Positions 1-36,355 of a DNA stretch of 36,355 nt are shown here, one piece after another. Where the stretch lies: the IMG/VR virus record IMGVR_UViG_3300017728_000042, positions 1 through 36,355 of that record. One strand, given 5' to 3'. The stretch's first letter is position 1, and each line of letters starts with the position of its first letter. The stretch is from a virus. Made by a program: the position numbers and the translations under genes. The notes below the pieces were generated by a model. The model had not been told where the DNA came from. It saw only the letters and a program-made list of their open reading frames with translations, and did no database searches.

Positions 1-734
1 GTTTTATGAATCATATCAAATATCATAAACGTAGGATTTTTAATTTGGTGATCTTTACGTCTAAGTTCTTTCATTACACCTTGAAAATCTTCATTACCAT
101 CTTCGTCTAATAAACATATTTCGCCATCAAACACATAATTAATAACACCTGTAGCTTCAATTGCATATTTAATTTTATTCAATGTAGTAAATTCTTTACC
201 CATTCTACTATATAATGTACACTTACCTTCAGTATCTGTAACTGCTAAACAACGTACACCATCTAATTTTCTTGAAGCATACCAATTATCATCCCAATCA
301 CATTTACCTTTGTATTCTTGAGCTAATGCAACAGAAAAAGTAGGAATTAAACCTGGAACAGCTTTATTAATTACTTTATCTCCCGCTCTTATATCTAAGT
401 TTTTATCAATAATTCTATATAATAATTTTCCATATTCATTATTTTCTACCCAACCATTTACTAATGTAATTGCTTCATGACCTGTAAATTTTCTATCTGA
501 TAATGAATCTAATAATTCAAATGGATATAAATCTCCACCATCATAATAACATTTATCACTATTTTTCTTACACGTTTTACTTGTAGTATAATATTGTTTG
601 TAGGGGTTATAAGTATATTCTAGTACTTTATGTATAAACGTACTACTACGCGCTATAATCGCAATTTTATCGGTAGCACTACTAGTACTCCTCATTTCTT
701 CTATAAATTTATTTAATTCTTCCATTGGTTCCAT
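1..734 (-). CDS. ATP-dependent DNA ligase, N-terminal part (runs off the window)
   Basis: About 244 residues are visible before the window edge cuts the gene. The adenylation motif KLDGVR is present, with nucleophile Lys156, followed by YSRMGKEF, FDGEI (motif III, about residues 202-206) and FMIFDM (motif IIIa). These are the hallmarks of ATP-dependent (T4 gp30-like) ligases, which seal nicks during replication and recombination. Residues 1-130 would be the DNA-binding domain. The start at 734 is preferred over the Met at residue 4 because it follows the leader AAAAATAAAAGTT used by neighbouring genes. It lies 5 nt after the SWIM gene and is probably cotranscribed with it from the element at 1409-1433. 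The C-terminal OB domain is outside the window. Confidence 0.9.
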   Translation of the reverse strand, partial: MEPMEELNKFIEEMRSTSSATDKIAIIARSSTFIHKVLEYTYNPYKQYYTTSKTCKKNSDKCYYDGGDLYPFELLDSLSDRKFTGHEAITLVNGWVENNEYGKLLYRIIDKNLDIRAGDKVINKAVPGLIPTFSVALAQEYKGKCDWDDNWYASRKLDGVRCLAVTDTEGKCTLYSRMGKEFTTLNKIKYAIEATGVINYVFDGEICLLDEDGNEDFQGVMKELRRKDHQIKNPTFMIFDMIHK

Positions 735-739
735 AACTT

Positions 740-1171
740 TTATTTTTGGTTAATTTTCATTTCTTTTACATGTTTACAATTGCCACTTGACCTCCAATAA
801 CCAGGACAAGTACAATGATATTTACCAGATTCAGGGTAATACTTTGTTGTATATTCACCTAACCCACTTCCACTTATATGAGTTTTAATTACTGGTTTTG
901 ATTTTACTTTTAATTTAGGTTTAATCCAATTTATATCATTTAACGTAGTTTCAGGTAGTACTTCTTGCCATATAGGTACAATATATTTTTTTCCTCCAAC
1001 ATTTGTTAATGCGGGGGGTATATGATGTTCATAATCATATTTAAATAATTTAAAAGAAACAAATGGACCAAACCCTTTAGGATTAATACTAAAATTACTT
1101 TTTTCTTGATAAAATCTTCTAGTTCGAAGATTACCATATTTGTTTAAATTAGAAAATTCTACTATAGGCAT
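740..1171 (-). CDS. small SWIM zinc-finger protein
   Basis: This 143-residue protein ends in a CxCx9CxH motif (C120, C122, C132, H134; HCTCPGY...GNCKH), the pattern of SWIM zinc fingers, which bind DNA or protein. The first 95 residues have no domain I recognise; they are rich in basic and aromatic residues (for example FGPFVSFKLFKYDYEHH). The start has the leader AAAAATAAAAGTTATG, identical to those of the ligase and of the gene at 4418. It sits between a 59-residue gene and the ligase with gaps of 5 nt each, so these three probably form one operon. A role in replication or recombination is suggested by the ligase neighbour but is only inference. Confidence 0.75.
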   Translation of the reverse strand: MPIVEFSNLNKYGNLRTRRFYQEKSNFSINPKGFGPFVSFKLFKYDYEHHIPPALTNVGGKKYIVPIWQEVLPETTLNDINWIKPKLKVKSKPVIKTHISGSGLGEYTTKYYPESGKYHCTCPGYWRSSGNCKHVKEMKINQK

Positions 1172-1176
1172 AACTT

Positions 1177-1356
1177 TTATTTTTTATTTTTTAAGTTTTT
1201 AAATGTATCTACAAATGATCTATCCCAATCATTACGTAATTCAACTTTATTATCTACCATTAGTTGAGCTATGTTTACACCAGTATCACCTCTAAATTTA
1301 GGCTTCCATCCAGAAGCTTTTAATCTTTTTTGTTCTTTTAAAATTAAATCTAACAT
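1177..1356 (-). CDS. small hypothetical protein, 59 aa
   Basis: An open frame of 59 codons starts at ATG 1354-1356 and stops with TAA at 1177-1179. The protein is basic and begins MLDLILKEQKRLKASGWKP, with a further stretch VDNKVELRNDWDRSF. It is the first gene downstream of the terminator at 1455-1485 and the promoter-like element at 1409-1433, and ends 5 nt before the SWIM gene. The leader AATAAATAAAGGTTATAAAA is A-rich, as at other starts here. It has no signal peptide or membrane segment. The family is not recognised; the tight packing and leader are the reasons to call it a gene. Confidence 0.6.
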   Translation of the reverse strand: MLDLILKEQKRLKASGWKPKFRGDTGVNIAQLMVDNKVELRNDWDRSFVDTFKNLKNKK

Positions 1357-1408
1357 TTTTATAACCTTTATTTATTGTTTTCCGGCGTTCTGCCTTATTT
1401 ACATGGTA

Positions 1409-1433
1409 AATATACGAAAGATATTTCAGGTAT
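1409..1433 (-). promoter_or_regulatory. probable early/middle promoter element (copy 1)
   Basis: The plus strand reads AATATACGAAAGATATT followed by TCAGGTAT. The same 25 bases recur at 16867-16891 with two mismatches. On the coding strand the core is ATCTTTCGTATATT, close to the Bacteroidota -7 box TAnnTTTG (TATCTTTCG) and also holding a TATATT hexamer. It sits about 50 nt upstream of the 59-aa gene and immediately downstream of a terminator, which is where a promoter is expected. Confidence 0.55.
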
Positions 1434-1454
1434 CCAAATATTTTCGCGGGAAAA

Positions 1455-1485
1455 TTAGAAAGACGTCCTTAGGACGCCTTTCTAA
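1455..1485 (-). terminator. intrinsic terminator after the 75-aa membrane gene
   Basis: The arms TTAGAAAG-A-CGTCC and GGACG-C-CTTTCTAA pair over 13 bp with one A/C mismatch and a 3-nt loop. On the minus strand the stem is followed by TTTTCCC. It lies 17 nt past the stop of the gene ending at 1503 and just before the promoter-like element at 1409-1433, so it separates two transcription units. Confidence 0.75.
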
Positions 1486-1502
1486 CTGATGTATTTATAT
1501 TA

Positions 1503-1730
1503 CTATTTCTTCGCAGTAAAGAATGAAGCAATAAGAACTAAAACAACTAAACCAACAAACCCACCATTACCTAATGAGCTTACAAGAGCTGTAAGGTTAG
1601 TAACAACATCAAAATTAAATATTGCACCACCTGTTAATACGTACCATAGGATTGTTACTGGGATAAAAGCTAAAAACAACGCGCTTAATCCACCTAAAAA
1701 TCCATTTAAATAAGAAAATACTTTTTCCAT
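1503..1730 (-). CDS. small two-TM membrane protein, possible holin
   Basis: This 75-residue protein has two hydrophobic segments, about residues 12-34 (GGLSALFLAFIPVTILWYVL) and 49-70 (SSLGNGGFVGLVVLVLIASF), and ends TAKK. There is a short loop between them. The size and topology fit a class II holin or another small inner-membrane effector, but no family is recognised. It follows the outer-membrane barrel gene by 27 nt and is the last gene before the terminator at 1455-1485. A second holin-like candidate lies at 6340-6555, next to the endolysin-like gene, so this one need not be the lysis holin. Confidence 0.65.
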   Translation of the reverse strand: MEKVFSYLNGFLGGLSALFLAFIPVTILWYVLTGGAIFNFDVVTNLTALVSSLGNGGFVGLVVLVLIASFFTAKK

Positions 1731-1757
1731 TTTTTTAGTTTTTTAATTAATACTAGT

Positions 1758-2168
1758 TTAAAATTTAAGACCTACGCCTAACGTTAAGTTAGTCGTTTTG
1801 TCACCTGAGTTATAAACAACCTTAGGATCTACAAACACTCCTTTGTGAATAGTAAACAATTTACCAATACCAATACTTAGATTATCTGTTTCTAAATTTG
1901 GTGCTGAAGCATATACAAAATATCCTCTAAGAAAATATCTTGCATGTACATCAATAACTTGGTCAACAGTTGAATCAGCTTGGGAGATATTTAAACCTAC
2001 CATTAACTTATCAGTTAAACCATACCCTACTGTTGGGCTTATAGACCATTCAGTCCATGCTGTGTTAGAAATGTCACCTGTACCTATGTAGAAGTCACCT
2101 TTCTCCTGTGCGTTTACTCCAAGTACTAATCCTAGTCCTAAAGCTAAACTCAAAATCATTTTTTTCAT
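1758..2168 (-). CDS. small secreted outer-membrane beta-barrel-like protein
   Basis: The 136-residue product starts with a signal peptide (KKMILSLALGLGLVLGVNA, cleavage probably before QEKGD). The remainder alternates polar and hydrophobic residues in strand-like units (WSISPTVGYGL, KLMVGLNIS, ARYFLRGYFVY, LSIGIGKLF, NLTLGVGLKF) and ends in a C-terminal Phe, as is typical of outer-membrane barrels. It would have about 8 strands, resembling small flavobacterial OmpA/OmpW-like barrels. A phage copy could alter the receptor landscape or block superinfection; that is inference. The 235-bp block upstream, full of inverted repeats, is likely to hold its control region. Confidence 0.7.
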   Translation of the reverse strand: MKKMILSLALGLGLVLGVNAQEKGDFYIGTGDISNTAWTEWSISPTVGYGLTDKLMVGLNISQADSTVDQVIDVHARYFLRGYFVYASAPNLETDNLSIGIGKLFTIHKGVFVDPKVVYNSGDKTTNLTLGVGLKF

Positions 2169-2403
2169 TTTTTTGATTTTAATTAATAAATAATATGTAA
2201 GACCATCTTACATATGTTAATATATGGGACTATCCCACATATGCTTTTAATACTTTTTTGGGAAAACGTAGCGAATGCCACTTTTTATGTGGCATTGTGT
2301 ACATTTTTTCCAAATGTATTTATACAATATACAAAATTACTTTTGTATAGCCACACTAAATTAAAAAACTTACGCAATTGTGAACAACGCGTAGTTCATA
2401 ACT
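2169..2403. repeat. 235-bp non-coding block with five inverted repeats
   Basis: Five potential hairpins sit in this gap: 2193-2215 (10-bp arms, 3-nt loop), 2222-2242 (GGGA/TCCC core with ATAT flanks), 2274-2296 (AATGCCAC/GTGGCATT), 2328-2349 (TATACAAAA/TTTTGTATA) and 2381-2398 (TGAAC/GTTCA around ACGCGT). The first two share the plan TATGTnnGATnGTCnnACATA on the minus strand and look like tandem operators. No clean U-tract follows any stem, so none is a convincing terminator. A plus-strand open frame of 69 codons here has no support. A small RNA or a regulatory region for the barrel gene are the main alternatives. Confidence 0.6.
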
Positions 2404-3285
2404 TTATTTTGATAATCTTTTAAATTGTTCTTTAAGAGTTTCACCTCTCCAATTTACTGCTTCTTCAAATGCACCTGACGCTGATTCTCTTTCTATAGCA
2501 TCATCCCCTGCTGCTGCATCACTAGAATCAACTTCTATGTTATCTTCTTCTCTTACATATTCTGTGTTAACTGACATAAACTCATCAAATTCATCAAGTA
2601 TACCATCAGTACCATCTGCATTTATAATATCTTCGTAGTGGGTATCGATAAAAGATTTAGCTATATCAGCATCTACACCTCTTTTACCCACAACTAATTT
2701 TATTATCATTCCTTCAACTTCCTCTTTATCATCATAAGGATCTAATCTATAATCTATATTTTCTTTTTTCATATCTTTTATTTTTTCATCTTTATCGATT
2801 GCTTTATCCATTAATTTATGATTTGCTCTGTCTGAAGGGACTGCTCTTCTTTCTTTCATTGATTTTTCTTCATCAACAGGACCAAACATTGTAGCTGCAG
2901 ATGCTAATTGATTAGCTAATTGGTCTATCATACTTCTAGTTCCTGTATTTTTTATTTCAACCCAATCACCATCTTCTTCATACCAAATATAAGCATAATC
3001 GGCACCATAGCTATCAATTTGACCAGCCATATCATATAATGCATCCTCCCATTCTTTATCAAGTCTTGTTTTTTCAGGATTCATTTTATTTTTAGCTTCT
3101 ATAGTACCATCATCAGTTATATATGAAATATAACCTTCGTTTGCTACGAATTTTGCTTTTTCATCACTATTATAATGTTTATCTAACATTTTTCCTAAAT
3201 GATCAGGATAACCATCATAATGATTATAAGTAGAAGTTAATACTTTATTGTCATCTAAATATCCTATAAGTGCTCTTGTTGCCAT
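2404..3285 (-). CDS. hypothetical phage protein with MATRALIG-type N-terminal domain
   Basis: The N-terminal 110 residues (MATRALIGYLDD, NHYDGYPDHLGKML, YAYIWYEEDGDW) match a small domain I know from uncharacterised proteins of T4-like phages, where the same MATR..IG start and H-x-DGYP motif recur. Residues 150-290 are highly charged and acidic, and the C-terminus ends ETLKEQFKRLSK, a short amphipathic helix resembling the C-terminal tags of some T4-like head and core proteins. There is no signal peptide or TM segment. It starts 2 nt after the stop of the 47-aa gene, so these are translationally linked. The function is unknown; the 293-aa length and the two-part layout suggest a fusion. Confidence 0.7.
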   Translation of the reverse strand: MATRALIGYLDDNKVLTSTYNHYDGYPDHLGKMLDKHYNSDEKAKFVANEGYISYITDDGTIEAKNKMNPEKTRLDKEWEDALYDMAGQIDSYGADYAYIWYEEDGDWVEIKNTGTRSMIDQLANQLASAATMFGPVDEEKSMKERRAVPSDRANHKLMDKAIDKDEKIKDMKKENIDYRLDPYDDKEEVEGMIIKLVVGKRGVDADIAKSFIDTHYEDIINADGTDGILDEFDEFMSVNTEYVREEDNIEVDSSDAAAGDDAIERESASGAFEEAVNWRGETLKEQFKRLSK

Positions 3286-3287
3286 TT

Positions 3288-3431
3288 TTATTTTGATTTA
3301 TACCAAACTGCTGATATTTTAACACCATCAACATCCTTAATTAATACTTTTTTTTTAATTTCTTCTTCAACTAAAAGACTTTTATCCCAATATTTAGGAT
3401 TTTTACTATTTAATTTCCTTTTTTTAGCCAT
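3288..3431 (-). CDS. small basic hypothetical protein, 47 aa
   Basis: The frame starts at ATG 3429-3431, which shares one base with the TAA of the upstream gene (TAATG), and stops at TAA 3288-3290. It encodes a 47-residue basic protein with a Lys-rich N-terminus (MAKKRKLNSKNPKYWD) and a short strand-like C-terminus (VLIKDVDGVKISAVWY). The TAATG overlap upstream and the 2-nt gap downstream indicate translational coupling in a three-gene unit. No family is recognised. Confidence 0.6.
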   Translation of the reverse strand: MAKKRKLNSKNPKYWDKSLLVEEEIKKKVLIKDVDGVKISAVWYKSK

Positions 3432-3976
3432 TAGTATTTTCCAAAATCATCTGGGTCATCAGATATATCGGATTTCATTTCACTCATTTCCATATCAGCT
3501 GATGCATCTGGAGCATCATGTGGTTCTACATTATATTCGTCTACAATTTCTTTTTTAGCTTTTTTCTTACCGTTTGCTTTATCTAATTGCTTTTCATATA
3601 ATTTTTTAGATCTTTCTAAGAGTTTAATTTCTCTTTGCATTTCTTTAACTCTTTTTTTATCTATTAATTCTGATAGATTTTCATCTTCTTGAACCATATT
3701 AATTCTACTATTTTTAGCTTCAATAGCTTCATCAATAGCATTAATTTTAGCTTCTAAAGTAGTAATAGCTCCTGCTTTATCAATTTCAGCTAATTTTTTA
3801 TCTAATTCAGATTTTTTACCTTCATTTAAGGATTCAGTATTTTTAGCTTCATAAGCTGCTTTTACACTTTCTAGGGTTGGTAACGGTTCTCCAGTTTTTC
3901 TAGTATCATATCCTGGGGCGTTTTCGTTTAATAACGTTTTTCCGCTAACAAACTTTTTAAGGTCAAAATTATCCAT
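3431..3976 (-). CDS. coiled-coil protein with acidic C-terminus, unknown function
   Basis: The product has 181 residues. It opens with NFDLKKFVSGKTLLNENA, a start type I have seen in uncharacterised structural or head-associated proteins of related phages. Residues 60-140 are strongly helical and charged (repeated Lys/Glu/Leu heptads) and should form a coiled coil. The C-terminus is very acidic (MEMSEMKSDISDDPDDFGKY). No catalytic motif is visible. The late-type element ATATTTATAACAAAAT lies 8 nt upstream, which suggests late expression and so a virion, scaffold or assembly role. That role is inference. Confidence 0.65.
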   Translation of the reverse strand: MDNFDLKKFVSGKTLLNENAPGYDTRKTGEPLPTLESVKAAYEAKNTESLNEGKKSELDKKLAEIDKAGAITTLEAKINAIDEAIEAKNSRINMVQEDENLSELIDKKRVKEMQREIKLLERSKKLYEKQLDKANGKKKAKKEIVDEYNVEPHDAPDASADMEMSEMKSDISDDPDDFGKY

Positions 3977-3984
3977 GTTTTTAT

Positions 3985-4000
3985 ATTTTGTTATAAATAT
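3985..4000 (-). promoter_or_regulatory. late-type element ATATTTATAACAAAAT
   Basis: On the minus strand this 16-mer is identical to those at 12492-12507 and 31571-31586. It lies 8 nt upstream of the ATG at 3976. It is probably the late promoter of this phage, or a combined promoter and initiation element of nearly leaderless mRNAs. Confidence 0.5.
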
Positions 4001-4007
4001 ATGAAAA

Positions 4008-4418
4008 TTAAGTTAGATTATATTTTTCTCGACAGTAATTAATAAGTGATAAACCTACGCCAATTTCTAATATTTCTGCCTTTTCAGGTACTCCTGGTAG
4101 TTTTTTAGCTAATAGAATATAATCTACATTTTCATTGTTCCATATCTTTATTTTAGTTTTAGCATTTGAACGATTTGAAGTTTTAAAAACCATAACTACA
4201 GGCATTTTACCGTATGCTTTACCTTTTTCTATTTTTATTTTTTTATATTTTTTATCTTTAGAGTAAAATTGTTCTACTTTATAAGCACCTTTTTTAGACT
4301 TTTTATCATCAAAATGCCATATAGATCTTCCACCTAATTCTGGTTTTGATGGATAATCAAAAAATTCTAATGTATACTTTGTTTTACGTTCAATGTTTTC
4401 AGATGGTCTACCTCTCAT
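4008..4418 (-). CDS. hypothetical basic protein, 136 aa
   Basis: The protein begins MRGRPSENIERKTKYTLEFF; the RGRP core resembles an AT-hook, which binds the minor groove of AT-rich DNA. The middle is Lys-rich and strand-like (KYKKIKIEKGKAYGKMPVVM), and the C-terminus (EIGVGLSLINYCREKYNLT) looks helical. There is no signal peptide or TM segment. The start has the leader AAAAATAAAAGTTATG, and the element TTTCGTATATT lies about 26 nt upstream, so it probably has its own promoter. I do not recognise the family. A DNA-binding role is a weak inference from the RGRP motif and overall basic charge. Confidence 0.65.
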   Translation of the reverse strand: MRGRPSENIERKTKYTLEFFDYPSKPELGGRSIWHFDDKKSKKGAYKVEQFYSKDKKYKKIKIEKGKAYGKMPVVMVFKTSNRSNAKTKIKIWNNENVDYILLAKKLPGVPEKAEILEIGVGLSLINYCREKYNLT

Positions 4419-4443
4419 AACTTTTATTTTTGTTTATAGGATA

Positions 4444-4454
4444 AATATACGAAA
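4444..4454 (-). promoter_or_regulatory. probable early/middle promoter element TTTCGTATATT
   Basis: On the minus strand the sequence reads TTTTTCGTATATTTATCC, matching the 11-nt core of the elements at 1409 and 16867. It lies in the 55-bp gap between the 411-aa membrane gene and the gene starting at 4418, about 26 nt upstream of its ATG. Confidence 0.45.
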
Positions 4455-4473
4455 AATTTTTTAATAAACCAAA

Positions 4474-5709
4474 TTAAGATTTAATTTCATTGATTTGAGA
4501 TAGATAAACTTCATATAAGGCAGTATTTCCACTCATTTTAGCTTCATGAGCTAAAGATTTTAATTTTTGCATTACTAATAAACGTTCATTATCATCAACA
4601 ACCCCATCTTTATTTAAATCTAATTTATCATAATGTAAACCATCATTACCATTTTGACCTATAATATTTATCCTTTCTTCATCTTTATCTATTAATCTAT
4701 TTTGACTCTCACTTGTAGCTAATTCAAAATCAGGAGATTGTTTTTTTGATTTAGGTTTTTGGTTTATAACTTCAACTTTAACTTCTGAAGGTTCATACAT
4801 TTTAGGTAAAGGATAAGATTTATCAAACTCCATACCTTCAGGAACAGACATTTTTACCTTTTTAGGTTGTCTTATTTTTATAGATTTAGGAATAAAAGAT
4901 GTTGTTTTTATCTGTTCAAAAGCAAAATTAGCTGCTACTACTAAAGCAATAGCTAAAGGATCAAATACAAATATAATAGTCAATAATAAATAATTAATAA
5001 TTTGATCCATAGGTATTCCTGTTAATCCTGATAGATATTTTAAAGGGCCTAACTCACTAGAAACAGCATCACTAGTTCTTACTTCAACTATTTCAGTTTC
5101 ATATTGAAATATTTTATCATTTAAATTATCAACTTTAGCATTTATTATTGTTTGTCTTTCAATAGCTTGATCTAATTGTTTTTCTAAAGCTCTACGAGTT
5201 GATGATGAAGTTGTTGTAACTATATTACCACTTGTGTCTGTATACTGTATTATATTGTTACTTAAACCATTTCGTAAACTTGTTACGGATTTATTTATAC
5301 TTGATTTTTCTTCATTATATACAATTAACTGTTCTTTTATGTTATCCCTTTTAGTTTCTATTAGAGTAATTTGTGCATCTATATTTCCAGATTTTGAAGC
5401 TGTTTCTTGGTATGCTGCAGATAAAAATCCATAAATACCCATAGAAGTTATTAAAATTAAAATAAAACAAGCTATAGATAAATACCACTTTAAAAATTTT
5501 GGTAAGGATTTTCTATATTGATATAATAAAGATGCTATAACTAGTTTAGCAATTTCTAATGACGCTGCCATTACTATAACTGCAACAGCTGCTCCTGCAA
5601 ATAATTTACTTAAACCACTAACAGAATAAAATGCTGCTGAAATAGAGACTGATAGTGCGGAGAATGCAATTATTAAAGGAAATAATCTTATTTGAATATT
5701 TTTCCACAT
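4474..5709 (-). CDS. multi-TM membrane protein with coiled coil and C-terminal EF-hand
   Basis: The 411-residue protein has three N-terminal hydrophobic segments (about 9-30, 36-62, 77-98), a long polar helical region (110-215, Gln/Glu/Lys-rich, probable coiled coil outside the membrane) and a fourth segment (about 238-262, LLLTIIFVFDPLAIALVVAA). The cytoplasmic tail carries a canonical EF-hand loop at residues 364-375 (DLNKDGVVDDNE: ligands at positions 1, 3, 5, 9 and 12, Gly at 6). This predicts a calcium-responsive or calcium-stabilised inner-membrane protein. No family name can be given. It lies 14 nt downstream of the endolysin-like gene, in the exported/lysis cassette, so roles in lysis timing or envelope sensing are possible. 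Confidence 0.75.
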   Translation of the reverse strand: MWKNIQIRLFPLIIAFSALSVSISAAFYSVSGLSKLFAGAAVAVIVMAASLEIAKLVIASLLYQYRKSLPKFLKWYLSIACFILILITSMGIYGFLSAAYQETASKSGNIDAQITLIETKRDNIKEQLIVYNEEKSSINKSVTSLRNGLSNNIIQYTDTSGNIVTTTSSSTRRALEKQLDQAIERQTIINAKVDNLNDKIFQYETEIVEVRTSDAVSSELGPLKYLSGLTGIPMDQIINYLLLTIIFVFDPLAIALVVAANFAFEQIKTTSFIPKSIKIRQPKKVKMSVPEGMEFDKSYPLPKMYEPSEVKVEVINQKPKSKKQSPDFELATSESQNRLIDKDEERINIIGQNGNDGLHYDKLDLNKDGVVDDNERLLVMQKLKSLAHEAKMSGNTALYEVYLSQINEIKS

Positions 5710-5723
5710 AACTAATTTTTTAA

Positions 5724-6332
5724 TTAAACAATATCTTTAGACTCAATAAGAGTATAAGTAAATGAATTACCCCAAACATCTCTAGCTTGGCGTAAAATTT
5801 TCATAAACACCGCAAAATCTTCATTTGAAGCAATTACTTGACAACCAGCCGACCATTTATCTACTCGAGTTGATTTACCTCCTGTTTTAGCTGTTGCTCT
5901 ATGGATGTTAATCCCAAAAATACCTTTTTCAATATCTTCTTCTAAACAATCATAAACTCCATCAGTATTATCATCACGATAAACTTCTAAAGGTTTAGCT
6001 TGTCTTAATGCCTCATATTTTCCTTGATGTAAACCAATTTTATGAGAACTTCTGTATTGTCCTGGTTTTAAAATTGCTACACCATTTGGGTTTAATAAAT
6101 TTTCTACCCAATGTGTCCCTGGGTCTGTTGTACATTTAAAGCAATGAAATTTCCATTCATTATCTAATTTATAAGATAAAGTTATACAATCATCAAATGC
6201 ATTAGTAACTCTATTTTTAGTTTTTGAATTTCTTACACCTATAATATTAACATCATAATCTCCACCAGTAAAGTATTTATAACCCTTACTAATCATCGTT
6301 TCTTCAATTTGTTCTCTTGTATAACAACTCAT
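5724..6332 (-). CDS. YkuD-like / phage endolysin-type cell-wall enzyme
   Basis: Residues 138-165 contain GIFGINIHRA (His144) and, 17 residues on, WSAGCQV (Ser161, Gly163, Cys164), the His...S-x-G-C signature of the YkuD (L,D-transpeptidase-like) fold. Similar proteins of about 200 aa occur in phages of Bacteroidota as presumed peptidoglycan-cleaving enzymes. Other conserved-looking blocks are THWVENLLNPNGVAILKPGQY and HQGKYEAL. There is no signal peptide, so export would depend on a holin, and a two-TM holin-like gene ends 8 nt upstream. I read this as the lysis pair. Whether it cleaves or transpeptidates cannot be told from sequence. Confidence 0.7.
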   Translation of the reverse strand: MSCYTREQIEETMISKGYKYFTGGDYDVNIIGVRNSKTKNRVTNAFDDCITLSYKLDNEWKFHCFKCTTDPGTHWVENLLNPNGVAILKPGQYRSSHKIGLHQGKYEALRQAKPLEVYRDDNTDGVYDCLEEDIEKGIFGINIHRATAKTGGKSTRVDKWSAGCQVIASNEDFAVFMKILRQARDVWGNSFTYTLIESKDIV

Positions 6333-6339
6333 AATTTAA

Positions 6340-6555
6340 TTATTTTTTTGCAAATTTTTCAACTCCTGCTATTCCAAAACAACCTATTACAACCCATGTA
6401 AATGAATCATATATTGTTTCATTAATTACTAAATCTTTACCTGTGTATCCAGTTAATAAATCTAATAAAGCAAATAATACCATTACTAAAAATGCAATAA
6501 AACCTACTACAGTTTTTTCATTCCACTCATTATCATTTTTAAATATTGACCACAT
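6340..6555 (-). CDS. holin-like two-TM protein, 71 aa
   Basis: The protein has hydrophobic segments at about residues 15-36 (TVVGFIAFLVMVLFALLDLL) and 49-66 (YDSFTWVVIGCFGIAGVE), a charged N-terminus and a Lys-rich tail (KFAKK), which is the layout of small phage holins. It is followed 7 nt later by the YkuD/endolysin-like gene, which has no signal peptide and so needs a membrane pore. This supports a holin-endolysin pair. No specific holin family is recognised, so the call rests on topology, size and context. Confidence 0.6.
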   Translation of the reverse strand: MWSIFKNDNEWNEKTVVGFIAFLVMVLFALLDLLTGYTGKDLVINETIYDSFTWVVIGCFGIAGVEKFAKK

Positions 6556-6604
6556 AATTTTTTATTTTATAATTAATATATTTAATAAGTTATAATCTAA
6601 CATA

Positions 6605-7156
6605 TTATTTAACTGTAGGTTTAGGCCATACAGAAGTTGTAAATGTTATAGTATTATTAATTGATGATGGGTTTCCATCTTTAAATTCTGTTTCATATAC
6701 CCAAGTTGCTGATCTTGCTGTAGCATTACCTGGCATTGGTCCTCCACCATCATTTTCGTTATTTATTTTCATAGTATTACTACCATCAAATCCATATTCA
6801 TAATTCCAATTACCATTACTAGGAGATATACTAGTTAATCCTTTTGGAGGTAAAATTGTACCTATAAATGAAGTTGCCCCTGCTAATGGTTGAGTATTTG
6901 AATTTGAAAGTAATGTATCACCTATAGCAATAGTATCATATACATCATTTTTATCCATACCCATAGTTCTGTGCCAATAAATTAGTTGATCTGTATTGTT
7001 TACTACATATAAAGTAACTGTTGCAGGATCCATTTTTACATTTAAAATTGAACCATCTTCTTGTATCATTCCAGCTAAAGCTGGGTCTACTTTTTTATCA
7101 CTTCCACATCCAATAACTAAGAATGTTGTTAATATAAGGGTAAATAAATTTTTCAT
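6605..7156 (-). CDS. phage-encoded lipoprotein
   Basis: The N-terminus KNLFTLILTTFLVIGC is a type II signal peptide with lipobox VIGC, so Cys17 should be lipidated after export, followed by GSDKK. The mature domain (about 165 aa) is strand-rich and contains VTLYVVNNTDQLIYW and GPMPGNATARSATWVYETEF. It has no recognised enzymatic motif. It lies 8 nt downstream of the T9SS repeat gene and is likely cotranscribed with the other exported proteins. Phage lipoproteins of other systems often block superinfection by acting on receptors or entry; that is an analogy, not evidence. It could equally be a virion-independent host-surface modifier. Confidence 0.7.
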   Translation of the reverse strand: MKNLFTLILTTFLVIGCGSDKKVDPALAGMIQEDGSILNVKMDPATVTLYVVNNTDQLIYWHRTMGMDKNDVYDTIAIGDTLLSNSNTQPLAGATSFIGTILPPKGLTSISPSNGNWNYEYGFDGSNTMKINNENDGGGPMPGNATARSATWVYETEFKDGNPSSINNTITFTTSVWPKPTVK

Positions 7157-7164
7157 TTTTGTTT

Positions 7165-10100
7165 TTATTGTTTAATTATTTTATTTATAAATCTTTTTTC
7201 TTGATAAATTATTATCACGTGATAAATACCAGAAGGAAAATCACTCATATTAATTCTTTTACAATTTTCTTCTTTTAATATTAATTCTCCTGTTATATTA
7301 TATAATTCTACTTTAATATTTAAACGAGTATCAATATTTACTATATCTTGTGCAGGATTTGGATAAACTCTTATACCTAATGTAGATAAATTTTCAAGTG
7401 AAGTAGGCCAACCTAATTCACAATAATTATACATTGATTGGCAACTTACATCCCAGTCATTAGTACAACAATAATTATCAACATCAATTACCCAAGCATA
7501 ACATCCATCATTTAACCAATAAGGTATTCCAGGTCCTCCATAACAACCAGCATCATATAAACAAGCTGTTGTATCTGAAACATTTGCTGTAGGATCATAA
7601 TTATAAGCAGACACGTCAGTACAACCTGAAATTGGTGTAACACATGACCCATCATCAAAACAAGCATCTGGGTCATAATTTACTGCTGTTGGGTCAGTAC
7701 AACCTCCTATATAACAACAAGAATTATCTAGTGTATTTGCTAGTATATTAAAATTAAGTGCTGTATTATCGGTACAACCATATATGTAGGGTATACAAGA
7801 TCCATTGTCTGTATTTGCTGTTGGGTCAAAATTATATTGCGTTGAGTCTGTACATCCATATATGAAAGGAATACACGAACCATTATCAGTATTAACATTA
7901 GGGTCATAATTAAACATTATAGGATCCATACAACCATAGATAAAAGGAATACAACTACCATCATCTGTATTTGCTAATGGATCAAAATTAAACATTGTAG
8001 GATCTGTACAACCTAAAATTGGGTAAATGCATCCTACATTTGTATTTGCTGTTGGGTTAAAATTAAAAGCTGTAGAATCGGTACATCCATAAATATAGGG
8101 TACACATGAACCATCGTCTACATTTGCATTTACATTATAATTAAATGCTGTTGGGTCAGTACAACCTAAAATTGGGTAAATACAACCTATATTTATGTTT
8201 GCTAATGAATCATAGTTTAAAGCTGTAGGATCAGTACATCCTAAAACTTCAGGTACACATGAACCATCATCTGTGTTTGCATTTACATTAAAATTAAAAG
8301 CATTAGGGTCTGTGCAACCTAGAATTGGATAAATACACCCATTATTAGTATTAGCTAAAGAATCATAATTTAATGCTGTTGGGTCAGTACAACCAATTAT
8401 TACAGGAATACAACTACCATCATCTGTATTAGCATTAGTACTATAATTAAAAGCTGTTGGGTCAGTACAACCTAAAATAACTGGTATACATGAACCATTA
8501 TTAGTATTAGCTAATGAATCAAAATTATAAGCTAATGGGTCAGTGCAACCAAATATTATTGGAATACAACTACCATCATCTGTATTTGCTGCTGGGTTAT
8601 AATTAAATTGTGTATCATCCATACATCCTAATATTACAGGTATACAAGACAAAGGATCATTTGTGTTTGCTGAAGGATTATAATTAAATGCAGTTGAATC
8701 CATACATCCTATTATTATAGGTTCACACGATCCATCATCTACATTTGCAGTTGGATTAAAATTAAATGCTAAACTGTTTGTACAACCTAAAATAACTGGA
8801 GTACAAGTATCAGGCATATTAGCTAGACTATCATAATTTAATGCTGTAGGATCCATACAACCTAAAACTCCAGGTGTACAATAATCTCCACAATAAGGTA
8901 CATTATTATATCTATATGGAAATTGTAACATAGGATCTGTCCAAGGATTAGTACCACCAGATAATGTAGTATCACCTTCAGGACCTATTAAAAAGAATCC
9001 ACATTGATTTGCTGTTGTTGATGAATTGCCTGGAGCAAAAAACATTAATTCAACTGGATTTAAAGCACTTAAAGTAATTGTAAAAGATTCTGAATAACCA
9101 TCATTAGGGCCCATCATAAAAGGACCTAATATTGTAGTATCTTGTAATATACCAACCCATGCACCAAACCATCCATCTTCTGCTTCATCTGTAATTACTA
9201 AAGTATAATCACAACTAGGAATTATATCCATTGTATTTGCTAATGGGTCATAATCAGGTGAAGTTGAGTCTATGCAACCAATTACTATAGGAGTTAAACA
9301 AGAACCATCATCAGTGTTAGCTTGTGGGTTATATTCTGTAAATCCTGGAGTAGTACATCCTAAAATAATATTAGGTGTACAAGGAGTTACAGTATAAATT
9401 ACAGAAGTATCATTTCCAAAATTTGCATTACCTGGTAATATTGATAATAAAGTATCACCACATAAAGTTTGAACTAATGCTGTACCATCTACTCCACCAT
9501 AACATGAACCACATAAACCATCTCCAAAAGAATCAAATAAAGTAAATTCTATTACAGTACCATTTGGTACACATATTTCTGATATTACAGGTACTCCTGT
9601 TATAGTATAATTAGGTGATGTTGCTAATACTGTACCTGTTGTATCTGCAATTTCCCAAGAAGTTTCTCCAGCATAAGTATCTGGTGTAATTGTTATTACA
9701 ATATTAGATTCTCCATTTACACAATTTGCAGGAGGTGCTTGACATGAACCATCATCTGTATTTGCCCAAGGATTATAATTCAAAGCTGTTGGATCCATAC
9801 AACCAGGAATACATTCTCCTGTTGTTATTACTAAAGTATCTGTTAAACTTGAATCAGCTAACATTCCTAAAAAGTAATAAGTAGTATTTGGTTGGCTGTT
9901 ACTATACAATAAACCTGTGTTTGAAAAATTTATAGGGTATGGATACCAAGTATTACCTAGAGTATTAGGATCTGTTGTTCTAGTATAATAAGCCATTCTA
10001 CAATTAGGATTAGGCATATTACTCCAATGGTACCAAACTTTATTTTGACCTACATTACAAAAATTTTCTACCCAAAAAGTATCTAACCCACTACATAAAG

Positions 10101-10566
10101 GATAAATACAAGAACTATCTGAAAATGTAGCTGTAGAGTCATAATTTAATGCTATTGGGTCTAAACAACCTCCATGAGGAGGAGCACAAGGAGCAATAGT
10201 TAATGTTTGTACTAAACTATCTCCAAAATTACCTGCAACATACATAATTGTATCTTGACATGAATTACTAATCATAAACCAACCATCAGTACCACCAAAT
10301 TGTGAGGAAGATAAACCATCACCATATTCATCATATATGCTTGCAATAATAGTTCCACCAAGTTGAACAATAGTATCATATAAAGTATTAGGTAGCATAT
10401 TGCTATCATTTTCTATAATAATAGGTGAACCACCTGGAGGGGTAATATCCCAACTTGTTTCAGAAGGATAATTATCTGTCATTAATTGGATATGAATCCA
10501 AGAATTTTGTGTATAACCTAAAAAAGGTATTAAAATTATTAATAATAATAACTGTAGTTTTTTCAT
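7165..10566 (-). CDS. secreted repeat protein with T9SS C-terminal sorting domain
   Basis: This is a 1133-residue protein with signal peptide KKLQLLLLIILIPFLGYT. Three strand-rich domains with flavobacterial-type motifs (ETSWDITPPGG, DEYGDGL; ETSWEIADTTG, DSFGDGL; DEAEDGWFGAW) lie at about 22-130, 285-400 and 450-560. They are separated and followed by about 21 copies of a 25-residue Cys repeat (GCTDPTALNYDSLANTDDGSC-like), 17 of them in tandem. Near the end is a Cys-rich unit (YCCTNDWDVSCQ). The last 70 residues form a type A T9SS sorting domain: VYPNPAQD, VELYNITGEL, FPSGIYHVII, KIIKQ. Such proteins are exported across the outer membrane and anchored on or released from the Bacteroidota cell surface. 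It is probably host-derived and is very unusual for a phage. Adhesion, surface masking or virion decoration are possible roles. Confidence 0.85.
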   Translation of the reverse strand: MKKLQLLLLIILIPFLGYTQNSWIHIQLMTDNYPSETSWDITPPGGSPIIIENDSNMLPNTLYDTIVQLGGTIIASIYDEYGDGLSSSQFGGTDGWFMISNSCQDTIMYVAGNFGDSLVQTLTIAPCAPPHGGCLDPIALNYDSTATFSDSSCIYPLCSGLDTFWVENFCNVGQNKVWYHWSNMPNPNCRMAYYTRTTDPNTLGNTWYPYPINFSNTGLLYSNSQPNTTYYFLGMLADSSLTDTLVITTGECIPGCMDPTALNYNPWANTDDGSCQAPPANCVNGESNIVITITPDTYAGETSWEIADTTGTVLATSPNYTITGVPVISEICVPNGTVIEFTLFDSFGDGLCGSCYGGVDGTALVQTLCGDTLLSILPGNANFGNDTSVIYTVTPCTPNIILGCTTPGFTEYNPQANTDDGSCLTPIVIGCIDSTSPDYDPLANTMDIIPSCDYTLVITDEAEDGWFGAWVGILQDTTILGPFMMGPNDGYSESFTITLSALNPVELMFFAPGNSSTTANQCGFFLIGPEGDTTLSGGTNPWTDPMLQFPYRYNNVPYCGDYCTPGVLGCMDPTALNYDSLANMPDTCTPVILGCTNSLAFNFNPTANVDDGSCEPIIIGCMDSTAFNYNPSANTNDPLSCIPVILGCMDDTQFNYNPAANTDDGSCIPIIFGCTDPLAYNFDSLANTNNGSCIPVILGCTDPTAFNYSTNANTDDGSCIPVIIGCTDPTALNYDSLANTNNGCIYPILGCTDPNAFNFNVNANTDDGSCVPEVLGCTDPTALNYDSLANINIGCIYPILGCTDPTAFNYNVNANVDDGSCVPYIYGCTDSTAFNFNPTANTNVGCIYPILGCTDPTMFNFDPLANTDDGSCIPFIYGCMDPIMFNYDPNVNTDNGSCIPFIYGCTDSTQYNFDPTANTDNGSCIPYIYGCTDNTALNFNILANTLDNSCCYIGGCTDPTAVNYDPDACFDDGSCVTPISGCTDVSAYNYDPTANVSDTTACLYDAGCYGGPGIPYWLNDGCYAWVIDVDNYCCTNDWDVSCQSMYNYCELGWPTSLENLSTLGIRVYPNPAQDIVNIDTRLNIKVELYNITGELILKEENCKRINMSDFPSGIYHVIIIYQEKRFINKIIKQ
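7555..8860 (-). repeat. tandem repeat array encoding Cys-rich 25-aa units
   Basis: Seventeen head-to-tail units of about 75-81 bp lie inside the T9SS protein gene. Each encodes GC-x-D-x-x-x-x-N-[YF]-[DN]-x-x-A-N-x-x-x-x-(S)C followed by a hydrophobic linker such as IPVIL or IPYIY. Two alternating unit types recur (ending NNGCIYPIL and DDGSCIPxIx), which suggests expansion by unequal exchange of a two-unit block. All units stay in frame. Confidence 0.85.
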
Positions 10567-10577
10567 TGTTTTTTATA

Positions 10578-10922
10578 TTAAAAGTTTGACATTATAGTTT
10601 CATCAATCTTATCTTGTACTTCTTCTCTAGTTACTTCTAACTTCATCATAATATTTGCTTGAAATCTTGCTACTTCTTCCCCATCATAAAACACAATTAA
10701 AGTTGGTACAACTACAATTTTGTGTTTTGATTGTAATTTTGGTTGGGTTGAAATATCTATTTTTGCTAAATCACAATCAGTTAATTTATCTAGATATTCA
10801 CATTGAGTTCCTGAAAAAGGGGCATTAAATTCAGCTATAATTAATCCTTCACTCGGTATTACTTGGGATTTTACTACTAAAGAAAATATTAAAAATAATA
10901 GTAATGTAAATAATTTTTTCAT
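10578..10922 (-). CDS. secreted thioredoxin-fold protein lacking the CxxC motif
   Basis: The 114-residue protein has a signal peptide (MKKLFTLLLFLIFSLVVKS). The rest follows the thioredoxin plan: IIAEFNAPFSGTQCEYL in place of the active-site helix, LAKIDIS (strand 3), KIVVVPTLIVFYDGEEVARF with the cis-Pro at 73, and a C-terminal helix. The usual CGPC is replaced by FSGTQC, so the N-terminal catalytic Cys is absent; Cys41 and Cys50 remain and might form a disulfide with each other or with a client. It lies 11 nt upstream of the T9SS repeat gene, whose product is rich in cysteines, so a chaperone-like role in its folding in the periplasm is an attractive but untested idea. Confidence 0.75.
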   Translation of the reverse strand: MKKLFTLLLFLIFSLVVKSQVIPSEGLIIAEFNAPFSGTQCEYLDKLTDCDLAKIDISTQPKLQSKHKIVVVPTLIVFYDGEEVARFQANIMMKLEVTREEVQDKIDETIMSNF

Positions 10923-10929
10923 AAGAATT

Positions 10930-11214
10930 TTATCTTAATTTATCAATCTTTTCTTCCATTCTAACAAGGCGTTCTTTTAACTCTTTAACATCATCTTGAG
11001 TTGTCATAATAGTTTGTCTAATGAGTTGATCTTTCATATCATATTCCATTCTAGTGACATCAGGTGGTGGTGCGATGGGAAGTTCTTTAGCTTCAGCTAT
11101 ATCTGCTTGTAATGTAAACCACATACCTACTAGAGTAAAAATTAATACTCCTATACCTACTAGAGTTTTTATACTTAATTTTAAAGTTGTATCTTCATTT
11201 AATTCTTTTGCCAT
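10930..11214 (-). CDS. single-TM protein with C-terminal coiled coil
   Basis: I start this at the Met at 11214 (MAKELNEDTTLKLS), giving 94 residues, because the leader AACAAAAGATAAAG fits local initiation and the upstream extension to 11253 lies over the preceding Cys-rich gene. One TM helix spans about residues 16-37 (LVGIGVLIFTLVGMWFTL), followed by a Pro-rich hinge (LPIAPPPDV) and a helical, charged tail of about 45 residues (KDQLIRQTIMTTQDDVKEL... EEKIDKLR) that should form a coiled coil. The topology recalls an inner-membrane spanin or a tail-fibre-like anchor, but no family is recognised. It ends 7 nt before the thioredoxin-like gene. Confidence 0.65.
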   Translation of the reverse strand: MAKELNEDTTLKLSIKTLVGIGVLIFTLVGMWFTLQADIAEAKELPIAPPPDVTRMEYDMKDQLIRQTIMTTQDDVKELKERLVRMEEKIDKLR

Positions 11215-11311
11215 CTTTATCTTTTGTTTTATATGGACAATTTTTGCAACCATTTTTGCAACAATATCCCCTTTCTAATAATATTTTTTTACTTAAAGGT
11301 TCATAATTCAT
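11195..11311 (-). CDS. Cys-rich mini-protein, DUF5522-like, 38 aa
   Basis: A 38-codon frame starts at ATG 11309-11311, 4 nt after the stop of the outer-membrane protein gene, and ends at TGA 11195-11197. The product contains RGYCCKNGCKNCPYK, which closely follows the RGYCCGNGCRHCPY signature of the small Bacteroidota DUF5522 proteins, with four Cys that could bind a metal. It lacks the N-terminal half of that family. It overlaps the following TM gene by 20 nt in another frame. It is too short for usual gene callers and would be missed. The function of the family is unknown to me. Confidence 0.65.
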   Translation of the reverse strand: MNYEPLSKKILLERGYCCKNGCKNCPYKTKDKDGKRIK

Positions 11312-11315
11312 TTAA

Positions 11316-12359
11316 TTAGAATATTACATAATTCATCCCAATAGAAAAATCATGCCATTCTCTATTCCAATATTTATTATATTTCCCCTCAGCAAATACT
11401 CCTAAATGTTTATCAAATTTATACCCTAATATTAATCCCCCTGAATAATCATACCATTGACCTTCATTATATTCATGATATGAAAATTCTCCCCCTTGAT
11501 CTAAATGATAAGGCATTAAATTCCCCCATGAATGTAACCAAAATGTTTTTGTATAATGATAATAATCAAATCCTATTATTAATGAATGTTGTATTGTATT
11601 ATTTAATTGATTTCTTTTTTTCTCTGTATAATTTGATAACATTTCTGGTATAGCTATTGCTTCCCACACTTCAGTTGAAGTTGCAACAGAGTTTCCTGAT
11701 GGATCAAAATATTCTACATTACCTTGTCCATCAAATATCATAGTATAACCTTCTTCTAGTGCTAAAAATGTATAATGTAAATTTCCATTTGATAATTTCC
11801 ATTCTTCTAAAGGATCATAACCATAAGGTTCAGATAAACGTTGCACTGCACCTATATTAAATGACAATTTTGGATTATGTTTGTATCTATAACGTTGTGA
11901 TGATTCAAAATACTTAATATCTGCAAAACCATCCGCTAAGTATTCAATTTTAGCTATCCACTTATCATCAACATATCTTAAAAAATGATGTTGATCTAAA
12001 TAATTTTCACCTTGTTGTCTTTTATAATCAACTTCAAATAAAAATTCAAATCCTTTTACTTTACCTACTGTAGTAGCATCAGAAAATGATTTTTCAGTTC
12101 CATCATAAAAAGTGTTTGCACGATTTTCATAACCAAATCTAGCTATTTTTCTAATACCTGCAGTTAAAGAATAATCAAAAGGGGTTTCAATTGTAGTTGT
12201 TTGTAAACCATCAGTAACAGAATATACATCTACATCAGAAATAGATGTTCCCCCATTTGCTGCTGTATAGAATGTAGCAAATTTAAATATTTTTTTTAAG
12301 TCTTGGCTATAAGAATTAAAAGTACTAAATATAAGAATTAAAAATAATAATTTTTTCAT
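11316..12359 (-). CDS. secreted, probable outer-membrane beta-barrel protein
   Basis: The protein has 347 residues with signal peptide KKLLFLILIFSTFNSYS (cleavage before QDLKK). The mature part is rich in aromatic residues and amphipathic strands (FEFLFEVDYKRQQ, WIAKIEYLADGFADIKYF, HSLIIGFDYYHYTKTFWLHSW, LILGYKFDKHLGVFAEGKY) and ends in strand-like HDFSIGMNYVIF with a terminal Phe, the C-terminal signature of outer-membrane barrels. About 12 strands are plausible. No named family is recognised. It heads a run of exported-protein genes (spacing 4 nt to the next). A receptor-masking role, or a virion protein, are both possible; the signal peptide argues for insertion into the host envelope. Confidence 0.7.
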   Translation of the reverse strand: MKKLLFLILIFSTFNSYSQDLKKIFKFATFYTAANGGTSISDVDVYSVTDGLQTTTIETPFDYSLTAGIRKIARFGYENRANTFYDGTEKSFSDATTVGKVKGFEFLFEVDYKRQQGENYLDQHHFLRYVDDKWIAKIEYLADGFADIKYFESSQRYRYKHNPKLSFNIGAVQRLSEPYGYDPLEEWKLSNGNLHYTFLALEEGYTMIFDGQGNVEYFDPSGNSVATSTEVWEAIAIPEMLSNYTEKKRNQLNNTIQHSLIIGFDYYHYTKTFWLHSWGNLMPYHLDQGGEFSYHEYNEGQWYDYSGGLILGYKFDKHLGVFAEGKYNKYWNREWHDFSIGMNYVIF

Positions 12360-12360
12360 T

Positions 12361-12486
12361 TTATTTTTTTTTAGGTCTACCCCTTCTTTTAGGTGCAGGC
12401 CTGCCTTTATTAGTTTCCCATGAAGATTTTACTACTTTAGTTTTTTTCCCAAATAACCAATTCCAAAATTGAATTAATTTTTCCAT
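12361..12486 (-). CDS. 41-aa protein with AT-hook-like tail
   Basis: The frame runs from ATG 12484-12486 to TAA 12361-12363, 1 nt before the outer-membrane gene. The N-terminal half is a short aromatic amphipathic helix (MEKLIQFWNWLFGKK) and the C-terminal half is very basic, ending KGRPAPKRRGRPKKK with two GRP cores, the AT-hook motif that binds AT-rich minor groove. A perfect late-type element (12492-12507) lies 5 nt upstream, which is strong support that it is a real gene and that it starts the exported-protein operon. Confidence 0.65.
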   Translation of the reverse strand: MEKLIQFWNWLFGKKTKVVKSSWETNKGRPAPKRRGRPKKK

Positions 12487-12491
12487 AAAAT

Positions 12492-12507
12492 ATTTTGTTA
12501 TAAATAT
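12492..12507 (-). promoter_or_regulatory. late-type element ATATTTATAACAAAAT
   Basis: This is identical over 16 nt to the elements at 3985 and 31571 and lies 5 nt upstream of the 41-aa gene. If it is the late promoter, the exported-protein cassette is expressed late and its first mRNA has almost no leader. Confidence 0.5.
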
Positions 12508-12551
12508 ATGGAGACTAACTAGGAATATGTAAACTAATATAAAGGATTATA

Positions 12552-14405
12552 TTACACTACTTCACAAGCACCCCCAGCACAAGCTGCTTGATCCTTTAAA
12601 TCTGTTTCATCAGTCATTTCAATTATCTTTTTTAAATCAATATTATTTAAATGACTTTCCATTTCTAAGAATTTTTCTTCTGAAATATCTTCAAAAGGAG
12701 CTTGAGTATATGAACCATTATCGTAAGGTAATACAGATAAACCATTAAATGTATTTTTATTTTCCCACATCCATTCTCCAACTGAGTCCCATTCATCTTG
12801 TTTAACTGATATTGTTGCTGAAACATTATTTGTATTTGCTCCTTTTCTATGGCCTGCTTTTACCCATTCCATATTAAACTTTTTAGTTCTTTCTAATAGA
12901 TCCATTGGACTTTCTGTTCTATAAATTGCCCCCTTAGGTGCTTTTTGTGGAACTGAAACTACAGCTTGAATATCAGGTTTAAAGAAATCATCTTCAACTA
13001 ATTCTGGGTGAGATTGAGAAAGATATTGATAGAGTGCTTCATTTTTTCCTAATCTCATACGTCTTACATAAAAATCATTATGCCAAGCATGGATACCTGA
13101 TGAAGTTCCTAATACTAATGAACTAGTTCCTGAAGGTTTTACTGTTGTTACACGAGCTGCTTTATTAACCCCTAAAATATTAGCAACTTCTTCATTTGTT
13201 TTTTTAGCTTCTCTAGCTGCTTCCTCTAAATCATATTTTAAAACTATCCCACTACCAATTCCTGTCATTCCTACCCCCACAAGTGCATCTTTTTCAGTTG
13301 TTCTTTTCCAAATATCACGAAGATAATGGAAATTAGTATAAGCTGCTTGTAAAGTTCCTAAAAATGCACCTGCTTTTACTCTTTTATTTAAATCCTCTTG
13401 AGATTCTATGTTAGAAACATTAATTTCTGTTAAATTACAAAATTGAAATGGTCTTAAAGCAATTTCACAACATGGATTTGTACCCCAATCTTTATCATCT
13501 GAAAAATAAATCCCAGGTTCGCCTGAATTACTAGCAACAATTTTACTCCATAATTCAGAAAAATCTTTTTTAGTTACTTTTGAACGAATAACTACAGCTG
13601 AGTTGTTAGCTCTTCCTCTTTGTGGGTTTAATTCCCACCAAGCACCATGTTTTGAAGTTAACATTTCATTATCATGTAAATCAAATAAAGAAATTAATGC
13701 TGCTCTACGAATACCACCAGATAATACAGCATCAGCAATATGACAAATAATATCATGAGCTTCAATAGATGTTAATTGTTCTCCATCTTCTTTTCTATCT
13801 AATACCTTTTGTATTTGAAATAAACATTCTTTTAATGGTTCTGGGCCTGGTGCTTTACCTCCTACAGTAATTAATTCTGCTCCTTTTGGTCTAATATCAC
13901 GGAAGTCAAAAATAGGTCTTGCAGTTGTTATCCCAAAATAAGATTTTAATAATACTTTAACAGAATCAGCCCATCCTTCAATTGAATCTCCTACTAAAAA
14001 TCTTCTTGTTTTTCTAGGAATTCTAATTTCAGGTAATTTTTCAATGTGATGTTTTTGAACACTATAACCTACACCACAACCCGAAAGTAATAAAAACATT
14101 ACCTCACTAAATGATCTCCAATCATCAATTGGTAAAAAAGAACAATTAAATATTCTAGAATTATTTATATCAATAGGCTTTCCTGCAAACTGTAAACTAC
14201 GCATTGATGGTAAAACTTTTTTATCATATACCATTTTATAAACATCTTCTATTTCATCTTTTAAATCAGGAAATTTTTCTTGGTGCATTTCTTTATTCCT
14301 AGTAACTAACTCTTCCCATGTTTCTCTCCTTTGTTTATTAGGTAAATATTTTGCATATTTGTTATAAACTACAATATCTGATAGTATTTCCTGCGTAATG
14401 TTCAT
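12552..14405 (-). CDS. nrdJ: class II (adenosylcobalamin-dependent) ribonucleotide reductase
   Basis: This 617-residue enzyme reduces ribonucleotides to deoxyribonucleotides for phage DNA synthesis. The active-site features are visible: FNCSFLP near residue 88 (N-terminal redox Cys), SGCGVGYSV, NPCCEIAL (radical Cys and catalytic Glu), FCNLTEIN, the VKPSGTSSLVLGTSSGIH loop and a C-terminal CAGGAC pair that re-reduces the active site, as in monomeric Lactobacillus-type triphosphate reductases. It is shorter than the about 740 aa bacterial enzyme but within the range of phage versions. It does not need oxygen or a separate radical subunit but needs cobalamin from the host. It lies 32 nt after the helicase gene at the end of the replication operon. 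Confidence 0.9.
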   Translation of the reverse strand: MNITQEILSDIVVYNKYAKYLPNKQRRETWEELVTRNKEMHQEKFPDLKDEIEDVYKMVYDKKVLPSMRSLQFAGKPIDINNSRIFNCSFLPIDDWRSFSEVMFLLLSGCGVGYSVQKHHIEKLPEIRIPRKTRRFLVGDSIEGWADSVKVLLKSYFGITTARPIFDFRDIRPKGAELITVGGKAPGPEPLKECLFQIQKVLDRKEDGEQLTSIEAHDIICHIADAVLSGGIRRAALISLFDLHDNEMLTSKHGAWWELNPQRGRANNSAVVIRSKVTKKDFSELWSKIVASNSGEPGIYFSDDKDWGTNPCCEIALRPFQFCNLTEINVSNIESQEDLNKRVKAGAFLGTLQAAYTNFHYLRDIWKRTTEKDALVGVGMTGIGSGIVLKYDLEEAAREAKKTNEEVANILGVNKAARVTTVKPSGTSSLVLGTSSGIHAWHNDFYVRRMRLGKNEALYQYLSQSHPELVEDDFFKPDIQAVVSVPQKAPKGAIYRTESPMDLLERTKKFNMEWVKAGHRKGANTNNVSATISVKQDEWDSVGEWMWENKNTFNGLSVLPYDNGSYTQAPFEDISEEKFLEMESHLNNIDLKKIIEMTDETDLKDQAACAGGACEVV

Positions 14406-14437
14406 TTTATTTTTGTTTTTTTTTATTGTTATTATTT

Positions 14438-15811
14438 CTATGTATTTAGTTCAAAAAATTTCTTTTGCAACTCAGATCTATCAAATTTATCAATCCCACT
14501 AAAACTTTTAGTTTGTGGAGTAGATGTATTATCATTATCTTCTTCACCTTCTTGATAAAGTTCATTTGAAACTTCAAAATGACCAGTTGAAGTATCAGCT
14601 TTAACTCCAAATGTTAAACCATCCATACCATATCTATTTTTCATAATATGGAATCTCCCAGTTCCTTCTACTTTATCTTTACGTTGTCTAGAAAGAGAAA
14701 TACAAACATCTGTAATCATAATTTTATCGTATGACCCAGCTGCTTTATCTCCCTCTACAATGTTATCTTTAGCACCTGCTCTGTTTACTTGGGAAACGCT
14801 CCAAACTGGTATATCTAGTTCACGAGCTAATCCTTTTGTACTAGTATAAATATCATCAATTTCTCCTTTTCTATCAACTGTTTTTCTTTTTGATGAAAGA
14901 AGATCTACATAATCAATTATAATTAAATCTGGTTCAATTCCTGTGTCTTTAACCTTTTGAATGTGTGCTTCTATAGTAGACATTGTTGCTTTTCCTGTAG
15001 GGAATTCTTTAATAATTAAATTTCCTTTTAAATCCTCCATTATACTTTCAATTTTATCTTTATGTTTTTGAATTTTATCAACTCCAATTCTAGAAAAATA
15101 GGCATCATATCTTCTTCCTACATATTGTTCGCCTAATTCTAAAGTATAATGTAAAACATTATAACCTAATTTAACAGCATGTCCTCCTAAAGCTACTAAC
15201 GACCAAGATTTACCACCTCCTGGATTACCAAATATAAGACCAAAATCTCCATTTCCGAGGCCTCCTTGAAGTAATTGATTAATTTTATCCCATGGGGTTT
15301 TAATTGTTGTTCTACTATCTTCTCTATATCTTGATTCAACATCTTTAGTATACTCATGTCCTATATTTTTATCTTGTCCTGCTTTAATAGCATTGTTAAT
15401 TAAATGTCTTATGGATTCATAGTCTCCACCTTTTAGTAAATCAACACTTTGCAACAGTGCTCCTTTTAATTGTTGGTTTTTACAAAAAGATGCAAATTCT
15501 TCTTGTACATATTCTAAATCATCATTAGAAGTATTATATGCTTCTTTAAGTTGTTCTTTTATAGATATTTGTAAAACTTCATTACCACACTTTTGTAACT
15601 CTACAGCTAATATTTCCATTGAAGGTGTAGTATGATATTTATCATAATACTTTAAAACCTCTTTAATAATCCATTTATGGGCTTGATTATCAAAATATTC
15701 TTCACTTAACATATCATTAATGTTAACTAAAAATTCTTTATGTGTTAATAAAGAAGATATTACTTTAATCTGGAAGCTAGTTCCATATGAGTTTAAATTT
15801 GTTAATGTCAT
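14438..15811 (-). CDS. replicative DNA helicase (DnaB / T4 gp41 type)
   Basis: The 457-residue protein has a helical N-terminal domain (1-150) with HKWIIKEVLKYYDKYHTTPS, followed by a RecA-like motor: Walker A GNPGGGKS at 195-202, Walker B DLIIIDYVDLL near 298, and VWSVSQVNRAGAKDN (motif H3/H4 with sensor Gln). KIMITDVCISLSR and FHIMKNRYG complete the DnaB-type core. It would form a hexamer that unwinds the fork 5'-3'. It follows the RNase H gene by 4 nt and precedes the ribonucleotide reductase. A loader (gp59) and primase (gp61) are not in this window. Confidence 0.9.
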   Translation of the reverse strand: MTLTNLNSYGTSFQIKVISSLLTHKEFLVNINDMLSEEYFDNQAHKWIIKEVLKYYDKYHTTPSMEILAVELQKCGNEVLQISIKEQLKEAYNTSNDDLEYVQEEFASFCKNQQLKGALLQSVDLLKGGDYESIRHLINNAIKAGQDKNIGHEYTKDVESRYREDSRTTIKTPWDKINQLLQGGLGNGDFGLIFGNPGGGKSWSLVALGGHAVKLGYNVLHYTLELGEQYVGRRYDAYFSRIGVDKIQKHKDKIESIMEDLKGNLIIKEFPTGKATMSTIEAHIQKVKDTGIEPDLIIIDYVDLLSSKRKTVDRKGEIDDIYTSTKGLARELDIPVWSVSQVNRAGAKDNIVEGDKAAGSYDKIMITDVCISLSRQRKDKVEGTGRFHIMKNRYGMDGLTFGVKADTSTGHFEVSNELYQEGEEDNDNTSTPQTKSFSGIDKFDRSELQKKFFELNT

Positions 15812-15815
15812 ATAA

Positions 15816-16847
15816 CTATTTTTTTACAACTAAATTTTGAAAACAATCTTTAACCCAAAACTCAACATTTCGAATTAATCCTCCTATTTGGTCTTCATTA
15901 TACATTGCTACGAATTGATCGGGATAATACGAAAGATCATTTGATTCTACAACCTCATCTAACCATTCTTTATCTTCTTTACTTAACATTGGATTACTTA
16001 AATCCATTATTTTGTAATTTTTTTCTAAATCATCTTGACCATGAATTATTCGAGCATATACAACGTGATCTGATATTTTATTTTCACATATATTTAATAT
16101 ATCATCCCAATTCATGTCTTTTTCTATTAATTCAGGAAACTTTTTTAATAATCCTTTTTCACCTAATCCCTTAACACCCTTAATTTTATCAGAATTATCA
16201 CCTAATAATGTTTTATGTAGTATAAAATTATGAGGAGACATTTTATATTTATCCATTACGGTTTTAGGTGTATAATATTCTTTTTCCATAGGACGATATA
16301 CAACAACATTTTCACTAACTAATTGTAAAAAATCTTTATCTGATGATATGATAAAAGATTTGTCTTTAGGGTGTTTAATAACAGATTTACTTAAATATGC
16401 TATAATATCATCTGCTTCTACTTTATCAATACTTACAGTTTTAACGGGTAATGTTTTTAAATATTGAATAATTCTAACCATTTGGTCTACTTTAGCATCA
16501 TCCTCATCATCTTTATCATCAAAAGCATCCCAATTAGTAATACGTTGTAAATCTCTACCAGATTTATATTCTGGCATTATATTTTTTCTGTTATTAGCTG
16601 ATCCAGCCCCATCAAATACTACATAAACCTGTGTAGGACTAATTTGACGAATCATAGCTCCTAAAGAACGAAAAAATCCACCTAATCCCCCGATATGAAT
16701 TCCTAAGGGATTTACCATATTTAACACAGCAAAATTTCTAAAAAATAAATTTAAACCATCTATAAATAATATTCTTTCGTGAGTCTCAGTTTGTGGGCCT
16801 TGCTCCTGGATATTATCCAGAAGCTTAAATAATTCTTTCTGTTTCAT
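15816..16847 (-). CDS. RNase H / 5'-3' exonuclease (flap nuclease family)
   Basis: The 343-residue protein carries the acidic metal-binding motifs of FEN/T4 RNase H nucleases: ILFIDGLNLFFRNF (about 27-40), YVVFDGAGSANNRK, VEADDIIAYL, SSDKDFLQLV and GDNSDKIKGVKGLGEKG, the helix-hairpin-helix that binds DNA. It removes RNA primers and flaps on the lagging strand. It lies 4 nt upstream of the helicase gene and downstream of uvsX, with an 11-nt promoter core embedded in a hairpin just before its start. Confidence 0.9.
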   Translation of the reverse strand: MKQKELFKLLDNIQEQGPQTETHERILFIDGLNLFFRNFAVLNMVNPLGIHIGGLGGFFRSLGAMIRQISPTQVYVVFDGAGSANNRKNIMPEYKSGRDLQRITNWDAFDDKDDEDDAKVDQMVRIIQYLKTLPVKTVSIDKVEADDIIAYLSKSVIKHPKDKSFIISSDKDFLQLVSENVVVYRPMEKEYYTPKTVMDKYKMSPHNFILHKTLLGDNSDKIKGVKGLGEKGLLKKFPELIEKDMNWDDILNICENKISDHVVYARIIHGQDDLEKNYKIMDLSNPMLSKEDKEWLDEVVESNDLSYYPDQFVAMYNEDQIGGLIRNVEFWVKDCFQNLVVKK

Positions 16848-16861
16848 GTGTTGTTTTTATG

Positions 16862-16888
16862 CCCGGAATATACGAAAGATATTCCGGG
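16862..16888 (-). promoter_or_regulatory. promoter-like element inside a 10-bp hairpin
   Basis: CCCGGAATAT and ATATTCCGGG pair perfectly around a 7-nt loop. The stem contains the AATATACGAAAGATATT element shared with 1409-1425. No T-tract follows the stem on the minus strand (CATAAAAAC), so it is a poor terminator. It probably drives rnh-helicase-RNR, with the palindrome possibly acting as an operator or mRNA 5' hairpin. The GC-rich base of the stem stands out in this AT-rich DNA. Confidence 0.5.
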
Positions 16889-16897
16889 TATCAAAAT

Positions 16898-17971
16898 TTA
16901 TTGTGGTTCTTCCCCAAAAGATGTTATATCAGTGTATGCTTGATCTTCTTCAACTACTCTAAAATCACCACCACCTAGTATATCAGCCCAATCATCTTTT
17001 CTGGCATCTTTATAACCTTTTAGTTCTCTGTCATTATCATTAATAAATCCATGAGGAGTCATTACGATTTTACCTCTAGTAGTAACACCATTAATATGAT
17101 TTTTATCAATTTGAATATTTACACGTTTAGCAAATTCAACTTGTTTACCATCTTTAATAGCTTTAATTTTAGAAGTTCCAGCTGACATAACGTTACCAAA
17201 TGTAACTACAAATGTGGAATCAAACCACATTGCATAACCTCCTTTATTCATTAGTTTGGGTTGTCCCATTGGAGACTCCGCTTTTAACGTCCAAACTTTA
17301 TTAATACATACAAGTGTATTAGTATATGAGGATGATTCCTTACGTGACAATGTAATACGTTGATTTACGCTATTTCCAAATTGTGTTGACATAGCACCTG
17401 CATTCCATTCATTATTGTTTTTATTTGATTTAATTGACATTTCACAAGGCACTGATCCAATTGAATCCCATAAGAATAATAAATCATAAGGTAAATTACC
17501 TTTCTTTTGCTCATCCATTAAATCTAAAATAAACCCAGCTACATCTTCAATAGAATTAATAGTTTCCCTATCAACATAAATAAAATTCCCATCATAATTA
17601 GTAATTTCACCTGTTTTCTTATCAACAACTTCATTTACTTCCATACCCATCATTTTAGCATGATCCCAAGACCATTTCATTTCTGTAATAATGAACACGG
17701 GCATTATACCTCGTTTTTGAGCAGATACAGCAGCTTCTAAAAGTGCTGTTGTTTTACCTGTGTCTGAATGTCCTCTGAGTAGTACAATATGTCCCATAGG
17801 AATACCAGGAATAGAAGTAACATCCTGAAATGCTGAAGATAATGGAATCCATTCTTGTTCCTTAAATTTTACATTTTGTTTTAAACCTTTTTTATCTTTA
17901 AAAGCATTTAGGTCAAATTTAGATTTAAGTTCCTTAGAAGCAGCTTCTGTAAGTGATTTTTTCTTAGCCAT
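16898..17971 (-). CDS. uvsX: UvsX/RecA-like recombinase
   Basis: The 357-residue protein has Walker A GHSDTGKTT (67-75), the catalytic-Glu region FIITEMKWSW, Walker B LLFLWDSIGSVP (about 164-175), the L1/L2 DNA-binding region (GAMSTQFGNSVNQRITLS, NTLVCINKVW) and an acidic C-terminus. It forms filaments on single-stranded DNA for strand invasion and recombination-dependent replication. It begins 3 nt after the stop of the gp32-like gene, which matches the functional pairing of SSB and recombinase. The mediator UvsY is not seen nearby. Confidence 0.9.
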   Translation of the reverse strand: MAKKKSLTEAASKELKSKFDLNAFKDKKGLKQNVKFKEQEWIPLSSAFQDVTSIPGIPMGHIVLLRGHSDTGKTTALLEAAVSAQKRGIMPVFIITEMKWSWDHAKMMGMEVNEVVDKKTGEITNYDGNFIYVDRETINSIEDVAGFILDLMDEQKKGNLPYDLLFLWDSIGSVPCEMSIKSNKNNNEWNAGAMSTQFGNSVNQRITLSRKESSSYTNTLVCINKVWTLKAESPMGQPKLMNKGGYAMWFDSTFVVTFGNVMSAGTSKIKAIKDGKQVEFAKRVNIQIDKNHINGVTTRGKIVMTPHGFINDNDRELKGYKDARKDDWADILGGGDFRVVEEDQAYTDITSFGEEPQ

Positions 17972-17974
17972 ATT

Positions 17975-18802
17975 TTAAAATGGTAAATCATCATCAGTTG
18001 AAGACTTTTTATCATCAAATAATGAATCAAATTTTTCTGCCTTAGAAGTTGTATTTTTCCCTTCAAGTGAATAATTATTTGATTTATCATTATCAAATCC
18101 CACAGCAGGTTCAGATAAAATTTCACCTTCTTCTCCACCTTCAGGTTTTAAAAAAGTTTCTAAATTAGCTTTAACCTCATCAAAAGTAAGTCTTTTAAAC
18201 ACATCTATAGGATTTGGTTGAGTATCTAAAGCTCTTTCAACTATGTTAGTATTATCACTAATAGGTGATTGTTTCATTGATGGGGAAATAGTAGTTTTAT
18301 TATAAGGAGTTCCTGTTACTTCAGGTCCTACAGTTGTTAATTTAATATCTCTTCCTCCTGATACATCAGTATAATCACCAACCTCAGCATCAGCTGCTAA
18401 ATTTAAAAATGCTTGATAAACTTCTTTTCCAAACTGCCATAATTTAACACCTTCTTCTTCCTCACCTCTTACAATTACTGGGGCAAAAATACGAGTTTTG
18501 GCATCTAATTTTTTTGCTAAATACCAATTTTCTTTATCTCCACTAGAACGCAATTGTTTTGTAAATTCTTGAATTGGATCTTTTTCTCCCCAATTCATAG
18601 GAGAAGCCATTACTCTTTGACCTATTCCATAATAGAATTGCATTTCAGTAAATGGGAATGATTTATTATACTTATTAGGAACAATTCTAACTTGTTGTTT
18701 ACCTACTGTAGGTTTCCAAAATATTGATTTTCCACTTGATTTGTTTGAGTTTGATTGTGACTGAAGTGACTCTAACTTCTTTTTTATTTGGTTTAAATCC
18801 AT
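17975..18802 (-). CDS. gp32-like single-stranded DNA-binding protein, zinc-less, SSB-like tail
   Basis: The 275-residue protein matches T4-like gp32: a basic N-terminus (LNQIKKKLESLQSQ), the OB core with IFWKPTVGKQQVRIVPN and FTEMQFYYGIG, and an acidic tail. At the place where gp32 proteins carry the zinc ligands (GEKCPVCEF type) this one reads GEKDPIQEF, and it has no Cys or His at all, so the zinc site is lost. The tail ends STDDDLPF, close to the DDDIPF tip of bacterial SSB that recruits repair and replication proteins. It coats single-stranded DNA at the fork. The promoter core TTTGTCGTATATT lies about 35 nt upstream. Confidence 0.85.
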   Translation of the reverse strand: MDLNQIKKKLESLQSQSNSNKSSGKSIFWKPTVGKQQVRIVPNKYNKSFPFTEMQFYYGIGQRVMASPMNWGEKDPIQEFTKQLRSSGDKENWYLAKKLDAKTRIFAPVIVRGEEEEGVKLWQFGKEVYQAFLNLAADAEVGDYTDVSGGRDIKLTTVGPEVTGTPYNKTTISPSMKQSPISDNTNIVERALDTQPNPIDVFKRLTFDEVKANLETFLKPEGGEEGEILSEPAVGFDNDKSNNYSLEGKNTTSKAEKFDSLFDDKKSSTDDDLPF

Positions 18803-18835
18803 AATAACTTTTTTTATTTATTTATAACTGTGATT

Positions 18836-18848
18836 AATATACGACAAA
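18836..18848 (-). promoter_or_regulatory. probable middle promoter core TTTGTCGTATATT
   Basis: This differs by a G from the TTTCGTATATT core elsewhere. It is located between the 157-aa gene and the gp32-like gene, 33 nt upstream of the gp32 start, where a leader with AAATAAAAAAAGTT follows. Confidence 0.4.
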
Positions 18849-18865
18849 TTTATAAAACAACCAAA

Positions 18866-19339
18866 CTATAGTTCAATTATTTTATGAATTTTTGTTTTCA
18901 ATTGTTTTAACTCATCATGTTGAGTTAAAAGTACTGAATTTTTATAATGTTCCCAAGTTATAGGGAACTTAGTATCAACTACACCACCATTTAATTTTTT
19001 AATTAATTCATTTAAAGCATTAATAGTATAAAGTGTATTTGTTTCTTTTTTTCTATGAACTAAAATTGTATTATCAGGTAAGTCTGAGATATTGCCTTGG
19101 TCAATGTTGTAGGTACAAACATACTCATCATTTTCTTTAACATACAAAACAAATATTTTATTATACATTATATTATATTTGTCTGTAATAGAACTTAGAA
19201 GTAATTCTAAATTATCTAGGGTAGTAAATGTGCAAAATAGTTTATTGTTCAAATCTCCTAAATTTTGATTAGTAATGTCCGAAAAATCGTCCACTGTATA
19301 CATATTAGGAGTTTTATTTAAAATTGTAATCGTTTCCAT
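18866..19339 (-). CDS. hypothetical protein, 157 aa, coupled to the polymerase-like gene
   Basis: The product starts METITILNKTPNMYTVDDFSD and includes DNTILVHRKKETNTLYTIN and a helical C-terminus (LKQLKTKIHKIIEL). It has no catalytic motif, signal peptide or TM segment that I can see. The gene overlaps the end of the family A polymerase-like gene by 26 nt, so the two are translated together. It sits directly before gp32. A role as a polymerase accessory factor is suggested by position only. I recall similar proteins in replication regions of T4-like phages but cannot name a function. Confidence 0.65.
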   Translation of the reverse strand: METITILNKTPNMYTVDDFSDITNQNLGDLNNKLFCTFTTLDNLELLLSSITDKYNIMYNKIFVLYVKENDEYVCTYNIDQGNISDLPDNTILVHRKKETNTLYTINALNELIKKLNGGVVDTKFPITWEHYKNSVLLTQHDELKQLKTKIHKIIEL

Positions 19340-20573
19340 AGCATATTTTTATTTGTAGTTTATATTTATTAAATAGCTCTTTTATTTCTTCCAACACATC
19401 TTCTTCTTCTTTATCTAAATCAAATAAAAACGAATCATAAGTATATAAAACTATTTTTGTTTTTTTATTTCTTAATAACTTAATTATTTCCCACAATATA
19501 TGAACATTCATTGCGGTTTCCAAGTTTTGTAGTAAATAATTTAATAATTTTTGAGGCTTCATTTCACCTATTTTTTCTTTAATAAACCTATGTTTTGAAA
19601 TAGGACATTCAATCCAGCCCTTTTCTTTAAACTCTTCCCATAAATTATCAGTATATACTTGAACTTTTTTAAAAAATTCTAGATCTTTATATTGATCAAA
19701 TACTCCTCCATATAATTGTTTAAATGTTAATTCTTTGGCTTTTTTATATTCAACCCCATACATTTTCGCAAAGGCAGTATGAATATCCTCATTACCAAAA
19801 TCAAAGTCAACCAACTTAGATAACAAAGTAGGATGATAAGCCCCAATATCAAACTCAACAAAAATGTCATTACGGGGTATAAAACTTTCTCGACTATTGT
19901 TTTCTTTATTAATTGCGGCATAATTTACTCCTTTAAATTTATTACTTGGTCTTCCTGTAAGAGTTTTAAAGTTGTACTGCGTGTAGACGTAATCTCCGTC
20001 GATAGCATGAAAGTACGATTCAAATTTTTCTCTATTAACTCGTATACCATTTCTTTCAATGGCGTTGAAAACCACTGAAGATTTATTATTGTAGAATTCA
20101 TTGATTTGTTCATTTATTTTATCTTTAAGGTTATTATATATTTTTTCACAATATTCATAATGTTTAACTATAGGTATAATTCTATTTATGTCTTTTTTAT
20201 TAGGATATCTCCTATTAAAAATGTGATGTGTTTGGGTTAATTCTGGTATATACGGAGGGTTTTGTTGGTTTATGTCAAAGAGGCCTTTTAGTGGTAAATA
20301 ATGTAAAAATTCCTTCTTATCACGCACATATATGCTACTAAATTTATGTAACATCGTGTTTATTTCCGTTATATTTATATTTAAAGTTTCACTATGTGAT
20401 AGTGGGACAATAAATCCTTTAGTTGATAATAATGGTCTAATATACAAAGCGCAAATATTATTTTGTGCAGGATGTATTAAATAACTATTTGGAATTACTT
20501 CTATAAAAACTTCTTCCCAATTAGCATTTGTAAACTGTTCAAATTGAACTTTACTTTCAACTAACCAAAACAT
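19314..20573 (-). CDS. compact family A DNA polymerase-like protein
   Basis: The 419-residue protein carries family A polymerase landmarks: TLTGRPS (205-210), motif A VEFDIGAYHP with Asp242, NEDIHT (like T7 polymerase GDIHT), motif B KELTFKQLYGG with Lys280, Phe284 and Tyr288, and motif C YTYDSF with Asp380. Two positions differ from Klenow: the Glu five residues after the motif A Asp (sugar-gate Glu710) is His247, and the motif C Glu (HDE) is Ser381. The first 130 residues sit where an exonuclease domain would be, but I see no D-x-E exonuclease motif. It may be a repair, priming or specialised polymerase, because T4-like phages normally replicate with family B gp43. Both catalytic Asp residues are kept. 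Confidence 0.8.
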   Translation of the reverse strand: MFWLVESKVQFEQFTNANWEEVFIEVIPNSYLIHPAQNNICALYIRPLLSTKGFIVPLSHSETLNINITEINTMLHKFSSIYVRDKKEFLHYLPLKGLFDINQQNPPYIPELTQTHHIFNRRYPNKKDINRIIPIVKHYEYCEKIYNNLKDKINEQINEFYNNKSSVVFNAIERNGIRVNREKFESYFHAIDGDYVYTQYNFKTLTGRPSNKFKGVNYAAINKENNSRESFIPRNDIFVEFDIGAYHPTLLSKLVDFDFGNEDIHTAFAKMYGVEYKKAKELTFKQLYGGVFDQYKDLEFFKKVQVYTDNLWEEFKEKGWIECPISKHRFIKEKIGEMKPQKLLNYLLQNLETAMNVHILWEIIKLLRNKKTKIVLYTYDSFLFDLDKEEEDVLEEIKELFNKYKLQIKICYGNDYNFK

Positions 20574-20587
20574 AACTTTTTTATTTC

Positions 20588-20598
20588 AATATATGAAA
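20588..20598 (-). promoter_or_regulatory. possible promoter core TTTCATATATT
   Basis: One mismatch from the TTTCGTATATT core, located 15 nt upstream of the polymerase-like gene start in the short gap after the tail module. It marks the switch from tail genes to replication genes. Confidence 0.35.
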
Positions 20599-20605
20599 AA
20601 TTTAT

Positions 20606-21550
20606 CTAATATCCACCTCCAGTTGAAGAATTATTATTACTTGTTTGAATTTGATTAGGTATATCATATTCTATAGTTAAATCCCTTACAAATTCAACCT
20701 GTTGTGACTCTCCTGTTTCAATAACTCCTTCTTGATTTAAAACATCAACTAATTCATTTTGATAAAATCTTTTGTAAAATAATCTATTATGAGCCCCTTG
20801 TATGTGAATAGCCCCTTCCATAGGACCTTGATTTTCATGGATATGATAAGATCCTACATAATCTTGACCTGATAAAGTTATTAGTTCTCCTCCTGTAGTA
20901 GTAAGATTGCTAGATTTAGGATATTTAAAATATTCTAAATATTTTTTTCCTAAATAATTTCCTAAACCTTTTTTGTTTATTTCTTTTTCTTTAATAAATA
21001 TAGATCCTTTATTATTATTAAATACTCTATCAATATCTCCTTTTATATACCAATCTAAAGTAAAAGGTATATAATTTTCCCATACCCATGCATTATTTTT
21101 AGTATCAACATTATCATAGGTTTGTTTATTAACTTCTAAATACTCTAATTGATTTATTTTGCAAAGAAAATATCTTATAAACATACCATTTTTATAATCT
21201 TCAGGAGTTGGAAATTCTTGATAATATTGAGGTATTAATTTTAATAAATTATAGTCTGTATCACTTAATATTCCGTATATTTTAAGATCTTTACTTCCCT
21301 CCCAATCTTGATTATATTCTACTATTTTATTTGATACTTCTACAGAATTAGTAGTTGTTTCAGATGAAACTAAAGGAATTGATTGATATATTTCTTCATT
21401 TGGGGGATCATTTTGATCTTTACCCGTATAGGCTTTACCATTAGATAATTGATAGTAAAACCCAGTATAAGGAGAATTAGAACTAACATAATACCATTCA
21501 CCCCCAGGGGTAAATAAATTATCTTTTATTTGTGATTTAGGTATATACAT
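20606..21550 (-). CDS. predicted baseplate or tail structural protein, 314 aa
   Basis: The N-terminus (YIPKSQIKDNLFTPGGEWYY, YTGFYYQLSNGKAYTGKD) and the C-terminal motif QDYVGSYHIHENQGPMEGAIH belong to a type of domain I associate with structural proteins of marine T4-like phages; paired His in H-x-H resemble metal-binding fibre motifs. The middle (about 130-210) is helical and aromatic. Its ATG shares one base with the stop of the hub-protein gene (TAATG), so it is translated with the hub. It ends the tail module. The exact place in the virion is not determined. Confidence 0.6.
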   Translation of the reverse strand: MYIPKSQIKDNLFTPGGEWYYVSSNSPYTGFYYQLSNGKAYTGKDQNDPPNEEIYQSIPLVSSETTTNSVEVSNKIVEYNQDWEGSKDLKIYGILSDTDYNLLKLIPQYYQEFPTPEDYKNGMFIRYFLCKINQLEYLEVNKQTYDNVDTKNNAWVWENYIPFTLDWYIKGDIDRVFNNNKGSIFIKEKEINKKGLGNYLGKKYLEYFKYPKSSNLTTTGGELITLSGQDYVGSYHIHENQGPMEGAIHIQGAHNRLFYKRFYQNELVDVLNQEGVIETGESQQVEFVRDLTIEYDIPNQIQTSNNNSSTGGGY

Positions 21551-24500
21551 TATGCTTGTGAGTTTGGTGGAGGTGCATCTAATTGAGCTACTTGATAATA
21601 AGCATATAATTGGTTTTCAACACTTCTATCAAGTTCATCTCTTAAATCAAAATTTAAATTTTCTTTTTTAGCAGCAGATACAATTTGATCTCTAAAACTA
21701 TTTTTTGGTGTTAGTACAACAAAATAATTTTGGGGACTTTTCATCCTTCCTCTATTTCTTGTTCCTTTTCCTCCATAGATAGGTCTTGTTTTTGTTTTAA
21801 CTGTATTACCAACATTTCCTCCTACCACTGTAATGTATCCCTTATCATAATTTACATCTATTACTATATCCCCATGGCTAGATCCTGTCCATGGATTAGT
21901 ATTCCAAGTTTTATATGGACCTCCAGTTCTATTTTCTACAACAATATCTCCTGGACGTATTCTTGTTGTTTTTGGATTTTTGGCTATCCAAGGATAAGGA
22001 TTACCTGAACCTCCTTCTCTGATTTTTTGTGAATAAATAGCATGGTTTCCTCCATATGGGAAATTTACTCCTGCTTCTTTTATAACATAACTAATAAAAG
22101 CTGCACTCCATGGTGTTGCTGTTACATATTCTCTAAAAGCATTATTTATATCTTGATCTTTTGCTGCTTCTTCTAATTGTTTTTGTTTTTCTTTAGGTAA
22201 TTTTGCAATTGTTTCTTCTTTAACTTCTGCTTTTGTTTTAAATCTTGGAACAGATAAAGTATCTAATGTTGTTGACCATGTATTTACATTAACTTCATGA
22301 TTAATACCTTTAACTATAATATCAACACTATTTTCTTCATAAGAGGGAGGGAGTATATCATCTGTTATTCTAAATTTTTCAAATAATTTCATTCCTGAAA
22401 GTCCATCCATTGATAAATTTAAATTAAAAGGAAGGAAAAATGGTTGAGGACATATTAATCTTTCAGCAGATACCCCATGTACTATTTTAATATAACTTGT
22501 ATAATTTTCTGTTAAATTTCTTGTTGTATCTGGATGGAAATTAAACATATTTCCCCCACTCCCATCATTACCATATGCTGTATAAACCTCTTGATATGGA
22601 CCATAACCCTCACTACCCCCAACAGAAGCTGCATAAGATATTTTTTCTTTCCATATTGTTTTTGCTTTTTGGATAGGTGTAGGTTTTTCATTATTATCTG
22701 AGGATTCAACAGCATCTATTTTTTCAGGTATAATTCTATCTATTAAACCTTTATTATAATTAGAAAAAGATGTTCCATTTCCTTGAAGATTAGTTCCAGA
22801 AGCTTGGGATCCAATAGAAATTAATGTTGCAAAGTTTGAAGGTATTTCAGCATCTAACCCAATATTAGTAATAAATGATCCAGTAGTGTTTTGTTGTTTA
22901 AAAGCAGTTACACCATTTTCTGAAGGGATTTCAGCTCCTCGTTTTACACCAAAAACATTAAATGTAGTAAATGATTTATCATCAACTTGTACAAGTCCAG
23001 GCATTGGAGACTCATCATATATTTTTATAATACCTGTATCTTCATCATGTATAACTCTAAAATTATTAATACTACCCATAGATTCATTTACTCCTTGTAA
23101 TATAGTATTTAAATACGATATAACAGATATTGCTCCTTCTTCATTTTTAGGGGTTGATGCTAGTGCTCCAGCTGCAAATCTTAAATTTATCATTACATTA
23201 GCTAATCTTCCTACAAAAGGATTATCTTCAACAAAAAAGTTTGTTGAATTTGTTAACATTTCATTAATAGAATTAGATTGGTCACTATTATATTCTGTAG
23301 TTTTAAATTGAATAACTCCTTTTATATCCGCTGAGGTCCAAGGTACTATACATATTTGAGGGTTTGTTGAAAAACCTGGAGGAACTATTAACATATAATT
23401 TGTATCGGATGTTACACCATCACCATATTTAAAATCAAATTTAATCATTTTAGTTCTAGGGTTATTACCTTTTCCCTTTTTTGAAAATAAATTACAATTA
23501 TCTTCAATTATTTTTAATAACGCCGCAAATTTAATATAACCACTTTTTAAAGCTAAACCTCCTCCTTCTATGTCTCTTTCACCATTATAAGTTTTATTTA
23601 TATAACATCCCCCATTTTTTACACCATTTACTCTAGGAATGATTTTTGCTTCTTCAACAGAAGCATTTACATTTAAAGATACAAATTGTTGATATATTTT
23701 AAAAAATTCTTTATTTAATTTAGTATCATTTTTATTAGCTAATAAGGGATTCATATCAGCATTTTGTTGTCCAACATTATTAGCATTTTGTTCATCTGCT
23801 ATTCTTAAATCATATTTTTCTTGACAATAGGCTTTTAATTTTGCAGGTGTTGTAGTTTTTGTATTATAAGGATCAAATATTTGTTTTCCTCCTTCTCTAT
23901 AAGCTCTTATTTCTTGTTTTGCTTTTTCAGGATAATGATATGCATTTTGATATTGAGAATATATTGCTACTCCTGCTGCTATACCAAATAACTCTTTAGC
24001 AAATTCTTCTATACTTATAGGAGTTTCTGAGGGAGATTTATTACTATCACCTTTACCTTTATCAGGATCTGTTACATTTAGTTTTAAGGAATCCATAATA
24101 TTACCCATTCCTATTAAATCTACTGAAATGTTATATGTACCATCTGAATCAAAAGACCATTTAAAATTAGATACTTTTCCATAAACTGCTTCGTAATTAC
24201 CCTGATATAGTTTTCTTTCTTCACTAATTTTTCTATACATCTCATATTGATTTTTTTCTCCAGGAAAACTATCAGGATTTAGTAAAAAATCTAAGGGTGT
24301 TGTAGTAAAATTAGGCCAATTTTCAATTTGACCTAAATTATTTAAATAAGCAGTCCAACCAAATTCTAATAAAAGAGTATATCCAGGTCTTAAATATAAA
24401 ACATCTAATAATGAAAATTGGGATTTACTAAAACATTTTATATTTATTGTTGCTTTACTTAAAGCTCCATTATTGTAATATGTAGTTGTAGCAGATTCAA

Positions 24501-24978
24501 TCCCAGGCATAGGAACATAACCTCTTTCACTAATACCCCCCCAACCATAAGCACCTTCAAATAATTGTTTTCCATTATTACCAAAAGAACGATTTACCCC
24601 TGATGAATAATTTAATCCAGCTTTAGCACCATCATATACTGCTGTAGTGTATTTTTCTTTATCTATTGTAAAGGAATCATCAGAAACTGATGCTGCTCCT
24701 CCAAAAAGTATAAAATTTTTAGCTAAATTATCATTTAATATTTGTTCTTTTATAAAACCAGCTTGTATTAATTTCCAATAAACACTATCATCAGGTACTC
24801 CATTAATTACCTTACCTGTAATATTAACTGAACTTGCTAATCTTAGCCAAGGGGTTTTAGAAGAATAATATTTTAAAGCACTAGAGTTAATATTTGAATA
24901 TTGACCTAAAGCAGTTTGTCTAATATCTACTTGACCTTTTACCCACTCCTCAAAGGGATTGCCTATGATATTACTCAT
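21550..24978 (-). CDS. large baseplate hub protein with C-terminal NlpC/P60-like (DUF2272-type) domain
   Basis: The 1142-residue protein has an N-terminal region (about 150-300) with LDVLYLRPGYTLLLEFGW and GKVSNFKWSFDSDGTYN, typical of gp27-like tail hub proteins. Around 840-900 is VKGINHEVNVNTWSTTLDTL, again a hub-type strand pattern. Residues 945-1095 form a cell-wall peptidase-like domain: TPWSAAFISYVIKEAG, RPGDIVVEN, SSHGDIVIDV. The nucleophile position holds Ser958 instead of Cys (as in DUF2272), with His1035. This would replace the T4 gp5 lysozyme that lets the tail cross peptidoglycan. The gene overlaps the gp53-like gene by 4 nt and the next structural gene by 1 nt. Confidence 0.75.
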   Translation of the reverse strand: MSNIIGNPFEEWVKGQVDIRQTALGQYSNINSSALKYYSSKTPWLRLASSVNITGKVINGVPDDSVYWKLIQAGFIKEQILNDNLAKNFILFGGAASVSDDSFTIDKEKYTTAVYDGAKAGLNYSSGVNRSFGNNGKQLFEGAYGWGGISERGYVPMPGIESATTTYYNNGALSKATINIKCFSKSQFSLLDVLYLRPGYTLLLEFGWTAYLNNLGQIENWPNFTTTPLDFLLNPDSFPGEKNQYEMYRKISEERKLYQGNYEAVYGKVSNFKWSFDSDGTYNISVDLIGMGNIMDSLKLNVTDPDKGKGDSNKSPSETPISIEEFAKELFGIAAGVAIYSQYQNAYHYPEKAKQEIRAYREGGKQIFDPYNTKTTTPAKLKAYCQEKYDLRIADEQNANNVGQQNADMNPLLANKNDTKLNKEFFKIYQQFVSLNVNASVEEAKIIPRVNGVKNGGCYINKTYNGERDIEGGGLALKSGYIKFAALLKIIEDNCNLFSKKGKGNNPRTKMIKFDFKYGDGVTSDTNYMLIVPPGFSTNPQICIVPWTSADIKGVIQFKTTEYNSDQSNSINEMLTNSTNFFVEDNPFVGRLANVMINLRFAAGALASTPKNEEGAISVISYLNTILQGVNESMGSINNFRVIHDEDTGIIKIYDESPMPGLVQVDDKSFTTFNVFGVKRGAEIPSENGVTAFKQQNTTGSFITNIGLDAEIPSNFATLISIGSQASGTNLQGNGTSFSNYNKGLIDRIIPEKIDAVESSDNNEKPTPIQKAKTIWKEKISYAASVGGSEGYGPYQEVYTAYGNDGSGGNMFNFHPDTTRNLTENYTSYIKIVHGVSAERLICPQPFFLPFNLNLSMDGLSGMKLFEKFRITDDILPPSYEENSVDIIVKGINHEVNVNTWSTTLDTLSVPRFKTKAEVKEETIAKLPKEKQKQLEEAAKDQDINNAFREYVTATPWSAAFISYVIKEAGVNFPYGGNHAIYSQKIREGGSGNPYPWIAKNPKTTRIRPGDIVVENRTGGPYKTWNTNPWTGSSHGDIVIDVNYDKGYITVVGGNVGNTVKTKTRPIYGGKGTRNRGRMKSPQNYFVVLTPKNSFRDQIVSAAKKENLNFDLRDELDRSVENQLYAYYQVAQLDAPPPNSQA

Positions 24979-25301
24979 AATCTATTTAATTCTTTATAAC
25001 TATTAATTATAGCCCCTATATTTTGGGGAATTCTAATTTGTGAACCTATAGGAATAAACATAGATGAAAAGTTAACTATGTTAGGATTAGAAATAGAAAT
25101 TATCCACCATAAAGTCACATCACCATAAAATTGAAAAGCTAAATTATCATATCTATCTCCAAATTCTGTTATAGCATATATATCATTAATACTTTGGGGA
25201 ATTGAGGGATATTTAACCACATTTTTATATTGAATTCCTCTACCTTCAATAGTATTGTTACTATAAGATTGTAAAAACTGTGCTGTAGCGTATCTATTCA
25301 T
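24975..25301 (-). CDS. gp53-like baseplate wedge protein
   Basis: The 108-residue protein reads FGDRYDNLAFQFYGDVTLWWIISISNPN followed by FIPIGSQIRIPQN, the pattern of the T4 gp53 / LysM-like baseplate family. T4 gp53 is 196 aa, so this is a short version with only the conserved core. It joins wedges into the baseplate ring. The start overlaps the end of the 621-aa gene by 8 nt and the stop overlaps the hub gene start by 4 nt, so translation of the baseplate genes is coupled. Confidence 0.75.
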   Translation of the reverse strand: MNRYATAQFLQSYSNNTIEGRGIQYKNVVKYPSIPQSINDIYAITEFGDRYDNLAFQFYGDVTLWWIISISNPNIVNFSSMFIPIGSQIRIPQNIGAIINSYKELNRL

Positions 25302-27159
25302 CTCTAACTTTATTTATGTAATTTCCTATACCTTCATATAAATTTCCATCACCATTTTTTAAACTAATAAATCTTTGATCTCCCATAGCTACTAATTCTC
25401 CATCTTCATAACTTAAAGTTTGTCGTGAAGGTAAGAAATCTTCTATTGGAGTAAAAGCTAAGCTAACCTCTATTCTATGAGGTAATTCTTTTACTGAAGG
25501 ATCTGAATTTCCTTCTGTATCTATTCCTATTTCCCATGTTGTATCATCTGGTATAGTGTAAGTTAAAGATGTTAATACTCCAGGTACTTCATGTAAATAA
25601 CCTCCTACAGTCATTCTTACTATATTTCCTCTCATAAATCCAGCTGAAGTGTAATCTGGTGCTAATGTAGATGCTAAGAAATTTAATTTAGTAAACATAG
25701 GTGTTAATTCTGCTTTTGAAGTAGCTGCTATAGTAAAACCCATTGATATATCCCTAGTAAAACCACCGTAACTTTTAAATTTATTACCCCTACCAACATA
25801 TTGAACATCATTCCAAGTCGCTCCATAATTATCTGTAAAACCATTTATATATGCTCTAAAATGAAGATAATCAGCATTTCTACCTTCACTAGCACCATTT
25901 TTAATAACTGCAATATTAAAGGTACATAAATCATCAACTGGTAAATTAGCATTAACTATTTCACCTTCGTAGGGTTTTAATGCTGTTATTTTATCTAAAG
26001 CTGACATTTGGGAAGCATCAATACCATAATTGAATACAGTTCTTATTGGGGTAACAGATCCAGAAACTGCGTATGTAGCATGTCTACCTGGGTCTCCTAA
26101 ACCAACTCTTAATGCTTTATTTTGTCTTGTATAATTTGGGGCTTTATGAATTATTTTTGAAGCAGCAAAAGGATTTGTACCTTCTAATTCTGTTGTACGT
26201 CCTTCAATTACGTAATTACTAAAACTCCTAAGGTCTCCTCCTCCTTGTTTAAAATCTTTATTTGTAGATATATAACCTTTTAATATATTACCTACTAATA
26301 AAGGAGAGATTTTTTTATCATTACTACCAATTCCACTATAAAAAGGACTATCAGTTGATAAACCCTCATAATTTCTTATTGCATTATATGTAGGTAAATT
26401 TTTAAAAATTCTTGTTCTACCAACCCCTAATATAGAACCAGGTCCTCCTCCATATGAATATAATACAGGAGTAAATGGATTTTCTTCATTTGCTTTAGGG
26501 TTATATTTATAACTTGGTAAACCCCTTAATTCTCTAATATTATCTTCTTCCCCATTAGTAAGAGCCTTAGAAAGATCAACTAATCTGTTATCTATTGCAA
26601 TTTGTGAATTTTGTACTACTACACTATAAGGATTTAAAGCAAGATTACCTCCTCTAGCATTTTTGTTAGCACCATGAGGACCACCTAATGAACCTACAGG
26701 ATTTATACCAAATTTATTTAAATGAATACCCGCCCAACCTAAACCAGCATCAAGTATAGTACCTATAGGTAAATAAGCTCCTTGGTTCATTACACCTCCT
26801 AAATAACCGGCTCCAAAAGAAGCTTGAGTTTTAACACTTGTTCTTGATAATAAATTTTCTTTTAAAGTAAAAAATATACCCCTTGGAGATTTAGTATCAG
26901 TAAACATTTTAACTAATCTACTTACATCTTTAAGAGCTGCAAAAGGAGCTGTTAAACCACCTCTTAATATAAAATCTGGGCCTGATAGAAGAGGCATTCC
27001 ATCTCTTAAATATTCTGTTCCTTCAGGTATTGGAGTTACTTCATAGGGTTGATTACTGGTACCAGAAGCAGGTCGATCCCCACCATAATTTAAACTTTTA
27101 AGATTTGTCTTTAAATTAATTAGACGACCACGAGATTCAGGTGTTAAAGTACCAGACAT
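25294..27159 (-). CDS. gp48/gp54-like baseplate tail-tube initiator
   Basis: In this 621-residue protein, residues 390-605 carry the recognisable domain: PVDDLCTFNIAVIKNG, LHFRAYINGFTDNY, ATWNDVQYVGRGNKF, DISMGFTIAATSKAEL, PGVLTSLTYTIPDDTTWEI and LPHRIEVSLAFTPI. This resembles the tube-cap proteins that start polymerisation of the inner tail tube on the baseplate (T4 gp48/gp54). The first 380 residues are Gly/Asn-rich and less recognisable. The order tape measure - small unknown - this gene - gp53 fits a baseplate-hub module. It could be a gp48 and gp54 equivalent in one chain. Confidence 0.65.
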   Translation of the reverse strand: MSGTLTPESRGRLINLKTNLKSLNYGGDRPASGTSNQPYEVTPIPEGTEYLRDGMPLLSGPDFILRGGLTAPFAALKDVSRLVKMFTDTKSPRGIFFTLKENLLSRTSVKTQASFGAGYLGGVMNQGAYLPIGTILDAGLGWAGIHLNKFGINPVGSLGGPHGANKNARGGNLALNPYSVVVQNSQIAIDNRLVDLSKALTNGEEDNIRELRGLPSYKYNPKANEENPFTPVLYSYGGGPGSILGVGRTRIFKNLPTYNAIRNYEGLSTDSPFYSGIGSNDKKISPLLVGNILKGYISTNKDFKQGGGDLRSFSNYVIEGRTTELEGTNPFAASKIIHKAPNYTRQNKALRVGLGDPGRHATYAVSGSVTPIRTVFNYGIDASQMSALDKITALKPYEGEIVNANLPVDDLCTFNIAVIKNGASEGRNADYLHFRAYINGFTDNYGATWNDVQYVGRGNKFKSYGGFTRDISMGFTIAATSKAELTPMFTKLNFLASTLAPDYTSAGFMRGNIVRMTVGGYLHEVPGVLTSLTYTIPDDTTWEIGIDTEGNSDPSVKELPHRIEVSLAFTPIEDFLPSRQTLSYEDGELVAMGDQRFISLKNGDGNLYEGIGNYINKVRDE

Positions 27160-27170
27160 ATAAAATTATT

Positions 27171-27476
27171 TTAACAAGATGACCCTGCAGGTAGGTTATT
27201 TTTATACCTATTTGATTGTTCTTGTTGACCAAAAGCTTGTTCACCTAATTGTGATGTTTTTGGAGTTGAATAAGCTATTGCTGATGCCCCAAAATTAGTA
27301 TAGGGAGCTGTATTACTTTCTGGTGTACCAATATTAGAGTATTCATTATGTAATGTTGAATTACCTACAACACCTATACTATCAGGTGTTGATGGGTTTG
27401 GATTTGGAGAAATAGGTACAGCTAAAGATGAACCATTTGTATCAAATCTATTTTTTAGTGAATTTTCTGATGCCAT
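27171..27476 (-). CDS. small hypothetical protein in the tail module, 101 aa
   Basis: The protein is Ser/Asn/Pro-rich and predicted mostly disordered: SSLAVPISPNPNPSTPDS, GTPESNTAPYTNFGAS, ending LPAGSSC with a single Cys. A late-type element lies 25 nt upstream, overlapping the stop of the tape-measure gene. It lies between the tape measure and the tube initiator, so it is likely to be a minor tail or baseplate part. I do not recognise the family. Confidence 0.6.
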   Translation of the reverse strand: MASENSLKNRFDTNGSSLAVPISPNPNPSTPDSIGVVGNSTLHNEYSNIGTPESNTAPYTNFGASAIAYSTPKTSQLGEQAFGQQEQSNRYKNNLPAGSSC

Positions 27477-27501
27477 TTTGTATTATTTTTATTAATTATT
27501 G

Positions 27502-27515
27502 TTTATTATAAATAT
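27502..27515 (-). promoter_or_regulatory. late-type element ATATTTATAATAAA
   Basis: A shorter match to the ATATTTATAAyAAAAT motif, 25 nt upstream of the 101-aa gene and abutting the tape-measure stop codon. Confidence 0.35.
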
Positions 27516-29917
27516 TATCCCATATTAGAAGTTGCAAGTACTAACGATCTTCCTACTTTATTCCCATCCATATAAACATCACCTCCATCTTTTACTGCTA
27601 CTATTAATTCTTTTAATAAAGTAACAACTTCATTTTCAGTTGGGGCAGTTGTAGTTGCTGCAATATTAGAAGGTAAAGGAACATTGCTACCATTAACGGC
27701 AGCATTTGCTGAGATTGTATCTGCTGATTGTCCTAATAAACCAAATGATAAACCATTTAAAGCACTAGATCCTGCATTTTTAAATTTATCTCCTAATGAT
27801 GCACTTTTATCTGCATTAAATCCTTTAAAACCATCAAATAAAGCCATTCCAATTGCTAAGGGTGCTGCTACTTTACCAAGTACTCCTTTTGCTAATTTAC
27901 CTGCTCCTTTTAGCATACCTTTTCCTTTTGGAAATTTTATGCCACCTAATCCTCCACCTTCTCCTCCTCCTGTAATTTTACTTAGTAAACTACTCATTAA
28001 TCCACCTTTGGACATTGTTACATGCATTGGGTTTCCAGACGATCCTAACTTTCCACCTGTAACTGCTTTAAGCAATGACCCACCAAAAATAGCTGAAAGG
28101 CCTATTCCAAGTGATGATTTTGGGAAATCCATTACAAATCCTACTATACTTTTTAATACACCTGCTATTGAAGATAACATAGTCTTAAAACCCTCATTAT
28201 TAACTAATGAACTAAATGCTGTTGCTACTTTTTCAGCTAAAGGAGCTAATGAATTCATAAAAAGTTCTTTAGCATTTTCTAAAGTTCTTGTTGTTGCTTG
28301 TGCATCTATTCCTTTTTGTTTTGTAAATTCAAGTTCTTCTTCATTTAACTTAGCCATTGCTTCTGCTTCAGTTAAACCTTCTTTTCTAAATCTAGCAAGT
28401 GTTTTTTGTGCTAAATCTTGATCAGTTATACCTTTTTTAGCTAGTTGATTTTGAAGTAAACGTGTTTGATTCATTTTGTGCATTTCATCCACACTTACCC
28501 CTAAGGTTTTTGCTAAAGCTTGTTGTGCAATTTTATTACCTTCAGTTGCATCATAATTTTCAGAAAGAATTCTATTCATTTCCTTTGCTACTTGTTCTTC
28601 ATCTCCTCTTAAAGATGCAGATCTAAGAGCTTCTAAATTAAGATTTTTACCTAGCAATAACTCAGCTTCCATTTCATTAGCAATAGAAGATTCAAAATCT
28701 AAAGAAGCTTCACCTGCAGCAGCTATTTGATCTAATGTCATTCCTAATCTTTTAGCTTGAAATGCTGCTTTTGCTAATGCCTCTGGACTGGAACCTACAT
28801 TAGCTAATGTAGTAGATGATGCCATAGCTACTTCATTCATTATATCTGTTAAATTAACTGATGCTTCTGATGCCCCATCAATACCCATTACAGTATTTTT
28901 AATAGTATCATCTATATCCCCAAAACTTGTTCCTGTTAATTCTGAAATTTTAAATAATCCTTGAGTTGCTTCTTCACTTAAACCTAATAAATCTACATAT
29001 TCTTGGTAAGTATTAGCTTGTTCTTTACTTACCATTACAGATGTACCTGCTACAGCATTTATACCATCCATAGCTCTCTTAGCTTCAGCAAAATTCATAT
29101 TATTATTTTCCTGAGCTATTAGTTTTAAGTTTTTTACAACTGTTGCACTGCCACTTCCCATCCCTAAAAAGGATTTTCCTATATCTGCTGTTTTTTGACT
29201 AAATTTCTGACCTAATGATAATAATGATTGAAAACCTTTAACTAAAAGACCTATCATTGCTACAGGAGAAGTAAGGAAACTTAAAAAACTTTTACCTAAC
29301 GATGCTAAACCAGCACCTAATACTTTAAATTGATTAGCTAATCCTCCAGTTACATCTACTACCTCTTTTGCTGCTGCCTCAGCATTATCAAAAGTATCAG
29401 TTAAAGCTCCTAATCCTAAATTACCTGCTAATGACTTAAGACCACCTAAAGCAACTCCCGTAAGACCCATTTGTTTGTTAAACTTTTGGGATAAACTTAC
29501 TTGTTCTTGCAGGCCTGCTACAAATTCATCATTATAATTCTCTATTTTTGCTAATTCCTTTAATAAATCTGCTTTTGCATCAACTTGTTCTTCATCTAAA
29601 GCTAAAATTTGATAATTTATAGCTCTTATTTTAGCTTGTCTTTGTTGGATAAGTTTAGCAGCATCAGCTTGTCTAAATGCTCCTTCAGCTGCTTTAATAT
29701 TAGCATCTGCTAAATCTTTTGATACTTTAGCTAGTGAATTTAATGTTCCTGTAATATCTTTAGCAATTGCTTTAGAAACATTATCAGTTGAAGAAAGAGC
29801 TTCTTTAAAAATATCACCTACTTTATCAGCAATATTTCTTAAAGCATCCTCAACAACTACAGCTGTTTCTTTTGCATTTTTTTCTGCTTCTATTTGAGAT
29901 TTACTCTTTTTAACCAT
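27515..29917 (-). CDS. tail tape measure protein
   Basis: This is an 800-residue, largely helical protein with an N-terminal region of charged helices (about 1-150), Ala/Gly/Leu-rich hydrophobic segments (GLANQFKVLGAGLASLGKSFLSFL, about 190-225, and 600-700 with repeated GKLAKGVLGKVAAPLAIGMALFDGF), and Ala-rich helical repeats in between. This composition, plus its place after the gp26/gp51-like chaperone pair, marks it as the tape measure that sets tail length and is ejected during infection. It corresponds in position to T4 gp29 but has no clear sequence match to it. A late-type element lies 6 nt upstream of the ATG. Confidence 0.8.
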   Translation of the reverse strand: MVKKSKSQIEAEKNAKETAVVVEDALRNIADKVGDIFKEALSSTDNVSKAIAKDITGTLNSLAKVSKDLADANIKAAEGAFRQADAAKLIQQRQAKIRAINYQILALDEEQVDAKADLLKELAKIENYNDEFVAGLQEQVSLSQKFNKQMGLTGVALGGLKSLAGNLGLGALTDTFDNAEAAAKEVVDVTGGLANQFKVLGAGLASLGKSFLSFLTSPVAMIGLLVKGFQSLLSLGQKFSQKTADIGKSFLGMGSGSATVVKNLKLIAQENNNMNFAEAKRAMDGINAVAGTSVMVSKEQANTYQEYVDLLGLSEEATQGLFKISELTGTSFGDIDDTIKNTVMGIDGASEASVNLTDIMNEVAMASSTTLANVGSSPEALAKAAFQAKRLGMTLDQIAAAGEASLDFESSIANEMEAELLLGKNLNLEALRSASLRGDEEQVAKEMNRILSENYDATEGNKIAQQALAKTLGVSVDEMHKMNQTRLLQNQLAKKGITDQDLAQKTLARFRKEGLTEAEAMAKLNEEELEFTKQKGIDAQATTRTLENAKELFMNSLAPLAEKVATAFSSLVNNEGFKTMLSSIAGVLKSIVGFVMDFPKSSLGIGLSAIFGGSLLKAVTGGKLGSSGNPMHVTMSKGGLMSSLLSKITGGGEGGGLGGIKFPKGKGMLKGAGKLAKGVLGKVAAPLAIGMALFDGFKGFNADKSASLGDKFKNAGSSALNGLSFGLLGQSADTISANAAVNGSNVPLPSNIAATTTAPTENEVVTLLKELIVAVKDGGDVYMDGNKVGRSLVLATSNMG

Positions 29918-29923
29918 GGAGAT

Positions 29924-29939
29924 ATTTTATTATAAATAT
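29924..29939 (-). promoter_or_regulatory. late-type element ATATTTATAATAAAAT
   Basis: One base from the 31571 copy, 6 nt upstream of the tape-measure start. Confidence 0.45.
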
Positions 29940-29948
29940 TAAAAAATA

Positions 29949-30239
29949 CTATTTTCTCGATGCTTTTGTAATATAAGTAGGAGGTGAAACTGTTCTTTTA
30001 GGGGGAAGTTTTGATTTATTAGGATTAGATAAATCTATATCATTATTCTTTTTAGGTTTCCGAGCTTCTGCTTGTTGTTTATAAAATTCATCTAATTTTT
30101 TAAATGTGAAATTACGAAGCCATATGGGCATATTATACACAGTATCCCAATCATAGCCTCCCTTACCATTAAAAACTATTTCATGAATTTGTGAAAAAAT
30201 ATTACTTCTATATTGAGCTGCTTCAGTTGGCGTCAGGGA
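29949..30239 (-). CDS. gp51-like tail chaperone C-terminal part, expressed by frameshift
   Basis: The open frame extends upstream from the first available start (GTG at 30140) to the nine-T run without any ATG, GTG or TTG start. The family-type block lies upstream of that GTG: FSQIHEIVFNGKGGYD, then WDTVYNMPIWLRNFTF, which matches gp51-like proteins I know from T4-like phages. So the gene has no proper start of its own and should be made as a fusion with the gp26-like protein by a +1 or -2 shift at 30239-30247, adding about 96 residues. The tail is basic (KKNNDIDLSNPNKSKLPPKR). This is the layout of the G/GT tail assembly chaperones that load the tape measure. Confidence 0.7.
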   Translation of the reverse strand, partial: SLTPTEAAQYRSNIFSQIHEIVFNGKGGYDWDTVYNMPIWLRNFTFKKLDEFYKQQAEARKPKKNNDIDLSNPNKSKLPPKRTVSPPTYITKASRK

Positions 30240-30969
30240 AAAAAAAATTTAAAGAAATTGGTACATCTATTTCTTCAAGCTCATCATACTCATTAGTAAT
30301 TGTGGCTTTTAATTCTATATCAGGTTGTATTTTTATTACATGATCTCTTAATGCTTTTGCATCTCGAGCTAAAAGATAAGTATCAACAAAATCTCTAATA
30401 GTTTTACCAGATGAGTCTCCTTCTACTGAAGTAATTATATATTTCATTCTTGTTGAAATTTCAGGTGATGCTCCTTTATTAATTTTTTGAATACCTTTAA
30501 TTTCTGCTTCAATTTCTTTATCTAAACCATCAGTTAACAATCTAAATGTTAATTTAGTTCCAGAATGTGGTAGTTCCCAATCAAATTCATTTTTTCCACC
30601 TTTAAATAAATCTTCATCTATTTTTTTATTTTCTAATAAACTTAAATCTACAGTATGTTCTTGACCCTTATACCTAATCTTATAATCTTTACCATACCCT
30701 AATATACGTGAAGCAATTAAAATAGCATTTTTATCACCAATTAATATATCTTTAAGTTTTACATCAGTAACAATTAAAGATTGTAATAATTTATCTAATA
30801 CAATTCCTTTAGATATATAATTCTGATTAGTTAAAATATCTTCTTCTTTAGCTGTCATATATTTCATTTCAACCTTTCCAGATTTTAATGGATGATCTTT
30901 AGGATATAATAAGCCTCTTGATGGTAATTCTACTTCTTCAGTAGGGAATTTAAATTTATTTTCAGACAT
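30223..30969 (-). CDS. gp26-like tail assembly chaperone / baseplate hub protein
   Basis: The 248-residue protein starts KFKFPTEEVELPSRGLLYP and has MKYMTAKEEDILTNQNYI, the signature of the T4 gp26 baseplate family, plus FRLLTDGLDKEIEAEIKG and YIITSVEGDSSGKTIRDFVD. The C-terminus LNFFFPDAN is encoded across a run of nine T and stops at TGA 30223-30225. Position between tail tube and tape measure, and the overlapping frame downstream, are those of a tail chaperone G protein. The gp19 terminator and a late-type element (30993-31008) lie just upstream, so this starts a separate transcript. Confidence 0.75.
   Translation of the reverse strand: MSENKFKFPTEEVELPSRGLLYPKDHPLKSGKVEMKYMTAKEEDILTNQNYISKGIVLDKLLQSLIVTDVKLKDILIGDKNAILIASRILGYGKDYKIRYKGQEHTVDLSLLENKKIDEDLFKGGKNEFDWELPHSGTKLTFRLLTDGLDKEIEAEIKGIQKINKGASPEISTRMKYIITSVEGDSSGKTIRDFVDTYLLARDAKALRDHVIKIQPDIELKATITNEYDELEEIDVPISLNFFFPDAN
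30239..30247 (-). other. slippery run of nine T at the gp26/gp51 frame junction
   Basis: The coding strand reads AAATTTTTTTTTCCCTGA. The zero frame (AAT TTT TTT TTC CCT) ends 15 nt later at TGA 30223-30225; a -1 shift meets a stop at once; only +1 or -2 enters the long downstream frame at TCC (30239). Ribosomal slippage, or polymerase slippage on the homopolymer, could both do it. Confidence 0.65.
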
Positions 30970-30992
30970 AATTCTTATTTGTTAATAACTTA

Positions 30993-31020
30993 ATTTTGTT
31001 ATACATATGTAATATACAAA
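30993..31020 (-). promoter_or_regulatory. late-type element plus TTTGTATATT core before gp26
   Basis: Bases 30993-31008 read ATATGTATAACAAAAT on the minus strand, one mismatch from the late-type element. Bases 31011-31020 read TTTGTATATT, close to the other promoter core. Both lie between the gp19 terminator and the gp26-like start, 23-50 nt upstream of the ATG. Confidence 0.45.
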
Positions 31021-31043
31021 AAAGCTTGACGTATGCCAAGCTT
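31018..31043 (-). terminator. intrinsic terminator after tail tube gene
   Basis: On the minus strand AAGCTTG and CAAGCTT pair (7 bp, 8-nt loop) and run into TTTTGT. It lies 25 nt after the stop of gp19. Stopping here would separate abundant sheath/tube transcripts from the scarce chaperone and baseplate transcripts. Confidence 0.65.
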
Positions 31044-31068
31044 AAATGTAAAATATATGGTTTTTCTT

Positions 31069-31557
31069 TTAGAAATTTAATACGCAATAATCCATTCCTA
31101 ATGTTAAAGAAATATTCATTACTGTAGTATCATCATCCCAATTCATATCCCCAAATGATGCGTCCTTAATAAAAGCACCTTTAATAATCCATTCAGAAAC
31201 TACATCTCCGACAGGACCCAATACATCAATTGTTAAATCTTTTTTATAGAAATCAGAATAACCATCTCTACCAGTAACTGATTCATGGTGTAATCTTGTC
31301 CATTCCATTACTGCTTGAGCCCCTGAAGGTGTAATAGGGTCAAATAATTCCATTGTTAAATCATTCCATCTTAATTTACCTTTTACTTTTCTATAAGTGT
31401 TTATATGATTTAATATTATTTCATCCTGCGCGAACCCCATTCCACTAACTCCCTTAATTATATACGATGGTATACCATCAACATACAATATAAATCGGTT
31501 AGCTACCTTTGGTTCAAAAGCTGTGAAAAATATTTCGTTAGGATCTAATACTGCCAT
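31069..31557 (-). CDS. tail tube protein, gp19-like
   Basis: At 162 residues, this is one shorter than T4 gp19. Typical features are the N-terminal ANRFILYVDGIPSYIIKGVSG, KGKLRWNDLTMELFDPI, the GAQAVMEWTRLHHE helix and C-terminal VMNISLTLGMDYCVLNF. Hexamers stack to form the inner tube through which DNA passes. It follows the sheath gene by 44 nt with its own late-type element, and ends shortly before a terminator. Confidence 0.9.
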   Translation of the reverse strand: MAVLDPNEIFFTAFEPKVANRFILYVDGIPSYIIKGVSGMGFAQDEIILNHINTYRKVKGKLRWNDLTMELFDPITPSGAQAVMEWTRLHHESVTGRDGYSDFYKKDLTIDVLGPVGDVVSEWIIKGAFIKDASFGDMNWDDDTTVMNISLTLGMDYCVLNF

Positions 31558-31570
31558 TTTTTGTTATTTT

Positions 31571-31586
31571 ATTTTGTTATAAATAT
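31571..31586 (-). promoter_or_regulatory. late-type element ATATTTATAACAAAAT
   Basis: A perfect 16-nt copy (same as 3985 and 12492), 13 nt upstream of gp19. The tube protein is needed in high amounts, so a dedicated late promoter fits. Confidence 0.5.
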
Positions 31587-31601
31587 TATTGTTTTTCATT
31601 T

Positions 31602-33935
31602 TTATGCTGGGAAAGTAGCTCCAGTTGGTAAAATGTTAAAGTCTAGGTAAATAAATTCTGCTGTTTTAGTTGGTTGTAAATAAACTGCACCAATTAATTC
31701 ATTTCTATCAATTACATCTGGTGTGTTATTTGAATTATCCATTACAACTTTAAAAGCATATAAACCTTGTCTTTGTTGTACTGATTCTAAGTAAGGATTA
31801 ACTTGACTTAAGAATGTATTTCTTGTAGCTGCCGTGTTTTGTTCAAATACTAATGTATCAGCGATTTGAGAAATATAATTTTTAAGTGTGATTAATAATC
31901 TTCTTACATTTACTCTATCTAAAGCACTAGCTTTAGTTTGTAATGTTTTCTGTCCAAATACTACAATTCCTTGTCCTGGGAATGTTGCTATTGGATTTAC
32001 TTTTCCAGTATACAAATTATCTCTATTAGTATTAGTTAATTTTCTTTCTGCTTGATTAACTGCTCCTAATCCTCCTCTATTAATACCTGCTGGAGCAAAC
32101 CATGGTTCACCTGCTCTATCATTATAAGCATAAACACCTGGTATCATTGTAGATGCTGGTACCCAAACTAATTCTCTTGAATCTGGGTCTATTACTTGTA
32201 ACCAAGGCCAATATGTAGCTACATATGAAGAATCAACTGAAGCTGCTTGTCCTGTTACTTGTGTTAATGAAGCATTATAATTAACTAAATCACCCACAAA
32301 TATTGCATCTCCTCTATTTTCACAATTTGATTGAATTGTTGTCCAACCATCTCCTGTAACACTATTTGCTAGTATTAAACCTGGTGAAGTAATTAAGTTA
32401 TATCTAAAATCATCTCTATTAGCTAATAGGTTAATTGCTGTAGTATAATCTGATCCTACTAAACCTTGAGAATCAACATTATCAATATCTTGGTAGAATT
32501 TTGAAGGTGCACCACTTCCTGTTATATCACCTATCCCATTTCCAAATGTTCCATTACTAGCAATTGGAATAGAACCTGTAAATTCTGCTTTAGGACTTCC
32601 AGCATTATCAAAATAATTTGGAGTTTTCTTATTTACTTCTTTTACTCTTATATATCTTGAAGCATTTGGATATGATCCAGAAGTTTGTAGATAAACATCA
32701 GTTCCTGATCCTCTTACTGTTTGTACTTGATCACCAATTACTTTTGAAATATAATTAGGTGCTAAAGGATCTAATGAAATATTTGAATAAGTTTCAACTA
32801 CTTGTTTTGCTGTTGCTGTATCATTACCCTGTCTAAGTAATAATGAGAATACACCTGATGAAGTACTTGGGTTTGTTATTTCCCATCTAAAATTATCAGA
32901 TGTTCCGTTGGTTAATGTACCATTAGCTCCTGTAGTTCCTGCACTATTCATTATATTACCATCAGCTATTGTTTCTAACACAAAAGATTCAAAATTTACT
33001 ATATCAGCAGCTGTTAAATTTATTGTTAAATCATTATCAGATGGTCCAAGATTAGCTTTAGCTACTGTTAATACATCTCCTACTGCGTATCCAGTTCCAG
33101 CACCATCAACTGTTATTGCTGTTGGTTCAACAAATAAACCTTTATCAGTTGAAGTAGTCCCAATAGTAAATTGAGGATTTGTTCCCCCCGCAACAGTTGC
33201 TCCTAAAGATTGAGATGAAAAACTTAGTACTTCACCATTAAAAAATCCTGATCCTGTTGTAAATGCTCCTGCATTATCTACAAATTGAATTGAAGTAAAA
33301 GCTGTTGCTGAAGCTACTACACATCTTGCTAAAGCACTTGTATTACCTAAACTTGAAGTTACTATTACATCATTATATGTAGCTGCAACCATATTTGCTC
33401 CTGCTGTTGTTTGTTCAGGAAATATAGCGTTAAGTGTTCCATCTAATTTTCCAGCAGAACTAGTTGTTACAACATTCAATGTTAATCCAGTTCCTCCTGC
33501 TGGTAGAACTGTTGTTGCTACAGCTGTAGAAGTAGCAGATGATCCACTAATTCCTGTTCCTAAATTCCAACTTGAAAATAAATTAGTATTTAAATTAACA
33601 ACACCTGATTCTTCTGCACTTTGAATTATTGATGAAGTAGCTGGTGAAAAAGCTCCAGGTGTAACTCTAGTTACTAATAATGAAGTTCCTCCATTTTGAA
33701 AGTAATTATAAGCAGAAATCGAAGTAAAATAAGTATACTGATTTGATCCACTTAAAAAAGTAGTTCCAAAATTAGCTTGATATTCTGAATAACTAGTTAC
33801 TAATTTAGGTATATTTTGTTGACCTTTTACAGCTGGTCCAATAATCGCAGCCCCAGCTTGTACTGGTTGTGATGTTATTTGTGATTGGTCGTTTTCTCTT
33901 GCTAAAACACCCGGTGATATTAATACTTCTGCCAT
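31602..33935 (-). CDS. contractile tail sheath protein, gp18-like
   Basis: This 777-residue protein has the sheath N-terminus (LISPGVLARENDQSQI, AAIIGPAVKGQQNIPK, YFQNGGTSLLVTRV) and the conserved C-terminal domain (NPIATFPGQGIVVFGQKTL, RVNVRRLLITLKNYI, NTAATRNTFLSQVNPYL, EFIYLDFNI). T4 gp18 has 659 aa; the extra residues fall in a Gly/Thr/Ala-rich, strand-like middle (about 110-330) that should be surface-exposed insertion domains. Hexameric rings contract to drive the tube. A late-type element sits 14 nt upstream. Confidence 0.9.
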   Translation of the reverse strand: MAEVLISPGVLARENDQSQITSQPVQAGAAIIGPAVKGQQNIPKLVTSYSEYQANFGTTFLSGSNQYTYFTSISAYNYFQNGGTSLLVTRVTPGAFSPATSSIIQSAEESGVVNLNTNLFSSWNLGTGISGSSATSTAVATTVLPAGGTGLTLNVVTTSSAGKLDGTLNAIFPEQTTAGANMVAATYNDVIVTSSLGNTSALARCVVASATAFTSIQFVDNAGAFTTGSGFFNGEVLSFSSQSLGATVAGGTNPQFTIGTTSTDKGLFVEPTAITVDGAGTGYAVGDVLTVAKANLGPSDNDLTINLTAADIVNFESFVLETIADGNIMNSAGTTGANGTLTNGTSDNFRWEITNPSTSSGVFSLLLRQGNDTATAKQVVETYSNISLDPLAPNYISKVIGDQVQTVRGSGTDVYLQTSGSYPNASRYIRVKEVNKKTPNYFDNAGSPKAEFTGSIPIASNGTFGNGIGDITGSGAPSKFYQDIDNVDSQGLVGSDYTTAINLLANRDDFRYNLITSPGLILANSVTGDGWTTIQSNCENRGDAIFVGDLVNYNASLTQVTGQAASVDSSYVATYWPWLQVIDPDSRELVWVPASTMIPGVYAYNDRAGEPWFAPAGINRGGLGAVNQAERKLTNTNRDNLYTGKVNPIATFPGQGIVVFGQKTLQTKASALDRVNVRRLLITLKNYISQIADTLVFEQNTAATRNTFLSQVNPYLESVQQRQGLYAFKVVMDNSNNTPDVIDRNELIGAVYLQPTKTAEFIYLDFNILPTGATFPA

Positions 33936-33949
33936 TTTTATGTTATTTT

Positions 33950-33965
33950 ATTTTATTATAAATAT
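33950..33965 (-). promoter_or_regulatory. late-type element ATATTTATAATAAAAT
   Basis: One base from the perfect copies, 14 nt upstream of the sheath gene. Confidence 0.45.
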
Positions 33966-33982
33966 TATATTTTTTCTTAAAA

Positions 33983-34237
33983 CTACCCAATTGGGGTAAA
34001 CTTTCCAGTTTCTAAAGAAATATTTCCTTTACCATATTTTTTTTCTAATTCTTCAGCTATTTTTTGTTCTTTTTGTTGAATTTTTTCTAAATCTTTTGTA
34101 TAATTTTTCTTTTTAATATTGAGATTCATCATTGCTACTTCTACATCTCCTACATTTTCTACTAAAGTTTGAAAATCTTCTCTTATCTTTTTTATATTAT
34201 CAATTTCTTCTTGAGATAAAACTTTTTCTTCTGACAT
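33983..34237 (-). CDS. small coiled-coil protein between gp15 and gp18, 84 aa
   Basis: The protein is almost entirely helical and charged (EEIDNIKKIREDFQTLVENVG, KKNYTKDLEKIQQKEQKI, EELEKKYG), a likely two-helix coiled coil with a short C-terminal strand (NISLETGKFTPIG). The leader AAAAATAAAAGTA fits local starts. In T4 the terminase genes 16 and 17 lie between 15 and 18; here only this small gene does. No function is known to me; a head-tail joining or assembly role is inferred from position. Confidence 0.65.
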   Translation of the reverse strand: MSEEKVLSQEEIDNIKKIREDFQTLVENVGDVEVAMMNLNIKKKNYTKDLEKIQQKEQKIAEELEKKYGKGNISLETGKFTPIG

Positions 34238-34308
34238 TACTTTTATTTTTAGATTAATATTTTAAACTTATTATCAATTATACATATTAAGTTTTTATTT
34301 AAAATTAA

Positions 34309-35298
34309 TTACTCTGGTGGAGGAGATGGGGGTACTCTATTAGTATTAATTCTATTAGAAGGTTCTCTTGTTGATGGTGGATCAACAAACCCTACATAAT
34401 CCCCATGAGGTATATTTGTTCTATTAGGTGGAGAAGATTCTACTTCATTTATATTACTTACCATCTCAGGGTTAAAAGAAATTTTAGCTTTTGAATTATA
34501 TTTTTTTATTGATGATAAATCTTTTTGAAGTATATTAGGTACTATATAACCATACATTTTTATACTAAATGTACTTTTAACTAATCTATCATTATCTGCA
34601 GGCATATCAATGTTAGTTGCAACAGAATCTATTCTTGCTCTAAATTGATATCTTTCAGGATTTCCCCAATAAGAATCTGATGCATAATTGATAGCTTCTA
34701 CTATACCATTCATTTGTTCCATATAATATGTTGAAATTATACAATCATAATTTAATGTTACATAATCAGGAACTACAACTGCATACATATTTTTAGTAGG
34801 TCTTCTATTATTTAATATATTAAATTTATCATAAGTGTTATTAGAGCTATAAGATTTTTCATATACCCTATAATTATTAGGAAAATTAGCATCTAATTTA
34901 TTAGTAACTGTTCTATTTTTTTCTATATTAGTTCTTTTAAAAGTAATTAAAGGCATCATTATTCTTCCTTTTTTATCTCTAAAATAACCATTTTTTTGAA
35001 TTTGATTCCATCTTTCAGAATCAGCATATATTACAGGAACTTCTATTCTTTTACCATTTTGAATAACTGTAGGTTTAATTACATTATTAAAATAATAAAG
35101 TATAGTTTCATCTATATCATATAACCCAACTGTAAAAGGTTTTACAGTGTCTCCCTTAAAAGAAACCTGATTACTTCTATCAGTAATTTGATATGAAGCG
35201 TTATTAGGATTACCTATTTCTTTAGAATAAGGGGTATGCATCCCCTTACTTATTTCTTTTTGAGTTTTTGGTATTACTTTTCTTCCCCTATTTGACAT
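34309..35298 (-). CDS. tail completion / sheath-stabiliser protein, gp15-like
   Basis: The 329-residue protein follows T4 gp15 in layout: GLYDIDETILYYFNNVIKP and VPVIYADSERWNQIQ near residue 60-95, PLITFKRTNIE, a central DCIISTYYMEQMNGIVEAINY, STFSIKMYGYIVPN and a disordered Pro-rich tail (PPSTREPS...PPSPPPE) that parallels the Pro-rich end of T4 gp15. It caps the tail end and connects it to the neck. It overlaps the gp14-like gene by 11 nt. Confidence 0.8.
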   Translation of the reverse strand: MSNRGRKVIPKTQKEISKGMHTPYSKEIGNPNNASYQITDRSNQVSFKGDTVKPFTVGLYDIDETILYYFNNVIKPTVIQNGKRIEVPVIYADSERWNQIQKNGYFRDKKGRIMMPLITFKRTNIEKNRTVTNKLDANFPNNYRVYEKSYSSNNTYDKFNILNNRRPTKNMYAVVVPDYVTLNYDCIISTYYMEQMNGIVEAINYASDSYWGNPERYQFRARIDSVATNIDMPADNDRLVKSTFSIKMYGYIVPNILQKDLSSIKKYNSKAKISFNPEMVSNINEVESSPPNRTNIPHGDYVGFVDPPSTREPSNRINTNRVPPSPPPE

Positions 35299-35863
35299 GT
35301 TTTATACTTGATATTAATCTTTCTTGTGAAATTCCTACTCTATCTGCTGGTACATAATGTGCTTCTGCTATTATAGATACATCATAACCAAAACTAGCTA
35401 AATCATAATTACCATATGGATTATTACCATTATCATCTTGGTTAGGATAATCTGGGTCTTTACCTACAAATAATTGGTTGTTTATTAATTTATATATTTC
35501 ATAGTACCCATTTTCATACCATATAATATCACCAACTTCAGGAACAATTACTCCTATATTACCTGTTCTATTACCTTTTACTCCTGCTAAATCATCTCTT
35601 AAAAATCTAAATGTACGTCCTCCTGTAAAATTAACTCCTAAATCAGATTCAGGGAAATTTTGATCTTGTCTATCAATTAATACATTAAGTAACATTGGAG
35701 CTTCATAGTATTTTTCTTCAGCAGCTTCACCATAAATATTAACATTAGTTTCTTCTAACCTAAATTTATAAAGAGCGCATTCTTGAACAATAATATCCCA
35801 CATTAGTTCTCTACTAATTCCTCTAAACATACTTACGTCTCTTGCTCCTCCAAATAATGCCAT
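35288..35863 (-). CDS. neck protein, gp14-like
   Basis: In this 191-residue protein, EEKYYEAPMLLNVLIDRQ and VPEVGDIIWYENGYYEIYKLINNQLF correspond to the T4 gp14 block GDLIYFPMDNSLFEI, and the order 13-14-15 is kept. It forms the head-tail collar with gp13. It is shorter than the 256-aa T4 protein. The ATG lies 1 nt after the gp13 stop codon, and its 3' end overlaps gp15. Confidence 0.8.
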   Translation of the reverse strand: MALFGGARDVSMFRGISRELMWDIIVQECALYKFRLEETNVNIYGEAAEEKYYEAPMLLNVLIDRQDQNFPESDLGVNFTGGRTFRFLRDDLAGVKGNRTGNIGVIVPEVGDIIWYENGYYEIYKLINNQLFVGKDPDYPNQDDNGNNPYGNYDLASFGYDVSIIAEAHYVPADRVGISQERLISSIKHVK

Positions 35864-35864
35864 A

Positions 35865-36355
35865 TTATCCTATATAAATTGGGTAAGGTACTGCTGCTTC
35901 TATTTTTTGTAACGATTCTGCCTCTGCTGCTTTAACTGCTAATAAATTACTTCTTGATGTTTCATCAAAATATTCTCTTAATCTTGTAATTAATGCTAAT
36001 TTTTCATCTGAGGCAGCTGATAATAAATCTTGTTGGTTTAATGTTGTTTCTGCTCCAGGAATTGGTACTTGTGAATATTTACCCCTAATATATCCTAATA
36101 TTTCTTTACATACAGCTAATGTGTAATCAAATATCCAACTTCTACCTATAGAATTTATCTGACAATAATCAGGATTACAATAATTAACATTTGAAACATT
36201 AGTTACATTATATTGTCCTCTAGGATATTTTGATATAGGATCATTTCTTTCTGATAATTTTATGTATTGTATATTTAAATGTCCACTACGTTGGGGTATT
36301 GGAAATATTCTTAAGTTATTATTAATTAATTCAAATGAAAATTGTGATCTTCTAA
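35865..36355 (-). CDS. neck protein, gp13-like, C-terminal part (runs off the window)
   Basis: About 162 C-terminal residues are visible, stop at TAA 35865-35867. The block WIFDYTLAVCKEILGYIRGKY, then IPVPGAETTLNQQDLLSAASDEK, aligns with the T4 gp13 region WVKDYATALAKELNGQI, LPGGVTIDGQRLIEEAR, and both end in -[IL]-x-[IV]-G. It has about 25 extra residues before the end compared with T4. gp13 and gp14 together complete the head after packaging and form the neck. Confidence 0.8.
   Translation of the reverse strand, partial: RRSQFSFELINNNLRIFPIPQRSGHLNIQYIKLSERNDPISKYPRGQYNVTNVSNVNYCNPDYCQINSIGRSWIFDYTLAVCKEILGYIRGKYSQVPIPGAETTLNQQDLLSAASDEKLALITRLREYFDETSRSNLLAVKAAEAESLQKIEAAVPYPIYIG

Follow-up and report, generated by a model that had tools for sequence, protein, structure and literature searches.

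The analysed DNA, hereafter the window, comprises nucleotides 1 to 36,355 of the IMG/VR virus record IMGVR_UViG_3300017728_000042. It comes from a marine phage, and its genes for ribonucleotide reductase, DnaB helicase, a UvsX-like recombinase, a single-stranded DNA-binding protein, tail tube and sheath form a T4-type set, in keeping with its initial description as a T4-like phage. The gene of interest, here called MAIN, was correctly placed at 7165-10566 by the first-pass annotation and lies on the minus strand (Table 1). In keeping with its reported setting amid lysis and envelope genes, it is flanked in one direction by a putative lipoprotein gene, c4 and c6 and in the other by three envelope genes (c3, c1, and c2). 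Only near copies of the window have the lipoprotein gene beside MAIN. For c1, a start at MAKELNEDT, common to its homologues, would give a protein of 94 amino acids.

Table 1. Features of MAIN and the genes around it in the window.
Feature	Position	Strand	Basis
c6, endolysin-family protein (phrog_33083, phrog_3000)	5724..6332	minus	
c4, two hydrophobic helices, holin-like, 71 aa	6340..6555	minus	inspection only
Putative lipoprotein, 183 aa, LVIGC lipobox	6605..7156	minus	inspection
MAIN, predicted secreted T9SS cargo gene, 1133 aa	7165..10566	minus	ORF, profiles, AlphaFold model
MAIN, predicted type A T9SS C-terminal sorting domain (CTD), residues 1067-1133	7168..7368	minus	TIGR04183, PF18962, 8glk_D
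MAIN, Cys-rich domain, residues 1008-1055, CYAWVIDVDxYCCxxxWDxxCQ...YNYC	7402..7545	minus	alignment
MAIN, tandem GC-x-D...DDGSC repeats, 17 of 21, residues 569-1008, period 75-81 nt	7543..8862	minus	
MAIN, N-terminal region with several beta domains and GC motifs 1-4, residues 21-565	8872..10506	minus	AlphaFold model, alignment, dN
MAIN, signal peptide MKKLQLLLLIILIPFLGYTQ, residues 1-20	10507..10566	minus	inspection, crude rules
c3, signal-peptide protein, thioredoxin fold without CxxC, 114 aa	10578..10922	minus	Pfam, PDB profile search, alignment
c1, single transmembrane helix and coiled coil, 107 aa as listed	10930..11253	minus	topology by inspection
c2, predicted outer-membrane beta-barrel of 347 aa with a signal peptide seen by inspection	11316..12359	minus	
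Ribonucleotide reductase (phrog_367), bounding the envelope cassette upstream	12552..14405	minus	

The N-terminal signal peptide proposed for MAIN is clear by inspection and also passed crude rules. Among homologues with a visible start, loose rules accepted 107/107, compared with 320/619 other genes at the same loci, and strict rules accepted 94/107, compared with 180/619. MAIN contains 66 cysteines and 21 GC-[TMILV]-[DNT] motifs, matching the earlier estimate of about 21 GC-x-D repeats, and the final 17 motifs are in tandem, spaced 75-81 nt apart. The Cys-rich domain is the most conserved stretch within the C-terminal 110 residues. The AlphaFold model has a mean pLDDT of 53 over the whole chain, and the repeats are poorly modelled. 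Weak matches of the repeat stretch to Pfam T4_Y03C (below its cut-off) and to phrog_2192 were set aside.

The extreme C-terminus of MAIN (residues 1067-1131/1133 of 1133) had been read as the type A sorting signal of the Bacteroidota type IX secretion system (T9SS), with a profile search suggested as the check. The scores are well over both curated cut-offs, at 37-43 bits for TIGR04183 (cut-off 23) and 45-51 bits for PF18962 (cut-off 27), with E values of 2e-9 to 2e-13. This match is far beyond chance and recurs among the homologues of MAIN. The predicted CTD has seven strands (pLDDT block means of 58-84 in the AlphaFold model) and resembles 8glk_D, the CTD of the substrate NucA solved in the Flavobacterium T9SS complex, with a TM-score of 0.75 by target, 2.3 Å over 73 columns and 33% identity. 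The corresponding Foldseek match (probability 1.00, E 3.7e-4) ranks 36 in the list, behind hits in which the long N-terminal part aligns with generic arrays of beta domains; by sequence, the CTD matches 8glk_D at E 1.1e-4. NucA of Flavobacterium johnsoniae, a type A T9SS cargo, is thus like MAIN in CTD sequence and predicted fold, but it is a cellular nuclease, whereas Pfam and TIGR profile searches recognised no enzyme domain in MAIN. Judged by profiles and modelled fold, the C-terminal domain of MAIN is a T9SS sorting domain.

We then considered whether MAIN might be a host gene by mistake, through recent host DNA or an assembly chimera, given that repeat-rich proteins of the same kind are present in marine Flavobacteriales/Bacteroidetes genomes (L115, L116, L119, and L120). 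However, MAIN occurs with the same flanks at 100% identity in independently assembled contigs of other metagenomes (L002, L003, and L008), and its homologues inside other virus records, which reach 231 kb, diverge to below 40% identity (36-89% over the best segment). Phage records that carry the CTD have exactly one, compared with 15-44 per genome in five Bacteroidota genomes. This single CTD was found in 30/33 records of one locus set and 27/50 of another, the latter being 50 of 73 c2 records (7 already found were dropped) selected by length >34 kb. The 23 records lacking a PF18962 match comprise 16 with a shorter tail (among them L086, which lies outside the search pattern), 5 with <2 kb on one side of c2, one cut gene (L084) and one early stop (L080). 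Of 395 Flavobacteriales genomes, only two contain c2, and both contigs are phage-like by eye. A scan of 84,980 species genomes returned 11 stretches matching the pattern, six of which encode a relative, and two of these six are phage contigs in bins. The identical copies in other metagenomes and the single CTD of each carrying phage record show that this contig is no chimera of phage and host DNA, the weakness that had been foreseen for the first reading. Together with the host-genome scans, these observations lead us to reject a host source, which we regard as extremely improbable.

The c3 protein matches Pfam PF00085 (25.9, cut-off 23.5) and, in a profile search, the structure 2vim at 4.5e-8. 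CxxC is absent from the active-site position in 16 aligned homologues, and without it c3 is unlikely to be a thiol oxidoreductase serving the Cys-rich repeats. The c2 protein has the predicted fold of an outer-membrane beta-barrel (AlphaFold mean pLDDT 70, pTM 0.65). Its Foldseek match is NanC (3.6e-6), its best VIA Z is 11.3, to general barrels, and no PDB sequence match was found up to E 1. As its structural matches are only to generic barrels, assignment to a specific known porin was rejected. So was a PorP/SprF barrel, since hhalign gave a probability of 1.5% against 12 PorP-like (PF11751) proteins and 100% for the second c2 clade, used as the positive control. Many loci have a gene of about 2000 amino acids before c2, for which two scanned examples gave no PHROG match. 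In 50,697 named phage records, c1, c2, and c3 of the window had no tblastn match at E 1e-3; MAIN found partial matches in six records and a second CTD query found two.

Homologues of c2 fall into two large clades that differ in whether a repeat protein is encoded nearby. In the cargo clade it is present at 35/35 loci with at least 5 kb on both sides of c2, and in the second clade at 0/38 loci with 5 kb on both sides. Repeats or a CTD were found at 0/81 second-clade loci, and PF18962 in 0/48 records, these being the 48 of 80 second-clade records longer than 30 kb. All 15 of the 80 cargo-clade loci without the repeat protein have <5 kb on one side. On the c2 tree, cargo presence corresponds to one change across 97 labelled rows (62 with, 35 without); 43 edge rows stand outside this count, and treating them as a third state raises the tree to 31 changes. 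A count of genome-context changes on the same tree (22) was set aside because short loci hide context. MAIN regularly accompanies c2, c1, and c3. As the trio is present without cargo in the second clade, it cannot exist only to serve the cargo, and the idea that c1-c3 are T9SS-specific genes was rejected in that form.

The carriers belong to two quite different kinds of phage. The sheath nearest to that of the window is from a Flavobacterium phage, and the closest cultured phage by this protein is vB_FspM_immuto_2-6A (MW353175; hereafter immuto), with 54% identity over 70% of the protein. For a portal of the other carrier type, 86/87 matches are to Flavobacteriia phages and one is to another record. 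Phages related to both carrier types infect Flavobacteriia. The conserved gene set is spread across phages with contractile tails and phages related to those of Flavobacterium/Cellulophaga.

Most homologues of MAIN end in a tail of one of two types. PF18962 matches 105/129 tails (in this set, the rows for the window and L002 do not differ across the scanned stretch), and a shorter alternative tail is found on 22/128 homologues. The short tail gave 8, 24, 0, 23, and 18 matches in five Bacteroidota genomes. It stands at the extreme C-terminus of 29/29 host ORFs inspected, taken from 20 stretches mostly among the stronger of 73 matches and listed as 32 rows, three of them weak extra rows inside the same ORFs. 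Phage tails were the source of the HMMs 'lc' and A4, which makes the counts of these models on phages partly circular; the Pfam count is not. Nor are the records independent: L002, L003, L008, and L020 are copies or near copies of the window, further near copies are present in other sets, and the three locus sets overlap.

MAIN is a phage gene under purifying selection. In 5/5 comparisons dN is below dS, and this holds for the CTD too; against L004, dN and dS are 0.063 and 0.381 for the whole gene and 0.042 and 0.198 for the CTD. The N-terminal region is the fastest-changing part against L049 and L051 (dN 0.48 and 0.46, compared with 0.08 for the Cys-rich domain). Against L005 and L007, the latter with a dS of only 0.749, the CTD has a higher dN (0.359 and 0.412) than the N-terminal region (0.142 and 0.204). 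The strongest constraint within MAIN thus lies outside the CTD.

These results bear on whether MAIN decorates the virion, with the CTD as a leftover or a folding domain. Residues 483-637 match, at 31% identity, a protein of cyanophage S-CAM3 that one record labels a virion structural protein, and L034 has the repeats in a 2601-aa ORF lacking a CTD. However, the cyanophage similarity covers 14% of the query and full-length similarity to cyanophage repeat proteins is absent, and a signal peptide would take MAIN out of the cytoplasm, where heads and tails are assembled. The selection on the CTD and the use of both tail types by host proteins also argue against a leftover. We consider a virion role quite improbable; coating of virions is the least favoured of the roles suggested in the first-pass annotation.

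The reading that we favour, at a probability of roughly 0.65, is that MAIN is a type A cargo of the host T9SS, encoded within a phage envelope module and displayed at the cell surface, with exclusion as the likeliest use. Its first part is the firmer: MAIN is very probably a working T9SS cargo that is shown or released at the cell surface. The CTD scores and the non-chimeric contig support the original proposal that the phage uses the outer-membrane secretion machine of its host. With this tag for the T9SS, MAIN is probably displayed on the outside of infected cells. Sec would carry MAIN into the periplasm, and the translocon of a host assumed to have a T9SS would move it across the outer membrane. 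There MAIN could stay attached to the infected cell, perhaps next to c2 or on it, forming a long surface molecule of many domains that is rich in disulfides. With the surface so altered, further phages, or progeny meeting doomed cells or debris, might no longer adsorb. That superinfection exclusion is the main job of MAIN is a tentative suggestion, somewhat short of an even chance. Phages are known to remodel the surface of their hosts by means of small membrane proteins and enzymes. If our reading is true, a conserved phage gene that relies on a phylum-specific outer-membrane secretion machine would mean that phages use host protein export during infection, and it would offer a signature of the host group and its T9SS for many uncultivated marine phages.

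Surface display could also serve purposes other than exclusion. MAIN may be an adhesin that glues cells to cells, particles, or polysaccharide, or keeps progeny near. Foldseek gives a weak likeness to adhesins and surface glycan-binding proteins (GhpA of Aureispira, SGBP-B), which stand among many unrelated beta proteins, and immuto encodes a protein with cohesin and CTD near a secreted C-type lectin. Since these matches reflect generic series of beta domains in a low-confidence model, and Pfam recognised no carbohydrate-binding family in MAIN, we hold an adhesin to be unlikely, if a serious candidate. Less likely still is a lysis module, in which a spanin-like c1, c3, and c2 would form an envelope-spanning disruption complex and the cargo would help to open or detach the surface at the end of infection. 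In the window, as in some relatives, endolysin-family and holin-like genes do stand close to the module, c1 is shaped like an inner-membrane spanin by inspection, and c2 is the predicted barrel in the outer membrane. However, c6 (the only such family counted) is found in just 11/80 cargo-clade loci, many of them short, and no known lysis system includes a large, repeat-rich surface protein.

Extending the favoured surface-cargo reading, it is conceivable, although we think it improbable, that unrelated marine Flavobacteriia phages share an envelope-spanning display unit in which c2 receives or anchors the T9SS cargo. Such a unit would combine a coiled coil in the inner membrane, a thioredoxin-fold protein of the periplasm that lacks the active-site cysteines, and a dedicated barrel in the outer membrane. 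The phage would bring its own shuttle or anchor, take over part of host secretion, and coat the dying cell; the cargo-free second clade would represent either the more ancient form or an adaptation to hosts that have no T9SS.

Phage-encoded T9SS cargo has been reported before (PMC7468147; PMC6949934). Thus, such a gene in a phage, initially called unexpected, has precedents; what is new here is the conservation of the gene, its envelope module, and its spread over two phage types. As described by Bellas et al. (2020; PMC7468147), the 76 kb 'Cryophage' has three cargo genes with type A sorting domains, the host machine is presumed to be used as for MAIN, and superinfection exclusion is suggested there also. 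Those are three highly variable genes (endoglucanase, glycoside hydrolase, and PA14 domain) of one phage, whereas in the present case a single repeat protein is conserved, has recurrent partners and occurs in two types of phage. In the account of gut phage cluster 2 by de Jonge et al. (2019; PMC6949934), sorting domains likewise occur in Bacteroidetes phages, one fused to BACON domains. Unlike MAIN, the BACON repeats are beside the head section, and the part of that report dealing with them describes no barrel or thioredoxin-fold partner. Type B cargo is encoded with PorP/SprF barrels (PMC9143113; PMC12618676), a pairing of surface cargo and outer-membrane barrel like that of MAIN and c2, but the MAIN CTD is type A by profile and c2 is not detectably PorP/SprF.

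A search for c2 in immuto, run without a positive control, found none. Immuto has one CTD protein, immuto26A_15, encoded about 3 kb from the ribonucleotide reductase gene, with cargo domains that differ from those of MAIN. Because this cultured phage, grown on Flavobacterium sp. LMO8, has a CTD protein of its own, the idea is testable now.

Profile searches of the C-terminal end of the repeat-rich cargo protein bore out the type A sorting signal of the type IX secretion system (T9SS) claimed in the first-pass annotation. The sorting domain (CTD) cleared the cut-offs of both TIGR04183, the search proposed there (37-43 bits against 23), and PF18962 (45-51 against 27). The signal peptide and repeats described at the same time were likewise recovered, the former by inspection and the latter as 21 GC-x-D motifs, the last 17 of which are in tandem with a period of 75-81 nt; the protein contains 66 cysteines. 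AlphaFold folds the last 68 residues into a domain of seven strands (pLDDT block means 58-84); its model of the tandem repeats is of low confidence. Foldseek aligned the CTD with that of NucA in the T9SS complex (8glk_D) over 73 columns at 2.3 Å (TM-score 0.75 by target length, 33% identity, probability 1.00), a match at rank 36, beneath generic beta-domain strings aligned to the N-terminal part. A plain sequence search recovered the 8glk_D chain and a lipase CTD (E 1.1e-4).

Coordinates of window features
Feature	Position	Strand	Description
Cargo ORF	7165-10566	minus	1133 aa
c3	10578-10922	minus	thioredoxin-type sequence kept, CxxC lost
Protein in tail gene region	21550-24978	minus	1142 aa; DUF2272 (PF10030) near C-terminus, residues 949-1068, 2.7e-18

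The contig, an IMG/VR record, is a phage. It encodes ribonucleotide reductase, DnaB helicase, an exonuclease, a UvsX-like recombinase, a ssDNA-binding protein, tail tube and tail sheath; DNA polymerase gave a partial match only. The record nearest by sheath is the cultured Flavobacterium phage vB_FspM_immuto_2-6A (immuto), with 54% identical residues across 70% of the protein. Contigs from other metagenomes (L002, L003, and L008) carry the cargo gene at 100% identity with the same neighbors, and additional records carry more diverged versions.

The cargo gene is a conserved phage gene. A search of phage genomes for other CTD-bearing proteins, also suggested in the first-pass annotation, found exactly one PF18962 match in each of 30 of the first 33 homologue-bearing records (27 above cut-off), and further ones in immuto and LR756502. 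Of the other three homologues, that of L009 is truncated at the contig end, that of L012 has a short tail, and that of L034 lacks a CTD. Five Bacteroidota genomes have 21, 28, 15, 44, and 30 PF18962-type matches. A wider scan showed that, among the 600 stretches listed, at least 564 encode a relative, some perhaps by the repeats alone. HMMs built from phage sequences divided 128 distinct homologues with intact ends into 105 with the long CTD, 22 with a shorter tail, and one that stops early; Pfam alone, applied to 129 tails with that of the window among them, places PF18962 in 105. In all five comparisons with relatives dN was below dS (for L004, 0.063 and 0.381 over the whole gene, 0.042 and 0.198 in the CTD). 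Constraint on the protein is not strongest in the CTD: compared with L005 and L007, the dN of the CTD (0.359 and 0.412) exceeds that of the N-terminal region (0.142 and 0.204); compared with L049 and L051, it is the N-terminal region that changes faster (dN 0.48 and 0.46).

Similar repeats occur in other settings. In L034 (1-7806), a phage ORF with an open 5' end encodes 2601 aa that include GC-x-D repeats and no T9SS tail; the product is perhaps a virion protein. Sequence resembling the repeat region was found in a single-cell marine virus (Kyanoviridae; MH319765.1:63059-63352), and S-CAM3 records contain a cyanophage protein with similar sequence, annotated as virion structural in one of them.

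Three genes, c1 to c3, are common to cargo phages whose other neighbors differ. By inspection, c1 combines a single membrane helix with a coiled coil; c2 is a predicted outer-membrane beta-barrel (structure prediction and fold search), 54-92% identical to its aligned homologues; and c3 is of thioredoxin type (profile match to 2vim, 4.5e-8). The single cysteine of an 'LxDC' motif in c3 is nearly invariant among aligned homologues. None of the window's three genes had a match in 50,697 phage records. IMG/VR holds at least 579 c2 relatives, and among the best 80, read as loci, the repeat protein is present in 35 of 35 with at least 5 kb on each side; each of the 15 loci lacking it extends less than 5 kb on one side. 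A genome-bin contig from the same order as L119, a Flavobacteriales/Bacteroidetes genome locus, led to a more distant, second clade of c2. Of the 395 genomes examined in that order, only 2 have c2, in each case on a contig that by eye resembles a phage. This second large phage clade (L145-L224) has the trio of barrel, coiled coil, and thioredoxin type, with no T9SS cargo seen: c1 occurs in 73 and c3 in 77 of the 81 loci read, a protein with at least three GC motifs or a CTD in none of the 81 (38 of them flanked by 5 kb or more to either side), and PF18962 in none of 48 longer records. On a FastTree c2 tree of 140 rows, 97 of which could be labeled, cargo presence changes once (62 with, all first clade; 35 without, all second clade). 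Thus, cargo and barrel lineage travel together, and the trio also travels alone.

Judged by tail sheath and portal, two kinds of phage carry the cargo: of 50 long cargo-clade records, a T4-type tail sheath occurs in 7 and a phrog_6547 portal in 38, with no overlap, and 5 show neither marker. One of the phrog_6547 portals has matches in 87 named phage records, of which 68 are from phages of Flavobacterium, 15 of Cellulophaga, 2 of Tenacibaculum, and 1 of Maribacter, with one further Caudoviricetes record. Together with the similarity of the sheath to that of immuto, this points to hosts among Flavobacteriia.

The PorV shuttle recognizes type A CTDs, and the substrates are released into the medium or end up at the surface (PMC12618676, PMC9143113). 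The simplest reading of the cargo sequence is that the infected cell would send the protein through Sec, export it by the host's own T9SS, and show it at the surface. The protein's length, its richness in disulfides, its modular build with outer domains that vary in some relatives, and its production together with an outer-membrane barrel fit an altered infected-cell surface. Our first choice of role is exclusion of other phages, with adhesion second. Flavobacterium T9SS and gliding mutants resist phages.

Phage T9SS cargo as such is already known. Bellas et al. (2020; PMC7468147) describe three variable T9SS cargo genes in Cryophage as a unique occurrence and suggest virulence-factor secretion, added enzymes, competition, or superinfection exclusion; De Jonge et al. 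(2019; PMC6949934) report sorting domains in a gut phage cluster. We found no other literature report of such cargo, and none of the cargo gene with c1 to c3. Unlike Cryophage, the window has one cargo gene.

The shorter tail (consensus TDILGR...YxDGTVEKK) ends the repeat proteins of L062, L066, and similar loci, where it gave no Pfam match. It is common to phage and Flavobacteriales/Bacteroidetes proteins, with 8, 24, 0, 23, and 18 profile matches in the same five Bacteroidota genomes. Across 20 host stretches, it lies within four residues of the C-terminus in 29 of 29 ORFs, and most with a visible start have a signal peptide by eye. We infer that it is a T9SS tail, and it may be a separate class of signal. 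One Cryomorphaceae protein with a signal peptide and this tail (L119:3572-4948) lies near a repeat-rich region of many broken frames.

Phage T9SS cargo also reaches beyond this family, as CTD proteins in two other phages indicate. In the 160 kb of immuto, a phage of Flavobacterium sp. LMO8, the single PF18962 match falls in immuto26A_15, a 243-aa protein that by eye has a signal peptide, contains a cohesin domain (5.9e-9) and a CTD (2.4e-8), and is annotated only as a cohesin-domain protein. The gene lies about 3 kb from that for ribonucleotide reductase and is the second after the gene for a C-type lectin, which has a signal peptide and, by eye, a dockerin-like tail. The row (L227:2528-5423; MW353175.1:10527-13422) comprises the lectin, a signal-peptide protein without a Pfam match, and the cohesin-CTD protein, and possibly encodes a phage-made cohesin-dockerin surface complex. 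In LR756502, a 642-kb uncultured phage, a 186-aa protein with a signal peptide ends in a CTD (L122:5653-6213). A CTD-like sequence was also seen in a 635-kb uncultured phage (LR745206.1:298423-298620; weak tblastn match, E 3e-3).
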